NCBI RefSeq assembly: GCF_041228105.1
Contig: NZ_CP166097.1
Span: 1,984,001-2,048,000, forward strand
DNA from: Pectobacterium aroidearum
GTDB taxonomy: Bacteria; Pseudomonadota; Gammaproteobacteria; Enterobacterales; Enterobacteriaceae
Direction: 5' to 3'
DNA: 64,000 bases
Below are positions 1-64,000 of the stretch, one piece after another; the stretch's first letter is position 1, and each line of letters starts with the position of its first letter. The translations under genes were made by a program, and so were the position numbers. The notes below the pieces were generated by a model. That model had not been told where the DNA came from, searched no databases, and saw nothing but the letters and a program-made list of their open reading frames with translations.

Positions 1-23
1 ATTTCATGCAACCGATTTCCCAT
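1..23 (-). CDS. start of a divergent gene running off the left edge
   Basis: On the minus strand an ATG at 23-21 is preceded by a GGAGG (complement of 32-36) with 8 bases between them, which is ideal spacing. Only seven codons (MGNRLHE) lie in the window. The gene would be divergent from the dsdA region. In E. coli the LysR-type activator dsdC is divergent from the dsd genes, so a regulator is a reasonable guess, but the visible residues cannot identify it. Confidence 0.4.
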
Positions 24-261
24 TCGCAATACCTCCGCTCAGCGTTTATCTGAAAATTATACCGATAACATCATGAATAAATGGGATTATATTAGAAATT
101 AATGATGCCCATTTTATCTGTACAAATCCGATCGGAAGCCGCGCTTTGTGTTAAATGAGTTCATGTGAAGATGAAAATCCATCGTTTGTCAGCGCACCGG
201 GGGTGTTATGTAATTGCGCCCGGAATACAAATCGCGTATTTCAAACAAAAGGTCTGTCAGT

Positions 262-384
262 ATGGCCCTCTACTTTGTATTTCTGCTAACACTGGTGCCC
301 GTCCTGACGCTTGCTACCGGTGTTGCCGCTTTGATTTTGCTTTATTCCCTCGCGATCAATGCAGGGCTGAAGTTTAAATCTTAA
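262..384 (+). CDS. putative 40-residue membrane mini-protein
   Basis: This small reading frame encodes about 40 residues with one long hydrophobic stretch (residues 3-34, rich in Leu, Val and Ala) and a short basic tail (KFKS), typical of single-pass small membrane proteins. An AAAGG sits about 10 bases upstream of the ATG. It lies 130 bases before dsdA on the same strand and could be co-transcribed with it. I do not recognise a family; a chance ORF is possible. Confidence 0.35.
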   Translation: MALYFVFLLTLVPVLTLATGVAALILLYSLAINAGLKFKS

Positions 385-516
385 AAATGGACTGATTAAC
401 AGGGACGTTTTACAACCGCCTCCACCGCTGCCTGAAACGCTTTTCAGTCTGAATAAGGAGTGCGGGGAAAAAACGCACTGTAGCCCACGTACCCGAACCA
501 CAGTTGAGAGTGCACC

Positions 517-1836
517 ATGACCGAATTCAATAAAGACATTCTTTCATTGCCTGTCGTTACCGAGCTGCAGTCCCTGCGCGCTACATTCTGGCTGAATCCT
601 GGAGTCAAAACGGCTGAAGAAGGCCTTAAGCGCGTTGGACTGACGATTGCTGATACTGAGGATGCCGAAGCCCGGCTGCAACGCTTCGCGCCGCTGCTTG
701 CAAAGGCCTTTCCTGAGACGGCCGCGACTGCTGGTATCATCGAGTCTGACATGATCCGGGCACCTCACATGCAGGCTGAGCTCGAAAAGGCAGGCGCAAT
801 ACAGGGTAACCTCTGGATTAAAAAAGACAGCCATCTTCCTATTTCCGGTTCGATAAAGGCGCGGGGCGGCATTTATGAAGTACTGGCCCACGCTGAAAAA
901 CTGGCTCTCGAAGCCGGCCTGCTCACCACGACGGATGATTATGCCGTACTGCTCTCTTCTGAGTTCCAGCAGTTTTTCAGCCAGCATAAGATAGCCGTCG
1001 GCTCTACGGGCAATCTCGGGCTTTCCATTGGCATCATGAGTGCCAGGCTAGGCTTGCACGTGACCGTGCATATGTCTGCAGACGCACGCCAGTGGAAAAA
1101 AGATAGACTCCGTTCGCACGGAGTGGAAGTCATGGAATACGAGCAGGATTACGGCGTTGCCGTCGAACTGGGGCGCAAGGCTGCGGAGTCCGATCCCGCC
1201 TGCTTTTTTATTGATGATGAGAATTCCCGGACGCTGTTCCTCGGCTATTCCGTGGCCGGGCTGCGACTACGCAGCCAGCTGCAGGCGAAGGGCATTACCG
1301 TGGACGCCAGTCATCCCCTGTTTGTATACCTGCCCTGTGGCGTAGGCGGAGGACCGGGCGGCGTTGCGTTCGGCCTGAAGCTTGCCTTCGGAGATCACGT
1401 GCACTGCTTTTTTGCAGAGCCCACGCACTCGCCCTGCATGTTGCTGGGCATGAGTACCGGCCTGCACGACGCCATTTCGGTACAGGACATCGGGATTGAT
1501 AACAGGACTGCAGCAGATGGTCTCGCAGTCGGTCGCGCGTCCGGATTTGTCGGCCGGGCAATGGAACAGCTTATCGATGGCTGCTATACGCTGAGCGATG
1601 AGTTGATGTATGACTATCTCGCTATGCTGGACCGTACGGAAGGCCTGCGGCTCGAACCCTCGGCGCTGGCCGGTATGAGTGGACCCCAGTATGTCACGTC
1701 GAATATTTCTTATCAGAAACGCCTTGGGCTTTCCGTGACCGCTATGGCTGATGCCACCCATCTGGTCTGGGCAACTGGTGGCGGGATGGTGCCTGAGAAA
1801 GAAATGCAGCAGTACCTTGCGAAAGGAAAGCGCTGA
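517..1836 (+). CDS. dsdA: D-serine dehydratase (D-serine ammonia-lyase)
   Basis: This PLP enzyme deaminates D-serine to pyruvate and ammonia in the cytoplasm. The 439 residues compare with about 442 in E. coli DsdA. The Schiff-base lysine is K114 in SGSIKARGG, the phosphate-binding loop GSTGNLGLS follows, and a glycine-rich GVGGGPGG segment lies in the C-terminal half. The reading frame is intact. The Shine-Dalgarno sequence is weak (GAGAG). No dsdX transporter gene lies immediately upstream or downstream, unlike E. coli dsdX-dsdA; a 40-codon ORF precedes it and a broken PBP gene follows. Its place inside a probable tRNA-bounded island suggests accessory, possibly acquired, D-serine use or detoxification. 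Confidence 0.93.
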
Positions 1837-1943
1837 GGACCGGCACACGCCTTACCTGTATCCGGGTTTTCATATCCGAACCAGCCCCGGCGCTACGGCT
1901 TATCGCTGCGCCAGCACTGATTATTTAACTGTTAAACGGTACG

Positions 1944-3512
1944 ATGAAACCCGATCCCCGCAAAAAATCCCGCTCCACAAAGATTATCCCTCTGATACTC
2001 CTGTCTCTGGTACTGGCCGCTGGCGGCATAGGTTTCCTGTATGTTTTTTCACTGGCAAAACAGATTGATGAAGATATTGAGCAGCGTCTCGGTAACGGCA
2101 TGTGGGATATGCCCGCTCAGGTATACAGCAAGTCATGAGTACTGAGTCAGGGCGATTCGCTTTCCCTAGATACTCTGGTGAGGATACTGAAAAGCACGCG
2201 ATATCAGGAAAGCGCCTCTCCCGACGCTCCCGATGAGTACAGCCTGAAGGCGGGACGGGGTTGTGATTTACCGGCGTGAGTTTGCCTACACCGATCATGC
2301 CGCAGCGTCGGCCGCTATCGCGTCACGTTCAGGGACGGAAAAATTGCGCGATTGTTGCTGGTAGCGATCACCGCACCGAAAACACGCTCAAAATTGAACC
2401 ACGACTGGTATCAATGATGTATTCGGCGGGGGGGGAGCAGCACATTTTCAGACCGCTTGTCAGCTATTCTGAGACGCTTATCAGCATGCTCATTGCAACA
2501 GAGGACCACAGCTTCTGGCAGCACCACGGGATAAATCTGACTGTGATCGCCCGCGCGTTTTTCAATAATCTTCGCGCGGGACGCACAGTTGAGGGCGGCA
2601 GCACCATCACCCAGCAGGTGGTCAAAAACCTTTTTCTTTCGCGGGACAAAACCTACAGCAGGAAGATCCGCGAAATTCTGATGCGTTTATTCTTGAGAGA
2701 AAATTCAGCAAGGACCGCATCCTTGAGCTCTATCTGAATGAGGTTCACATCGGTCAGGACGGTTCCCAGGGCATTTACGGCTTCCCTCTTGCCAGCACCT
2801 ACTATTTTGGCCAGCAGGTGAACGCGCTGACGCTGGCGCAGCAGGCCATGCTGATCGGCATGGCGAAAGGCGCTTCGCTTTACAATCCCTGAAAACGCCC
2901 TTGCACGGCGTAAAGTCGTTCTGGGGGCTGCCCAAGCAGCAGCCGCCATTTATGAAAAGGCGCGTCAACTTGCTCTGAAAAGTGAACTGCGCGTACAGCA
3001 GAAAGGCACCGTTTTTATCCAGCATCCGGTATTCATGAGCCTGCTGAAGAAAGAAATACGTAACAGCAAGGAGCTGGATATGAACGGCCTTTCAGGAGCC
3101 CGCATTTTTTCAATCTTTGATCCTGTTGCGCAGGACTATGCCGAAAAGACCGTGACAGAAACCGTCCCCTAGCTCGCGAAAAAATCCGGTAATCAAGACC
3201 TGCAGGTGGCGCTGATTGTGGCTGAGAGTCAGAGCGGCAATATTTCAGCGATTGTCGGTGATCGCAACGTTGACTACAACGGATTCAACGGCGCAAAAGA
3301 CTCCAACTGGCAGATAGGTTCGCTGGTGAAACCGTTTGTCTACCTCTTCGCACTTCAGATACCCGAGCTGTAGGGGCTAAACACCTGGCTCGAAGATGAG
3401 CCGGTAAAGATTGGGACAGGCAAAGGCCAGTACTGGTCCCCCGCAACTATAACCGGACCTACAGCGGCAGGGTCATGCTTGTCGATGCGCTTGCTCACTC
3501 GGTTACCCAAAT
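1944..3512 (+). pseudogene. degenerate penicillin-binding protein 1B-like gene, 3' truncated
   Basis: Reading across frames recovers a class A PBP of the MrcB type: a cytoplasmic basic start and membrane anchor (1944-2138, ending PAQVYSKS then TGA), then transglycosylase motifs ATEDHSFWQHHG (around 2497) and EGGSTITQQVVKNLFLS (around 2590), then KDRILELYLNEV after a frameshift near 2700. The start of the transpeptidase domain follows, with VGDRNVDYNGF and GSLVKPFVYLFAL near 3260-3350. In-frame stops occur near 2136, 2274, 2890, 3169 and 3371, along with several frameshifts. Homology ends in VDALAHSVTQ near 3510, before most of the transpeptidase domain, so no functional protein can be made. 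Confidence 0.9.
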
Positions 3513-3596
3513 GTCATAGGGCAAATCCTCCCTGAAAGTCCCTAATGTTATCACCTATTTGTCATGGGCATAACGGTCATAACCTAAATGTCATGA
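3505..3596. repeat. cluster of three short direct repeats, transposon-end-like
   Basis: Three near-copies of ACC(C/T)A(A/T)(A/T)TGTCAT lie at about 3505-3517, 3553-3565 and 3582-3594, with a fourth partial GGTCAT at 3575-3580. The first copy sits exactly where homology of the PBP pseudogene stops. Spaced direct copies of a transposase-binding site are typical of the ends of Tn7- or Mu-like elements, so this may be the terminus of a lost mobile element. No transposase gene is readable nearby. Confidence 0.45.
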
Positions 3597-3980
3597 GTTA
3601 GATCGCCATAAGGGCATGCAGTACATTGTCTCGGTGCCGAAGCTATATACTACATGACTGCGTAACGTTTTTTAGGTGTGATTCGTCGATTGAACCAAGA
3701 ACAAATAACGCGCTTAGCGTAGGATATTTCGGCTTTCCAAGCTGCCCCTGGTAGGTTGCAGCATTGTCACTTGACGGGGCTATGGCTTGGAGCCCTTATC
3801 TGAAAGGCTTTGTGAAGCCTTCTTGTCTATGTTCGGTGGATGTTGTTGTACATGTACGACGCTGTATGGAAAAAATTCAGGTTCCGACTTGCCAAGATTT
3901 AAGTTCTAGTCCATAATGCTGTCCATCCTATCTAGGGATGTCGGGAAATTCTTTCTAAAACAAAGAGATAACGGGTGGAT
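3597..3980. other. non-coding accessory stretch, possible gene relics
   Basis: No open gene is supported here. A frame beginning at the GTG near 3677 reads IRRLNQEQITRLA, then stops, and continues DISAFQAAP; it may be a decayed N-terminus. I cannot assign it to a family. The stretch separates the repeat cluster from the tRNA-Gly remnant. Confidence 0.35.
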
Positions 3981-4003
3981 TTCAGACTCGTTTCCCGCTC
4001 CAA
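3981..4003 (+). other. 3' remnant of a tRNA-Gly gene (probable island attachment site)
   Basis: The segment ending in CTCGTTTCCCGCTCCA reproduces the T-stem 3' strand, acceptor 3' strand and discriminator/CCA of enterobacterial tRNA-Gly(GCC), but there is no anticodon arm or 5' half upstream. It lies about 50 bases before tRNA-Cys, exactly where glyW stands in the glyW-cysT-leuZ operon. Tyrosine integrases use tRNA 3' ends as attB and leave such a fragment at the distal island junction. The comparison with E. coli glyW is from memory. Confidence 0.65.
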
Positions 4004-4052
4004 TTTAAAGCATCGGCAATAGCGGATGTTGGTCTTAAGACCTAAATATTCT

Positions 4053-4126
4053 GGCGCGTTAACAAAGCGGTTATGTAGCGGATTGCAAATCCGTCTAGTC
4101 CGGTTCGACTCCGGAACGCGCCTCCA
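4053..4126 (+). tRNA. cysT: tRNA-Cys (anticodon GCA)
   Basis: The 74-base gene includes an encoded CCA. The acceptor strands GGCGCGT and ACGCGCC pair, the anticodon loop reads TTGCAAA with GCA, and the T-loop is GGTTCGACTCC. It is followed nine bases later by tRNA-Leu, as in enterobacterial cysT-leuZ. Confidence 0.97.
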
Positions 4127-4134
4127 ATATTTAA

Positions 4135-4221
4135 GCCCGGGTGGTGAAATCGGTAGACACAAGGGATTTAAAATCCCTCGGCGTTCGCGCTGTGCGGGTT
4201 CAAGTCCCGCCCCGGGCACCA
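4135..4221 (+). tRNA. leuZ: tRNA-Leu (anticodon TAA)
   Basis: This is an 87-base class II tRNA with acceptor strands GCCCGGG and CCCGGGC, anticodon TAA within GGGATTTAAAATCCC, a long variable arm (CGGCGTTCGCGCTG), T-arm GCGGGTTCAAGTCCCGC and an encoded CCA. It is the second gene of the cysT-leuZ pair. Confidence 0.97.
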
Positions 4222-4267
4222 TTGATTTAAAAAGAATTAAAACAAGCACTTATGTGCAATGTCGCAG

Positions 4268-4289
4268 ACCGCCGAAAGGCGGTTTTTTT
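4268..4289 (+). terminator. rho-independent terminator of the tRNA operon
   Basis: A perfect stem, ACCGCC-GAAA-GGCGGT, is followed directly by seven T residues. It ends the cysT-leuZ transcript. Confidence 0.92.
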
Positions 4290-4359
4290 GTGCCTGAAAA
4301 ACGCTTTCCTAATATGATTTTTTGTCAGTGCTAGGCCGGCACGACTTTGACCTTTTATT

Positions 4360-4417
4360 CTGACTATCAATCATCGGAGTTTTGCGGCAGATATCATGTC
4401 GTCTTGCTGATAGTCAG
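4360..4417. repeat. 10-bp inverted repeat with a 38-base loop
   Basis: CTGACTATCA at 4360-4369 is the exact reverse complement of TGATAGTCAG at 4408-4417. It lies between the tRNA terminator and the next gene, in otherwise non-coding DNA. Its role is unknown. Confidence 0.5.
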
Positions 4418-4557
4418 GAGCTTACTATTTCCTGTTTTTCGGCTAATCGCTCTTATCTAAAAAGGCTGCTGCTTTCCTCTACATAATGTAACGGGCTATA
4501 AGCGTCAATGACGCTAAGATGTCACCCGTATCGCTTTAACTGGCTCGTTTGCTGCCA

Positions 4558-4914
4558 TTACGCGAGCTGCTGGTCTTGCTCCGCCATCTCTTTTATACGC
4601 TCTTGTACTTTGAGGCCTAACGCCATGCGTTCTTCTAACGGCATTGCCTCATATTGCTCCTTGGATATTCCCATGGATGCAAGTACGGAGAAAAATAATC
4701 TTTCTTCATGAGACATAGAGACCCAGTCCATAAATTCTTGCGCTGCTTTTGAACGCTGAGGTTCAACTTTAGCGCTGGGCTCGTGTCTGGAGATCTGTCC
4801 GCTTTCCTTTGCCTTCTCAAGTGCCATTTTGAAAGTATCTTCATCTGGCACAATAGCGTGCTTGCTGGCCTGGGCAAATAAAGAATTAGCCCCCTGGATA
4901 TCCGATGCGATCAT
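4558..4914 (-). CDS. hypothetical 118-residue protein
   Basis: I do not recognise this protein. It is soluble, charged and predicted mostly helical, with no signal peptide or membrane segment. The C-terminal half (ERLFFSVLASMGISKEQYE, then MPLEERMALGLKVQERIKEMAE) looks like a compact helical domain, while the first 60 residues are polar and probably flexible. The start is supported by GGAGA 8 bases upstream. It is transcribed convergently toward the tRNA operon. It could be chromosomal backbone or tRNA-adjacent accessory content. Confidence 0.75.
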   Translation of the reverse strand: MIASDIQGANSLFAQASKHAIVPDEDTFKMALEKAKESGQISRHEPSAKVEPQRSKAAQEFMDWVSMSHEERLFFSVLASMGISKEQYEAMPLEERMALGLKVQERIKEMAEQDQQLA

Positions 4915-5080
4915 ATGAATTCTCCGTAGTTAGACAGGATAGATACTCACATGAATTGAAGGGATGTTATCGAAAAGATACCACCTGGATATATGTTTAA
5001 TTCACATGATGAGTTGTGATGCTGGAAGGCGACTGAGAGCGGAAATGGCAAATTGATATGGCGCAACGCGACACCTTACA

Positions 5081-5100
5081 TCGCCGTTAAGAAACGGCGA
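5081..5100. terminator. stem-loop downstream of the KTSC gene
   Basis: TCGCCGTT and AACGGCGA form a perfect 8-bp stem around an AAGA loop. It lies just after the stop of the minus-strand KTSC gene. There is no T-tract, so it may act as an RNA 3'-end stabiliser rather than an intrinsic terminator. Confidence 0.45.
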
Positions 5101-5133
5101 CAAATACCGAAGATGTGATGGTTACATTTTCAT

Positions 5134-5352
5134 CTATCTGATTTTTCGGCATAAAAATTTATCTTTTATCACGCCATCAAAGAAACGACCTTTAGAGACG
5201 ACAGCATCAGACATAAATTTTTTATAGATAGATTCAGGCACGCCAACATATTGATAGATCTCTTTATTATGAAATTCTATCTCAAGGCTGTGCGTTTTTG
5301 TATCGTACCCAATCGAATGAATTCGTGACGATGAAACCTGCTGTCGCTGCAA
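5134..5352 (-). CDS. KTSC domain-containing small protein
   Basis: The 72 residues are almost entirely a KTSC domain (named for its occurrence at lysyl-tRNA synthetase C-termini). The signature HSIGYDTKTHSLEIEF leads into IYQYVGVPESIYKKF and a SKGRFFDGVIKDKF tail. Free-standing KTSC proteins are widespread, with unknown or poorly defined, possibly RNA-related, roles. The start is a TTG with an excellent GGGGAGG eight bases upstream; the nearby ATG at 5359 is in another frame. The gene stands alone. Confidence 0.8.
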   Translation of the reverse strand: MQRQQVSSSRIHSIGYDTKTHSLEIEFHNKEIYQYVGVPESIYKKFMSDAVVSKGRFFDGVIKDKFLCRKIR

Positions 5353-5624
5353 TGCTCATTCCTCCCCTGCATAAAATAAGTTCAAACTATCAAAGATTCA
5401 CTACATGATGCATTGTCGACGATCATGCTTATTTATTGAATATGTATCAAATTTTTGGCGGGTTGGTTAGTAAAATCGGTAGTTTATCGTTTTTATGCTG
5501 TGAATTTGTTCAGTTGAGGGGGGCACGGCTTGCTTAGAGGAGGATGCAAACCTGCGATGATGAATAGCGGGCTATTCTTTTCCGGCGGTGGTCAGAAACG
5601 CAGGCTTGCAACAAGGAAAAATAG

Positions 5625-7040
5625 TTATTCCTCTTGCGCGTATTCGATCCTGTTTCTGCCGTTGGCCTTGGCCTGATAGAGTGCATCGTCCGCTGCCTTT
5701 ATCAGACACTCATAATCTGGATGACCGTTGTACACGGCGATACCTGCACTTATGGTCATTGTAATGCTTTCGCCGTTTTGAAGATGAATAGGGTGATCCT
5801 GAATTTTCTTTCTCAGTCGCTCGATGATGGTGTGGGCGGCGACTTTGGGCGTCTCAATAAGCACGATCATGAATTCTTCCCCGCCGTAACGAAAAACATA
5901 ATCGCTGTTTCTCGTACTTTCATATAGCACTTCTGCAATCCTTTTCAGGATGTTATCGCCAGCAGCATGGCCATAGGTGTCATTGACGGTTTTAAAATGG
6001 TCAATATCAATCATGGCGATGCTGAGCGGAGTACTTGAGTGCATTGCCAGCGATATTTCATGCCGAAGAATGGTTGGCAGGAAGCGACGGTTTAGCAGAA
6101 GGGTCAACGTATCCTTACCACTTTCCAGCTTTTGGACTTCGTCAAATAGCGATCCCAAAAGCATGTTTATTTTATAAATCTTGCTTCTGACTGCTTTAAG
6201 CAGCGGAGCGTAATCCTGCTGCGTCAGTAGTGCGGTAGTGCTGTAGCCGCGAATATACTCGTCCGTTTCCGTTATGATCGAGGCGATAGTGCGTATTCCC
6301 TGAATGTTACTGAAACTGGATTTTCCCTTATGGTTAAACCATAGACCGAACTCTGAATCACTCAGGTCCTGGATGCTGGAAAGAGGCGTACCTGTTGCAA
6401 CGCTGAAAATAAAAGCATTTTCCCAGTTGAGCAGCGATGCGTTCTGACGCTCTCTTTCCATGCTGGCATTTTCCAGAATGGAAAATAGCCGATAGGATTC
6501 TTCATTTTTGGCGGCGAGATCGTGCGATTGTGAATAGGTTTTACTCATGATCTCTATGGCGATATCCATAGAGATAGAGGCAAAACGCATGGCATCAAAA
6601 CACAGCGCTTTATCCTCGGCGACCTGCGCAATGTCTTCATAAAGGTGCCATTTTAGACGCCTGGCTCCGCGCTCAACCAAATCGACGGGAATGCCAATAC
6701 GTGCATGAATCTGGCCAATTTTCTTTTGATGATTAATCAGGTCAGCCAGGTGCTCTCCGGTATTCGTCAGAATATCTGCTATCCATTTACTCATAGACCC
6801 ATGGAGGCGATCGTGAACTTGCTGACTGGAAAGAAAAAGTGAAGCTTCCTGATCTTTGAGCATGTAGGAGTAGAACTTGTCAGCAAAGTCGGACGCTTTC
6901 TGCTCGGAGATAGTGCGCAGTAGATTAAAAGATTTCTGTGAGGTTGTAGCTATTAATTGCGTCCATTCTGATGTTATGACTTGATTGTAGTCCAACTCAT
7001 CGTTATCTCTCTGTTCATTAACGTTCAATAGTTCGTTCAA
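5625..7040 (-). CDS. globin-coupled heme-sensor diguanylate cyclase
   Basis: This cytosolic enzyme makes c-di-GMP from two GTP under control of gas binding to heme. Residues 20-170 form a globin-coupled sensor: the predicted proximal heme histidine is H112 in QIHARIGIP, with Y57 and S82 in the distal region. Residues 175-300 form a helical middle domain, and residues 310-468 a GGDEF domain with active site GGEEF at 386-390 and an I-site RNSD at 377-380, so product inhibition is likely. At 471 residues it matches the Pectobacterium PccGCS type (family knowledge), related to E. coli DosC. It sits 4 kb from flhDC, so oxygen sensing may be tied to the motile/sessile choice. No phosphodiesterase gene is adjacent, unlike E. 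coli dosCP. Confidence 0.93.
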   Translation of the reverse strand: MNELLNVNEQRDNDELDYNQVITSEWTQLIATTSQKSFNLLRTISEQKASDFADKFYSYMLKDQEASLFLSSQQVHDRLHGSMSKWIADILTNTGEHLADLINHQKKIGQIHARIGIPVDLVERGARRLKWHLYEDIAQVAEDKALCFDAMRFASISMDIAIEIMSKTYSQSHDLAAKNEESYRLFSILENASMERERQNASLLNWENAFIFSVATGTPLSSIQDLSDSEFGLWFNHKGKSSFSNIQGIRTIASIITETDEYIRGYSTTALLTQQDYAPLLKAVRSKIYKINMLLGSLFDEVQKLESGKDTLTLLLNRRFLPTILRHEISLAMHSSTPLSIAMIDIDHFKTVNDTYGHAAGDNILKRIAEVLYESTRNSDYVFRYGGEEFMIVLIETPKVAAHTIIERLRKKIQDHPIHLQNGESITMTISAGIAVYNGHPDYECLIKAADDALYQAKANGRNRIEYAQEE

Positions 7041-7250
7041 CTTTTAATCTCTTTTGCGAGTCTGTCGGATGTACTAGGATAGAAACGATCAATTTTTTGC
7101 CTGAATAATCGATATTTAATGACAGAGAGGGTCAATATGGCGTTGTTAAAAACAAATAAAATTAATCATTTCATATAGGTACTATTACTGCCGTTGCTGT
7201 AAATGATAATGCTGTTTTTTTGATGTTAGAAGCTATTTTGAGATAATTTT

Positions 7251-7454
7251 ATGAAAGTGAACGATCTGGTTACGGTTAAAACCGATGGGAAAACGCGCCG
7301 GGAAGGGACGATTCTGGCTGTGGAAACGTTTCAGGAAGGGATAATGTATTTAGTTGCATTAAAAGATTACCCAGCCGGTATCTGGTTTTTCAATGAGGCT
7401 GACAGCAAAGATGGTACGTTTGTTGAGCCAAAGACGTTGCCGGACGAAGAGTAA
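7251..7454 (+). CDS. hypothetical 67-residue protein, small beta-barrel-like
   Basis: I do not recognise the family. The sequence [19 protein letters not shown] alternates hydrophobic and polar residues, followed by more beta-type segments ([18 protein letters not shown]). This suggests a small SH3-like or KOW-like barrel. It has an acidic tail and no signal or membrane segment. It is monocistronic, between the divergently read diguanylate cyclase and the convergent chemoreceptor gene. Confidence 0.7.
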
Positions 7455-7515
7455 AAAGAACACACACGAGCATTGTCCGCGTTAACAATGCTCGCTGTGA
7501 TTGCTGTATCCAGTA

Positions 7516-9237
7516 TTAGAACGTTTCCCAGTTGCCGTTTTCCGTATTGGTTTTACGGGGGAGGGCGAGTGATGAACGATCCTTTGCGGCCAGAGCGTTC
7601 GGCCGACCAGGTGCTGAAGGAGCGCCTGATAAATGGCCAGATAGCTTAAATGTCGCAACTGCGCGGGTCAGCAGCGCGGCTTGCTCTTCCAGCGAGGCAG
7701 CTGCTGCACTGGCTTCCTGAACAAGCGCAGCATTCTGCTGTGTCACGCTGTCCATTTCAGATATCGCCTGGCCAACCTGAGAGATTCCCCGGCTTTGTTC
7801 GTCAGAGGCAGAGGCAATTTCACCCATGATATCAGTGACGTTAGTGACGGCATCGACGATTTCTTTCATTGTCTGACCCGCATTATCAACCAGAATAGAA
7901 CCACTGTTGACCAGGTTGACGGATTCGGAAATCAGCGTTTCAATCTCTTTTGCGGCTTGTGCACTACGCTGTGCGAGGCTACGAACCTCACTGGCGACGA
8001 CGGCAAAACCGCGACCTTGTTCTCCCGCTCTGGCAGCTTCAACTGCGGCATTTAGCGCGAGAATATTGGTTTGGAATGCAATGCTGTTAATGACATTGGT
8101 AATTTCAGAGATTTTCTTTGAACTACCCGAAATACTGTTCATCGTATTGACGACGTTTGCAACGATCTCGCCACCCTGTTTGGCTTTTCCTGAAGCATTG
8201 GCTGCGAGCTGGCTTGCGTGATGTGCGTTTTCTGAGTTTTGCTTCACCGTTGCCGTCAATTGCTCCATGCTGGCTGCGGTCTGCTCAAGCGCGGCGGCTT
8301 GCTGCTCGGTTCGTGAGGAAAGGTCCGTGTTACCGGATGAGATCTCCGTTGAACCCTGATAAATAGAATCTGCACTTTCCCGGACGGTAGTGACGGTTGT
8401 TACCAGAGAAGATTGCATTTGCTGAACGTTGCTGGCTAGCGTACCGATTTCATTCCTACCATAACGATCTGACATCTGAGTCAGATCGCCTTGCGCAATA
8501 CGCTGAATTCTCGCGACCAACTGATTCATTGGTTTGATGAGAATACCTCTCAGCAGGAAGAAGGTCAGAAGTGTTAAAATCGTCGCCAGAGCAAAGCTGC
8601 CCCCCATCAACGAATATCCGAGTAGCGCGTTTCTCTGCGCAGTTTCATTTAATTCTTTCGCTCTTTGTGTACGGTAAGCGACAGCCTCTAACAGAAATTT
8701 GTTATAGGCCAAATCCAAAACCCGGGTTTCTTCGGATTCGAGAGTGATGACTTCTTCAAATAGCCCCTGTTTTGCTGCAGTGAGCATTAACATAAGACCT
8801 TGATTCACATAAGCATCATAAGATTTGCGCAGTTCGTCGTCCAACGCCATATCCTGCGGCGTTTTAACTGGACGCTCTTCATAGACAAGGAATGCTTTTT
8901 TTGACTGTTCCAGCCGCTGTTCAGCTTGCTTCAGGTTGTCATTGAAGACCTGAGAGTCACCGATACGTGCAGCTGCCGCAGCCTGAATGAGCAACAGACG
9001 CGCAGTACGAAGGTGGTTGGAGCTGTTTGAGATCCCCATTCGGGTATCAATTTCTTGTGTAACGTCGTCTAATGACTGATTGCTGCTTTGCAGAAAGTAG
9101 CTGGATGTGCCGATAGATGCTGCAAATAACAGCATGATTCCACCCAGAATAATGACGAATAAGGGAACTAGCCGTAAATTGCTCAGCATGCCAGCCTCGA
9201 CGTGCTGCTCAGACCTTGAAGTTATTTTCATATCCAT
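7516..9237 (-). CDS. methyl-accepting chemotaxis protein, Tar/Tsr type
   Basis: This inner-membrane chemoreceptor signals through CheW and CheA. Of its 573 residues, TM1 is at about 25-50, the four-helix periplasmic sensor (TarH-like) at 50-205, TM2 at 207-230, and a HAMP domain follows (to about 285). The cytoplasmic signalling coiled coil carries the conserved hairpin tip [20 protein letters not shown]. The C-terminus is NWETF, the pentapeptide that tethers CheR and CheB. The ligand pocket cannot be read from sequence alone. It is a lone gene outside the che operon with its own FliA-type promoter (9351-9376). The start could also be the Met at residue 3. Confidence 0.95.
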
Positions 9238-9350
9238 TCGCTCATTCTCAGGAATTTATGATTTACCATGCCACTAGTAGTGGCATCGGCGTTTAGGTTT
9301 TAGTGTCTACATTAATGACAAGCCATTAGCTAAACAACCAATGTAAAAGA

Positions 9351-9376
9351 TAATCGGCATATATTGAGAAACCTTA
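9351..9376 (-). promoter_or_regulatory. FliA (sigma-28) promoter of the chemoreceptor gene
   Basis: On the minus strand, TAAGGTTT (-35, 9369-9376) is separated by 10 bases from GCCGATTA (-10, 9351-9358). The consensus is TAAAGTTT-N11-GCCGATAA. It lies about 110 bases upstream of the 7516-9237 start codon. Confidence 0.75.
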
Positions 9377-9547
9377 ATCAAATTCGGTGCGATCCCGATC
9401 ACGTTTTTAACTCTTTAAAAAGAAAAGAGAAATACGTGATGCGAAATCATACAGATTGATAATAAAAAATAAAGAGTCTGGTTTCCTAACTTTATTTGTC
9501 TGGGGTTCAACGCTATTATGTCGGCTCTATCTTCGGAGGAATTTTTC

Positions 9548-10480
9548 TTGGAAAAGCACACGCATTTTTTTTCTGATAAAAAAATTGTTTTTTTTGTCGC
9601 CACATTATGCTGTTTGCTCTGGGGAAGTGCTTATCCGGCAATTAAAAATGGTTATGAACTGTTTCACATTGCAGATAATGATATTCCTGGAAAACTCGTT
9701 TTTGCAGGCTACCGGTTCGCCTTCGCCGGGCTGTTGCTGTTAGTGCTGGCTGTGTTAAGCGGGCGGTCTATCGGGCGTTTTCAGCGTGGGCAGTTAGTCC
9801 AGTTGAGCATCCTGGGAATATTCCAGACATCATTGCAGTATGTTTTTTTCTATATCGGTCTGGCTTATACCACAGGCGTTAAAGGCTCGATCATGAATGC
9901 AACCAGTACTTTTTTTAGCGTGCTGCTTGCTCATTATTTGTACCAGAATGATAAATTAAATATCAACAAGCTAGTGGGTTGTATATTAGGCTTTGTCGGT
10001 GTGATGGTCGTTAATATCAACAGTAACGGCATGAGCACCAGTTTTACGTTGTTAGGTGATGGGTTCGTTGTTATTGCCGCATTTATTTTGTCTGCATCTA
10101 CTATATATGGTAAGCGGATATCGCAAACCATGGATCCAACTGTAATGACAGGTTATCAATTGGCTATTGGTGGGATCATTTTAACGATATCGGGGTACTG
10201 TACAGGTGGAACACTCATCATACCTGATTGGAAAGCTGTGCTGATGCTGGGCTATCTTATTTTGCTCTCTTCTGTCGCTTTTTCATTATGGAGCCAATTG
10301 CTGAAATATAATCGAGTTGGTATGGTCGCACCATTTAATTTCCTCATCCCGGTATCTGGTACGCTGCTTTCAGCGCTGTTCCTTAATGAAAGCATCCTAG
10401 AGTGGAAATATTTCTTTGCACTTGTCTTGGTTTGTTCAGGTATTTGGTTGGTTAACCGAGTGGTGAAAAGCGCTCGCTAA
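9548..10480 (+). CDS. EamA/DMT-family transporter
   Basis: This ten-helix inner-membrane permease belongs to the drug/metabolite transporter superfamily. Two EamA repeats are visible: CLLWGSAYPAIKNGYELF opens the first and helices continue to the end, with GVKGSIMNATSTFFSVLLAHYL typical of repeat one and SLWSQLLKYNRVGMVAPFNFL of repeat two. The substrate is unknown. I place the start at the TTG at 9548 because GGAGGA (9535-9540) sits seven bases upstream; the in-frame ATG at 9518 has no ribosome-binding site and would add ten residues. The gene is monocistronic. Confidence 0.88.
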   Translation: MEKHTHFFSDKKIVFFVATLCCLLWGSAYPAIKNGYELFHIADNDIPGKLVFAGYRFAFAGLLLLVLAVLSGRSIGRFQRGQLVQLSILGIFQTSLQYVFFYIGLAYTTGVKGSIMNATSTFFSVLLAHYLYQNDKLNINKLVGCILGFVGVMVVNINSNGMSTSFTLLGDGFVVIAAFILSASTIYGKRISQTMDPTVMTGYQLAIGGIILTISGYCTGGTLIIPDWKAVLMLGYLILLSSVAFSLWSQLLKYNRVGMVAPFNFLIPVSGTLLSALFLNESILEWKYFFALVLVCSGIWLVNRVVKSAR

Positions 10481-10526
10481 GTACCTCCGTCATCCAGTCC
10501 GCATATTGTCCTAAAGACGCTGCCTG

Positions 10527-10562
10527 TAGCGTGAAGTTTGAGAGTAGAACGACTTCACGCTA
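10527..10562 (+). terminator. stem-loop downstream of the EamA transporter gene
   Basis: TAGCGTGAAGT (10527-10537) and ACTTCACGCTA (10552-10562) form a perfect 11-bp stem with a 14-base loop, 47 bases after the stop codon. There is no T-tract, so termination strength is uncertain. Confidence 0.55.
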
Positions 10563-10950
10563 TCGCGTCTGCAACTAACCCCAATGTCTCATTAATTTCT
10601 TTAATATCAATGAAATATCTTATTTCCTTCCTTTTTATGTCATACTTCTATGCTTTGTTGTCATTGCGGCTGTGCTTCGGCAGAAGATAGATAAATTTTG
10701 CTTCAGAACATGCGTTTAAGAGTTTTTTGGGTAAAAAGTGTAAGTTTTTCGTGAAAGGTATAAACTTACATAGCGGTATGCATCTTAGACGTAATGAATT
10801 TTTTGTATATCTATCATTTATATAGCAAGCAAATCGTTTCTTTTTGATCCTTTTCAATGATCTTTTTTGTAACGTTTGGTGCGCGTTTTTGGCGTAAAAA
10901 TAGGCGCAAAAGTGATCTGACCAGACGGGCTTTGGCTCATAATGCTTTCA
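10563..10950. other. AT-rich non-coding DNA upstream of flhDC
   Basis: No gene is supported here; the only frame, on the minus strand at 10648-10857, has no ribosome-binding site or family resemblance. The AT-rich composition would suit H-NS-type binding, as expected of flhDC upstream regions, but no specific site is readable. Confidence 0.5.
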
Positions 10951-10954
10951 TTTA

Positions 10955-10970
10955 TGTGATCTGTATCACA
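10955..10970. promoter_or_regulatory. CRP-cAMP binding site in the flhDC control region
   Basis: TGTGA-TCTGTA-TCACA is a perfect CRP core palindrome with supportive A/T flanks on both sides. Its centre lies about 72 bases before the transcription start expected from the RcsAB-box position, the same geometry as in E. coli flhDC, where CRP activates (family knowledge). Confidence 0.85.
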
Positions 10971-11038
10971 TAATGGCCAAAATCATTCTTCAGCCGCGTT
11001 GTATGTGCTACGGATTAGGCGGTACAGTTGCGCTGTTT

Positions 11039-11052
11039 TAGGATTAATCCTA
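11039..11052. promoter_or_regulatory. RcsAB-type box in the flhDC leader
   Basis: TAGGATTAATCCTA is a perfect 14-base palindrome closely resembling the RcsAB box of E. coli flhDC (TAGGAAAAATCTTA, from memory), which lies just after the transcription start and mediates repression by envelope stress. About 240 bases of leader follow before the flhD start codon. Confidence 0.75.
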
Positions 11053-11290
11053 TGCTTTGGTTGGAGTGGGTCTTCAGGATGTGACTAAAAAGCAACGGAT
11101 GAACGGATTCGCAGCGTGATGCGTAAAGTTGGCAAGTAACGATTGCCCGAATAAGAAATGATAAAGTAGTAACTCGCAGTATCTGGCACCGATAGTTTTT
11201 TATGCCATCAATGGAGAGTGATTTTCGAACTGGGCGATATGGTCTATCACCTAACTTATGTTTTAAACATAGCCTGTCGGGATGGGAAAT

Positions 11291-11641
11291 ATGGGTACCT
11301 CTGAATTACTCAAACACATTTATGACATTAATCTGTCTTATTTGTTACTGGCGCAACGCTTAATTAATGATGAAAAAGCTTCTGCGATGTTCCGTCTTGG
11401 AATCAATGACGAGATGGCAGATACCTTGATGCAACTGACTTTACCGCAGATGGTGAAGTTGGCAGAAACTAACCAATTGATATGCCATTTCCGTTTTAAC
11501 GATCACAATACAATCAAAGTGTTGACTCAGGAATCACGTGTGGATGATTTACAGCAAATTCATACCGGGATTCTGTTGTCGAGTCACTTATTACAACAGT
11601 TAACTTCGAAAGAAGAAAACCTGCCTAAGAAAAGGGCATAA
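11291..11641 (+). CDS. flhD: flagellar master regulator subunit FlhD
   Basis: FlhD joins FlhC in a D4C2 complex that activates class 2 flagellar promoters with sigma-70. The protein opens [20 protein letters not shown], nearly identical to the E. coli family, and reads through the conserved [18 protein letters not shown] core. I choose the second ATG (11291) because CGGGA lies 8 bases upstream and the length (116 aa) equals E. coli FlhD; the ATG at 11282 would add MGN. flhC follows after 3 bases, indicating coupled translation. Regulation is expected through the CRP site and RcsAB box in the long leader. Confidence 0.97.
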
Positions 11642-11644
11642 GTA

Positions 11645-12223
11645 ATGGCGGAGAAAAGTATTGTTCAGGAAGCGAAAGATATCCAATTAGCAATGGAGCT
11701 CATTTCGCTTGGTGCTCGTTTACAGATGTTAGAAAGTGAAACTCAGTTAAGCCGCGGACGTTTGATTAAACTGTACAAAGAACTGAGAGGAAGTCCGCCG
11801 CCAAAGGGAATGCTACCTTTTTCAACGGATTGGTTTATGACCTGGGAACAGAATATTCATTCATCAATGTTCTACAACGCATACAGCTTTTTAATCAAGA
11901 ATGGGCAGTGCAGTGGTGTTGAAGCGGTTATTAAATCTTACCGGCTTTATCTCGAACAGTGTGCGCCGCAGAGCGACTCTCCACTGTTGGCATTGACGCG
12001 AGCCTGGACATTAGTCCGGTTTGTTGACAGCGGTATGCTGCAACTGTCGTCATGCAATTGCTGCAAAGGGATGTTCATTACTCACGCTCATCAACCTAAA
12101 AACAGCTTTGTTTGTAGTTTGTGCCAACCCCCTTCCAGAGCAGTAAAAAAGCGTAAACTTTCGCAAAATCTTGCCGATATAATACCTCAACTGCTGGATG
12201 AACAGGTAAAACACGCAGTCTGA
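11645..12223 (+). CDS. flhC: flagellar master regulator subunit FlhC
   Basis: This is the DNA-contacting partner of FlhD and has the same 192-residue length as E. coli. The zinc site is visible as CNCC near residue 137 and CSLC near 157, the four-cysteine cluster that orders the C-terminal domain. The N-terminal [17 protein letters not shown] helix is conserved. It is the second gene of the flhDC operon, three bases after flhD. Confidence 0.97.
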
Positions 12224-12240
12224 GCCTGTAGCGATTTGTG

Positions 12241-12277
12241 AATCTATCACTGTTGGTTGTGAAGGCAGTGATAGATT
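12241..12277. terminator. perfect stem-loop between flhC and motA
   Basis: AATCTATCACTG (12241-12252) and CAGTGATAGATT (12266-12277) form a 12-bp stem with a 13-base loop, 18 bases after the flhC stop, followed by a pyrimidine-rich run. It probably terminates or attenuates flhDC transcription before the motA operon. Confidence 0.6.
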
Positions 12278-12357
12278 TCTCCTTCAAGAACGTCCTGGCT
12301 ACGGCTCCGCAGTTTTATCTCACTCTCCGCCCACCTTTTTTATTATAAGGATTTCTT

Positions 12358-13245
12358 GTGCTGGTTATATTGGGTTATATCGTAATTGTGGCCTCGATAC
12401 TCGGCGGTTATCTCATGGTCGGTGGGGCCTTGGGTGCGCTTTATCAACCTTCGGAGCTGTTGATTATCGGTGGTGCGGCGGTAGGTGCTTTCATCGTTGG
12501 TAACAATGGAAAGGCGATAAAAGCAACACTACGCGCATTACCTCTTTTGGTCAAAAGCTCCAAGTATAATAAAGCATTGTATATGGATCTCATGGCCTTA
12601 CTCTTTCGTGTGATGGCCAAATCCCGCCAGCAAGGCATGCTTTCCCTGGAATTTGATATTGATAATCCTCGTGAGAGCGAGATCTTCTCAAGCTACCCGA
12701 ATATCCTTGCTGACAACACCGTCGTTGAATTTATTACCGATTATTTGCGTTTGATGGTCAGCGGCAACATGAATGCGTTTGAGATTGAAACGCTGATGGA
12801 TGAAGAGATCGAAACGATTGAACATGAAAGCGAAGTGCCTGCGACGAGCTTGACGCTAATGGGGGATGGTCTTCCGGCATTTGGTATCGTAGCCGCTGTT
12901 ATGGGTGTTGTTCACTCACTAGCTTATGTTGATCGACCTGCTGCTGAGCTGGGGATGATGATCGCTCATGCTATGGTGGGAACCTTCTTGGGTATCCTCC
13001 TTGCTTACGGCTTTGTTTCGCCATTGGCGGCTTTATTGCGCCAGAAGAATGCAGAAAAAATCAAAGTATTACAGTGTATTAAAGTCACTTTGCTGTCGAG
13101 CCTTAATGGCTATGCTCCGCAAATTGCCGTTGAATTTGGTCGTAAAACGCTGTACTCAACGGAGCGTCCTTCCTTTACCGAATTGGAAGAACACATTCGT
13201 CGTGTGAAATCGCCGACTCAGCAAGCGTCGGACAGTAACGCATGA
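12358..13245 (+). CDS. motA: flagellar stator protein MotA
   Basis: MotA is the proton-channel stator subunit of the flagellar motor, in the inner membrane as a MotA5B2 complex. It has 295 residues like E. coli. The rotor-contacting charges R90 and E98 and the channel prolines P173 and P222 are all in place. Four membrane helices lie at about 1-25, 34-50, 170-192 and 202-225. The start is GTG with AAGGA six bases upstream; GTG is also used in E. coli. Its last four bases overlap motB, so translation is coupled. It is the first gene of motAB-cheAW-mcp. Confidence 0.98.
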
Positions 13246-14294
13246 AACATCAGCATCCCATTATTCGCAAAAAGCGTAAGTCTGGACATGGGGGCCACCA
13301 TGGTGGCTCCTGGAAGATTGCCTACGCTGACTTCATGACAGCAATGATGGCATTGTTTCTTGTAATGTGGCTTATCGCAATTTCTACGCCAATGCAGCTG
13401 GCCCAAATCGCAGAGTATTTTCGAACTCCACTAAAGGTTGCGCTAACGTCAGGCTCTAAATCAAGTGACAGTTCCAGCCCGATCCCGGGCGGAGGAAACG
13501 ATCCAACCCAGCAAGATGGTGAAGTGAAAAAGGCCATCAAAACAGATAACGTGGAAAAGAAGCTGGATGAGGTTCGACTCAACAGATTGCGTGAGCGTCT
13601 GGATCAGTTAATTGAGGCCGATCCACGGCTGCGCGCACTTCGTCCACATCTGTTAATTGAAATGATCGATGAAGGGTTACGTATCCAAATCATCGATAGT
13701 CAAAATCGCCCAATGTTTAAAACCGGAAGCGCACAGGTTGAACCTTATATGCGCGATATTCTGCGTGCTATAGCGCCTATTCTGAACGATTTCCCCAATA
13801 AACTGAGTATTTCAGGCCATACCGATGATGTTCAGTATACGACGGGGGAACGTGGTTATAGTAACTGGGAACTGTCCGCAGATCGTGCTAATGCATCGCG
13901 CCGAGAGCTTATTTTTGGTGGTTTGTCTGATGGAAAAGTTTTGCGCGTTGTGGGCATGGCTGCGACAATGAACCTCAAACAGGCGACAGGTGGAAATGAT
14001 GCGATTAACCGACGCATCAGTCTGCTGGTATTGAGCAGACAAGCTCAAAAGGATATTGAAGAAGAAAATGCAGAAAGCTCTGCTGTAAATATAGACAAGG
14101 CGGAAAATTTACAAAATATGGAGTTGGATAAGCCTAAACCTACCACTCCGGCTGCCGAAAATAGTGATAATAATACGAGTGGGAGTGGTGGGGCATCGCC
14201 ACAACCAACTAATGGAGTTCCTGCTCCAGAGCGTCAACAGCCAACCACTGCGTTGCCTGCTGCGCCCGATAGTCAGGCGACGCCTTCTCAATAA
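13242..14294 (+). CDS. motB: flagellar stator protein MotB
   Basis: MotB is the peptidoglycan-anchored stator subunit. A basic N-terminus precedes one membrane helix ([18 protein letters not shown]) with the essential proton-binding aspartate D30 (E. coli D32). An OmpA-like peptidoglycan-binding domain spans about 145-270 ([25 protein letters not shown]). The last 60 residues are a low-complexity Pro/Thr/Ser/Asn tail, making the protein 350 rather than 308 residues as in E. coli; the tail is probably disordered periplasmic sequence. Overlaps motA by four bases. Confidence 0.97.
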
Positions 14295-14321
14295 GCCGCG
14301 ATTCACAGCAGAGGTGACCAC

Positions 14322-16343
14322 GTGAGCATGGACATGAGTGCTTTCTATCAAACTTTCTTTGATGAAGCAGATGAATTACTGGCAGATATGGAACAACATT
14401 TATTATTGTTGGATCCGTCGGAGCCTGATACAGAGCAATTGAATGCAATTTTCCGAGCGGCTCACTCCATAAAAGGGGGCGCAGGTACGTTCGGTTTTAA
14501 AGTATTACAAGAAACTACACACATTTTAGAAAACCTACTCGATGGGGCAAGACGTGGAGAAATGCGTCTTAGCACTGATATCATCAACCTGTTTCTGGAA
14601 ACAAAAGACATTATGCAGGATCAGTTGGACGCTTATAAAACCGCGCAGGAACCCAATGCCGAAAGCTTTGAGTATATCTGTCAGGCTCTGCGCCAGCTCG
14701 CCCTGGAGTCTAAAGCTGATGGTGACGTCACCCAGGCTGAGGCTCCAGTTGGAACACAGCACACTACCAGCCCAGCATCTAACGCTGTAGGTAAAGGTGA
14801 AATGCGTATCGCATTAACCGGCCTGAAATCCCAGGAAATACCTCAAATGCTGGAAGAGCTTGGTAATCTGGGAACCGTTAAAGATCCTCACCAGACTGAC
14901 ACTAGCGTAGAAGTGACATTGGTTACTTCGGAAAGTGAAGACGATATTAGTGCCGTGCTGTGTTTTGTTCTTGAACCTGAGCAAATCAGCTTCAAGTCTG
15001 CCGTAGCTAGCCAACCTGTCGTTGCTGAAGTTGTAGAGACATTGGCTGTTGTTGAAGCGCCAGCCCCAGCCCCGGTAGCTCCAGTTGCACCGTCTGCGCC
15101 AACTGCTGCAAAACCGCAAGCTGCACCGGAAAATGGAAAAAATAAAGCAAAAACCGGTGATACCAGTATTCGTGTAGCGGTTGAGAAAGTTGACCAGCTT
15201 ATCAACCTCGTTGGTGAGTTAGTCATTACGCAATCGATGCTGGCACAGCGCTCAAGCGAACTCGATCCTGTGGCGCATGGCGATCTGCTTAACAGCATGG
15301 GGCAGTTGGAACGTAACGCTCGCGATTTGCAAGAGTCGGTTATGTCCATCCGTATGATGCCGATGGAATATGTGTTTAGCCGTTTCCCTCGCTTGGTTCG
15401 TGACTTGGCTGCCAAATTGGATAAGCAGGTCGAGCTGACGCTCATGGGGAGTTCGACTGAATTGGATAAGAGTTTGATCGAACGTATTATCGATCCTCTT
15501 ACTCACTTGGTGCGTAACAGCCTCGATCACGGTATCGAATCGCCAGATAAACGCGTTGCTGCAGGTAAATCTGCAGTAGGTAACCTGACGCTTTCCGCGG
15601 AACATCAGGGCGGTAACATCTGTATTGAAGTTATCGATGATGGAGCTGGGCTCAACCGCGAAAGAATTCTGGCTAAGGCGCTGTCTCAAGGATTGGCCGT
15701 GAGCGACACAATGTCTGATGAAGAAGTCGGTATGTTGATTTTTGCTCCTGGTTTCTCCACGGCTGAGAAGGTCACAGACGTTTCTGGTCGCGGTGTCGGC
15801 ATGGACGTAGTTAAGCGAAATATCCAGGAAATGGGTGGGCATGTCGAAATCCACTTCCAGGCTGGGAAAGGTACAACTATCAGAATCTTGTTGCCATTAA
15901 CGTTAGCCATCCTCGATGGTATGTCCGTTAAAGTTAACAATGAAGTCTTTATTCTACCGCTTAATGCTGTGATGGAATCCCTGCAGCCTCAGTCGGAGGA
16001 TTTGTATCCATTAGCCGGTGGCGAGCGTGTACTACAGGTTCGTGGTGAATATTTACCTCTCGTTGAGCTATTCCATATTTTTGATGTGGATGGCGCTAAA
16101 ACGGATGCTACACAGGGAATCGTCGTTATCCTGCAGAGTGCGGGACGGCGTTACGCCTTGTTGGTCGATCAGTTGATTGGGCAACATCAGGTCGTCGTTA
16201 AAAACCTGGAAAGTAATTATCGCAAGGTACCAGGCGTTTCAGCCGCTACCATTCTTGGTGATGGTAGCGTTGCGCTGATTGTGGATGTTTCAGCGTTACA
16301 AGCGCTTAATCGTGAAAAGCGTGTGGTTGAAACTGCTGCTTAA
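14322..16343 (+). CDS. cheA: chemotaxis histidine kinase CheA
   Basis: CheA phosphorylates CheY and CheB in response to receptor state. The 673 residues show all five domains: P1 with H48 in AAHSIKGGAGTFGF, P2 (about 155-245) for CheY/CheB docking, an Ala/Pro-rich linker near 250-275, P3 dimerisation, P4 kinase (N-box LVRNSLDHGIE, G1 DDGAGL, G2 GRGVGMDVV) and the C-terminal P5 CheW-like domain. Start is GTG after AGAGGTGA; translation from the internal Met of P2 to make a short form, as in E. coli, was not checked. Third gene of the mot-che operon. Confidence 0.98.
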   Translation: MSMDMSAFYQTFFDEADELLADMEQHLLLLDPSEPDTEQLNAIFRAAHSIKGGAGTFGFKVLQETTHILENLLDGARRGEMRLSTDIINLFLETKDIMQDQLDAYKTAQEPNAESFEYICQALRQLALESKADGDVTQAEAPVGTQHTTSPASNAVGKGEMRIALTGLKSQEIPQMLEELGNLGTVKDPHQTDTSVEVTLVTSESEDDISAVLCFVLEPEQISFKSAVASQPVVAEVVETLAVVEAPAPAPVAPVAPSAPTAAKPQAAPENGKNKAKTGDTSIRVAVEKVDQLINLVGELVITQSMLAQRSSELDPVAHGDLLNSMGQLERNARDLQESVMSIRMMPMEYVFSRFPRLVRDLAAKLDKQVELTLMGSSTELDKSLIERIIDPLTHLVRNSLDHGIESPDKRVAAGKSAVGNLTLSAEHQGGNICIEVIDDGAGLNRERILAKALSQGLAVSDTMSDEEVGMLIFAPGFSTAEKVTDVSGRGVGMDVVKRNIQEMGGHVEIHFQAGKGTTIRILLPLTLAILDGMSVKVNNEVFILPLNAVMESLQPQSEDLYPLAGGERVLQVRGEYLPLVELFHIFDVDGAKTDATQGIVVILQSAGRRYALLVDQLIGQHQVVVKNLESNYRKVPGVSAATILGDGSVALIVDVSALQALNREKRVVETAA

Positions 16344-16374
16344 TAAAACAGATCGTTAATAAAGGGTGGAAAAC

Positions 16375-16872
16375 ATGACTGGACTTGCAAGCGTCACGAA
16401 ATTAACTGGCGAAACAGTAGGACAGGAATTCCTGATTTTTACGCTGGGTGACGAAGAGTACGGCGTTGATATTTTAAAAGTACAAGAAATTCGCGGTTAT
16501 GACCAGGTAACGCGCATTGCCAACACGCCTTCCTTCATCAAAGGTGTCACCAATCTACGCGGTGTCATTGTACCGATCGTTGACTTGCGCATTAAATTCG
16601 CCAAGCAGGATGTTGAATACGATGACAACACGGTTGTTATTGTTCTGAATCTTGGTCAGCGTGTCGTAGGTATTGTCGTCGATGGCGTGTCTGATGTGTT
16701 GTCATTGACCGCAGATCAAATTCGCCCTGCGCCGGAGTTTGCCGTAACTCTGTCAACAGAATACCTGACTGGTTTGGGCTCTTTAGGCGAGAGAATGCTG
16801 ATTCTGGTTGATATCGAAAAACTGTTGAGCAGCGAAGAAATGGCGCTGGTTGATAGCGTATTAAAAGTCTAA
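16375..16872 (+). CDS. cheW: chemotaxis coupling protein CheW
   Basis: CheW links chemoreceptors to CheA in the cytoplasmic signalling array. Its 165 residues form one CheW domain ([48 protein letters not shown]), very close to E. coli CheW. I use the ATG at 16375, preceded by AAAGGGTGGA, rather than the GTG nine bases earlier. It follows cheA by 31 bases. Confidence 0.97.
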
Positions 16873-16886
16873 TCCATCGGCCTTCA

Positions 16887-16906
16887 GGGGCTACGAAAGT
16901 GGCCCC
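16887..16906 (+). terminator. stem-loop between cheW and the mcp gene
   Basis: GGGGCTAC-GAAA-GTGGCCCC forms an 8-bp stem (one G-U) with a stable GNRA loop, 14 bases after cheW. It lacks a T-tract, so it may set differential mRNA stability between cheW and mcp rather than terminate fully. Confidence 0.5.
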
Positions 16907-17007
16907 GAAAACCTTCCTTAGTCATATCCTTGTCAGTTCAGAAATTCGTAAAGATATCCAGAATAGTGCCGATATCATCGGTGGTTGGTCTACTCAAAAG
17001 GCGTTAT

Positions 17008-18693
17008 ATGTTTAACCGTATAAAAGTTGTTACAGGTCTGATGCTTGTACTGGTGTTGTTTGGGGCACTTCAGCTTATTTCTGGTGGTTTATTCTTTAGT
17101 GCATTAAAAAATGATAAGGATATCTTCAGCTCAACGCAGATTATTAACCAAAAGCGTTCTGAACTGGATTCAGCATGGTCATATTTATTACAGACCCGTA
17201 ATACCCTTAACCGGGCAGGTACGCGTTTTGCTCTTGATGCGAGTGGTACCGGTGCTGGTGCTGGTGGTAAAGAGCTTCTGGTTTCAGCTCAAAAACAACT
17301 GGTTGTGGCAAACGATTTTTTCTCCCGCTATGAGAAAGTGCCGCAGGACGCACGCCAGGATGAAGCCGTTACTCGGGGCGTAAAAGAGAATTATGTGGCT
17401 TTGAATGGCGCATTAACGGAATTAATTCAGTTTTTGAATGCAGGGGAATTTAAGAAGTTTGTTGAGCAACCGACACAAAGTTTCCAGGATAACTTTGAAA
17501 AAGCGTATTACGCCTATAAAGCGGAAAGCGATAAACTTTATCAGGCCGGTATAGCGAAAAACAACGAAGCTTATGACTCGGCGCTTTGGATCCTTGGTTT
17601 CATTGTTGTGCTGGTTTTTGCGGTAGCTCTGGTTTCCTGGATTGGTATTCAACAACTACTAATTAGGCCGCTAAATAATATTGTTGAACACATTCGTCAT
17701 ATTGCAAAAGGTGATTTGACAAAAACAACCCACTTTCACAGCAGTAATGAAATGGGAATTCTGGCTGACAGTATTCGTCATATGCAAAGTGAGTTTGTTG
17801 CAACGGTTAGTGCTGTTCGACAAGGCGCTGATGCGATTTATACTGGCGCAACAGAGATTAGTGCTGGAAATAACGACCTTTCTTCACGTACCGAGCAGCA
17901 AGCTGCTTCGTTAGAAGAAACAGCGGCAAGTATGGAACAGTTGACCGCAACCGTTAAACAGAATGCGGAAAACGCCCGTCAGGCCAGCCAGTTGGCTCTG
18001 AGTGCGTCAGAGACGGCACAGAAGGGCGGCAAGGTCGTCGATAATGTTGTCAAAACCATGCACAATATCGCTGGAAGTTCGCAAAAAATTGCCGATATTA
18101 CTAGTGTGATTGATGGTATTGCTTTCCAAACCAACATTCTTGCGCTGAATGCGGCGGTTGAAGCGGCCAGAGCAGGGGAGCAAGGCCGTGGATTTGCGGT
18201 TGTTGCAGGCGAAGTGCGTAATTTGGCACAGCGTAGTGCGCAAGCTGCGAAAGAAATTAAAAGTTTGATTGAAGATTCTGTCAGTCGGGTCGATGAAGGT
18301 TCTGTGCTGGTTGAGAGTGCGGGCGAGACGATGGGAGAAATCGTCAGTGCGGTTACTCGTGTAACAGACATCATGGGCGAAATTGCCTCAGCTTCAGATG
18401 AGCAAAGTAAAGGGATCGATCAGGTTGGTCAGGCTGTAACTGAAATGGATCGCGTAACGCAACAAAACGCCTCCTTGGTTGAAGAGTCTGCGGCCGCAGC
18501 GGTTGCTCTGGAAGAACAAGTGAAAGTGTTGAATCAGGCTGTTGCGGTATTCCGCCTGTCTGAAGATGCGGGTTCTTTTAGAAGAACGACACCAGCAGCG
18601 ACGGGCCAAAAACCTGTATTGCTGGCGCCATCAGCGAATGGCGGCAAGAAAGCAAAAGAAGGTTTATCCAATGATAATTGGGAAACGTTCTGA
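17008..18693 (+). CDS. methyl-accepting chemotaxis protein in the che operon (Tar/Tsr type)
   Basis: This inner-membrane chemoreceptor has 561 residues. The start [22 protein letters not shown] mirrors E. coli Tar, and an AAAAGG lies 6 bases upstream; longer in-frame TTG starts back to 16930 are unlikely. TM1 is at 7-30, the four-helix sensor at 35-190, TM2 near 195-215, then HAMP and a signalling coiled coil with the hairpin [20 protein letters not shown]. It ends NWETF for CheR/CheB docking. A small Gly-rich insertion (GTGAGAGG near residue 78) sits in the periplasmic domain and may alter the ligand pocket. It occupies the place of tar/tap in E. coli, but as a single gene. Confidence 0.95.
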
Positions 18694-19209
18694 TAAGGAG
18701 CCGTCTATAGGCTATAAATAACCAAGCTGTAGGACGTGTTACTGAGCCAATTCCCAGCCGCTTACGAGTAGGTGGCTGGGTGCTCGCTTACTCGCCATAA
18801 TTTAAAAAATGAATAGGTGAGTAATTTATCTCTGCATGCTTGGGGTTTTATAAGTGATATAGCACTTGGTGCTTTGAAGCAGGATAATTCATGGTATTGT
18901 TCAATCTGTAACTTATGTTATGGATATGATGGGGTGAGGCTGGCTTTGGTATTAAAGCCAAAGAATAAAGCAGGTAGCGCAGCTGTGATGAGAGGGAGAA
19001 TGCCACCCGACAGCATGTGGCTTTGGTAGAACTAACACACTGACTGGTTTTGTTTGCAGAACTTGTAGGGTGTATTACCAATACAGTGTCAGTTTTAATC
19101 GCCATGCGATGAGCAATTGACGAATGACAATAAAAAACCTGCGTTAGCTGTAAAGGAAAGTTCAGATTGAAAAAAACCATAGCAAAAAACACTATTCGAG
19201 CGGTTTGAT
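18694..19209 (+). other. 516-base gap splitting the che operon
   Basis: No gene is supported between mcp and cheR. A hairpin CCCAGCC (18753-18759) with GGCTGGG (18774-18780) lies 60 bases after mcp. In E. coli the second receptor gene tap and cheR follow almost directly. cheRBYZ here therefore either needs its own promoter or long read-through; I could not identify a convincing FliA site in this stretch. Confidence 0.55.
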
Positions 19210-20082
19210 ATGAAAAGTACACCATCGCAAAATCGCCCTGAATCTGCCTCTATTCTGACGCAGATGGTTGACCGGTTGCCGTTGTCGGACACTCATTTCC
19301 GACGCATCAGCCAATTAATATATCAGCGAGCCGGCATTGTTCTGGCCGATCACAAACGCGAAATGGTTTATAACCGTTTGGTTAGACGTCTCCGTTTGCT
19401 TGGAATTAATGATTTCGGTCAGTATTTAGCGTTGTTGGAGTCAGATCCTAACAGTGCAGAATGGCAAGCCTTTGTTAATGCGTTAACCACTAACCTAACG
19501 GCATTTTTCCGTGAAGCTCACCATTTTCCTATATTGGCTGAGCATGCCAGAAAACGTCCAAACGGTTACACTATCTGGAGTACAGCGGCTTCTACAGGGG
19601 AAGAACCCTATTCGCTGGCCATGACACTTGCCGAAGTTTTGGGTAATAAAGCAAGTGGATGTCAGGTATGGGCCAGTGATATTGATACCCAGGTATTAGA
19701 AAAGGCAACGGCTGGCATCTATCGTCAGGAGGAGTTGCGCTCTCTTTCTCCACAGCAACTACAGCGATTCTTTTTACGCGGTACTGGGCCACACAGTGGT
19801 TTGGTTCGTGTTCGTCCTGAGCTTGCGTCAATGGTGCATTTCCAACAACTAAATCTACTCGCTCCTGATTGGTCTGTTCCCGCGCCATTCGATGCTATTT
19901 TTTGTCGTAATGTAATGATTTATTTCGATAAAGAAACTCAAGAGCGTATTCTCCGCCGATTCGTCCCGATGCTTAAGCCGGGGGGATTGTTATTTGCCGG
20001 GCATTCAGAGAATTTCAGCCAGATCAGTCGCGAATTCTATTTGCGTGGGCAAACTGTATACGGGCTGGCTAAGGAAAGATAA
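19210..20082 (+). CDS. cheR: chemoreceptor glutamate methyltransferase CheR
   Basis: CheR uses S-adenosylmethionine to methylate receptor glutamates during adaptation. The 290 residues comprise an N-terminal helical domain (20-85) and a Rossmann-type methyltransferase domain: [15 protein letters not shown] is motif [13 protein letters not shown] binds the adenosine ribose, and [13 protein letters not shown] is the conserved catalytic strand. It would dock on the NWETF tails of both receptors in this window. Its stop overlaps the cheB start by one base (TAATG). Confidence 0.97.
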
Positions 20083-21134
20083 TGAGCAAGATAAGAGTAT
20101 TATGCGTTGATGATTCTGCCCTCATGCGTCAGATCATGACTGAAATAATTAATAGCCATTCTGATATGGAAGTTGTCGCAACTGCGCCAGATCCATTAGT
20201 TGCTCGTGATTTGATTAAAAAATTCAATCCTCAAGTATTAACGCTGGATGTTGAAATGCCGCGTATGGATGGATTGGATTTTCTTGAAAAGCTGATGCGT
20301 TTGCGCCCGATGCCTGTCGTCATGGTGTCGTCCCTGACGGGAAAAGGTTCGGAAATCACGCTTCGTGCTTTGGAGCTTGGTGCGATTGATTTTGTCACCA
20401 AGCCTCAGTTAGGCATTCGTGAGGGGATGCTGGCGTACAGCGAGCTGATTGCGGAAAAAATTCGCATGGCAGCGAAGGCTCGCCTGCCGCAGCGTAGTGC
20501 AGCGGCTGAGCCGACAAAAATTATTCAGCATATGCCATTGCTCAGTAGTGAGAAATTGATCGCGATTGGTGCATCAACAGGGGGAACGGAAGCGATACGG
20601 CATGTATTACAGCCTCTGCCGCCGACAAGCCCCGCATTACTGATTACACAGCATATGCCACCAGGCTTTACGAAATCTTTCGCCGAGCGGTTGAACAAAC
20701 TGTGCCAGATTACGGTGAAAGAAGCGGAAGACGGGGAACGTGTTCTTCCTGGTCATGCCTACATTGCCCCTGGAGCACGCCATCTTGAACTGGCGCGTAG
20801 TGGAGCAAACTACCAAGTACGTTTAAATGATGGACCTCCGGTGAATCGACATCGTCCATCAGTCGATGTGTTATTCCGTTCGGTTGCACAATACGCCGGG
20901 CGAAATGCTGTAGGGGTAATCCTTACTGGAATGGGGAATGATGGGGCGGCTGGTATGTTGGAACTCCATCAGGCTGGCGCTTATACTCTGGCCCAAAATG
21001 AAGCAAGTTGTGTGGTTTTCGGGATGCCACGTGAAGCGATTGCTATGGGTGGCGTCGATGAAGTGGTGGATTTGCACCAGGTGAGCCAGCGTATGTTGGC
21101 ACAAATCTCTGCCGGACAGGCATTACGTATATAA
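20082..21134 (+). CDS. cheB: chemotaxis response regulator / protein-glutamate methylesterase CheB
   Basis: CheB removes methyl groups from receptors and deamidates glutamines once phosphorylated by CheA. The receiver domain (1-120) has phospho-acceptor D56, the acidic pair D10/D11 and K107; a linker follows. The methylesterase domain (about 158-345) has the catalytic triad S165 ([10 protein letters not shown]), H191 (ITQHMPPGF) and D287 (GMGNDGAAG). The length of 350 residues matches E. coli. It is the second gene of cheRBYZ. Confidence 0.98.
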
Positions 21135-21148
21135 GCAGCTCTCGGTGA

Positions 21149-21562
<414 letters not shown>

Positions 21563-21571
21563 GGGGATCTT

Positions 21572-22216
21572 ATGACGCCACATATGCCGTCCGTGAACGA
21601 CACTGCTTCAGCAACCGAGATCATTTCGCGTATTGGCCAATTGACTCGTATGCTACGCGACAGCTTGAAAGAGCTGGGTTTGGATAATGCGATAGCAGAA
21701 GCCGCAGAGGCTATTCCTGATGCCCGCGATCGCCTTGACTATGTTGTCCAGATGACTGCGCAAGCGGCAGAGCGCGCTCTGAGCTGCGTAGAAGCTGCAC
21801 AGCCACGTCAAAACCAACTAGAAGCTGATGCTAAGTCTCTGAAAGCTCGTTGGGATGAGTGGTTTGAAAATCCAATCGAGCTGGCAGATGCGCGTGAATT
21901 AGTCACGGATACGCGTAGCTATCTTGAAGATGTACCGCAGCATACCTCATTTACCAACGCTCAACTGTTGGAAATCATGATGGCGCAGGATTTCCAGGAC
22001 CTTACCGGTCAGGTCATCAAGCGTATGATGGATGTTGTCCAGGAGATTGAAAAACAACTGTTGATGGTGTTGCTGGAAAATATCCCAGAAAAACCAGATG
22101 CACCTAAGCGTGCAAATGATGGTCTGCTGAATGGGCCGCAGTTGGATAAAGGTGCAGCAGGTATCGTCGCCAATCAGGATCAGGTTGATGATCTTCTGGA
22201 TAGCCTTGGGTTCTAA
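21572..22216 (+). CDS. cheZ: CheY-P phosphatase CheZ
   Basis: CheZ dephosphorylates CheY-P. The 214 residues form a long helical hairpin; the catalytic glutamine lies in [15 protein letters not shown], and the C-terminal [10 protein letters not shown] is the CheY-binding peptide. It is the last gene of the che block, nine bases after cheY, and is restricted to beta- and gamma-proteobacteria. Confidence 0.98.
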
Positions 22217-22282
22217 TCCATCTTGTTTCAAGAAAGGGAGTGATTCCTTTTTTTGAAAAAATGATGAACACCATCGCCTGGT

Positions 22283-22313
22283 TATTTATGGCCAGTACTT
22301 ATGGCCATAAATA
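22283..22313 (+). terminator. stem-loop after cheZ
   Basis: TATTTATGGCCA (22283-22294) and TGGCCATAAATA (22302-22313) form a perfect 12-bp stem with a 7-base loop, about 67 bases after cheZ and upstream of the flhB operon. No T-run follows directly. Confidence 0.6.
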
Positions 22314-22459
22314 GCTAAATTCGATATTCCCCACCTTTCCCCCTTACTATTCGTTAAAGAAGCGTTGGTTTTTCTCGTTGTTCCAGCCATAAAATTTTTC
22401 CGTATTTGTCATGCTAGGCAGCAAATTCCTATCCCGAAAGTCGTAACAGGAACGCCATA

Positions 22460-23611
22460 GTGGCTGATGATAGCGATCTAGAAAAAACAGAAGCCCCCAC
22501 TCCCCAAAAGGAGGAAAAGGCGCGTGAAGAAGGCCAGATCCCACGATCTCGAGAGCTGACTTCTGTTCTGATGATGGTCGCAGGATTGGCTATTTTGTGG
22601 ATAGGTGGCGATGCTATGGCTGGCCGATTGGCCAGAATTGTCTCACAGTCGTTAAATTTTGATTACGCCACGATCGGCGATGACACCCAAATGCTACGGC
22701 ATGTTGGCTCATTACTGCGTCAGGCTGCGTCGGCGTTAATACCCATTATGTTCGGGGCTGTGTTGGTTGCACTGTCTGCGCCTTTGCTGCTCGGCGGGGT
22801 ACTATTTAGTACCAAATCATTAAAAGTTAATTTTAAAAAATTAGATCCTATCTCTGGACTGAAGCGGTTGTTTTCTGCTCAATCACTAGCTGAGCTTTTT
22901 AAAGCAATATTAAAATCAGTCATGGTTGGGATCATTAGTACGCTGTTCTTGATTCATAACTGGCCAAAAATATTGCATTTAATATCCGAATCGCCGATTT
23001 CGGCGTTAGGTGATGCGTTAGAGTTGGCCGTAATGTGTGGCTTTCTCATCATCATGGGCCTGATTCCTATGGTCGCTTTTGATGTGTTTTGGCAAGTCTG
23101 GAGCCACATCAAAAAATTACGGATGAGCAAGCAGGAAATTCGGGACGAGCATAAACAGAGTGAAGGCGATCCTCATGTTAAAGGCCGTATTCGTCAGCAG
23201 CAGAGAGCAATTGCTCAGCGTAGAATGATGGCTGATGTTCCTAAGGCTGATGTGATAGTCACTAACCCGACGCATTATGCGGTAGCATTACGTTATGATG
23301 AGAAAAAAATGAATGCACCGAAAGTGTTGGCTAAAGGTGCGGGTGAGATCGCTTTGCGTATTCGTGAGTTGGGGACCGAGCATCGCGTCCCTATTTTAGA
23401 AGCGCCCCCGTTGGCTCGAGCGCTATTTCGTCATTCAGAGATCGGAGAGCACATTCCCGCTGCGTTGTATGCTGCTGTTGCAGAAGTCTTAGCTTGGGTT
23501 TATCAACTGAAACGCTGGAAGCGCGAAGGTGGATTAATTCCTAGAAAACCGAAACATTTACCAGTGCCTGATGCGCTGGATTTTGCTAAAGAGAATACTA
23601 CTGATGGCTAA
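22460..23611 (+). CDS. flhB: flagellar export gate/switch protein FlhB
   Basis: FlhB is the substrate-specificity switch of the flagellar type III export apparatus, in the inner membrane. Four membrane helices lie between about 33 and 215, and a cytoplasmic domain follows with the self-cleaving NPTH motif (N269-P270). The hydrophilic N-terminus (EKTEAPTPQKEEKAREEGQIPRSREL) is typical. Start is GTG with AGG nine bases upstream. The last eight bases overlap flhA. The length of 383 residues matches the family. Confidence 0.97.
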   Translation: MADDSDLEKTEAPTPQKEEKAREEGQIPRSRELTSVLMMVAGLAILWIGGDAMAGRLARIVSQSLNFDYATIGDDTQMLRHVGSLLRQAASALIPIMFGAVLVALSAPLLLGGVLFSTKSLKVNFKKLDPISGLKRLFSAQSLAELFKAILKSVMVGIISTLFLIHNWPKILHLISESPISALGDALELAVMCGFLIIMGLIPMVAFDVFWQVWSHIKKLRMSKQEIRDEHKQSEGDPHVKGRIRQQQRAIAQRRMMADVPKADVIVTNPTHYAVALRYDEKKMNAPKVLAKGAGEIALRIRELGTEHRVPILEAPPLARALFRHSEIGEHIPAALYAAVAEVLAWVYQLKRWKREGGLIPRKPKHLPVPDALDFAKENTTDG

Positions 23612-25688
23612 TTTGGCCTCTTTGCTTCGTTTACCGAGTAATATGAAAGGTACCCAATGGCAAATATTAGCCGGACCTATACTGATCCTGCTGATACTTT
23701 CCATGATGGTATTGCCGCTGCCGCCATTTATCCTGGATCTGCTATTTACCTTTAACATCGCACTGTCAATCATGGTATTGCTGGTTGCGATGTTCACGCA
23801 GCGGACGCTGGAATTTGCTGCATTTCCTACGATCCTGCTGTTTTCTACGTTGCTGCGTTTGTCACTCAACGTCGCGTCTACCCGTATTATTTTACTGGAA
23901 GGCCATACGGGCACCGCTGCTGCCGGTAAGGTCGTTGAAGCATTTGGCCACTTTCTGGTTGGCGGAAATTTTGCCATAGGTATTGTGGTCTTTATCATTC
24001 TTGTCTTAATCAACTTCATGGTTATCACCAAAGGTGCCGGACGTATCGCCGAAGTCGGCGCGCGTTTTGTGCTGGACGGTATGCCAGGTAAGCAGATGGC
24101 GATCGATGCCGATCTTAATGCTGGGATAATTGGTGAAGAAGAGGCGAAAAAACGCCGTGCTGAGGTGACGCAGGAGTCTGATTTTTACGGTTCAATGGAT
24201 GGTGCCAGTAAGTTCGTGCGCGGTGATGCTATCGCCGGACTGATTATCATGGTCATTAACGTTATTGGCGGATTGATCGTTGGTGTTGTACAACACGGTA
24301 TGCCGGTAGGACAGGCCGCAGAAAGCTATACGCTGCTTACCATCGGTGACGGTCTGGTTGCTCAGATTCCTGCTCTGATTATTTCTACCGCAGCGGGTGT
24401 TATTGTTACTCGCGTGAGTACCGATCAGGATGTTGGCCAACAGATGGTCACCCAACTGTTCAACAATCCACGGGTTATGGTACTGAGTGCGGCGGTTATC
24501 GGGCTTATTGGCTTGGTTCCCGGTATGCCTAATTTTGTCTTTCTGTTATTCACTGCATCTTTGTTAGGGCTAGCCTGGTGGATGCGCGGTGAGCAGCAAA
24601 AAGAACCTGTGTTGCAGCCAACACCCGCAGCAATGGAGAAACATCAGGTTATTGAAGCCAGCTGGTCTGATGTACAGCTTGAAGATCCGCTAGGTATGGA
24701 AGTGGGTTATCGCTTGATTCCAATGGTCGACGCACAGCAAGATGGTGAACTGCTGGGTAGGATTCGTAGTATCAGGAAGAAATTTGCTCAGGAAATGGGG
24801 TATTTACCGCCGGTGGTTCATATCCGGGATAATTTGGAGCTTCAGCCTGCCAGCTATCGTATATTAATGAAAGGTGTTGAGGTTGGTAGCGGTGAAGCTC
24901 ATCCTGGGCGTTGGATGGCGATCAACCCGGGCAATGCGGTTGGTTCTTTGTCTGGTGATATCACGCAAGACCCTGCGTTTGGGCTGCCGGCTGTCTGGAT
25001 TGATAATGCCCTGAAAGAACAGGCCCAAGCTCAAGGGTTTACGGTCGTAGAGGCCAGTACGGTGGTGGCAACACATTTGAACCACTTAATTGCATTACAT
25101 GCCAGTGAGTTGTTTGGAAGACAAGAAGCGCAGCAATTGATGGACCGCGTTGCGCAGGAAATGCCAAAACTGACAGAAGATTTCATTCCTGGTGTCGTGA
25201 CGCTAACAACGTTGCACAAGGTCTTGCAAAATCTGCTTAGCGAGAGAGTATCTATCAGGGATATGCGTACCATCATGGAGACATTGGCTGAACATGCGCC
25301 AGTGCAGCCGGATCCTTATGAACTCACCACGGTAGTGAGGGTGGCTCTGGGACGTGCTATCACTCAGCAGTGGTTCCCGGGAGACAGCGAACTTCAGGTT
25401 ATAGGCCTTGAAGGATCGTTGGAACGCCTTCTGTTACAGGCACTTCAGGGGGGCGGTGGCCTTGAGCCTGGGCTTGCCGATCGCCTGCTCGAACAGGCGA
25501 AACAAGCGTTACAGCGGCAGGAGATGCTAGGTGCTCCACCGGTTCTGCTTGTGAACCATGCCTTACGTGCTTTGCTCGCTCGCTTCCTGCATCGCAGCTT
25601 GCCAAACATGGCTGTGCTATCTAATTTGGAAATCAGCGATCATCGCCAGATCCGTATGACATCGATTATAGGGGAAGCCCAGAAATGA
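23604..25688 (+). CDS. flhA: flagellar export gate protein FlhA
   Basis: FlhA is the large export-gate subunit, in the inner membrane at the centre of the basal body, where its C-terminal ring receives chaperone-substrate complexes. The 694 residues contain eight membrane helices in the first 330 and the conserved FHIPEP loop (GKQMAIDADLNAGIIGEEEA). I take the ATG at 23604 (ANLASLLRLPSNMKGTQW), which matches the E. coli start and overlaps flhB by eight bases, rather than the start 33 bases earlier. Confidence 0.97.
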   Translation: MANLASLLRLPSNMKGTQWQILAGPILILLILSMMVLPLPPFILDLLFTFNIALSIMVLLVAMFTQRTLEFAAFPTILLFSTLLRLSLNVASTRIILLEGHTGTAAAGKVVEAFGHFLVGGNFAIGIVVFIILVLINFMVITKGAGRIAEVGARFVLDGMPGKQMAIDADLNAGIIGEEEAKKRRAEVTQESDFYGSMDGASKFVRGDAIAGLIIMVINVIGGLIVGVVQHGMPVGQAAESYTLLTIGDGLVAQIPALIISTAAGVIVTRVSTDQDVGQQMVTQLFNNPRVMVLSAAVIGLIGLVPGMPNFVFLLFTASLLGLAWWMRGEQQKEPVLQPTPAAMEKHQVIEASWSDVQLEDPLGMEVGYRLIPMVDAQQDGELLGRIRSIRKKFAQEMGYLPPVVHIRDNLELQPASYRILMKGVEVGSGEAHPGRWMAINPGNAVGSLSGDITQDPAFGLPAVWIDNALKEQAQAQGFTVVEASTVVATHLNHLIALHASELFGRQEAQQLMDRVAQEMPKLTEDFIPGVVTLTTLHKVLQNLLSERVSIRDMRTIMETLAEHAPVQPDPYELTTVVRVALGRAITQQWFPGDSELQVIGLEGSLERLLLQALQGGGGLEPGLADRLLEQAKQALQRQEMLGAPPVLLVNHALRALLARFLHRSLPNMAVLSNLEISDHRQIRMTSIIGEAQK

Positions 25689-26104
25689 GGGCGGTGATGC
25701 GTTTTTTGTCGGTCGCTGTGCTGGCGCTTCCGTTCTATGCTATTGCGACACCTGGCAGTTGGAACGGGAGTATGGCCGGAATAAAGCTGGATTACCGTGG
25801 TGAAATGGTTACCACGTCGGCTTTCACGCCTAACATTGCCGTTAAGCCAGAGGAAACTATCACAACAATATATTGGCGGCATCTTATTGATTCAGAGATA
25901 CCGACAGGGCTTGCGGTTAAGCTCTGTTCACAAACACCGCAGCGTTGTGTTGACTTAGGCGGAAGTGGTGATGGACAAACTCAGGCATTTGAGGGACTGG
26001 CGGCTAACAATGAGTTTCGCTTTGTCTACTACATTGCAGGAAATGGACGTATAAATCATACATTCAGCGTTCGCACGATAGATATCGCGGTGAACTATAA
26101 GTAG
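25685..26104 (+). CDS. flhE: flagellar periplasmic protein FlhE
   Basis: FlhE is an enterobacterial periplasmic protein linked to preventing proton leakage through the export gate. It has 139 residues with a cleavable signal peptide (to about residue 22, FYAIA then TPGSWNG) and a conserved cysteine pair (LCSQTPQRC) likely forming a disulfide. It overlaps the flhA stop (ATGA), giving the flhBAE operon. Confidence 0.93.
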   Translation: MRAVMRFLSVAVLALPFYAIATPGSWNGSMAGIKLDYRGEMVTTSAFTPNIAVKPEETITTIYWRHLIDSEIPTGLAVKLCSQTPQRCVDLGGSGDGQTQAFEGLAANNEFRFVYYIAGNGRINHTFSVRTIDIAVNYK

Positions 26105-26134
26105 TTTTTAAAAAAGTAGCAGTTTTAAATGATG

Positions 26135-26164
26135 AAAAGTCTCTGCTGAAATACAGAGACTTTT
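26135..26164. terminator. bidirectional terminator between flhE and flgN
   Basis: AAAAGTCTCTG (26135-26145) and CAGAGACTTTT (26154-26164) pair perfectly over 11 bp around an 8-base loop. Read on the plus strand it ends in T residues for flhBAE, and on the minus strand also in TTTT, for flgMN. The flgN stop codon lies at its edge. Confidence 0.85.
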
Positions 26165-26600
26165 AGAACGTGATTTTTCTACCGCCCACTGTTACACCTT
26201 TTGACTGACCATCAGGACCATACAATCCCTGACCATGACGAGGCTTCAGTATATTGATGGCTTCATTGGTATAGGCAATATGCCGACTCAGCAGAAGACC
26301 ATTGTGCTTATTCTGATCGTTCAAACGTCTGGTTAGCTCTTGAACCTGCTGCCAGTAAGCAGACAATTTCTCAATACCATCATAAGGTGCTTGCAGCTTA
26401 AGCGTTGATTCGATGTCATGACGTCGAGTTTCCAAATGCTGCATCGTTGCCAGCAAAGAGGTTTTTTTCTCCGTCACCTGTTGTAGAGCAATACTATTGA
26501 TATGCCCCGCGCAAAGTAACGTTTGCTCGTCAGACATGACAGCATCAAGCTCACGCAGGTTATGCAGCAGCTGCTCCAGAATCGATTGCAGATTTTCCAT
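26163..26600 (-). CDS. flgN: flagellar export chaperone FlgN
   Basis: FlgN is the cytoplasmic chaperone for the hook-associated proteins FlgK and FlgL. It is 145 residues, all-helical, with a long coiled-coil N-terminal part (LQSILEQLLHNLRELDAVM) and a C-terminal amphipathic region that binds substrate. It lies five bases after flgM in a flgMN operon driven by the FliA promoter at 27012-27038. Confidence 0.95.
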   Translation of the reverse strand: MENLQSILEQLLHNLRELDAVMSDEQTLLCAGHINSIALQQVTEKKTSLLATMQHLETRRHDIESTLKLQAPYDGIEKLSAYWQQVQELTRRLNDQNKHNGLLLSRHIAYTNEAINILKPRHGQGLYGPDGQSKGVTVGGRKITF

Positions 26601-26605
26601 AGATA

Positions 26606-26902
26606 TTACTTACCTGCTAAAAAATCCTGTGTTTCTTTCAGCAATGTATCCGCGATCTTTCCGGCATCAATTTTAAGTGAGCCATCACGAATTGCCTGCT
26701 TCAGCGTTTCAACACGGTTCATGTCGATGTCCTGCGTACCAGGCTGCATCAATTTTGCCTGCGCGTCGCTCAGTTTTACCTGTGTTGCGCTGACTTCAGA
26801 CTGAGCCTCAGCCTGTTTGCGTTTGGTTTTAGCGATATCGCCAGACTCGCGTTGTTGCACTTGACTGACCGGCTTCAGTGACTGGGTGCGATCAATACTC
26901 AT
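26606..26902 (-). CDS. flgM: anti-sigma-28 factor FlgM
   Basis: FlgM binds FliA and is exported through the completed hook, which releases class 3 expression. The 98 residues have a disordered, exported N-terminal half and a C-terminal FliA-binding half (RVETLKQAIRDGSLKID, then ADTLLKETQDFLAGK). It precedes flgN. A FliA promoter upstream makes a negative feedback loop. Confidence 0.96.
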   Translation of the reverse strand: MSIDRTQSLKPVSQVQQRESGDIAKTKRKQAEAQSEVSATQVKLSDAQAKLMQPGTQDIDMNRVETLKQAIRDGSLKIDAGKIADTLLKETQDFLAGK

Positions 26903-27011
26903 AATACATCCCTCTGATTTGAGGATAAAAAGTTAATCATCAATGTGTTACAGAATTTCCATCACATTGGTGTTCAATTTTAAAACGTCGTCAGTAATGA
27001 CTCTGTAACTA

Positions 27012-27038
27012 TCATCGGCAAACATGAGCAAATCTTTA
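27012..27038 (-). promoter_or_regulatory. FliA (sigma-28) promoter of flgMN
   Basis: On the minus strand, TAAAGATT (-35, 27031-27038), exactly 11 bases, then GCCGATGA (-10, 27012-27019). It lies between flgA and flgM, about 110 bases upstream of the flgM start, and so overlaps the flgA 3' end. Confidence 0.88.
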
Positions 27039-27043
27039 ATTAA

Positions 27044-27712
27044 TTACTGTGAGATCAGAATAATCCCATCTTCGTTCGTGATTCCGCTGATTATTTGTCC
27101 ATTTGCCGTTCTAACTCTGACTGCTTGCCCAGCTGCCGCGTTGTTCATGGCTTTTCCTTCGCCATTAATCGTGAAACCTTCTCCCTGGGCAATAATCTGC
27201 ACCGACTGACCGGCCTTGACGACCCATGCGCGCCTGATCATGGAAGCGGTAATAACCTGGCCCGGAGTGAGATCGCGTAAAAGGACTGCACCCTGTGCGC
27301 CTTGTAACGTCAGTATAGGGCGCAGCGGTAATAAATCGAGCCTGCCTTTGGTCAAACTAATGTCTTTTTCTGTCAGCGTTGTTCCACGGTTTATCGGCCG
27401 TGAACTGGTGACATAGTTCCCTGTTACCTGCACTTCAGTTTGAATGAAGCGGCGCTGTTGTCCACAACGTATGGACAGGCTCACATTACCCCACATTTTC
27501 GTATTCCCGGGCAGCGTGATTTGGGGCGCTTCGCACTGTGGCCACTGTGATTCCGGCGATTTTATCACAACGTTAACGGTATTTGGGCTTCCCTGAAAGC
27601 GTGAGGCAAAGAATTGATTGATCTGCGCGGGAAGGTCATTGGCATTGACAGGAGCGCATAGGGTAAAAAAACAGGATGTCGCCAGACAAAGGTAATAATA
27701 TATTGTTTTCAT
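27044..27712 (-). CDS. flgA: P-ring assembly chaperone FlgA
   Basis: FlgA is a periplasmic chaperone for assembly of the FlgI P-ring. The 222 residues start with a Sec signal peptide (cleavage around A24, PVNA then NDLP) and end with an SAF domain (SRPINRGTTLTEKDI, TPGQVITASMIRRAWVV, VRVRTANGQIISG). It is divergent from flgB, with a 165-base shared control region that should carry class 2 (FlhDC) promoters. Confidence 0.96.
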   Translation of the reverse strand: MKTIYYYLCLATSCFFTLCAPVNANDLPAQINQFFASRFQGSPNTVNVVIKSPESQWPQCEAPQITLPGNTKMWGNVSLSIRCGQQRRFIQTEVQVTGNYVTSSRPINRGTTLTEKDISLTKGRLDLLPLRPILTLQGAQGAVLLRDLTPGQVITASMIRRAWVVKAGQSVQIIAQGEGFTINGEGKAMNNAAAGQAVRVRTANGQIISGITNEDGIILISQ

Positions 27713-27877
27713 TCCAGTTCAGCGCTCCTGATTCCGATTATGTCGGGCAATAAGTGTAACGATGTCAGCGCAAGGTTAAGGCAATAAATAGCGCTGCATT
27801 TGGTGCCTATTCGTTCGATGACATAGCCATAATGAGAATTATCCTACCCACTCCAAATTCTAACTTGCGGAGGGAGC

Positions 27878-28294
27878 ATGCTTGATAAATTAGACGCCTC
27901 GTTGCGGTTCCAGCAGGAAGCGTTGAACTTGCGTGCCCAGCGGCAGGAAATTCTGGCCGCGAATATTGCTAATGCGGATACGCCAGGCTATCAGGCCAGG
28001 GATATCGACTTTGCCAGCCAGCTCAGTAAAACGATGGAGCAAGGGCGGGTGAACGGTACAGGTATCGCGCTGAAAACCACATCTGTACGGCATATACCGG
28101 CACAGAATTTTCAGCCGCCGGAACTTGATTTGCTCTATCGCGTACCCGATCAGCCTGCATTGGACGGTAATACGGTCGATATGGACCGGGAACGCACTAA
28201 TTTTGCCGATAATAGCCTGAAATATCAAACCAGCCTGACCGTCCTGGGCGGGCAGATTAAAGGCATGATGTCGGTCTTGCAGTCAGGTTCGTGA
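27878..28294 (+). CDS. flgB: proximal rod protein FlgB
   Basis: FlgB is a proximal rod subunit exported by the flagellar type III system. The 138 residues contain the N-terminal rod motif ([24 protein letters not shown]) and a C-terminal helix ([15 protein letters not shown]) of the FlgB/C/F/G family. GGAGGG lies upstream. It is the first gene of the flgBCDEFGHIJ operon. Confidence 0.97.
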
Positions 28295-28322
28295 TCGTAG
28301 CGCGATGAGAAGGTAAAGATTC

Positions 28323-28727
28323 ATGTCGTTATTAAATATATTCGAAATTTCAGGCTCAGCGCTCTCTGCGCAATCTCAGCGTCTGAATGTGAGCGCCAGT
28401 AACCTGGCTAACGCAGACAGCGTGACGGGCCCTGATGGCGAACCTTATCGCGCCAAGCAGGTTGTATTCGAAGTGAATGCGGCCCCGGGGCAGTCAACTG
28501 GCGGCGTGCGCGTTGCTAATGTTATCGAAGACCCGTCACCCGCACGTCTGGTTTACGAACCGGGCAATCCGCTGGCTGATGGACAGGGATACGTTCGTAT
28601 GCCGAATGTTGATCCAGTGGCTGAGATGGTAAACACCATTTCTGCATCACGCAGCTATCAGGCAAACGTCGAAGTTTTGAATACGACAAAATCGATGATG
28701 CTGAAGACGTTAACGATCGGGCAATAA
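28323..28727 (+). CDS. flgC: proximal rod protein FlgC
   Basis: FlgC is a proximal rod subunit of 134 residues. It shares the family N-terminal signature ([22 protein letters not shown]) and C-terminal helix ([21 protein letters not shown]). The gene follows flgB by 28 bases. Confidence 0.97.
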
Positions 28728-28742
28728 TCGGGAGACGCAATA

Positions 28743-29417
28743 ATGTCTGTAACTATTAATGATACTTCCTCGGCAACGAGTACATCGAGTGTCTCGTCGA
28801 CAACGGCGGTAGAGAAAAATAGTAGTGCCGACCTACAGAACCAGTTTCTGACGCTTTTGGTTGCGCAGTTGAAGAATCAGGATCCAACGAATCCGATGAG
28901 CAACGATCAGCTTGTTAGCCAGCTTGCTCAGCTCAATACAGTGAGTGGTATTGAAAAACTGAATACCACCTTGGGTTCTATTTCCGGCCAGATCAATAAC
29001 AACCAATCCATGCAGGCAACGACGCTGATTGGTCATAGTGTCATGATCCCTGGAAAAGACATTCTTGTGGGTAAAGAAACCAGTACACCCTTTGGTGTGG
29101 AACTGGAGAAAGCCGCAGAAGTCGTTACTGTCACCGTTAATGATGCGACTGGTAAAGCCGTTCGCACGATCGAACTGGGGACGCTTTCTGCCGGTGTTCA
29201 CTCGTTTAACTGGGATAGTAAGCTTTCTGATGGCACGGTTGCGCCTGATGGTGCTTATACCTTCACTGTCGCTGCCAGCACGGGCGGCGCGCAGCAAGTT
29301 GTTCAGCCATTGAGCTATGCGGTTGTAAATAGTGTCGTTCGCGGCGATAGCGGTGCATTGCTGGATTTAGGACTGCGTGGCAGAGCCACCATGGACGATG
29401 TCCGGCAGATTCTGTAA
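28743..29417 (+). CDS. flgD: hook cap / assembly scaffold protein FlgD
   Basis: FlgD caps the growing hook and is shed on completion. The 224 residues show the conserved N-terminal FLTLLVAQLKNQDPTNPM motif and a C-terminal FlgD Ig-like/Tudor domain (SAGVHSFNWDSKLSDGTVAPDGAYTF, split by loops). The gene lies in the flg operon 15 bases after flgC. Confidence 0.97.
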   Translation: MSVTINDTSSATSTSSVSSTTAVEKNSSADLQNQFLTLLVAQLKNQDPTNPMSNDQLVSQLAQLNTVSGIEKLNTTLGSISGQINNNQSMQATTLIGHSVMIPGKDILVGKETSTPFGVELEKAAEVVTVTVNDATGKAVRTIELGTLSAGVHSFNWDSKLSDGTVAPDGAYTFTVAASTGGAQQVVQPLSYAVVNSVVRGDSGALLDLGLRGRATMDDVRQIL

Positions 29418-29492
29418 CGCTATAAATTTCACAGTATTCCGGTGAAACGCATTACCGGGAATATGACTTAATCAATTCATCTGGAGAACGAC

Positions 29493-30710
29493 ATGGGTTT
29501 TTCTCAGGCGGTCAGTGGCTTAAACGCGGCATCTAATAACCTGGATGTTATCGGTAATAACATCGCTAACTCAGCAACAGTAGGTTTTAAATCCGGTACT
29601 GTCACATTTGCTGATATGTTTGCAGGCTCTAAAGTGGGTATGGGTGTGAAGGTTGCATCGGTATTGCAGGATTTCGGTAATGGTACCGTCACCTCCTCTT
29701 CACGAGACCTGGATATTGCGATTAGCGGCGGTGGTTTTTACCGTCTGCAGGATACCAACGGTTCCGTCTATTACAGCCGTAATGGTCAATTCATGCTGAA
29801 CGGCCGTAATATTGTCAACGCACAAGGTATGCAACTGACGGGTTACCCGGTAGCGGGGACGCCTCCAGTTGTTCAAACGGGTGCCGATCCCGTTCCGTTG
29901 ACGATTCCTGATGGCGACATGTTAGCGAACCGTACGACAACTGCGTCCATTAAAGCCAACCTGAAATCTTCAGACTCAGTTCCAGCAAACTCCTGGGCGA
30001 CAACACCTGGTGGAGAAGGTACCTATAACAGCAAGACTGCACTAACAACCTATGATGGTCAGGGTAACGTGCATAACTACACGCTGTATTTTGTCAAAAC
30101 GGCGAATAATACGTGGCAGACGTATGCGAAAGATGACGCAGTCACCCCTGCTACTTATCAAAATGCTGGAACGCTGAATTTTGAAGCAAATGGTGCTTTA
30201 AGTTCCACTGGTGCCACTGCTCATACGCCTTTTACTATCAATATGACTGGGACGAATGGCGCGGCAGGTGGTACGTTCGCTCTCGATTTGACGGGAAGCG
30301 TGCAGCAAAATACCGAATATAGCTACAAGAGCCCAACTCAGAATGGTTTCGGTCCGGGATCGCTGACTGGCTATGCTATCAATGACGACGGTACTATCGT
30401 GGGTAGCTATAGTAATGGTCAGAAACAGGCTCTGGGTCAGATTCTTCTGGCTGGTTTTGCTAACCCAGAAGGTTTATCACCTGAAGGCGACAACGCGTGG
30501 TCTGAAACGGCAAGCTCTGGTCAGGCTGTTGTCGGTCTCGCTGGTAGCGGAAACCTGGGTAAGCTAGTGGGTAAATCCACCGAAATGTCGAACGTTGATT
30601 TGAGTAAAGAGCTGGTCAACATGATTGTTGCGCAGCGTAACTACCAGTCGAATGCGCAAACCATCAAAACGCAGGATTCCATTCTGCAAACGCTGGTTAG
30701 CCTGCGTTAA
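29493..30710 (+). CDS. flgE: flagellar hook protein FlgE
   Basis: FlgE polymerises into the hook that couples motor and filament. The 405 residues open with GFSQAVSGLNAASNNLDVIG and contain the rod/hook family pattern NNIANSATVGFKSG, hook D2 domain (around 160-290) and a C-terminal helix (KELVNMIVAQRNYQSNAQTI). GGAGAA lies upstream of the start. Confidence 0.97.
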   Translation: MGFSQAVSGLNAASNNLDVIGNNIANSATVGFKSGTVTFADMFAGSKVGMGVKVASVLQDFGNGTVTSSSRDLDIAISGGGFYRLQDTNGSVYYSRNGQFMLNGRNIVNAQGMQLTGYPVAGTPPVVQTGADPVPLTIPDGDMLANRTTTASIKANLKSSDSVPANSWATTPGGEGTYNSKTALTTYDGQGNVHNYTLYFVKTANNTWQTYAKDDAVTPATYQNAGTLNFEANGALSSTGATAHTPFTINMTGTNGAAGGTFALDLTGSVQQNTEYSYKSPTQNGFGPGSLTGYAINDDGTIVGSYSNGQKQALGQILLAGFANPEGLSPEGDNAWSETASSGQAVVGLAGSGNLGKLVGKSTEMSNVDLSKELVNMIVAQRNYQSNAQTIKTQDSILQTLVSLR

Positions 30711-30731
30711 TTATCCTAACGGGGACATTGC

Positions 30732-31487
30732 ATGGATCACGCGATTTATACAGCAATGGGTGGCGCGAGCCAGTCATTGGAAAAGCAGGCGATTACTGCG
30801 AACAACTTGGCTAACGCCTCAACGCCGGGTTTCCGGGCACAGCTTTCTGCACTGCGTGCTGTGCCGGTAAATGGGTTGACACTGCCCACCCGAACGCTGG
30901 TTGTTGCTTCAACGCCTGGTGCTGATATGACCGAAGGCGTGATGAATTATACTGGCCGTGCAATGGATGTCGCCTTACCGAAAGAGAGTTGGCTGGCAGT
31001 ACAAACAGCTAACGGCGGTGAGGCGTACACCCGTAATGGTAATATGGAGATCAACGCTGATGGGCAGTTAACTATCCAGGGGCGTGTAGTGATGGGCGAC
31101 GGTGGGCCGATTGACGTGCCGCCGCAGGCCCAGATCAGTATTTCTGCTGACGGTACGATTTCTGCTCTTAACCCTGGGGATCCACCGAATACGATTGCTC
31201 AGTTGGGGCGTTTGAAGCTCGTTAAGGCTACAGGACAAGAAGTTGAGCGGTCTGATGACGGTTTATTCCGCTTGACGCAACAGGCTCAGCAACAACGTGG
31301 TAATGTTCTGCAAAACGATCCCACCGTGCGCATTATGCCGGGCGTGATTGAAGGCAGTAATGTGAACACGGTCGATACTATGGTCGATATGATTGCCAAT
31401 GCTCGCCGATTTGAAATGCAGATGAAAGTCATTAGCAGCGTCGACGATAATGCACAACGCGCTAATCAGATATTAGCAATGGGTTAA
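30732..31487 (+). CDS. flgF: proximal rod protein FlgF
   Basis: FlgF is a rod subunit between the proximal and distal rod. The 251 residues have the N-terminal KQAITANNLANASTPGFRAQ and C-terminal VDTMVDMIANARRFEMQMKV motifs. The ribosome-binding site is GGGGAC, and flgG follows 27 bases later. Confidence 0.97.
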   Translation: MDHAIYTAMGGASQSLEKQAITANNLANASTPGFRAQLSALRAVPVNGLTLPTRTLVVASTPGADMTEGVMNYTGRAMDVALPKESWLAVQTANGGEAYTRNGNMEINADGQLTIQGRVVMGDGGPIDVPPQAQISISADGTISALNPGDPPNTIAQLGRLKLVKATGQEVERSDDGLFRLTQQAQQQRGNVLQNDPTVRIMPGVIEGSNVNTVDTMVDMIANARRFEMQMKVISSVDDNAQRANQILAMG

Positions 31488-31514
31488 GCGCCGAGTGCGC
31501 ACAGGAGTGAATAA

Positions 31515-32297
31515 ATGATCCGTTCTTTGTGGATTGCAAAAACCGGCTTGAATGCTCAGCAAACCAATATGGACGTTATTTCCAATAACTTGGCAAACGT
31601 CAGCACCAATGGTTTCAAGCGTCAGCGTGCGGTATTTGAAGACTTGATGTATCAAACAGTTCGTCAGCCTGGCGCTCAGTCTTCAGAACAAACGATGCTA
31701 CCGTCCGGCTTGCAGTTAGGTACCGGTGTTCGTCCGGTATCAACGGAGCGTATTCATACTCAGGGGACGTTTTCCGAAACCGGTAATTCTAAAGACGTTG
31801 CCATTAAAGGGCAGGGTTTCTTTCAGGTTCAGCTGCCTGATGGGACAACGGCTTATACGCGTGACGGTGCTTTCCAACTTGACGGTAACGGTCAGTTAGT
31901 GACGTCCAGCGGTTATCAGGTTCAGCCCGCTATTACTGTTCCGGCGAATGCGACAGAACTGAACATTGGCCGTGACGGTATTGTCAGCGTTAAAGTACAA
32001 GGGCAGGCGGCAACAAACCAGATCGGCCAGCTGACATTGACGACCTTCATTAATGATAGCGGCCTTGAGAGCATGGGTGAGAACCTGTATCTGGAAACCG
32101 CAAGCTCCGGTGCGCCAAATGAAACAAACCCAGGTTTGAATGGCGCAGGCTTGCTGTATCAGAAATATGTCGAAACCTCCAACGTCAATGTGGCGGAAGA
32201 GTTGGTATCGATGATTCAGACGCAGCGTGCTTATGAAATCAACAGTAAGGCAATTTCTTCTTCTGACCAAATGTTGCAGAAATTGACTCAACTGTAA
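31515..32297 (+). CDS. flgG: distal rod protein FlgG
   Basis: FlgG builds the distal rod that crosses the P and L rings. It has 260 residues, as in E. coli, with [20 protein letters not shown] at the N-terminus and [20 protein letters not shown] at the C-terminus. It is followed by a 175-base gap before flgH. Confidence 0.98.
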
Positions 32298-32472
32298 TAG
32301 GTAACTCGCTACTTTCAGGAACGAGGGCGGGTGCTCTGGTGGTCTGATGTTAGCAATATAGACAGTGTTTAACGGGGTAATGATGGCCATAAGCACCAGA
32401 TAAGTGGGGCCGATATGGTTTTGATTTACCCCGTGAATATGTGAAATAGATTAATTTAAGGCGATATCCGCA

Positions 32473-33192
32473 GTGATAATAAATGCAAAGTCGGTTATCA
32501 AACCACTCCGCCGACCCCGTCTGTTGGCATTGATCGCGATGTTAGCACTTAACGGTTGCGCCTATATTCCGCATGATAAAGTTGTCACTGGGCCTACAAC
32601 TGCCCAGCCTGCATCACCAGTGTTAGCGGGCCCTAATGGTTCTATTTTCCAGACTGTGCAGCCTATGAATTATGGCTACCAGCCGATGTTTGAGGATCGT
32701 CGCCCACGTAATATTGGCGACACATTGACGATCGTGTTGCAGGAGAATGTCAGCGCCAGTAAAAGTTCATCTGCTAATGCCGCTCGTAATGGATCGTCGA
32801 CGTTTGGTGTGACGACGACACCACGCTATCTCGAAGGACCTCTGGGTAACAACCGTGCTGCATTAGATGCCACAGGCACAAATGATTTCACCGGGAAAGG
32901 TGGCGCTAACGCCAACAATACGTTCAGCGGCACGATTACCGTTACTGTGGGGCAAGTGCTGGCCAATGGCAACCTACAGGTCGTTGGCGAAAAACAAATT
33001 GCCATTAATCAGGGAACAGAGTTTATACGTTTCTCTGGGGTAGTTAATCCGAGAACCATTAGTGGTAATAACTCGGTGCCATCAACCCAGGTTGCGGATG
33101 CGCGTATTGAATATGTCGGCAATGGCTATATTAACGAAGCGCAAAACATGGGCTGGTTACAGCGGTTCTTCCTCAATGTTTCTCCGTTCTAA
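32473..33192 (+). CDS. flgH: L-ring lipoprotein FlgH
   Basis: FlgH forms the outer-membrane L-ring bushing. The 239 residues begin with a lipoprotein signal peptide whose lipobox LNGC places the acylated cysteine at C29. The body contains [22 protein letters not shown], typical of the family. Start is GTG with AAGG eleven bases upstream; no ATG precedes the lipobox helix. The gap before it could house a weak internal promoter, but none is clear. Confidence 0.96.
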
Positions 33193-33208
33193 GCTTAAGA
33201 GGCCTGCC

Positions 33209-34318
33209 ATGCGGATTGCATCATTTTTCACTGTACTGCTGACGTTACTGACGCTGAATATTGCCCCTGCGTCGGCAGAGAGAATTCGCGATCTGGTGAA
33301 CATCCAGGGCGTACGTGGTAATGCGTTGATTGGTTATGGTTTAGTCGTTGGTCTGGATGGTTCTGGTGACCAGACGATGCAGACGCCGTTTACCACGCAA
33401 AGCTTAACTAACATGCTTTCCCAATTAGGTATTACCGTGCCAGCCGGAACCAACATGCAACTGAAAAACGTTGCTGCGGTGATGGTCACGGCGGAGCTTC
33501 CGCCTTTCGGTAGAGCTGGCCAGAATATTGATGTTGTTGTTTCTTCACTCGGTAACGCGAAGAGCCTGCGCGGTGGGACACTGTTAATGACCCCATTGAA
33601 AGGGGTCGATAATCAGGTCTATGCCCTTGCTCAAGGTAATGTGCTGGTTGGCGGTGCTGGGGCATCCGCTGGCGGAAGTAGTGTTCAGGTTAACCAGCTT
33701 GCCGGCGGCCGGATCAGTAATGGTGCGGTTATCGAGCGAGAGTTACCCAGCACATTTGGTGCATCGAATACCATTATGCTGCAACTGAAAAATGACGACT
33801 TCTCCATGGCGCAGAAAGTGAGCGATGCCATTAACCGCTCTGGATATGGTGGCACGGCTACTCCGCTGGATTCTCGTACCATTCAGGTGCTTGCTCCACA
33901 TGGCAACAGTTCTCAGGTGCGCTTTTTGGCCGATGTCCAGAATATTGAAGTTAACGTCGGTATTCAGGATGCCAAGGTGGTGATCAATTCTCGCACAGGT
34001 TCTGTCGTGATGAACCGTGATGTCACGCTGGATAGCTGCGCTATCGCTCAGGGCAACCTTTCTGTGACGATTAATCAGCAGGCTAACGTCAGTCAGCCCA
34101 ATACCCCATTTGGCGGCGGGCAGACAGTTGTGACTCCGCAAACAGAGATTTCGGTTCAGCAGGCGGGTGGGGCTCTGCAGCGAGTCAATTCCAGCGCCAA
34201 CCTCAACAATGTCGTGCGTGCACTGAATTCTTTGGGGGCGACGCCGATGGAGCTGATGTCTATTCTGCAGGCGATGCAAAGCGCTGGCTGCTTGCGTGCC
34301 AAACTGGAAATTATCTAA
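33209..34318 (+). CDS. flgI: P-ring protein FlgI
   Basis: FlgI forms the periplasmic P-ring around the rod. The 369 residues include a signal peptide cleaved near A23 (APASA then ERIRDL), the conserved [20 protein letters not shown] segment, and two cysteines (DSCAIAQ and SAGCLRAK) that form the stabilising disulfide. AAGAGG lies upstream of the ATG at 33209; the longer frame from 33062 overlaps flgH and is not used. Its stop overlaps flgJ by one base. Confidence 0.97.
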
Positions 34319-35280
34319 TGAGTGATATACAGACGCTGAATAATGCGGCCTATGATGCGCAGTCCCTGAATACGCTGAAACGTGAAGTTTCAGGTAATCC
34401 CCAAAGTAAAGAGGGTATCAGGGCGGTTGCGCAACAGATGGAAGGTGTGTTTGTGCAATTGATGATGAAAAGCATGCGTTCTGCGATTCCGCAGGACGGG
34501 CTCTTCAACAGCGATCAGACGCGTCTGTATACCTCAATGTATGACCAGCAAATTGCCCAGGAGATCTCAACGAAGGGCAAGGGATTGGGGCTCGCGGATG
34601 TCATGGTTGAGCAATTGACTCGTCAATCTCCCGATGCGGCAGCAGCTAAAGCACCGGTCCCTTCTGTTCCATTAACATTCGATGGTGATGTGCTAAAAAC
34701 CATGCCAACGGCGGCCGTCGAGCAGATGGTGCGTAAAGCGCTGCCTAAACTGCCCACTACCGGTTCAGCCTTGCCGCTATCCAATAGTAACTTTGTGTCG
34801 CAGATTTCTTTGCCCGCTCAGATTGCTAGCCAGCATAGCGGTATACCCCACCATCTTATTATTGCTCAGGCGGCGCTTGAGTCTGGTTGGGGCCAGCGTG
34901 AAATTCCTACCGAAGATGGGCGTCCTAGTCACAACCTGTTCGGTATCAAAGCGGGCAGTAGCTGGAATGGGCCGACAACTGAGATCACCACGACAGAGTA
35001 TGAGCAGGGCGTAGCCAAGAAGGTCAAGGCGAGTTTCCGGGTGTACGATTCCTATATTGAAGCGATTGGCGATTATGTGAAATTGCTCACCAACAACCCA
35101 CGTTATTCAGCGGTGATGAGCGCTGGAACGGCTGAGCAGGCAGCTCATGCGTTACAAAAAGCGGGTTATGCAACGGATCCACAATATGCTCAGAAGCTGG
35201 TGAGCATGATCCAGCAAATGAAGAACTCAGGTGAGAAAGTGGCGAAGGCATATACGCACGATTTGAGCGGCCTATTTTAA
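34318..35280 (+). CDS. flgJ: rod-cap peptidoglycan hydrolase FlgJ
   Basis: FlgJ is a bifunctional rod-assembly cap and peptidoglycan hydrolase that opens the murein sacculus for the rod. The N-terminal rod-capping domain (EGVFVQLMMKSMRSAIPQDG) covers about 1-150. The C-terminal glucosaminidase-type domain has its catalytic glutamate at E188 (AQAALESGWGQREI). It is the last gene of the flgB operon. Confidence 0.97.
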   Translation: MSDIQTLNNAAYDAQSLNTLKREVSGNPQSKEGIRAVAQQMEGVFVQLMMKSMRSAIPQDGLFNSDQTRLYTSMYDQQIAQEISTKGKGLGLADVMVEQLTRQSPDAAAAKAPVPSVPLTFDGDVLKTMPTAAVEQMVRKALPKLPTTGSALPLSNSNFVSQISLPAQIASQHSGIPHHLIIAQAALESGWGQREIPTEDGRPSHNLFGIKAGSSWNGPTTEITTTEYEQGVAKKVKASFRVYDSYIEAIGDYVKLLTNNPRYSAVMSAGTAEQAAHALQKAGYATDPQYAQKLVSMIQQMKNSGEKVAKAYTHDLSGLF

Positions 35281-35288
35281 TTTTTTAT

Positions 35289-35315
35289 TCAAGATTTGCG
35301 CTTCCTGACCGATAA
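35289..35315 (+). promoter_or_regulatory. FliA (sigma-28) promoter of flgKL
   Basis: TCAAGATT (-35, 35289-35296), exactly 11 bases, then ACCGATAA (-10, 35308-35315). It lies 90 bases upstream of flgK and gives hook-associated proteins class 3 expression in addition to read-through from flgB. Confidence 0.85.
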
Positions 35316-35404
35316 AGTAATTAACTTATGTAGCGTATTTGCTGCTTTCAGCATTTGGTTAATCGCGCAGGGCGAAAGAGCCTGTGTAAAAGGAACAACA
35401 CCCT

Positions 35405-37111
35405 ATGTCCAATTTAATTAACACCGCGATGAGTGGCTTAAAAGGTGCACAGGTTGCGCTCAGTACGGTGAGTAACAACATTAGTAATCAGGCTGTTACT
35501 GGCTATAGCCGGCAAAATGCGATACTTGAGCAGGCGACTAGCAGCAGCACATCGGCTGGATATATTGGTAACGGTGTCAATGTTGTTAGTATCAACCGCC
35601 AATACAACGAATTTATCACCAATCAGCTGCGTGCTGCGCAAACAACAAGCAGCTCTGTCACGGCGTACTACGAGCAGATCTCCAAGATTGATAACTTGCT
35701 GGCCAGCAGCACAACAAGCCTTTCATCAACGATTCAGGGTTTCTTTTCTAACCTGCAAAACCTGACCAGTAACGCCGGCGATTCATCGACTCGCCAAACC
35801 GTGCTGGGTAAGGCAGAAGGGCTGGTAAACCAGTTTAAAGTTACAGATAAATATTTGCGTGATATGGACAGCGGTCTGAATACGCAGATTCAAAGCACCG
35901 TTGGTCAGGTTAATACATATACTGAACAAATTGCGTCTTTAAACAATGAAATCACGAAGCTAATGGGAGCAAATAGCGGCACGATGCCTAACGATTTGCT
36001 CGATCAGCGTGATCTTCTGGTCGATCAGCTCAATAAGCTGGTGGGTGTTGATGTTACTGTCCAGGATGGCATTGTTTACAACGTTGCATTGAAGAATGGT
36101 ACTAACCTGGTTCAGGCTGGAACGAGCAACCAACTGGTCGCCATTGGTTCTAGCGGCGATCCGACTCGCCTGACCGTTGGGTATAGAGACCAGACAAATG
36201 ATGTTGTCTCGCTGAATGAGAGTACTTTAACAGGTGGTTCATTAGGTGGGTTGCTCTCTTTCCGTACAGAAACGCTGGATGAGGCACGTAATCAGCTTGG
36301 GCAGCTCGCGTTGGCATTTGCCGATGCATTTAATGCTCAACATCAGCAAGGTTATGACCGTGATGGTGTTAAAGGCGGCGACTTTTTCTCTTTTGGTAAA
36401 GCGGTCGTTCTGAATGATAGCAAGAATGCTGGCAATGCCGTGTTAACGCCGTCTTACACCAATTCCAAAGATGTGCAGGCAACCAATTATTCGATCAAAT
36501 ACGATGGCGCTAACTGGCAAGTGACCCGTTTGTCTGACAATTCAAAATTCACTGCGGCAGTGACGACAGCGGGGACTCCTCCTGAGAGCAGCCTGAATTT
36601 TGATGGCATCAAAATGACGATTACGGGTACGCCGACGACAAACGATACTTTCCTGCTCAAGCCGGTTAACGACGTGATTATCGATATGTCGGTGGCTATT
36701 TCCGATCCTAGTAAAATTGCTGCGGCGTCCGTGAAGCTTGATGATGCTGGCAATCCTGTAGTAGATGGAAGCGGTAATCCTGTGTTTGGTGGTGTTAGCG
36801 ATAACACGAATGCTAAAGCGTTACTTGCACTGCAAAATGAAAAAATTGTGGGCGGTAAAGCGAGTATTTCCGGCGCATACGCGGGCTTGGTCGGAGAGAT
36901 TGGTAACCAAACCAGCACCCTGAAAATAAACAATACATCGCAGCAAAACGTTGTTAAGCAATTAACGGCAGAACAGCAGTCCGTATCTGGTGTAAACCTC
37001 GATGAAGAATACGGCGATCTGATGCGTTACCAGCAATACTATATGGCAAATGCTCAGGTAATAAAGACTGCACAATCTATATTTGATGCGCTGTTGGCGG
37101 CTCGTAGCTAG
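35405..37111 (+). CDS. flgK: hook-filament junction protein FlgK (HAP1)
   Basis: FlgK forms the first junction layer between hook and filament. The 568 residues carry the flagellin-like N-terminus (NTAMSGLKGAQVALSTVSNN) and C-terminal helix (YGDLMRYQQYYMANAQVIKT). It is exported with the help of FlgN. The middle region is Thr/Asn-rich and variable. Confidence 0.97.
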   Translation: MSNLINTAMSGLKGAQVALSTVSNNISNQAVTGYSRQNAILEQATSSSTSAGYIGNGVNVVSINRQYNEFITNQLRAAQTTSSSVTAYYEQISKIDNLLASSTTSLSSTIQGFFSNLQNLTSNAGDSSTRQTVLGKAEGLVNQFKVTDKYLRDMDSGLNTQIQSTVGQVNTYTEQIASLNNEITKLMGANSGTMPNDLLDQRDLLVDQLNKLVGVDVTVQDGIVYNVALKNGTNLVQAGTSNQLVAIGSSGDPTRLTVGYRDQTNDVVSLNESTLTGGSLGGLLSFRTETLDEARNQLGQLALAFADAFNAQHQQGYDRDGVKGGDFFSFGKAVVLNDSKNAGNAVLTPSYTNSKDVQATNYSIKYDGANWQVTRLSDNSKFTAAVTTAGTPPESSLNFDGIKMTITGTPTTNDTFLLKPVNDVIIDMSVAISDPSKIAAASVKLDDAGNPVVDGSGNPVFGGVSDNTNAKALLALQNEKIVGGKASISGAYAGLVGEIGNQTSTLKINNTSQQNVVKQLTAEQQSVSGVNLDEEYGDLMRYQQYYMANAQVIKTAQSIFDALLAARS

Positions 37112-37142
37112 TTTGACCATTTGAGAAAGAGGAATTGATACC

Positions 37143-38096
37143 ATGCGCTTAAGTACCAGCATGATGTACCAGCAAAATATGCAAGGCATTATTAATGGTC
37201 AGGCAACGTGGCAAAAAACGGGTGAGCAGTTATCAACCGGTAAACGCGTCGTAAATCCATCAGACGATCCGATTGCGGCGGCGAGCGCCATTATGCTTGG
37301 CCAGGCTCAATCAGAAAACAGTCAGTATACGTTGGCGCGTACGTTTGCTAAGCAAAGTATGTCTTTGGAAGAATCTATTCTTAATAAGAGCTCGACCACA
37401 ATTACCAGCGCATTGACTGAAGTCATCAAAGGCGGCGGTGTTTTGAATGACGACGACCGTAAATCGGTCGCGACTTCTCTGCGCGGTATGAAGGCTGAAT
37501 TGTTGAATATGGCTAACAGTACCGATGGTAATGGTAACTATATTTTTTCTGGTTATGAAACCGATAATCCTCCTTTTGTTGACGGTGCGACGGGAATTCA
37601 GTACGTCGGCGGAAATCAGGCCATTTCACAGCGTGTTGATTCCGCTCGAAATATGACAGTCGGCCATACTGGCTCTGCGGTTTTCAATGGTGTAACTGGT
37701 GATGCCAAAAAAGAACCGGATGGGAGTATCCAGTCGGATTTATTTGAAACGCTAGACATTGCAATTAAAGCGCTTGAAACCCCACTTGCGGATGCTGATG
37801 ATGTAACAAAAGCCAATGTTGCTGCAGCGTTAGAAACGGCAAACCGTGGTTTAAACAATTCACTTAATAACATCTCATCCGTTCGGGCCGAATTGGGTAT
37901 CCAGCTCAATGAGATTGATAATCTCGATGCGGTTGGTAAAGATCGTGATGTAGCGAATAAAACGACATTGTCGCAGTTGCAGGACACCGACTGGTATGAA
38001 GCGATCTCGTCTTATATCATGCAGCAGTCTTCTCTGCAGGCTTCTTATACGGCTTTCCAGAACATGCAGGGTATGTCGTTATTCCAGATGAAATAG
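37143..38096 (+). CDS. flgL: hook-filament junction protein FlgL (HAP3)
   Basis: FlgL forms the second junction layer below the filament. The 317 residues show the flagellin-like N-terminus (STSMMYQQNMQGIINGQATW, GKRVVNPSDDPIAAASAI) and a C-terminal helix ending TAFQNMQGMSLFQMK. AAAGAGG lies upstream. It closes the flg block before a terminator. Confidence 0.97.
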   Translation: MRLSTSMMYQQNMQGIINGQATWQKTGEQLSTGKRVVNPSDDPIAAASAIMLGQAQSENSQYTLARTFAKQSMSLEESILNKSSTTITSALTEVIKGGGVLNDDDRKSVATSLRGMKAELLNMANSTDGNGNYIFSGYETDNPPFVDGATGIQYVGGNQAISQRVDSARNMTVGHTGSAVFNGVTGDAKKEPDGSIQSDLFETLDIAIKALETPLADADDVTKANVAAALETANRGLNNSLNNISSVRAELGIQLNEIDNLDAVGKDRDVANKTTLSQLQDTDWYEAISSYIMQQSSLQASYTAFQNMQGMSLFQMK

Positions 38097-38136
38097 TAGT
38101 AATAGAAAACATTTATCTATTCTACTGTACGGTTTG

Positions 38137-38163
38137 AATACGCTTAAACCGGGCGTATTTTTT
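38137..38163 (+). terminator. rho-independent terminator after flgKL
   Basis: AATACGC and GCGTATT form a 7-bp stem around a 9-base loop and are followed by six T residues, 40 bases downstream of flgL. Confidence 0.85.
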
Positions 38164-38437
38164 GGGCGTGTCATTCTCTTTATTATATTGGATGACATGC
38201 CATTTTTTATCCTACCGTCATTGCTCTACATTTTCCCTTTTCCCTGTTAATTCTAATTCTCTTTATATTATCCTCATCTTGTTAGCGCATTGATATTTGA
38301 CATGGCATGTGTGACTACATGCTATTCCCCACGATCGCGACGGGGCTAATTATATAAAAATTGAAGTAGGGCATGGGCGACAGAAAAGCGGATCCCTGAC
38401 TAGTCAGTCACATCGACTTATGTTTGCTTATAGGAAA
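38164..38437. other. AT-rich spacer between convergent flgL and fliR
   Basis: No gene or clear terminator for the minus-strand fli operon is readable in this stretch; several overlapping copies of GACATGCCAT/GACATGGCAT-like words occur near 38194 and 38299 without evident function. Confidence 0.4.
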
Positions 38438-39223
38438 TTAGGGGCTGGATAGCTGGGTAAGGATATCAGCGAGTAAATCGAAAACTTCGCTGAATAAGTG
38501 CTCTGCAAATGGTGGGATTAACGGAATTAACAAACCTAGCGTCATGATACCCACGGTAAGGGTTATCGGGAAACCCACGACAAATATCGAGAGCTGTGGG
38601 GCAACGCGGTTAAGCATGCCTAAGGCCAGGTTAATAGTTAGCAGCAGGGTGATGATTGGCAGCGCCAGCATCAATCCGTTAATAAAAATCAGTCCACCGG
38701 CACGAGCAAGCGCGAGAAAGGCATGGCTGTTAATAGGATTGGTGCTGATGGGCAGAGTATAGAAGCTATCTGCTAATAACGAAATCATCCAGAGATGACC
38801 ATCAAATGTCAGGAACAGTAAGATGGCAAGAATATTCAGAAAACGCGCTATTACCTGCATATTCGGGCCGCCAGTGGGATCAAAAAAGGTCGCAAAGGCG
38901 AGTCCCATCTGTAAACCAATAAGTTCGCCGGCATGGCGAATCGCGGCAAATGCTAACTGCATTGACAGGCCGAGAGTAACGCCGATGAGAACTTGTTGTA
39001 TTAACAGCCATATACCCGCGACGGAAAAGATAGGCGTGGTGTTTAATGGCAAATAGGGCGCAACCAGTAGGGTGATCAGCACACCCAGACCAATTTTCAC
39101 CCGGTTCCCAATCGCTCTTTCGTTAAAGACAGGAGCAGTGCTAATCAACGCAAGAATTCTGACAAAAGGCCAGAAAAACTGGCTGACCCAATTCACCATG
39201 TCCCAACTATTAAACGTCAGCAT
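38438..39223 (-). CDS. fliR: flagellar export gate protein FliR
   Basis: FliR is one of the FliP5Q4R1 export-gate core subunits. The 261 residues are highly hydrophobic with about six helices ([18 protein letters not shown] at the N-terminus, [17 protein letters not shown] in the middle). It is the last gene of fliLMNOPQR, two bases after fliQ. Confidence 0.96.
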
Positions 39224-39225
39224 GC

Positions 39226-39495
39226 TTACCCAATAATATTAGGTAACTGGCCGAATAGCGTACGCATGTAGTCCAGCATGAGGTTTAACATCCAGGGGCC
39301 AGCGATCACTAAAGTGAAGAATACGGTGAGGATTTTAGGGATAAACGACAGTGTCATTTCGTTTACCTGAGTCGCCGCCTGCAAGAGGCTGATCGTCAGC
39401 CCGCTGAGCAGTGCCGCTATCAATGGAGGGGCTGCAAGCGCCAATGCTATCTTCATTGCTTCATAGCCAAGCGCCATCACCGATTCTGGTGTCAT
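39226..39495 (-). CDS. fliQ: flagellar export gate protein FliQ
   Basis: FliQ is an 89-residue export-gate subunit with two membrane helices (about 14-38 and 52-74) joined by [19 protein letters not shown]. The length and order between fliP and fliR are canonical. Confidence 0.96.
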
Positions 39496-39515
39496 AGTCG
39501 CATTCCTCTATCCGT

Positions 39516-40292
39516 CTAACTATAAAAACTTTGGGCTAATGAACCGAGTAGCAACTGCCAGCCATCGACTAATACAAAAAGCATGAGCTTGAAAGGCAAG
39601 GAAATGGTTGCCGGAGGAACCATCATCATCCCTAGTGCCATCAATACGCTGGCAACAACGAGGTCAATGATCAGGAAAGGGATAAATATAGTAAAGCCAA
39701 TCTGGAAAGCGGTTTTTAGTTCACTTGTCACAAATGCAGGGAGAAGCACACGCATGGGAACCGCTTCAGGCCCCTGAATTTCAGGAATTTCAGCCAACCG
39801 AGTAAACAACGCCAGATCGGTTTCCCGGGTTTGCCGCAGCATGAATTCACGCACAGGCTCTGCCCCGCGTTCGATGGCGACCTCCATACTGATTTGATCC
39901 TGGCTGAAGGGAAGATAGGCTTCTTCATAAACGCGGTTTAATACTGGCGACATAACAAAAAACGTCAGGAAAAGCGTCAGCCCTAACAAGACCTGGTTCG
40001 GTGGTGCGGTTGGCGTACCCAGCGCGTTGCGTAACAAGCTCAGTACAATGATGATCCGAGTGAAGCTAGTCATCATTAACAATGCGGCAGGAATAAACGT
40101 TAATGACGTGAGGAAAACCAGCGTTTGTACTGATAGCGTCCAGCTCTGTCCACCGTTAGGTAGCGGCTGAGTCACAATTCCAGGAAGCTGGGCCCACACC
40201 GATGGAGCCAGAAGCAATAAGCTGATGGCTAAACCATAGCGTAGCGTGCGTAACAAAGCGGTGATACGAAAATAATTAGGCAAGGCACTCAT
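39516..40292 (-). CDS. fliP: flagellar export gate protein FliP
   Basis: FliP is the main FliP5Q4R1 gate subunit. The 258 residues start with a cleavable signal peptide (SVWA then QLPG, near residue 34), unusual for an inner-membrane gate protein but normal for FliP. The family motif [19 protein letters not shown] and the loop [16 protein letters not shown] are intact. The gene overlaps fliO by four bases. Confidence 0.97.
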
Positions 40293-40711
40293 TCCGACTT
40301 TTCCGGACGCTTTAAAACTTTCTTTAACAGTTGGTTGAAATCGACCGGCTTGTTACCGCCAGCAGATGAACTGTCGTTGGTTGGTTGTGCTGGGAGCGTA
40401 TGCAGAGGTGTGATTTGTTGAGCAGTAACACCTAACACTAGCCAGGTATTATCAACTTCTACAATAACTACACGTTCACGTTGCCCAACAGGGCAACTGG
40501 ATACCACTTTTAGCAACTTATTTTGCTTGGCTTGCGGTACAAAACCCAGTTTGCGAACGAACCAGGCAATCAGCAGAATAAATAATAAAATACCAGCGAG
40601 CACACTACCAACCTGTGTCAGTAGCATGCTGCCGGTAAGTGGTGGCTCAGTAACAAGCGTCGACTGCTGACTTGTTACTGGAGTCGGAGGTGAGACCGAG
40701 GCTATTGCCAT
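40289..40711 (-). CDS. fliO: flagellar export gate assembly protein FliO
   Basis: FliO helps assemble the FliP ring. The 140 residues have one membrane helix ([19 protein letters not shown], about 32-50) followed by a cytoplasmic domain with [20 protein letters not shown]. It is somewhat longer than E. coli FliO (about 121) owing to N- and C-terminal extensions. It overlaps fliN by one base and fliP by four. Confidence 0.94.
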
Positions 40712-41124
40712 TAACGACTCAGGCGGCGCATACGTTCGGATGGTGTGATGATGTCGGTAATACGCACACCATACTTGTCAGATACGACGACAACTTCACC
40801 CTGAGCGATGAGATAACCATTGATCAGGATATCCAGCGGTTCACCAGCCAAGCCATCAAGTGCGACAACAGAACCTTGGGTGAGACGCAGAAGCTCTTTT
40901 ATCGTCATTTTTGTCCGGCCAAGCTCAACGGTGAGTTTGACAGGAATATCCAGAATAAGATCGATATCCTGTAAGGCACCCAGCGGATCATGACCTTCCA
41001 GCGATTTGAAAATGCCTTCGGTTGTCGCGGCCGGTTTTTCTGCAGCCTGTTGCTCGTTAAATGCATCAGCCCACAGATCGTCCACTGATTCCTTGTCGTC
41101 GGACGGTTTCTTGGTGTCACTCAT
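40711..41124 (-). CDS. fliN: flagellar motor switch protein FliN
   Basis: FliN forms the lower C-ring and docks FliH and CheY-P. The acidic N-terminal 50 residues precede the SpoA-type domain (DIPVKLTVELGRTKMTIKEL, LDILINGYLIAQGEVVVV). It has 137 residues as in E. coli. It overlaps fliM by eight bases. Confidence 0.97.
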   Translation of the reverse strand: MSDTKKPSDDKESVDDLWADAFNEQQAAEKPAATTEGIFKSLEGHDPLGALQDIDLILDIPVKLTVELGRTKMTIKELLRLTQGSVVALDGLAGEPLDILINGYLIAQGEVVVVSDKYGVRITDIITPSERMRRLSR

Positions 41125-42130
41125 GGGGCTGTTCCTCGTTATCCAGAGAATTCAATATAGGGTTAATCAAATGTTCAACACGTAGAGCATATTGCCCGTT
41201 CAATGTGCCATATTGGCTGGTCATCACCGGCACACCGTCAACATGGGCAATGATTTTGTCAGGTTTGTCGATCGGTAACACATCGCCGGGTTGGAGCTTC
41301 AGAATCTTGGACAAGCGCAGCGGAATATCAACAAAGCTTGCGACCAGCTCCAATTCGGAATGCTGTACCTGCTTGGCTAAGGTGTCTCGCCAGCTCTGGT
41401 CTTCCTGACGTGAGTTTTCCAATGGTGGATTCGCAAGCAGTTCGCGCAGCGGCTCGATCATCGAAAAAGGAATACAGATGTTAAATTCGCCAGTTAGTGA
41501 ACCGATTTCAACATGAAACGGTGTAGTCACGACGATATCATTAGGCGACGTTGTGATGTTGGTAAACTTGACCTGCATTTCTGAACGTACGTATTCGATG
41601 TCAAGTTTGTAAATCGCATTCCAGGCTTCGCCATAGGCTTCCAGAGCCAAGCGCAACATACGCTTAACTACGCGCTGTTCTGTATGGGTAAATTCACGTC
41701 CTTCGACTTTCGTCGGAAAGCGCCCATCGCCGCCGAAAAGATTATCTACGGCGATAAACACCAGACTTGGTGAAAATACAAACAGAGCCGTGCCGCGTAG
41801 TGGTTTTAAATGAATCAGATTCAGGTTTGTCGGTACAGGAAGGTTCCTGGCAAACTCATGGTACGGCTGGATCTTGATTCCACCTACGGTGATATCAGGG
41901 CTGCGGCGTAACAGGTTAAACAATCCCATACGGAATTGGCGCGCAAAACGCTCATTAATGATTTCTAATGCCTGTAAACGCTCGCGGATAACACGTCGTT
42001 GCGTATTCGGATCGTAGGGTTTGACGCCCCCATCCACTTTTGACGACGCATTGGCATCAGCGTCGCTATCGCCGCTGTCGCCATTTAATAATGCATCAAT
42101 TTCTGCTTGTGAAAGAATGCTATCGCCCAT
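41117..42130 (-). CDS. fliM: flagellar motor switch protein FliM
   Basis: FliM is the C-ring subunit that binds CheY-P through its N-terminal peptide (GDSILSQAEIDALLNGDSG). The middle CheC-like domain carries the GGXG motif as NLFGGDGRFPTKVEGREFT, and the C-terminal SpoA domain follows. The 337 residues match the family. It is preceded closely by fliL. Confidence 0.98.
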   Translation of the reverse strand: MGDSILSQAEIDALLNGDSGDSDADANASSKVDGGVKPYDPNTQRRVIRERLQALEIINERFARQFRMGLFNLLRRSPDITVGGIKIQPYHEFARNLPVPTNLNLIHLKPLRGTALFVFSPSLVFIAVDNLFGGDGRFPTKVEGREFTHTEQRVVKRMLRLALEAYGEAWNAIYKLDIEYVRSEMQVKFTNITTSPNDIVVTTPFHVEIGSLTGEFNICIPFSMIEPLRELLANPPLENSRQEDQSWRDTLAKQVQHSELELVASFVDIPLRLSKILKLQPGDVLPIDKPDKIIAHVDGVPVMTSQYGTLNGQYALRVEHLINPILNSLDNEEQPHE

Positions 42131-42135
42131 AATGG

Positions 42136-42621
42136 TTACCGCAGTATAAAGGCCGTGAACAGAACATCAGTAACGACCTGGTTAGGTTGACCAGGAACTA
42201 ATGGTGGGCTTAGCACTTGCTTAATTTGCTCAATCAGCTTCTGTTTGCCTTGCTCATTAGCGAGCGCAATCGCGTCCTGACGAGAAAGTAACAATAACAG
42301 TCTGCTGCGAACCTCTGGCAGATAATTAGTAAACCGTGTGCGCGTTGCTTCATCTGGTAAACGCAGCGTGAAGCCAACATACAGGACGCGGTCAGGATCG
42401 TTATCTGCATTGACGAGATTAACGGTAAAGGTATCCAGCGGCATGAAAACAGGCTCTGGCGGTGGCGGTGCTTCCTGCTCGGCCGTTGCTGAGTTTTTCT
42501 GATTTAATAGCCACCAGGCGGCGCCCGCAGCACCAGTCGCAGCGAGAGCAACGATAATCAGTAGTATTAGCCAAATAGACCGTTTACGTCCTGGTCGAAC
42601 TTGCATATCAGACATAGCCAA
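42136..42621 (-). CDS. fliL: flagellar stator-associated protein FliL
   Basis: FliL forms a ring around the stators in the inner membrane and periplasm. The 161 residues include one N-terminal membrane helix ([19 protein letters not shown]) and a periplasmic stomatin-like domain ([20 protein letters not shown]). It is the first gene of fliLMNOPQR; a class 2 promoter is expected in the 150 bases separating it from fliK. Confidence 0.96.
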
Positions 42622-42698
42622 AGATAGTTCCCGTTACTTATCGATATTTACTGCTGGATGAAACCAGCAATAAATAAATGCGTAATGTCGATGATTAT

Positions 42699-42736
42699 CC
42701 TGCCTATTGCTATGTTCAATACAGAGAATAGGCAGG
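42699..42736 (-). terminator. stem-loop between fliK and fliL
   Basis: CCTGCCTATT (42699-42708) and AATAGGCAGG (42727-42736) form a perfect 10-bp stem with an 18-base loop, 34 bases after the fliK stop on the minus strand. It has no strong T-tract and may separate fliFGHIJK from the fliL operon. Confidence 0.6.
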
Positions 42737-42770
42737 GAAAACCGTGCTAACTTATTCGTTTACTTCAGTT

Positions 42771-44066
42771 TCAGGCAAAGATATCAACGCCGTTGACCGA
42801 TGACGCCATTGATCTTAACTGTTCTGGTACATTTAGTAATTCACCCGTGCCTTCTGCTGAATGACCAAATTGCTGCTGATAAGACGGGCCACGGTTATTG
42901 CCGTCGTTATTATTACTGGCCATTTGCTGTTGCCAGGCAGAGGAATCACTACCTACGCTGCTTTGGCCAAGGTTAATTCCGCTTTCTGCCATCGCATTAC
43001 GCAGGTGGGGCAGCGCAGCTTCCAGTGCTGAACGAACCTGACTGCTTGCTGATGCCAGATGAATCTGTGCCTGATTATCATCAATTTTTAGGCTGATGTG
43101 CAGAGCGCCCAGTTCCTGCGGGTTCAAACGTAGTTCCGCGGTCTGCTGTCCATTACGGCTGAACATCACTATCTGCTGTCCCAATGCGTCTTGCCATTGT
43201 GGTGAGCCAAACGGTGCATTCAACTGCGCGCTTGCTGCCTGAGGTGCTGGTGTGGTCGTCCCCACTGCTGCTGGCTGAATATGCATAGCCTGTGCGACAG
43301 GCGGTGTGGTTTGAGACACGCTGTTGCTTAAGGTGGAAACCGATTCAGAGGCATTGCGATCGCCTGCTAGGGAATTTGGCGTCGTTAGCGCAAACTTGGC
43401 TGCGTCATCTGCTGACTCTGTCGCAGGAGATGAGGTTTGTTTGGCTGCATGGCGCAGATCGCGTGATATACCCGCATCTTTATCCGGCATTACTGATGTG
43501 TCTAGCAGCTTTGCCAAGGTACTTTTGGCATTCTCACCCGTACTGTTCAGTACAGAAGTAGGAGCCTCATTCTGGCGTTTTGCGTCAATGAGCCCCGGAA
43601 TCGTTAATCCCGCATTTACGGCAGTCGCGGCAATGCTATCAGTGGCAGGCTGCGTCGCAAGTGGCGTTGTCTGCAACATAGCAAGCAGCGCCTGCATCGC
43701 GACGGCGTCATCTGACGTACTGGTACTGTCTTTCTTGTCCAGGCCCTTAAGCTTCGCCTGTTCGGCAATGTCTGGATTTTGCTTACCCGCAGTAATGGCT
43801 GCGCCAGTAAGTGAACTGAACGAAGAAAGCAGCGCGTTTAAATCATCGCGGCTGAGGGAAGCAGCATCTTTCCCTAAAGCGTTTAGCAGCGCTTCTTCGT
43901 CCACTTTTTCGAGTGTTTTTTTATCCGATGTATCGGCTATTTGCGATATGCGTTTGCTCAACAGATCAACAAAATCTTTTGGCAGCTCGCCCTGTGTCAG
44001 CAGAGAAGCAGAAGAACTGCTCGTATCACTGACAGTAGTCGCTATGGGTAACGCGGACAGATTCAT
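42771..44066 (-). CDS. fliK: flagellar hook-length control protein FliK
   Basis: FliK is the secreted molecular ruler that switches FlhB from hook to filament export. Of 431 residues the first 300 are Ser/Thr/Ala-rich and probably unfolded; the C-terminal domain (about 300-385) has the conserved ELRLNPQELGALHISLKI segment that contacts FlhB. The gene overlaps fliJ by four bases. Confidence 0.95.
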   Translation of the reverse strand: MNLSALPIATTVSDTSSSSASLLTQGELPKDFVDLLSKRISQIADTSDKKTLEKVDEEALLNALGKDAASLSRDDLNALLSSFSSLTGAAITAGKQNPDIAEQAKLKGLDKKDSTSTSDDAVAMQALLAMLQTTPLATQPATDSIAATAVNAGLTIPGLIDAKRQNEAPTSVLNSTGENAKSTLAKLLDTSVMPDKDAGISRDLRHAAKQTSSPATESADDAAKFALTTPNSLAGDRNASESVSTLSNSVSQTTPPVAQAMHIQPAAVGTTTPAPQAASAQLNAPFGSPQWQDALGQQIVMFSRNGQQTAELRLNPQELGALHISLKIDDNQAQIHLASASSQVRSALEAALPHLRNAMAESGINLGQSSVGSDSSAWQQQMASNNNDGNNRGPSYQQQFGHSAEGTGELLNVPEQLRSMASSVNGVDIFA

Positions 44067-44509
44067 GATTCTGCTTTCCTCTGTGAGGCCCGTTGGGCAA
44101 ATTCATCCATTTGTTTTTGTTCTATTTTGTTTTCTTTGGCAAGCTGTCTTGTCAACTCACGATCTTGCAGTTTCTCAAAGGCGTTCAATCGCTGCTGCTT
44201 TTCTTGCCAGGTCTTCATTGCTAAATCTAAACGTGATGTCCACTGCGAGAGCTGTTGTCTGTGTTGCTCAATTGCACTGTCCAGCGTTCGGATGAACTGC
44301 TGATAATTCTGCCAGCTATTATTCGCCATACCAGCAGACATCGTCGAGTTCAATTTTTGACGATAGTCATCCTGATAGTTTAACAGCATATTGAGCTGCT
44401 GTTCTGCTTGTTGATGCGCCTGACGCACCTGTCCCAACTGGCCTGCTGCTTTCTCAACCTCTTTCTGCGCCAGTTCGCGTAGTGTAACCAGCGGTGACTG
44501 GGTTTTCAT
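44063..44509 (-). CDS. fliJ: flagellar export chaperone/ATPase stalk protein FliJ
   Basis: FliJ is the coiled-coil stalk that sits in the FliI ATPase ring. The 148 residues are nearly all coiled coil (QAEQQLNMLLNYQDDYRQKL, LDLAMKTWQEKQQRLNAFE). The gene lies eight bases after fliI and overlaps fliK. Confidence 0.95.
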   Translation of the reverse strand: MKTQSPLVTLRELAQKEVEKAAGQLGQVRQAHQQAEQQLNMLLNYQDDYRQKLNSTMSAGMANNSWQNYQQFIRTLDSAIEQHRQQLSQWTSRLDLAMKTWQEKQQRLNAFEKLQDRELTRQLAKENKIEQKQMDEFAQRASQRKAES

Positions 44510-44517
44510 CTGCTCTC

Positions 44518-45891
44518 CTACTCGTTACGAGGGAAAATAGTGTGCAACGCCTGGCAAGATTCTGCATAGTTACTTTGTTCAAACATACCCTGCTGCAAGA
44601 AGGCTTCCAGGTGCGGATAGAGCCGAATAGCTTTGTCGAGCATAGGGTCACTGCCTGCGGCGTAGGCGCCAACACTGACTAAATCACGGTTACGTTGGTA
44701 ACTGGATAGTAACTGTTTAAACTGTCTCACAGAAGCGTAGTGGCCTTCATCTATCAGCGCGGTCATCGCACGGCTAATCGAGGCTTCGATATCAATTGCT
44801 GGATAGTGACCAGACTCAGCCAATTGACGAGACAACACAATATGTCCGTCCAGGATGGCGCGAGCGGAGTCGGCTATTGGATCCTGCTGATCGTCACCTT
44901 CTGTTAGAACAGTATAGAAGGCGGTGACTGAACCACCTCCATGAATACCATTACCTGCACGTTCTACCAGCGCGGGCAATTTGGCAAAGACAGAAGGGGG
45001 ATACCCCTTGGTTGCCGGCGGTTCGCCAATTGCTAAAGCAATTTCACGCTGTGCCATGGCATAACGCGTGAGCGAATCCATGATGAGCAGAACGTGATAT
45101 CCACGATCGCGAAAATCTTCCGCAATACGCGTGGCATAAGCGGCGCCCTGCATCCTTAATAATGGAGAAACATCCGCTGGCGCAGCAATAACGACGGAAC
45201 GCGCTCGTCCTTCTGTGCCTAAAATATTCTCGATAAAATCTTTTACTTCTCGGCCACGTTCACCGATAAGGCCGACAACGATGACGTCAGCTTGAGTATA
45301 ACGCGCCATCATGCCCAACAGCACACTTTTACCCACCCCTGAACCAGCAAACAGACCCATTCGCTGCCCCCGGCCCACGGTAAGCAAGGCGTTGATGGCT
45401 CGGACACCTACATCCAGAACACTTTCGATCGGCGTTCTTTGTAATGGGTTGAACGGCGGTGTAATTAGCGGTGCACGATAGCCTGTATCCGGTGCAGGTA
45501 AACCGTCCAGCGGTTTTGCGCTACCATCCAGCACCCGGCCAAGTAGTTCAGGGCCTAATGGTAATTGTTTTCCCTGACTGCTGCTGTCCTGGCCGACGCG
45601 GGCATAAACGCGTGCGCCGGGGGTAATGCCTTCAACTTCTTCCAGCGGCATGAGAAAGAGTTTTTGCCCGTTGAACCCGACCACTTCACTTTCGATTTCT
45701 TCAACCTGAGAGCCATTCTGTCGTTCGATGAGGCAGGTGGCGCCCAGTGGCATATGCAACCCTGTCGCTTCCAATACTAAACCTGTCGCCCGGGTTAAGC
45801 GGCCGTAACGACGTACCGAAGGCGTGTCGTCAATACGCTTCTCAAATGAATCGAGAGAAGAAAGCCAGCGTCCGAGGCGTGAAGTCATCAT
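44518..45891 (-). CDS. fliI: flagellum-specific ATPase FliI
   Basis: FliI is the hexameric ATPase that feeds the export gate, related to F1-beta. Walker A is [15 protein letters not shown], Walker B is [13 protein letters not shown], and the export-ATPase signature [21 protein letters not shown] is intact apart from the usual variation. I place the start at the ATG (45891) that overlaps the fliH stop (ATGA), giving 457 residues as in E. coli; the longer frame to 45918 lies inside fliH. Confidence 0.97.
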
Positions 45892-46613
45892 AGTTCTCCC
45901 GGTGCAGCTAAACGGCAAAGCTCATGCCAGCGCGTTGCTAGGCTGGCATCCAGATCGCCTTCTTCCGCGCTGACTTTACAGCCACCAGGATGAAGTTGGC
46001 TATCGGCAAGTAATCTCCAGCCATGCAAACTGAGTGTCGGGCCCAAATACTGTTCAACGCGTTCCAGGTCTGAAGGGTGAACGCGCAGTTGCGTTTTACC
46101 CGAAAACATAGGTTCTTGCTGAATCAATTGCTGTATCTGACCGAGCAGCGCGTTACCGTCGCATACCGGAGGTTGTCCCAAAATCTGCTTGGCTGCGGTC
46201 AGAGCCAACTGCATCAGACGAGCTGGGATCACACTGTCGAGTGTATCCAACGTCTGTTGAAATTCGGTGACCATATTCTGCATCTGTTCGATGATCGGCT
46301 GTTGCTGCTGCAGGGCATTCTGCAGACCCTGCTGTTGCCCTTTGGCTAAACCTTCCTGATAGCCCGCGTCATAGCCTTGTTGGTGGCCTTGCGCAAAACC
46401 TGTTTCTCGCGCTTGCTGAAGTGTGCTTTCGCGCAGAGAAGCCAACTCGTCCTCGGCTGCTGAAAGAGCGTTTTCTTCAGCGAAACGCTCCATGTCAGGC
46501 ATCTCAGGCTCATCATTTACCTGATAGGTTGGGATGACTGGTTTCGAAACGGGCTCAGCCAGATCGTTAAGCTTCCAGGGTTGCCAGGCCAGGTTCTTGG
46601 GGGCGTTAGACAT
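45888..46613 (-). CDS. fliH: flagellar export ATPase regulator FliH
   Basis: FliH is the peripheral stalk that links FliI to FliN. The N-terminus carries the tryptophan pair (LAWQPW) that binds FlhA/FliN, a middle region contains GxxxG-like repeats ([20 protein letters not shown]), and a C-terminal domain binds FliI. I use the start at 46613, which has a GCGAGGA just upstream and overlaps fliG by eight bases, giving 241 residues; upstream ATGs at 46619 and 46631 are possible. Confidence 0.94.
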
Positions 46614-47598
46614 AAGCATCCTCGCCGCCACCGATAATCATCTCGCCGCTGTCTGCCAGTCGACGAACGATAAGCAGAATGGCTTTCTGCTCGTTTTCCA
46701 CCTGCGACATACGTACCGGGCCGCGGGTCGCAAGGTCGTCGCGAAGAATTTCTGCCGCACGTTGAGACATGTTGCGCAGGAATTTCTCGCGCAAAGGCTC
46801 TTCGGCACCTTTCAATGCCAACAGCAGAGACTCGGACTCGACTTCTTGCAGAAGACGCTGGATGCTGCGGTCGTCCACGTCCACCAGGTTTTCGAACAGG
46901 AACATTTCGTCGATGATTTTCTGTGCCAATTCGCCATCGAACTCGCGTACGGCATCAATAACCGCTTCTTCCTGCTGAGTTTTCATCAGGTTGATAATTT
47001 CAGCCGCAGTACGAACACCACCCATCTTGCTGCGTTTGAGGTTCTGTCCGTCCAGCAAGCCATTCAGAACGTCTGTCAATTCTGCCAGTGCGGAAGGCTG
47101 AACGCCGCCGAAGGTCGCAATACGTAGCATGACATCATGACGAAGGCGTTCGTCAAACAGAGCTAAGATATCGGCAGCCTGAGCACGCTTCAGATGCACC
47201 AAAATTGTTGCGATAATCTGTGGGTGTTCGTCGCGAATAAGGTCTGCGGCAATCTGCGGCTCCATAAAGTTGAGTGTTTCCATCCCACTCGTAGAGTCGC
47301 GGCTTTCAAGAATATCTTCCAACAGGCTAGATGCTCGTTCTTCACCAAGCGCTTTGACAAGCACTGAGCGAAGGTAGTCGCCGGCATTCACGCTGAGCGC
47401 AGCATATTGCTCTGAGTCCGCCTCAAATTCTCTCAGGATTTCGAGCAACTGCTGTTGTGATACCTGTCGCATGTTCGCCATCGCAGCACTGAGATGCTGT
47501 ACTTCTTTGGTCGAAAGGTGAGTAAACACCTCTGCGGCGCGGTCTTCACCAATGGTCATCAATAAGATGGCGCTTTTTTCTGTTCCTGTCAGGGTCAT
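46606..47598 (-). CDS. fliG: flagellar motor switch protein FliG
   Basis: FliG is the rotor protein that contacts MotA. The 330 residues comprise the FliF-binding N-domain, a middle domain ([13 protein letters not shown] is the EHPQ motif) and the torque helix C-domain ([19 protein letters not shown]) with the conserved charged residues opposing MotA R90 and E98. It overlaps fliF by four bases. Confidence 0.98.
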
Positions 47599-49325
47599 AG
47601 TTCAGTACTCATCCATTGACGAATTACCAGAGCGACAACGCGTGGATCGTTCTCTGCCATTTCACGTATGCGGTTACTTTGCATTTCTGCATTGACGCGT
47701 TGTTGCGATTTCCGCTGCTGTTCAACTTCCGAGCTACTCAGGTTGACCATAACATCGTTGTCTGCACCTTGAGACAGGGCAGCCGCTGCCAGTGCCGCTT
47801 CTTGCTGCTGTGCTTTTCTCTGCAATTGTGGACGAACCAGCTTACGCCACAGAATCCAGGCAACGATCAGAACCAGCAGCCAACGGCCAGCTTCCATCAG
47901 CAGATCGAAGAATGCCTGTTTTTGCCAGAAGGGGAGTTCGCCAGAACCGTCGGTGCTGTCCATAAATGGCGTATTAACGACATTCAATGTATCACCGCGT
48001 TCAGCAGAAAAGCCCATTGCTTCACGTGCTACTGTTTCAATCTGTTTAATCTGTTCTTCCGTTAGTGCAACCGGTTTGCCGTCTTCACCAGGTGGCTGGT
48101 AGTTAACGATAACGGCAGCAGACAAACGCTTTACACCACCCGTACTGTGTTTGGTATGTAAAATCGTCTTATCAACTTCATAGTTGGTTGTTGCATCATT
48201 ACGAATATTTGATGTTTGAATGACGGTATTCGCGTTTGCCGCATTGGCTTGCGCACCCGCTGCATTGTTTTGGTTCTGGTTCTGTTGGCCAGCCTGATTG
48301 TTCGCATTGGCATTAGCATTGTTTGGCTGTGTTGCGATAGGCGCGGTTGGAGCAGGCGCTGGCTGATTGGACAAGGCACCAGGAACACCACCTACGTTAG
48401 GGCCGCCTCGTTGCTCACTCTGGCTGGTCTGCTGAGAGCGAACGGCCGCTTTATCTGGCGGTTGGTTAGGTTGATACTGCTCGTCAGTCTGTTCGCGGGC
48501 AGAGAAATCAATTTGTGCGGTGACCTGGGCATGCACGTTACCCATACCGACCATGGGGGCGATGATTGATTCTATGCGGCGCTGGTACATAGCTTCGACT
48601 TCGTTGCTGTACTTAAGCTGCGCTGCATTCAGATCTCGACCGCTTCCACCCGCCTGAGTCAACAGACGTCCGGTCTGATCGACGACCGTAACATTATCTG
48701 GAGGCAGGCCAGCAACGCTGCTGGAAACCATGTAAACGATGGAGTTGATTTGGCCTTCATCTAATGCACGGCCTGGCTGTAACGTTAGGGTGACAGAAGA
48801 AGAGGGGGCTTTTTGCTCACGAACGAACAGTGAAGGCTTCGGTATGGCAAGGTGAACTCGCGCATTCTGAACAGGGCCGAGCGTTTCTATCGTTCTGGAC
48901 AGCTCACCTTCCAGCGCACGCTGATAATTAATCTGCTCGCTGAATTGGCTGATGCCAAATTTTTCCTGGTCGAGCAATTCAAAGCCAACTGCACCACCTT
49001 TTGGCAGGCCAAGTTGAGCAAGTCGGAGTCGGGTCTCATAGACCTTTTCGGCGGGAATCATGATCGCGCCGCCGCTCTCCGCAAAGCGATAAGGGATATT
49101 CAGCTTTGTTAATTCGCCGACAATCGCACCGCCATCCCGGTCATTTATATTGCTATAAAGAACCCGATAATCTGGACCTTTAGCCCATAGCGTTAACGCG
49201 ACGACAATGGCAATAGTCGCAGCAGCTGCGATCAATAGCGGAATCTTCGGATTGGCGCGTAACCGGTTGAGTATTTCGCCAAAGCTATTTTTACCGGTAG
49301 CGGCGCCGGTTAATGAGGCGTTCAT
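47595..49325 (-). CDS. fliF: flagellar MS-ring protein FliF
   Basis: FliF builds the MS ring, the basal-body foundation in the inner membrane. The 576 residues have two membrane helices (about 34-50 and 455-475), ring-building motifs between them ([20 protein letters not shown]) and a C-terminal FliG-binding tail ([19 protein letters not shown]). A Gln/Asn/Ala-rich insertion (about 300-370) makes it slightly longer than E. coli FliF (552). It is the first gene of fliFGHIJK, divergent from fliE. Confidence 0.97.
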
Positions 49326-49585
49326 ACTCTATCTCTGCTTGGTTGTTGAACGATATACTTAACGTTGTGACGTGACAAAACAGAACTCCCTGATTGCGCA
49401 ATCAATAAAACATTTCGCCTACATTTATCGGCATGTCATTATTTTCCGTAAAAGAAAAATCGATGGGTCGATAAGGTGGCATTTTTCACGCTAATTACCC
49501 CATTTAGCCTAAGAGTGGTGTGATAGGGTATCGCTGTCATAAATGTGTATGAAAAAGCCTAATTAGCATGGTTTAGTGAGGTATT

Positions 49586-49900
49586 ATGTCGGTTCAAGGT
49601 ATTGATGGCGTTTTACAGCAAATGCAGGTCAAAGCCCTGCAGGCATCTGGTACGCCAATAGCCAGACCATCGGTAGAACCTGGTTTTGCCAGTGAGTTGA
49701 AGGCTGCGATCGATAAGATCAGCGACACGCAACAGACGGCTCGTACGCAGGCTGAAAAATTCACTCTGGGTGTGCCAGGCGTAGCATTGAATGATGTAAT
49801 GGTGGATTTGCAGAAGTCATCCATTTCAATGCAAATGGGCATTCAGGTACGTAATAAACTGGTCTCTGCGTATCAGGAAGTGATGAATATGTCCGTTTGA
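49586..49900 (+). CDS. fliE: flagellar MS-ring/rod junction protein FliE
   Basis: FliE connects the MS ring to the proximal rod and is the first exported substrate. It has 104 residues, ending with the rod-type helix [22 protein letters not shown] lies upstream. It is monocistronic and divergent from fliF, with a 260-base control region that should contain class 2 (FlhDC) promoters for both. Confidence 0.96.
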
Positions 49901-49938
49901 TGCCACTTCATGGCATCAGGCTGTAATTATCAACATTA

Positions 49939-49987
49939 TTGTGCGCGATCTCACTGTTAATGCTGATGAGATTGCGCGCAATTTTTT
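49939..49987 (+). terminator. rho-independent terminator of fliE
   Basis: A long stem pairs 49939-49953 (TGCGCGATCTCA) with 49967-49981 (TGAGATTGCGCG) with two internal mismatches and is followed by six T residues, 40 bases after fliE. Confidence 0.8.
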
Positions 49988-50105
49988 ATTTGTGCTGATT
50001 TCCCGCCAGTTTCTTCCTGCTTATCAACGCAGTTAGTCTTCAATCTTTTTAGCGCCTACAGATTGCCTTCTGCCGATAGTCTAACCATGTTGACGAAAAA
50101 CAGCC

Positions 50106-50131
50106 AAAAAAACGCCTCAATAATAGAGGCG
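50106..50131 (-). terminator. rho-independent terminator of fliDST
   Basis: On the minus strand CGCCTC and GAGGCG pair around a 7-base loop (50113-50131) and are followed by a run of T residues (complement of 50106-50112), 36 bases after the fliT stop. Confidence 0.85.
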
Positions 50132-50166
50132 CGGTGAGCTCGGTATATCGATAATGTGTGATGCTA

Positions 50167-50547
50167 CTATGAGCGTGTTTCATCAGGTAAGGCATCACCA
50201 GGCAGCATTCTCTGCCCCGCAAATTCGTTATAAGTCGTATTAATTGACTTTTGCTTCAGTGACTGTCCCATTAACGAACTTAACTCGTCCATCCGCTTCT
50301 GCAGAAGTTGTTTTACTTTCGCTTCATTATCCATCACTTCCTGCAAAATTTGTCGCAGATGCAGACGCATCACACTGTCAATTTCGTCAGGAATTGGCGT
50401 GTTAACTAAGCCTTCAACGGACTGAACATAAACAATCTCTTGCTCAACCAACGTATCCCATTGGCCGTTGACTGCCAAATGAAGAATTTTTTGACTCAGA
50501 GACAAAAGTTGTTGGTAATCTTTTAGAAGCCGATGGGGGGAGGCCAT
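50167..50547 (-). CDS. fliT: flagellar export chaperone FliT
   Basis: FliT is the chaperone of the filament cap FliD and, when free, an inhibitor of FlhDC. The 126 residues are helical (LLKDYQQLLSLSQKILHLA at the N-terminus). It overlaps fliS by one base as the last gene of fliDST. Confidence 0.94.
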   Translation of the reverse strand: MASPHRLLKDYQQLLSLSQKILHLAVNGQWDTLVEQEIVYVQSVEGLVNTPIPDEIDSVMRLHLRQILQEVMDNEAKVKQLLQKRMDELSSLMGQSLKQKSINTTYNEFAGQRMLPGDALPDETRS

Positions 50548-50960
50548 TAACGTACTTCCTGCTCTGGTTTGTAATTAGGACCGATTTGCCGCCAGGCATC
50601 AGCGATATTTTCCAACAACACTTCAACTTCTTCTATCGCTTTTGCATCGTTATGTAAATTGGCAATCAACAAACGCTGGGACATGTAGTCATACAGAGCG
50701 GACAGGTTTTCAACGAGTTCGCCCCCGGCTTCCATATCCAACCCGGCTTTGAGTCCGTTATTGATAATGTTGATTGCTTTAGATAACGCCATGCCTTTGC
50801 CTGGGATATCGCCCTGTTCCATGAGGATGCGCGCGCGAATCATCGCACTGCGCGCACCATCAAACAGCATGACGATAAGCTGGTGAGGGCTTGCGCTCAT
50901 CACGCTGCTTTCAAGGCCTACCTGAGCATAGGCTTGGCTGCCTTTCATGTTGTACATCAC
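50547..50960 (-). CDS. fliS: flagellin chaperone FliS
   Basis: FliS prevents premature flagellin polymerisation by clamping its C-terminus and delivers it to FlhA. The 137 residues carry GSQAYAQVGLESSVMSASPH, MLFDGARSAM and LYDYMSQRLLIANLHND, all typical. The start has two adjacent Met codons. Confidence 0.96.
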   Translation of the reverse strand: MMYNMKGSQAYAQVGLESSVMSASPHQLIVMLFDGARSAMIRARILMEQGDIPGKGMALSKAINIINNGLKAGLDMEAGGELVENLSALYDYMSQRLLIANLHNDAKAIEEVEVLLENIADAWRQIGPNYKPEQEVR

Positions 50961-50983
50961 GTTACCTATCTTTAATCGAAAAT

Positions 50984-52408
50984 TTAGAGTTTAGAGAACA
51001 TGCTCGTTAAACGACTCATGGTGCTATTCATGTTAGTCATCGCTTTATCAAGATCGACGAATTGTTTTTGATAAATAGCAATTGTACTTTCTATTGCATC
51101 TTGGACACGCGCAGCCTGAGTATCCAGTTTTTTCAGCGAACTATTAATACCATCTTCTTTGGTTTTAATGAGACCTTCTGACGTATCAAGGACTTCCTTC
51201 AGGTATGTACGAGTCTGTGTCGCAAATCCTGTTTTATCATTATCACCAACGAAAAAGTCTCGAACTCTACCGGGTTCTTCTTTCAGCGCTTTTTCTAACT
51301 TGGTATCACTGATTTCTAACTTCCCTGTTTTGAAGTTTTGCGTAATACCAAGATCTGCCAGAATACGGAATTCGTCACCGCCGCTTTGTACCGTTGTTAG
51401 CTGCGCTTTGAGCTTGCTCTGGATACCACGAACCGTAGAATCACCTAATAACGCGCCGTTGGAGCTTACTTGCGATTCGCCTGCTTCAACTGCAGTGTAT
51501 TTTGTTTGAGCTGAAATGGTGTCTTGCAGCGCATTGTAAGCATCAACCCAGGCTTTGATCGTATCCTTCATCCCGGTGATATCTTGCTCAATCGTCAGCG
51601 TTTCCGGTTTGCCTGTCTCAGTTTGGGCCAGAAGATTGATCGTGACGCCTTCGAAAGCATCAGAGATTGCGTTGCTTTGTCTTTCGATCTCAATGCCGTT
51701 TGCCGTGATTTGTGCGTTTTTGGCCGCAACTTTTTCTATCGGCGCACCATTAAAAACGCTCGTGTCGTCTCCCCCGATAGAGATTTTACTCTCGGTACCG
51801 CTGTTTTTGGCGGTCAGCATCAGGTAGTACTCATTATCTTTGGCTTTGACGACGCTTGCTGTTACGGTGCCATTGACTTTGTTAATAGCGTCACGAACGT
51901 CGTTCAACGATGTTTCGCCCGCTTTGATATCTATTTCCAGATATTTTAGGTAATCATCACCGACTTTAGTGAATTTACCGTTATCTTGGGCAATAACGAG
52001 TTTTGTATCTGTTGTACTCAAGGGCTCTGTGGCGCTAGTTTTGGCCGTTGACGTTATTGAATGCGCTTGTGCTAATTGTTTCACGTCAATGCTATAGGTA
52101 CCTGCCACCGCTTTACTATCGGTGGTGGTAGAGAATGCTTTGTTTGTGCTGGAAACTTTGGTTGATGTGATGCCATCAATTGAACCTTTAACAATGCCGA
52201 AAGATTCAGAGATCGCTAAAGCATCGTTCGCTGTTTTGAGTTTATCAAGCGCACTTTTCAGGGCACTGATACCGCTCAGTTGGGCCTTGAAGCTCGACTG
52301 TTGGGTTGTTATTGGTACAAGCTTTTGATTTTCAGCGGTTTTAAGCTGTGTTAGCAATGAGTCTAAAGGTAGTCCTGAACCCACACCTAATGAAGAAATA
52401 CTTGCCAT
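50984..52408 (-). CDS. fliD: filament cap protein FliD (HAP2)
   Basis: FliD is the pentameric cap that inserts flagellin at the filament tip. The 474 residues have the conserved start (SSLGVGSGLPLDSLLTQL) and coiled-coil C-terminus (YQKQFVDLDKAMTNMNSTM). The FliA promoter at 52451-52477 drives fliDST. Confidence 0.96.
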   Translation of the reverse strand: MASISSLGVGSGLPLDSLLTQLKTAENQKLVPITTQQSSFKAQLSGISALKSALDKLKTANDALAISESFGIVKGSIDGITSTKVSSTNKAFSTTTDSKAVAGTYSIDVKQLAQAHSITSTAKTSATEPLSTTDTKLVIAQDNGKFTKVGDDYLKYLEIDIKAGETSLNDVRDAINKVNGTVTASVVKAKDNEYYLMLTAKNSGTESKISIGGDDTSVFNGAPIEKVAAKNAQITANGIEIERQSNAISDAFEGVTINLLAQTETGKPETLTIEQDITGMKDTIKAWVDAYNALQDTISAQTKYTAVEAGESQVSSNGALLGDSTVRGIQSKLKAQLTTVQSGGDEFRILADLGITQNFKTGKLEISDTKLEKALKEEPGRVRDFFVGDNDKTGFATQTRTYLKEVLDTSEGLIKTKEDGINSSLKKLDTQAARVQDAIESTIAIYQKQFVDLDKAMTNMNSTMSRLTSMFSKL

Positions 52409-52450
52409 GGTAGAATCCTTTTATTCAGAGTGCGATGAGCTATGAAGCCA

Positions 52451-52477
52451 TTATCGGCAGAATAGAGAATAAGTTTA
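52451..52477 (-). promoter_or_regulatory. FliA (sigma-28) promoter of fliDST
   Basis: On the minus strand, TAAACTTA (-35, 52470-52477), exactly 11 bases, then a perfect GCCGATAA (-10, 52451-52458), 43 bases upstream of the fliD start. Confidence 0.9.
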
Positions 52478-52579
52478 GCAGTAAAGAACACCTCTCTTTA
52501 TGACTGATATTGTCGCAGGATAGGGGGGAGGTCAGAATCGCCCTTTGAGCAATAAAAATGAATTTAGGCTAAAAAAAAT

Positions 52580-52606
52580 TAAAGCTTCTGAAAAGCGTTC
52601 CGATAA
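52580..52606 (+). promoter_or_regulatory. FliA (sigma-28) promoter of fliC
   Basis: TAAAGCTT (-35, 52580-52587), exactly 11 bases, then TCCGATAA (-10, 52599-52606), 70 bases before fliC. The fliC and fliD promoters stand back to back. Confidence 0.92.
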
Positions 52607-52675
52607 ATGTTAGCGACGGGGATGAACCCGTGGGTCTAACCCGAAACTGATAACCACTGATTAAGGAACGCTATT

Positions 52676-53542
52676 ATGGCAGTTATTAATACTAACATCA
52701 TGTCTCTGACTACTCAGAACAACCTGAACAAATCTCAGTCTGCTCTGGGTACCGCTATCGAGCGTCTGTCTTCTGGTCTGCGTATCAACAGCGCGAAAGA
52801 TGACGCAGCTGGCCAAGCGATCGCTAACCGTATGACCGCTCAGATTAAGGGTATGACCCAGGCCGCTCGTAACGCCAACGATGGTATCTCTCTGACTCAA
52901 ACTGCCGAAGGCAACCTGAACGAAATCAACAACAACTTGCAGCGTATCCGTGAGCTGGCAACTCAAGCAGCGAACGATCCTAACGGCAAGACTGACCGTG
53001 ATTCTATCGTTAAGGAAATGACCCAGCGTATTAACGAAGTTAACCGTGTTGCGCAGAGTGCTTCTTTCAACGGCACCAAACTGCTGGACGGTTCTGCAAG
53101 TGCTGGTATCATCATTCAGGTTGGTGCTAACACTGGCTCAACTGAAACCATCACTATCGACAGCACTGCGTTGATCAACGCAACGACTGGCGGTTCAATG
53201 AGTGATGTTGCTGATAAAATTACTTCTCTGGGTGCTGTTGCTACTGGCAGTTCTGCTAACGCCGCCGCTCAGGCACTGATCACCTCTCTGGATACTGCAC
53301 TGTCTGCTGTCGACACTGCTCGTAGTAACCTGGGTGCGATTCAGAACCGTTTCTCATCTACCATTACTAACCTGAACAACTCTATTAACAACCTGTCTTC
53401 TGCTCGTAGCCGTATCGAAGACGCTGACTACGCGACCGAAGTATCAAACATGAGCCGTAGCCAGATTCTGCAGCAGGCTGGTACTTCTGTACTGTCTCAG
53501 GCAAACCAGGTTCCACAGACTGTTCTGTCTCTGCTGCGTTAA
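52676..53542 (+). CDS. fliC: flagellin FliC (short form)
   Basis: FliC is the filament subunit. Only 288 residues long, it keeps the conserved D0/D1 parts (1-140: [20 protein letters not shown]; 200-288: ending [14 protein letters not shown]) and replaces the large variable D2/D3 domains with a small Ser/Thr/Ala/Gly-rich segment (about 140-200). There is no cysteine. The codon pattern is strongly biased toward common codons, as expected for high expression. A sugar-modification gene island follows on the same strand, so the Ser/Thr-rich segment is a candidate for O-glycosylation. Confidence 0.97.
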
Positions 53543-53576
53543 TTCTCAGCCAGACAAACTCTGTAGCTTATATGAT

Positions 53577-53603
53577 AACCAGCCCTTCGGGGCTGGTTTT
53601 TTT
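53577..53603 (+). terminator. rho-independent terminator of fliC
   Basis: AACCAGCCC-TTCG-GGGCTGGTT is a near-perfect stem with a stable tetraloop followed by T residues, 34 bases after fliC. It should isolate flagellin transcription from the glycosylation island. Confidence 0.95.
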
Positions 53604-53765
53604 ATGATGAATGCTCCATGTATTACACTGTTGTGAAGCAATATCACTCTTCCCTAACGTATGTTATACGCCTAATATTTCCCTCTATTTATAAGATTGC
53701 GTATCTTAATAGTTGATACGATAGTAGTAATTTCTTTTTCCTCTCATGAAAGGTTTTCCCTTCTG

Positions 53766-56700
53766 ATGACTCTAGATACTGCCGCCAGCCATCCAACAAC
53801 GAGCGCTGCTGATCGCTGTCCTTTGCCTTATACCTCACCGACGCATTTGCAGGCAGTAGCATACTTGCATGGCATTGTGGCAGCGGATCCTGATAGAGCA
53901 CGGGTACTGGAACTGGGATGCATGAGTGGCGCGAACCTGTTGCCATTTGCTACTGCTTATCCGCAGGCGCAGGCTATTGGTATCGATCTTGATGAGGAAA
54001 AAATTGCGCAAGGGCAGATGTGGGTTCAGCAATATGGATTAACCAATCTGCAACTCCAGGCAATGGATTTGGCATCGCTTTTGGACAGCAATCTTGGCAA
54101 ATTTGATTATATCATTGTCCATGGTGTTTTCGGACTGGTTAGCGGCGAAGCTCGCTCGGCGTTGTTAGCATATTGTCACCGTCATTTAAGTGCAAAAGGC
54201 GTGGTGTGTTTTTCCTATTCGACCTATCCTGGCGGGAAGACAGAGGAAATTCTGCAGGATGCTTTAAATCTGCACGCGAGTCTGGCAGAAACACCGGAAC
54301 AACAGCAAGCCAGTGCAAGAGCCATGTTGAGCTATTTATCGCTGGGCATGTCTGCAAATAACCCTCAAAGAGCCGCTATTGCGACTCTGGTTGAAGAAGC
54401 CGAACAACTGGGCGATGTGTCGCTAGCGCTCAACTATCTACAAGGCCTGAATCAACCCTGCTATCTGCTCGACTTTAATGCACTGATTACGCAAGAAGGC
54501 TTGGCTTATGTTGGCGAAATTGAGCCTCATACTGAGATTGCCTCTCACTATGGTGACCAGGTAGATAACTTACTGCGCACAATCTGTCCGACTGGCAATA
54601 AGATATTGAAACAGCAGTATCTGGATTTTAACGTTGGACGCAAACGTCGGTTTAGTCTGCTGGTCGCTGCTGAACGGGCGGAAAAGTTGGAATCGGAAAT
54701 TGATGTCTCGCGGCTGGATAAACTTTCCTGGGCCGGGAGTTTCCGCCGTAGCATGTTGAATAAAGGTTTGGCGTCCAACGCTTATTCGACTAATACTGGA
54801 ATACAGATATCGACCGATCACGAACTTACCCAGCAAATTCTGGATGTCTTAGGTAATGCGTGGCCTGCGAGTGTTTCCTTTAAGGAACTGATATTTAATA
54901 CGCATTTTCCTGAGAAAGAAAATGATAAACACGAACATGAAAACAATGTGCGTGAATCCCTTTATGCTTTGTTAAAGCAAGGGTTATCGAGCATTCATTT
55001 CTGTGTCGGTGAATGTGCTTATCGTAAAAGCGAATTCAGTACGCTGCGAGTATTACCGAATTGTGGGGGTAATTATCCAGTATTTAACTACTGGTATGAA
55101 TCTTTCACTTTACCGTCAGAGGCTCAAGGGCTAAAAATTCCGATGGACTTATTAGATGAGCAGGACGAGGGCTCATTAGCGCTGTTGGATGAATTGCATC
55201 ATAAAGGTCTGATGGTCGGCAGCGCTCTGGCGTGGCAACGTTACTTCCAAAAACGTTTGGAATTGGCGAAGGACGTCAAAGAAGTAATCCATAATATCAA
55301 TCCGTTGCTCATATATTCCAGCAACGCGAGTGGCGGTGGCTTATTCAAGGCTAGTGACGCTATAAAGGTTGAAAAAAGTCGAAAAGAATTCGTTAATAAC
55401 GCGATTGATGCGAAAGTCAAACATCAATTATATGAGTTATTAAAGCAACAGAAATACAATGAAGCTCGTTCTCTGGCAGAAGAGTTGACGATAAAACAGC
55501 CGAATAATTTACAGAATTGGATTACGCTAGAGAGAATTAACTTCGTTACTGGGGATAAAAATGCGGCAATATTCTCTTTGGCGAAAGTTATTTCCATGTA
55601 TAGCAATGCATGGTTAGTCTATAGTGAATTATCTAGTTTGTTGCACAATACATATCATTATTGGGAAGCAATTAACTTAGCCTATAAGGTTATTCGCTGT
55701 GATAGCAACGTTGCTGTCGCCTGGAATGTGGTGGCGCTTGTTTATTTAAAATTCGAAAATATGTCTGGGGCAGAAGTCTGTCTAGAAAAAGCGATGCAAC
55801 TTCTACCTAACGATGCGGCAATACTGAACGGTATGGCGATGGTGTTGGATAAAAAATCCAATGTCGAAAGTGCAATTGATTATTATCGCCGAGCGGTTGC
55901 TGCAGCTCCAGATGATTTAAGTATATACAGTAACCTTTTATTTGCTTTACTACATAATGCCAATATCCCGGCTTCAGAGGTTTTTGCTGAGCATTTATTG
56001 TATGGCGAAGCGGTAGAAAAACGGATTGGTGCGAGTACACCTGTTCACTATCTACAAAATAAAGATCCCAACAGAGTATTACGTATTGGTTTTGTTTCTG
56101 GAGATTTATATTCACATCCCGTCAGCAAATTCTTATCGCCGGTATGGAATGACATAAACCCTCAACACTTTGCCCTTTATGCCTATTCCACATCACATCA
56201 TTATGATGAAGTGACTCGTATGCTGGAAGAACGTTCAGCTGTGTGGCGTAACGTGGCGAGCAGTAGCGACACGGAATTATTCGAACTGATTAAACAGGAT
56301 GAGATAGATATTCTTTTCGATCTTTCCGGTCACACTGGCGATAACCGCTTGTCAATGTTCGCTATGAAGCCTGCACCGATCCAGATTAGCTGGATTGGTT
56401 ACCCGGGAACGACGGGATTAAAAGCGATGGATTACTATCTGGTCATGAACCATGCCCCATATCCAGAAGTTTTAGCCCATCAATTTACTGAAAAATTACT
56501 GTATGTGCTATTTGACCGACAATTTGAACCGGTAGTTAATGGCCCTGATGTTAACGATCTTCCTGCGTTGAAAAACGGTTATCTCACGTTCGCCAGCTTC
56601 AACAGACCGACTAAGATTAACGATACGGTATTATCGGCATGGGGAAAAATCCTCGTTCAGTTACCAACCAGCAAGATGATTATTGGTGCGTTGCCTAGCC

Positions 56701-57197
56701 AGCAGTCGAGAGAACATATACGTAAAAGGTTAGAGTCGCAGGGTGTTCAACCTGATCAGCTGATTTTCCGCGAACGTGTCAACATAATGAGTTATCTGGC
56801 TATGCACCAGGAAATTGATGTGCTGCTAGATACGTTCCCCTATACCGGGGGAACCACGACGAACTATGCGTTATGGATGGGCGTGCCGACTCTAACGCTG
56901 GCCGGTGAAACCTATGCTGCTCGCCAAGGGGTGGTAAACCTTGGCCAGGCTGGTTTGAATGAGTTTATTGCAGATTCAGAAGCTGACTATATCGACAAGG
57001 CTATTTCCTGGAATAATCGGTTGGATGAACTGAATCAAATTCGCCATAGTTTACGCAAGAAAATGGAGCATGACGTCGGTGCTGATAATGTAACCGCCGC
57101 CACCTATTTCGAGCAGGCGCTAAGAATGGTATGGAAAGCTTACTGTGCCGGTGAGCCACCTAAGAGTTATGCGATAGGTCACTCACCAGTGCCATGA
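53766..57197 (+). CDS. methyltransferase / TPR / GT41 (OGT-SPINDLY-type) fusion, probable flagellin O-glycosyltransferase
   Basis: This single chain of about 1143 residues joins several domains. Residues 20-190 form a class I SAM methyltransferase (motif I VLELGCMSG at 47-55, then GIDLDEEKI); 190-540 contain a methyltransferase-regulatory region; 563-730 are TPR repeats (YNEARSLAEEL onward); 770-1130 are a GT41 catalytic domain. The GT part has H784 in SGDLYSHPVSKF (the OGT catalytic-region histidine), K950 in FNRPTKIND and the nucleotide-sugar loop DTFPYTGGTTTNYALWMG from residue 1022. GT41 enzymes O-glycosylate Ser/Thr. Position directly after fliC points to flagellin as target. Start: the ATG at 53766 fits the domain better than the TTG at 53697, but neither has a strong ribosome-binding site. 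Confidence 0.88.
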   Translation: MTLDTAASHPTTSAADRCPLPYTSPTHLQAVAYLHGIVAADPDRARVLELGCMSGANLLPFATAYPQAQAIGIDLDEEKIAQGQMWVQQYGLTNLQLQAMDLASLLDSNLGKFDYIIVHGVFGLVSGEARSALLAYCHRHLSAKGVVCFSYSTYPGGKTEEILQDALNLHASLAETPEQQQASARAMLSYLSLGMSANNPQRAAIATLVEEAEQLGDVSLALNYLQGLNQPCYLLDFNALITQEGLAYVGEIEPHTEIASHYGDQVDNLLRTICPTGNKILKQQYLDFNVGRKRRFSLLVAAERAEKLESEIDVSRLDKLSWAGSFRRSMLNKGLASNAYSTNTGIQISTDHELTQQILDVLGNAWPASVSFKELIFNTHFPEKENDKHEHENNVRESLYALLKQGLSSIHFCVGECAYRKSEFSTLRVLPNCGGNYPVFNYWYESFTLPSEAQGLKIPMDLLDEQDEGSLALLDELHHKGLMVGSALAWQRYFQKRLELAKDVKEVIHNINPLLIYSSNASGGGLFKASDAIKVEKSRKEFVNNAIDAKVKHQLYELLKQQKYNEARSLAEELTIKQPNNLQNWITLERINFVTGDKNAAIFSLAKVISMYSNAWLVYSELSSLLHNTYHYWEAINLAYKVIRCDSNVAVAWNVVALVYLKFENMSGAEVCLEKAMQLLPNDAAILNGMAMVLDKKSNVESAIDYYRRAVAAAPDDLSIYSNLLFALLHNANIPASEVFAEHLLYGEAVEKRIGASTPVHYLQNKDPNRVLRIGFVSGDLYSHPVSKFLSPVWNDINPQHFALYAYSTSHHYDEVTRMLEERSAVWRNVASSSDTELFELIKQDEIDILFDLSGHTGDNRLSMFAMKPAPIQISWIGYPGTTGLKAMDYYLVMNHAPYPEVLAHQFTEKLLYVLFDRQFEPVVNGPDVNDLPALKNGYLTFASFNRPTKINDTVLSAWGKILVQLPTSKMIIGALPSQQSREHIRKRLESQGVQPDQLIFRERVNIMSYLAMHQEIDVLLDTFPYTGGTTTNYALWMGVPTLTLAGETYAARQGVVNLGQAGLNEFIADSEADYIDKAISWNNRLDELNQIRHSLRKKMEHDVGADNVTAATYFEQALRMVWKAYCAGEPPKSYAIGHSPVP

Positions 57198-57251
57198 AAA
57201 TGATCGGTTTCATGGATGCACGTCATCAGGCTGACTGATAGAAATGATCGA

Positions 57252-57281
57252 GATAATGGCATGAACGCTTATGCCATTATC
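57252..57281 (+). terminator. stem-loop after the GT41 fusion gene
   Basis: GATAATGGCAT (57252-57262) and ATGCCATTATC (57271-57281) pair perfectly over 11 bp with an 8-base loop, 55 bases after the stop. The remainder of the 300-base gap to the aminotransferase gene holds no visible gene and no convincing FliA promoter. Confidence 0.6.
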
Positions 57282-57497
57282 GGTAAAAGATAATTTTCAA
57301 CGTATTGCCGAATAAGTAGAGGTCGGCTACGGATATTATAGAAAGAGAATGCGGCATTAATATTTTTACCTGGGGGCAGCAAACCTGAGCATTTTCTTTT
57401 TATGTCATCAAAATGGGTAAGTTTTCAGCGCGTTGATAGCTGTGAGTCAAGGGCGGTAGCGTTGATTGCGAATAATCTATAAGCGGAAGATGGTGAA

Positions 57498-58607
57498 ATG
57501 AAAAAACCAGTGTATGTAACAAGCCCGTTATTACCGCCTTTGGATGAGTTTACTCCTTATCTTGAAGAAATATGGGAAAATAAGTGGCTAACTAATAATG
57601 GGACATTCCATCAGCGTTTAGAGCAAGCTCTGGCTGATTATCTTGGCGTTCCATACCTTAGTTTATTTTCCAATGGCACACTGGCTTTATTAACTGCTTT
57701 GCAAGCGTTACGTATCACTGGCGAGGTCATTACTACTCCTTACTCATTTGTGGCAACATCGCATACATTATTGTGGAATGGGTTAAAACCCGTCTTTGTT
57801 GATATTGATCCAGTAACATGTAATCTTGATCCTTCTAAATTAGAGCAGGCTATTACGCCAGCAACGTCTGCAATTTTACCCGTGCATTGTTATGGATTAC
57901 CTGCAGATGTTGACCGTATTCAAAATATAGCTGATATATATGGCCTAAAAGTGATTTATGACGCGGCTCATGCTTTTGGTGTTAAGAGGAATGATGTCAG
58001 CATATTAAATCATGGCGATCTTTCGATTCTCAGTTTTCATGCGACGAAAGTTTTTAGCACTATCGAAGGTGGTGCGATTATTTCTCAAGATGAGAAAACG
58101 AAAAAAAGAATTGATTATCTTAAGAATTTTGGCTTCGTTGATGAAGTAACCGTTGTTGCTCCTGGTATTAATGCAAAAATGAATGAGGTTCAGGCCGCAT
58201 TCGGATTGCTTCAATTAAAATATATTGATTCAGCATTGGAGCAGCGTAAGAACATTTATCTAAGATATTGTGAGCTTTTAAAAAACATTGCGGGAATTAA
58301 TGTTGTGAACATTCCTGAGAATGTGACCTGGAATTATGCTTATTTTCCTATTTTCTTCTCTGATGATTTCCCTAAAAAAAGAGACGAAGTATACAATATA
58401 ATGAGAGAAAGAAACATATATGCCCGCCGATACTTTTATCCGCTAATTAGCACCTTTCCAATGTATCGAGGGTTGGACTCAGCTAAAGAAGGTGGCCTGC
58501 CAACGGCAACGCACATTGCTGACAATGTGCTCTGTCTTCCTATTTATCCTGATTTGTCAGATGAAAGTATATTGGATGTTGTTAGGTGTATTTCTGATTG
58601 TGCGTAA
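57498..58607 (+). CDS. DegT/DnrJ-family sugar aminotransferase, VioA-like
   Basis: This PLP-dependent enzyme of the DegT/DnrJ/EryC1/StrS family aminates nucleotide keto-sugars. The 369 residues have the PLP lysine K184 in SFHATKVFSTIEGG, D155 in YDAAHAFG and the substrate loop PYSFVATSHTLLWNG. The opening PVYVTSPLLPPLDEF and WLTNNG resemble VioA/dTDP-4-amino-4,6-dideoxyglucose (viosamine) transaminases, so dTDP-Qui4N is the likely product; PseC-type and other C4 transaminases are alternatives. It is plus strand inside the glycosylation island. No dTDP-glucose synthesis genes lie in the window. Confidence 0.85.
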   Translation: MKKPVYVTSPLLPPLDEFTPYLEEIWENKWLTNNGTFHQRLEQALADYLGVPYLSLFSNGTLALLTALQALRITGEVITTPYSFVATSHTLLWNGLKPVFVDIDPVTCNLDPSKLEQAITPATSAILPVHCYGLPADVDRIQNIADIYGLKVIYDAAHAFGVKRNDVSILNHGDLSILSFHATKVFSTIEGGAIISQDEKTKKRIDYLKNFGFVDEVTVVAPGINAKMNEVQAAFGLLQLKYIDSALEQRKNIYLRYCELLKNIAGINVVNIPENVTWNYAYFPIFFSDDFPKKRDEVYNIMRERNIYARRYFYPLISTFPMYRGLDSAKEGGLPTATHIADNVLCLPIYPDLSDESILDVVRCISDCA

Positions 58608-58647
58608 CGTAAGCGAAGGTTTTTTGATTAGAAAAACAATAGAGTCA

Positions 58648-58680
58648 ATTACAAACTATCAATATACGATGGTTTGTAAT
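58648..58680 (+). terminator. 13-bp stem-loop between the aminotransferase and WbqC genes
   Basis: ATTACAAACTATC and GATGGTTTGTAAT pair over 13 bp with one G-U, around a 7-base loop, 40 bases after the aminotransferase stop. It may be a processing or attenuation site inside the island operon. Confidence 0.5.
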
Positions 58681-58733
58681 TTACAATTCATATCTGTATT
58701 GGGTAGCGGTTTTAGTAGTGCCAGGAGAGCGAG

Positions 58734-59435
58734 TTGATAAAGTATGCGGTAATGCAACCTTATTTCTTTCCTTACATTGGCTATTTTCAGTTGATGGCCG
58801 AAGTAGATGTTTTTGTGGTTTACGATAATATAAAATACACCAAAAAAGGATGGATAAATCGAAACCGCATTTTGTTAAATGGGAAAGATAGTACGTTTAG
58901 TCTACCATTGAAGAAAGACTCTGATTTTTTAGATGTTAAAGATAGGGTACTGTCAGAGACATTTAATAGAGAAGACTTAATCAACAAAATATGTGGTGCT
59001 TATCGTCGTGCTCCTTATTTTAAAGATGTTTTTCCATTGCTGGAAAATATAATTAATTATCGAGATGATAATTTGTTTAACTATATATTTTTCTCATTGA
59101 AAAGCATTAAAGAATATCTTGGTTTAGCATGTGATATAAAAATATCCTCTTCTATCAATATCGATCACTCACTAAAATCTCAAGACAAAGTGCTTGCATT
59201 TGGGAACGCTCTCGGCGCGAAAACGTACAGTAACCCACCTGGTGGTATTTCTCTTTATTCCCAAGACGCCTTTGCGTCACATGGAATGACTCTGAATTTT
59301 ATCCAGCCAAATAGTATTATTTATAAACAATTCGATGAACCTTTTGTGGCTTGGTTATCAATCATTGATGTCATGATGTTTAATTCCAGTGATGAGGTAC
59401 TACGCCTTATTACTACTGAATATGAGTTGATATAA
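58734..59435 (+). CDS. WbqC-family protein
   Basis: The 233 residues match the WbqC family from the start: KYAVMQPYFFPYIGYFQL, then VFVVYDNIKYTKKGWINRNR. The family occurs in O-antigen and sugar-modification clusters; biochemical function is unsettled, and links with amino-sugar (Qui4N) acylation are an inference from gene neighbourhoods. Start is TTG with AGGAGAG about five bases upstream; the first in-frame ATG would remove conserved residues. The gene following starts three bases later, indicating an operon. Confidence 0.85.
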   Translation: MIKYAVMQPYFFPYIGYFQLMAEVDVFVVYDNIKYTKKGWINRNRILLNGKDSTFSLPLKKDSDFLDVKDRVLSETFNREDLINKICGAYRRAPYFKDVFPLLENIINYRDDNLFNYIFFSLKSIKEYLGLACDIKISSSINIDHSLKSQDKVLAFGNALGAKTYSNPPGGISLYSQDAFASHGMTLNFIQPNSIIYKQFDEPFVAWLSIIDVMMFNSSDEVLRLITTEYELI

Positions 59436-59437
59436 AT

Positions 59438-60397
59438 ATGTTCCAGTGGAAAAAGTTAGGTAAGGTATTCACCCCGCAAGAGATTAATGACCGCCCCTGG
59501 CTTAAAGAGTTTGCACAGGCACCCGCAACGCTGGTCTTTGATGATTTTGTCCGTGTTTATTTCTCTTGTCGCCCACCAGCTGATGAACATGGCATGTATG
59601 TTAGCTATTCTGCCTGGGTTGACCTGGATCGTCATAATCTTTTCAATGTATTACGTGTTTCCGAAACCCCTATTTTACCATTAGGGCAATCGGGTGAATT
59701 TGACGAATTCGGTACCTATCCGGTATCCGTTGTTCGTGATGAAAATATTTTCCGTGCATATTATGCCGGCTGGACTCGGTGTGAGTCTGTACCTTTCAAC
59801 GTTGCCATCGGCATGGCCACTAGTGATGATGGTGATGTATTCCGCAAAGCTGGGCCAGGACCGATTATTAGCTATTCTCCTGAAGAACCCTTTGTTATGA
59901 GCGGGCCGAAAATTCGCCGTTTTAATGGCGAATGGCAGCTATTCTATATCGCAGGTCGTAGATGGAAACGGGTTGATGGTAGAGCAGAGCCTGTTTACAA
60001 AATTCGCATGGCGTTATCGAGTGATGGCATAAATTGGCGGAAGATCAATAAAGATTTAATCAGCAGCCGAATTGAAGAAGATGAAGCGCAGGCGAGTCCC
60101 GATGTGTTTTATGCAAACGGCAAGTATCATATGTTCTTTTGCTACCGCTACAGCGAACATTATCGAGGCAAAAAGCATGGGTATCGTATTGGATATGCAT
60201 GGAGCTCCGATCTCATTGACTGGCATCGTGATGATGAAAAAGCAGGAATTGATGTGTCTGAAACAGGGTGGGACTCGGAAATGATCAGCTATCCCCATGT
60301 ATTTGAACTTGATGGTAAGGTCTATATGGCATATTTAGGCGATCAAGTTGGGCGCTATGGTTTTGGTTTGGCACAGTTAGAAGGAGAATTGCGCTAA
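59438..60397 (+). CDS. five-bladed beta-propeller (GH43/GH32-like fold) protein, copy 1
   Basis: The 319 residues show repeated propeller blades: VFDDFVRVYFS, FRAYYAGWTR, WQLFYIAGRRWKR, KYHMFFCYRYSEH and KVYMAYLGD. Conserved acidic positions lie in FDDF, FDEFGTYP, EDEAQASPDV and WDSEM. This resembles furanosidase/arabinanase folds, but intracellular location (no signal peptide) and the setting inside a sugar-modification operon argue for a biosynthetic or transfer role rather than polysaccharide breakdown. It overlaps copy 2 by one base (TAATG). Confidence 0.75.
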   Translation: MFQWKKLGKVFTPQEINDRPWLKEFAQAPATLVFDDFVRVYFSCRPPADEHGMYVSYSAWVDLDRHNLFNVLRVSETPILPLGQSGEFDEFGTYPVSVVRDENIFRAYYAGWTRCESVPFNVAIGMATSDDGDVFRKAGPGPIISYSPEEPFVMSGPKIRRFNGEWQLFYIAGRRWKRVDGRAEPVYKIRMALSSDGINWRKINKDLISSRIEEDEAQASPDVFYANGKYHMFFCYRYSEHYRGKKHGYRIGYAWSSDLIDWHRDDEKAGIDVSETGWDSEMISYPHVFELDGKVYMAYLGDQVGRYGFGLAQLEGELR

Positions 60398-61365
60398 TGC
60401 TGACATGGCGTAAACATGGGCTAATCTATTCACCTCAGGCGCATCCACCTTTGATTGGTGGGGCAGGGTATGCCCAATCCCCTCAGGCCTTGGTATTTGA
60501 TGATTTTGTTCGTATATATTTTTCTACTCGCGAAATAGATGAGAAAAATAATAAATTCATCAGTCGAGTTTCTTATGTAGATATGGATAAGAATCTGCAG
60601 GAGATCTTGAACGTTAGTGCGGCACCTGTGATCGATCACGCAGAATTAGGCACGTTTGATGAACACGGCATTTTTCCCTTCAACGTTTTGCGCCACAATG
60701 ATGCAGTAATGGCTTGGACCACAGGATGGAATCGCCGGGTCTCTGTTTCTGTGGATACCTCGATAGGTTTGGCAATTAGTCGTGATGGCGGTAATACCTT
60801 TCAACGGCATGCGACAGGCCCTGTGATGTCGGCTTCCTTGCACGAACCTTATTTGGTCGGGGATGCATTTGTTCTGCATCTCGAAGGGCGCTTCCATATG
60901 TGGTACATCTACGGCGTGGGTTGGAAAAGGCAACAGTCTGATTCTCCACCAGACCGCGTTTATAAAATTGCACATGCTGTTTCTGACGATGGCATCGACT
61001 GGGTGCGAGAGAGTAAGCCTATCATTGCCGATCGGCTTGGTGATGATGAATGTCAGGCGTTGCCGACAGTGATCAAAGTGGGCAATCGATATCACATGAT
61101 TTTTTGTTATCGCGAGTGTTTCGATTTTCGCTTAGGTGCCGGACGTGGATACCGTCTTGGTTATGCCTGGTCAGACGATCTTATGACATGGCATAGAGAT
61201 GATTCTCAGGTGCCTGCTATTTCGGGACCTGGGGAATGGGATAGCGAGATGCAGTGTTATCCGCACCTTTTCCGAAGTGATGAGAAGGTATACTTGCTCT
61301 ATAACGGCAACGCATTCGGAAAAGAAGGCTTTGGTTTGGCTGAGTTGACTGCATGCAGCGAATGA
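60397..61365 (+). CDS. five-bladed beta-propeller protein, copy 2 (paralogue)
   Basis: This is a diverged tandem copy of the preceding gene: the same WRKHGLIY opening, FDDFVRIYFSTR, FDEHGIFP, GWKRQ, DDECQALPTV, YHMIFCYRE and WDSEMQCYPHLF landmarks appear in the same order over 322 residues. Retention of both copies suggests division of labour or a heteromer. It has no signal peptide. Its end overlaps the GNAT gene start. Confidence 0.75.
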   Translation: MLTWRKHGLIYSPQAHPPLIGGAGYAQSPQALVFDDFVRIYFSTREIDEKNNKFISRVSYVDMDKNLQEILNVSAAPVIDHAELGTFDEHGIFPFNVLRHNDAVMAWTTGWNRRVSVSVDTSIGLAISRDGGNTFQRHATGPVMSASLHEPYLVGDAFVLHLEGRFHMWYIYGVGWKRQQSDSPPDRVYKIAHAVSDDGIDWVRESKPIIADRLGDDECQALPTVIKVGNRYHMIFCYRECFDFRLGAGRGYRLGYAWSDDLMTWHRDDSQVPAISGPGEWDSEMQCYPHLFRSDEKVYLLYNGNAFGKEGFGLAELTACSE

Positions 61366-61805
61366 TTATACGTCAGAATAGCGCCACCGCGGAGGATATC
61401 GCATCGCATCTGCGTGCCTGTGATGATGCATTTGTCCGTTCGCTAGAGCACCGAGTTGAAATAGCGGCCTATGCCGCTAAGATAGCTCGCCTTGCTCATT
61501 GCATTGAAGGATGGAGAGACGAACGTTTAGTCGGCCTTGTCGCTTCATATTTTAATGAACAAACAAGGATTGCATTTATTACTAATGTTTCTGTACTCGT
61601 GGAAGCTCAGGGCATGGGTTTCGGCGGTATTTTGTTGGAACACTGTATCGCGAAAATGCAAACGCTAGGTGCGATAGAAATACGTTTGGAAGTTGAAGAA
61701 AGTAATCAGGTTGCCAGATACTTTTATCTAAAACATGCTTTTATTCAGTCAGGAATTAGCGGCAATATCCTGCAAATGATCCGACATTGTGAGACGAGAA
61801 CATGA
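61353..61805 (+). CDS. GNAT-family N-acyltransferase
   Basis: The 150 residues form one GNAT domain: motif A VSVLVEAQGMGFGGILLEHC (acyl-CoA pyrophosphate loop QGMGFGG) and motif B ARYFYLKHAFIQSG. In this setting it plausibly N-acylates the 4-amino group of the sugar made by the aminotransferase. Two in-frame starts exist: ATG 61353 and ATG 61362; the latter overlaps the previous stop as ATGA. It overlaps the next gene by four bases. Confidence 0.82.
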   Translation: MQRMIIRQNSATAEDIASHLRACDDAFVRSLEHRVEIAAYAAKIARLAHCIEGWRDERLVGLVASYFNEQTRIAFITNVSVLVEAQGMGFGGILLEHCIAKMQTLGAIEIRLEVEESNQVARYFYLKHAFIQSGISGNILQMIRHCETRT

Positions 61806-62542
61806 CAATCAACAGAAATTATGATCAGGAAATTAAGGATACAGCAGGACATAAATACGCCTATAATTTCGACTTTGATGTGATGCATCCTTTTATGGTT
61901 CGTGCATTCACTCCTTTCTTTCGTCCAGGAAATTTATTGGAGCTAGGGAGCTTCAAAGGTGATTTTACTTCACGGCTACAGGAACATTTCAACGATATCA
62001 CATGCGTTGAAGCGTCCGCAGAAGCGATTTCATATGCTAAAGGTCGGTTAAAAGACGGAGTAACTTATATTCATTCACGCTTTGAAGATGTTCAATTACC
62101 TCGTCGTTACGATAATATTGTATTGACGCATGTGCTTGAGCATATTGATGACCCCATCGCTCTGCTTAAGCGTATTAATGATGAATGGTTAGCGGAAGGA
62201 GGACGTTTATTCCTCGTTTGCCCTAATGCTAATGCAGCTTCCCGCCAGATAGCCGTAAAAATGGGGATTATTTCCCATAATTCGGCGGTGACTGAAGCAG
62301 AATTTGAGCATGGACATCGTTGTACGTATGCACTGGATACACTTGAGCGCGACGCGAGTCTTGCTGGATTACACGTTGCCTACCGTTCAGGTATATTCTT
62401 TAAAGCTTTAGCGAATTTTCAATGGGACAAATTATTGCAAACCGATATCATAACAAATGAATATTTAGAAGGTTGCTATCAGCTGGGCCAACAATACCCT
62501 GATCTCTGTTCTAGTATATTTTTATTGTGTAAAAAAAAATAA
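61802..62542 (+). CDS. class I SAM-dependent methyltransferase
   Basis: The 246 residues show a standard SAM fold: motif I LLELGSFKGDF, acidic residue after the second strand (CVEASAEAI), VLTHVLEHIDDP as motif II, and a GGRLFLVCPN strand. It probably O-methylates the sugar or the flagellin glycan, as VioM-like enzymes do in other viosamine islands (inference). It overlaps the GNAT gene (ATGA) and ends in a lysine run. Confidence 0.85.
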   Translation: MTINRNYDQEIKDTAGHKYAYNFDFDVMHPFMVRAFTPFFRPGNLLELGSFKGDFTSRLQEHFNDITCVEASAEAISYAKGRLKDGVTYIHSRFEDVQLPRRYDNIVLTHVLEHIDDPIALLKRINDEWLAEGGRLFLVCPNANAASRQIAVKMGIISHNSAVTEAEFEHGHRCTYALDTLERDASLAGLHVAYRSGIFFKALANFQWDKLLQTDIITNEYLEGCYQLGQQYPDLCSSIFLLCKKK

Positions 62543-62586
62543 TCTGATTTTAATTTTTATATAACTAATGAACATGGAGGTTTATT

Positions 62587-64000
62587 ATGCAAAGCTACGC
62601 TCATGCCAAAGCTATGCATCAATTTTATCGGGATGTATTTACAAGAGATATTGAGCTTGGTGAGACGGGTAATATTCCTCTGAGAGTCATAGACAGTGTG
62701 GTTAAAGAATTTAATTGCGATGTGTTATTTGTTGCCAGAGAGCTGAGTTTACATGATAGCGGGCTGCCATCCGACAAAGATAAAGCGTTAAAACAACTAC
62801 TTGTCACGATGGCCCATGCTAATATGGCTTTCGATGAAAAATGGAGTGGATATCAGAAAAAGCTGCCTGATGAATATGTTATTGGTATTCGCAATTCATT
62901 AATAGATATACTGAAATTAAATCCTAATATAGAATACCTTGTCATAGCAATTCAAATTTTATTTAGAATTGGTGACGTTGACTCATCGGTTAATTTGATA
63001 AATAACAATTTCTCGACATTAAAGAACTCCCCGGCAGCTTTCAGAATATTGTTGATGATCTGTATTATTGAAGAGGATTATGAACTTACCTTACCTTTAA
63101 TAAAGGAAATGACATCTAATCAACATTTAATAGGTGAAGATTTGATGGTTTTATTAATGCTGGTTTGTTCGATTTATAGGCTTGGTGGATATCCAGATTC
63201 TTTTATTAACTTCTCTTCGCTCTTAGACGAAAAAGCTCATTCTATTTCAAATGATGACTATAATTGGATAATAAGAAAAAACCATCAGAATAAGAAGACA
63301 ACCATCATCATAGCTTGTGATGTTAAATATTACTATGAGCACGCTATACCAGCATTGTATTCAATTTATGAAACAAATAAAGACAGTTTTAATGTCCATA
63401 TTCATGTTTATAATATTGATGATGAAACATCTATTGATATTAAAAATAAAAATAAGCAGTTTCCTGAGCTAAATATTTCTTGTACGGCAGAGCGTTTATC
63501 TACGTCTTCAAACATGAGTGCCGATTATGCATCAAGGCGATTTGTTTTTGCTAATTACGCTTTAAGTGCATTAGATACCCCTTTGCTAATTTTAGATGCT
63601 GATTGTTTATTAAGAAAGGATTGGCTATCGTCAATTCAAACACAGGCATTTGACTTGATTTTGACGACTACTGAAAATGCGCCTTTTTGGGAAAACGCAT
63701 CGGCAGGTTTTGTTTACCTGGGTGGTGGGGAAGAGTCAAGGAATTATATTGATAGAGTATCGTCATTCATTCATGTTAATTTAGTCAACAATAATCATGT
63801 ATGGTTTTTAGATCAAGTTGCGCTTTCTGCCGCCCTTGATTATGTAAAAGATAAAAATACTGTTTTCAGGATTAATTCCTCATTTGTTTGTGACATTAGC
63901 CATACTGACTACTCATTTATGTGGGTAGTAACCACTATGAAAAATATTGAAGGAAGATATTTTTCATATAAAAATTATCTTATTGATAAATATAGTGTTA
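62587..64000 (+). CDS. putative glycosyltransferase (GT-A fold), truncated by the window edge
   Basis: The frame stays open from the ATG at 62587 (GGAGG six bases upstream) to the last base, at least 471 codons. The N-terminal 235 residues are helical and of unknown family. From about residue 238 a GT-A, GT8-like domain begins (KTTIIIACDVKYYYEHAIPA, split from VHIHVYNID) and reaches a DxD metal-binding motif, D337-A-D339, in TPLLILDADCLLRKDWL; WFLDQVALSAAL follows. No signal peptide is seen. Likely adds or extends the flagellin glycan. Its codon use is AT-rich compared with the flagellar genes. Confidence 0.8.
   Translation, partial: MQSYAHAKAMHQFYRDVFTRDIELGETGNIPLRVIDSVVKEFNCDVLFVARELSLHDSGLPSDKDKALKQLLVTMAHANMAFDEKWSGYQKKLPDEYVIGIRNSLIDILKLNPNIEYLVIAIQILFRIGDVDSSVNLINNNFSTLKNSPAAFRILLMICIIEEDYELTLPLIKEMTSNQHLIGEDLMVLLMLVCSIYRLGGYPDSFINFSSLLDEKAHSISNDDYNWIIRKNHQNKKTTIIIACDVKYYYEHAIPALYSIYETNKDSFNVHIHVYNIDDETSIDIKNKNKQFPELNISCTAERLSTSSNMSADYASRRFVFANYALSALDTPLLILDADCLLRKDWLSSIQTQAFDLILTTTENAPFWENASAGFVYLGGGEESRNYIDRVSSFIHVNLVNNNHVWFLDQVALSAALDYVKDKNTVFRINSSFVCDISHTDYSFMWVVTTMKNIEGRYFSYKNYLIDKYSV

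What the first reader, a model, noticed from the sequence alone, without database searches (positions are those of the whole stretch)
53766..64000. Flagellin glycosylation island with a viosamine-like sugar and a GT41 fusion
Directly after fliC, seven further plus-strand genes, most overlapping or nearly so, follow a GT41 enzyme: VioA-like aminotransferase, WbqC protein, two beta-propeller paralogues, GNAT acyltransferase, methyltransferase, and a GT-A glycosyltransferase. Seen: order, overlaps and motifs. Family knowledge: VioA makes dTDP-Qui4N, and viosamine decorates P. syringae flagellin. Inference: this locus makes an N-acylated, methylated 4-amino-4,6-dideoxyhexose and attaches it to FliC. 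The pairing of WbqC and twin propellers with a GT41 fusion is not a set I know described.
Basis: partly seen in the sequence, partly recalled or inferred. Interest (0 to 1): 0.85.

Follow-up and report, generated by a model that had tools for sequence, protein, structure and literature searches.

The report
Mobile sugar cassette in flagellin island
Next to the flagellin gene sits a set of sugar-making genes, found as the same set in very distant bacteria with one exchangeable part, that most likely decorates the flagellum with an unusual amino sugar whose core chemistry is still unknown.

Summary
In detail: an eight-gene, low-G+C insert lies between fliC and fliA (window 53766-64009; the last gene ends 9 bases outside). 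As a kind of locus it is known: an enterobacterial flagellin glycosylation island with a methyltransferase-TPR-GT41 fusion. Much the same gene set is already listed between fliA and fliC of Dickeya zeae WH1 (PMC9650423). What I did not find described is the scope of its middle part. Aminotransferase, WbqC, two propellers, an acyl-transfer enzyme and a methyltransferase recur together across phyla (28 propeller-seeded loci; 8 of 8 further methyltransferase-seeded loci), mostly without flagellin genes in the stretch held. Each of these 36 loci carries exactly one of the N-acyl module classes I searched for: GNAT type 1 or 2, formyltransferase, or ATP-grasp. The aminotransferase is 61% identical to E. 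coli VioA; the likely dTDP precursor enzyme is encoded in the host's ECA cluster. Best reading: a plug-in cassette for an N-acylated, methylated viosamine-type sugar, here put on FliC by the GT41 fusion and extended by the GT-A enzyme. The chemistry of WbqC and the twin propellers is unknown.

The parts
52676..53542 (+). fliC, presumed acceptor flagellin (288 aa)
53578..53604 (+). terminator-like hairpin and T run after fliC
   Evidence: read from the sequence
53766..57197 (+). methyltransferase + MethyTransf_Reg + TPR + GT41 fusion, presumed flagellin O-glycosyltransferase
   Evidence: PF13844 E 2.8e-46, PF10119 E 1e-18, PF13649, TPR
57498..58607 (+). VioA/DesI-type sugar 4-aminotransferase
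   Evidence: PF01041; best PDB match 2po3; E. coli vioA; 61% to VioA
58734..59435 (+). WbqC-family protein, conserved core of the cassette
   Evidence: (PF08889 E 3.8e-67), model
59438..60397 (+). five-bladed propeller protein 1, conserved core
   Evidence: fold by homology to propeller 2; not modelled itself
60397..61365 (+). five-bladed propeller protein 2, conserved core
   Evidence: model
61353..61805 (+). GNAT acyltransferase, occupant of the exchangeable N-acyl slot
   Evidence: searches (PF00583; RimI-like), slot
61802..62542 (+). class I methyltransferase, most conserved core gene; near-identical relative solved as 2p7h/2p7i
62587..64000 (+). GT-A-like protein (473 aa; stop 9 bases beyond the window), presumed second glycosyltransferase; absent from one of three congeneric islands

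Best explanation
This is a flagellin glycosylation island built around a mobile cassette. Presumed working: the host's dTDP-4-keto-6-deoxyglucose (RffG in the ECA cluster) is aminated by the VioA-type enzyme to dTDP-4-amino-4,6-dideoxyglucose (viosamine, Qui4N). The enzyme in the exchangeable slot, here a GNAT, puts an acyl group on the 4-amino group. WbqC, the two propellers and the methyltransferase, inherited together, add a constant methylated feature of unknown structure. The MTase-TPR-GT41 fusion then transfers the sugar to serine or threonine of FliC in the cytosol, and the GT-A-like enzyme, where present, adds a second sugar. Shown here: gene order, families, co-inheritance, exchange of the slot occupant between loci, a precursor gene in the genome. 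Inferred: every reaction, the order of steps, the cytosolic route, and FliC as acceptor.
For: VioA-like enzyme. Precursor: one gene over the RmlB-type cut-off, in the ECA cluster, which I recognised by eye from its ORFs. Cassette: of 28 propeller-2-seeded loci (L005-L032; L033, at a contig edge with split frames, set aside) 28 have WbqC, 28 propeller 1, 27 the methyltransferase, 26 an aminotransferase, and all 28 exactly one of the N-acyl module classes searched for (GNAT type 1 in 16, ATP-grasp 8, GNAT type 2 2, formyltransferase 2). Reverse test seeded by the methyltransferase: 8 of 8 strong hits not in the first set have aminotransferase, WbqC, both propellers and one N-acyl class (GNAT1 6, GNAT2 1, formyltransferase 1). 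GNAT type 2 resembles PseH, an N-acetyltransferase of a 4-amino-4,6-dideoxy sugar. Distances of the four core genes correlate (r 0.71-0.84; 36 loci), those of GNAT with them less (0.26-0.60; 19 loci). Flagellin: fliC-fliA position in window and 3 of 3 congeners; relatives of the GT-A-like protein lie in the same stretch as fliC or fliD in 15 of 16 family loci; Dickeya mutants of the two glycosyltransferase genes have lighter FliC (PMC6637903, passages). Seven of the eight proteins have no 19-residue window above 1.34 on the Kyte-Doolittle scale.
Against: I know of no solved glycan of a cassette bearer. Most cassettes show no flagellin gene in the stretch held. The GNAT best resembles RimI, which from general knowledge acetylates an alpha-amine of a protein, so acylation directly on N4 is not assured. 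The aminotransferase falls far below the DesI equivalog cut-off (288 of 650 bits), though annotated E. coli VioA does too (331 bits). In some relatives the aminotransferase is only 35-46% identical, so the amino sugar may differ. The slot classes were defined by reading these same loci, and most other ORFs around were not typed, so other acyltransferases could be present and exclusivity was not a blind test. L012 lacks an aminotransferase match and L024 the methyltransferase. Five weaker methyltransferase hits carry only partial or divergent sets. The GT-A-like protein has one borderline hydrophobic window (1.71), so a membrane-bound step is not excluded.
Confidence: 0.68

Rival explanations
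1. WbqC and the propellers extend the glycan rather than tailor the nucleotide sugar: the propellers act as glycosyltransferases or phosphorylases running in the synthetic direction, like GH130-fold enzymes, and the methyltransferase caps the chain.
For: Closest sequence matches of the propellers include beta-1,2-mannobiose/oligomannan phosphorylases (E 2.9e-11 and 1.4e-9) and the fold is of that clan. Both paralogues keep the same acidic residues (E150, E218, D282 invariant in 54 sequences), so both look active. The two plasmid cassettes of Rhizobium that I opened show one annotated glycosyltransferase each.
Against: No step tested; the matches are to the fold and not to a catalytic signature; the window island has two other presumed glycosyltransferases.
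Confidence: 0.25
2. WbqC forms an amide: it activates an amino or hydroxy acid and joins it to the 4-amino group, and the slot enzyme then acetylates or formylates that acid's amine, as in N-acetylglycyl-Qui4N O antigens.
For: An aminotransferase gene directly precedes WbqC in 18 of 28 and 7 of 8 loci, also in a Bernardetia set where only one propeller was recognised. The window GNAT is RimI-like. Of the nine rows with probability 0.2 or more among the 50 Foldseek rows shown (of 636) for the WbqC model, seven are Tyr-tRNA synthetases or variants, or a phosphopantetheine adenylyltransferase. From memory, wbqC was named in E. coli O121, whose O antigen carries N-acetylglycyl-Qui4N.
Against: No Foldseek match is significant (best E 0.088). 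Profile comparison with 26 TyrRS and 30 PanC sequences gave 0.88% and 0.19% probability, in other regions than the suspected motif; unrelated controls gave 0.12-0.29%, TyrRS against PanC 58%. The E. coli O-antigen clusters with vioA that I opened (2 of 162 records with a match) have no annotated WbqC.
Confidence: 0.2
3. The island decorates another surface glycan (LPS or exopolysaccharide) and lies beside fliC only because that site is an insertion hotspot.
For: In 7 of 28 relatives a polysaccharide exporter pair (L010, L013, L018, L025) or flippase (L009, L014, L028) is near; one member of each was typed by Pfam, the rest by clustering. The fliC-fliA site also accepts unrelated inserts (PMC4875605).
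Against: GT41 and GT-A-like partners lie with fliC across several genera; no flippase, ligase or polymerase family among the island's proteins; a comparable Dickeya island acts on FliC.
Confidence: 0.08

Closest known systems
Enterobacterial flagellin glycosylation islands (De Maayer and Cowan 2016, PMC4875605; parts 1-4 of 6 read)
   Same: fliC-fliA position, low G+C, GT41 with fused methyltransferase domain, DegT aminotransferase, acetyl- and methyltransferases
Seven-gene insert between fliA and fliC of Dickeya zeae WH1 (PMC9650423, one passage read)
   Same: Methyltransferase, glycosylase, WbqC, DegT aminotransferase, methyltransferase-regulatory-domain protein and two hypothetical proteins
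   Different: Listed there as genes absent from four other D. zeae genomes; the passage makes no cassette, cross-phylum or sugar claim
Seven-gene island of Pectobacterium atrosepticum SCRI1043 (PMC12310338, part 1 of 4 and passages read)
   Same: Island between fliA and fliC; the solved methyltransferase 2p7h/2p7i, nearly identical to the window's, is from that strain by my recollection (ECA1738)
   Different: Gene content not given in what I read
Dickeya dadantii 3937 six-gene island (PMC6637903, passages read)
   Same: GT41-type enzyme, sugar transaminase, methyltransferase and NDP-sugar transferase between fliA and fliC; FliC mass is lower in mutants of the two glycosyltransferase genes
   Different: The middle holds 'carbamoyl phosphate synthase' and oxidoreductase genes instead of WbqC, propellers and GNAT; L168 reproduces that order with an ATP-grasp protein
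Viosamine island of Pseudomonas syringae pv. tabaci 6605 (PMC3927599, passages read)
   Same: VioA, an acylation branch and a methyltransferase make a modified viosamine for flagellin
   Different: Acyl group made by VioS/VioR/ACP/VioB, not found here; transferred by VioT onto rhamnose; no WbqC or propellers among its seven ORFs; island lies between glutamine synthase and histidine kinase genes
Caulobacter FlmG (PMC7591256, abstract and passages)
   Same: TPR N-terminal part plus GT-B-type glycosyltransferase acting on flagellin in the cytosol
   Different: Sugar is pseudaminic acid; no fused methyltransferase mentioned in the passages read

Membership tests
Enterobacterial flagellin glycosylation island | Insert between fliC and fliA | tested here: met
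Enterobacterial flagellin glycosylation island | Glycosyltransferase and sugar-biosynthesis genes in the insert | tested here: met
Enterobacterial flagellin glycosylation island | Lower G+C than its surroundings | tested here: met
   41.2% against 47.8% upstream and 49.6-49.8% downstream; whole-genome value not computed
Enterobacterial flagellin glycosylation island | Flagellin actually glycosylated by it | not testable with these tools
   needs mass spectrometry; Dickeya precedent only
P. syringae-type viosamine island | VioA-type aminotransferase | tested here: met
   61% identity to E. coli VioA; P. syringae VioA itself not compared
P. syringae-type viosamine island | VioS, VioR, ACP, VioB acyl branch | tested here: not met
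   no ketoacyl synthase, ketoacyl reductase or ACP family among the eight proteins at E <= 0.001; VioB itself not compared
GT41 (SPINDLY-type) glycosyltransferase | TPR repeats plus both halves of the GT41 domain | tested here: met
GH43/GH32/GH117/GH130 clan | Five-bladed propeller fold | tested here: met
   propeller 2 model: 279 PDB matches at E <= 0.001, best 5.1e-13; propeller 1 by alignment only
GH130 phosphorylase | Family cut-off reached | tested here: not met
   25.9 bits against 26 for propeller 2, 21.2 for propeller 1
GH130 phosphorylase | Catalytic acid and phosphate-binding residues | not tested
   no residue map of GH130 was at hand
HIGH-type adenylating enzymes (PanC, TyrRS) | Profile similarity over the HIGH motif | tested here: not met
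   hhalign 0.19-0.88%, positive control 58%, unrelated controls 0.12-0.29%
HIGH-type adenylating enzymes (PanC, TyrRS) | Matching fold | tested here: inconclusive
   no significant Foldseek match; best rows enriched in TyrRS

The most novel reading that the evidence does not exclude
WbqC, the twin propellers and the methyltransferase are an undescribed, cross-phylum set for a constant sugar modification, in which two propellers of a glycoside-hydrolase fold work as cytosolic biosynthetic enzymes rather than degradative ones, and whose N-acyl group is a swappable module (acetyl-type, formyl, ATP-grasp-made). Bacteria of many phyla would share one surface-sugar core with exchangeable caps, plugged into flagellin, polysaccharide or free-standing plasmid loci.
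Probability: 0.4. Interest if true: 0.75.

Novelty: new variant of a known kind. Interest (0 to 1): 0.57.

Why it matters
Flagellin islands are usually described one by one. Here the variable middle is a unit that can be followed across phyla, with a built-in natural experiment: the same core with acetyl-, formyl- or ATP-grasp-type acyl modules. That gives a clear way to find what WbqC, called functionally uncharacterized in the one paper passage I read on it (PMC5532660), and GH-fold propellers do in sugar synthesis, and to predict surface sugars of unstudied bacteria. In the host it bears on how flagellin is marked.

Tried and rejected
WbqC as a PanC/TyrRS relative: suggested by its QPYFFPYIGY motif and weak Foldseek rows, not borne out by profile comparison (4 of 30 TyrRS loci without the expected motif were left out); kept only as a rival. 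WbqC against the PDB by sequence: nothing (best E 1.1). GT-A-like protein: no Pfam, NCBIfam or PDB match. E. coli genomes for a WbqC relative by DNA: no match. Propeller 2 in 50,697 phage records: no match. Island read through from fliC or driven by a sigma-28 site of its own: not supported. Literature on the set: searches; only D. zeae WH1 was found to list it. Papers not named as read were seen only in search listings. The P. parmentieri phage-resistance paper (PMC8304393, passages) concerned other loci.

Rows dropped: L033 from cassette counts (contig edge, split frames); L020 and L024 from the core tree for want of a gene; the divergent methyltransferase hits L048, L049, L068, L069, L070 from the 8-of-8 count: in none were both propellers recognised; L048, L049 and L069 lie by flagellin genes, and L070 is a 3.3 kb contig. 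L144 has the contig length and gene pattern of L030 and was not counted.
Full report
Observation. The gene list in the finding is right. After fliC (52676-53542) come eight plus-strand genes ending at window-equivalent 64009, followed by fliA at 64362. Pfam and NCBIfam give: methyltransferase + MethyTransf_Reg + TPR + GT41; DegT aminotransferase; WbqC (E 3.8e-67); two weak glycoside-hydrolase-type propellers; GNAT; class I methyltransferase; and a last protein with no family. The island is 41.2% G+C, window 1-52675 is 47.8%, the stretches downstream 49.6-49.8%. A hairpin with a T run closes fliC, and of seven sigma-28-like sites in the window (up to 3 mismatches; 0.95 expected) none lies in the island.

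Known frame. A fliC-fliA insert with a GT41 enzyme fused to a methyltransferase domain and a DegT aminotransferase is a standard enterobacterial flagellin glycosylation island: 307 of 2,000 genomes have such islands in PMC4875605, with the methyltransferase domain on all GT41 enzymes there but eight. In the host's genus 4 of 25 genomes (own included) carry this island's methyltransferase, and a second genome of the same species does not. The three other carriers hold GT41 and the whole six-gene cassette between fliC and fliA, 87-98% identical in the cassette proteins, but one lacks the GT-A-like gene. The methyltransferase is nearly identical to PDB 2p7h/2p7i, which I recall as P. atrosepticum ECA1738; that strain is said to have a seven-gene island (PMC12310338). 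D. zeae WH1 has a seven-gene fliA-fliC insert with much the same annotation (PMC9650423). So the set itself is not new to print.

The cassette. Searching a collection of 84,980 species genomes with patterns from propeller 2 gave 29 loci at 40-59% identity, in records titled as Bacteroidetes, Proteobacteria, Rhodopirellula, Paenibacillus and other Bacillota, Spirochaetia, Elusimicrobia, Campylobacteraceae and others; many are metagenome bins, so single labels may err. In L005-L032 (28 loci; L033 set aside) WbqC and propeller 1 are present in 28, the methyltransferase in 27 (not L024), an aminotransferase in 26 (not L012; L020 ends at the contig edge). The methyltransferase is the best conserved (65-75% to the window's; mean column identity 73% against 57-66% for the others). 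As a reverse test I searched by the methyltransferase instead: 4 of 394 genomes of the order (E <= 1e-50) and 11 of 398 of the phylum (E <= 1e-70), own genome included in both; the samples overlap. Eight strong hits (E < 1e-120) were new, and 8 of 8 carry aminotransferase, WbqC and both propellers. Five weaker hits carry partial or divergent sets. On two Rhizobium plasmids the six genes plus one glycosyltransferase stand alone, with no other sugar genes annotated within about 10 kb.

The exchangeable slot. Each of the 28 and each of the 8 holds exactly one of the N-acyl classes searched for: GNAT type 1 (16 + 6); an ATP-grasp enzyme (8 + 0), with a second methyltransferase in 6 of the 8, a metallophosphoesterase in 5 and a reductase in 4; GNAT type 2 (2 + 1); or a formyltransferase (2 + 1). 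GNAT type 2 resembles PseH (E 4.2e-14) and the formyltransferases PurN. The classes were drawn from these loci and other ORFs were mostly not typed, so this is an observation and not a blind test. Across 36 loci the pairwise distances of WbqC, propellers and methyltransferase correlate at r 0.71-0.84, the aminotransferase with them at 0.63-0.67, GNAT with them at 0.26-0.60 in 19 loci (near-duplicates L027/L029 and divergent L049, L068 included; all correlations exceed most shuffles). The simplest meaning: a constant core with a replaceable acyl group on the amine.

Spread. A FastTree of the four core proteins (41 rows, 1157 columns) puts the window with its congeners (support 1.0), while another genus of the same family, G1311 (L183), groups with L061 and L064 (support 0.92) and not with the window; both lie in one wider clade with Kiloniella and Rhizobium-type loci (0.98). 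In G1311 the order is fliC-GT41-AT-GT-A-WbqC-propeller 1-propeller 2-GNAT-methyltransferase-fliA. So the cassette probably entered the same slot at least twice in this family. The GT-A-like protein has relatives in 16 other genomes of the 295 sampled in the family; fliC is in the same stretch in 14 and fliD in one more, GT41 in 13: it belongs to flagellin islands, whereas the cassette does not. Of the cassettes, 4 of 28 and 2 of 8 have a fliC/fliD-like match in the stretch held, GT41 3 of 28 and 2 of 8.

Chemistry. The aminotransferase is 61% identical to two E. coli VioA proteins and 29% to the host's WecE, and the best PDB match is 2po3 (DesI by recollection). Aminotransferases of two distant cassettes (38% and 45% identical to the window's) also match 2po3 best. 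The only gene over the dTDP-glucose dehydratase cut-off lies in the ECA cluster; seven weaker matches exist. In D. dadantii FliC masses are 32,170 (wild type), 31,034 and 28,890 Da in mutants of two glycosyltransferase genes; my arithmetic: the differences of 1,136 and 2,144 Da would fit seven sites with a hexose (162) on a 306-Da first residue. This is inference about a related island.

Core proteins. The WbqC model is confident (pLDDT 92.9) but matches no solved fold significantly. The propeller 2 model (93.5) is a GH43/GH130-clan propeller; both paralogues keep E150, E218, Q220 and D282 (propeller 2 numbering) in all 54 sequences, which speaks against degenerate copies. Seven of the eight proteins have no 19-residue window above 1.34 on the Kyte-Doolittle scale; the GT-A-like protein reaches 1.71, a borderline value. 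A cytosolic route without lipid carrier is therefore likely but not shown.

Verdict. The locus is a known kind of island; its cassette with a swappable acyl slot is, as far as my searches reach (an open-access library only), not described as such. The function of WbqC and the propellers remains the open question.

Noticed in passing
L078 8883-14818; L079 8857-14812: Free-standing cassette plus one glycosyltransferase on Rhizobium plasmids, near a LuxR regulator and proline iminopeptidase genes; propeller 1 is annotated there as glycosylase or exo-alpha-sialidase.
   Followed up: partly
window 62587-64000: Protein family without any Pfam, NCBIfam or PDB match, lying with GT41 and fliC in several genera.
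   Followed up: partly
L049, L068, L080: Divergent sets with a single recognised propeller and a match to the Bernardetia acetyltransferase, perhaps an older form of the cassette.
   Followed up: no
L168 1431-11341: Island of GT41, aminotransferase, ATP-grasp, GFO/IDH/MocA oxidoreductase, FkbM methyltransferase and GT-A-like protein matching the published D. dadantii order.
   Followed up: yes
L171 2755-7428 and L183 8623-8990: GT41 and GNAT reading frames appear split in G1311; described only.
   Followed up: no
L026 7075-8418: A B12-binding radical SAM gene sits inside this cassette beside the formyltransferase.
   Followed up: no
window 9351, 12154, 16949, 27012, 35289: Further sigma-28-like matches (2-3 mismatches) elsewhere in the window; seven in all against 0.95 expected.
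   Followed up: no
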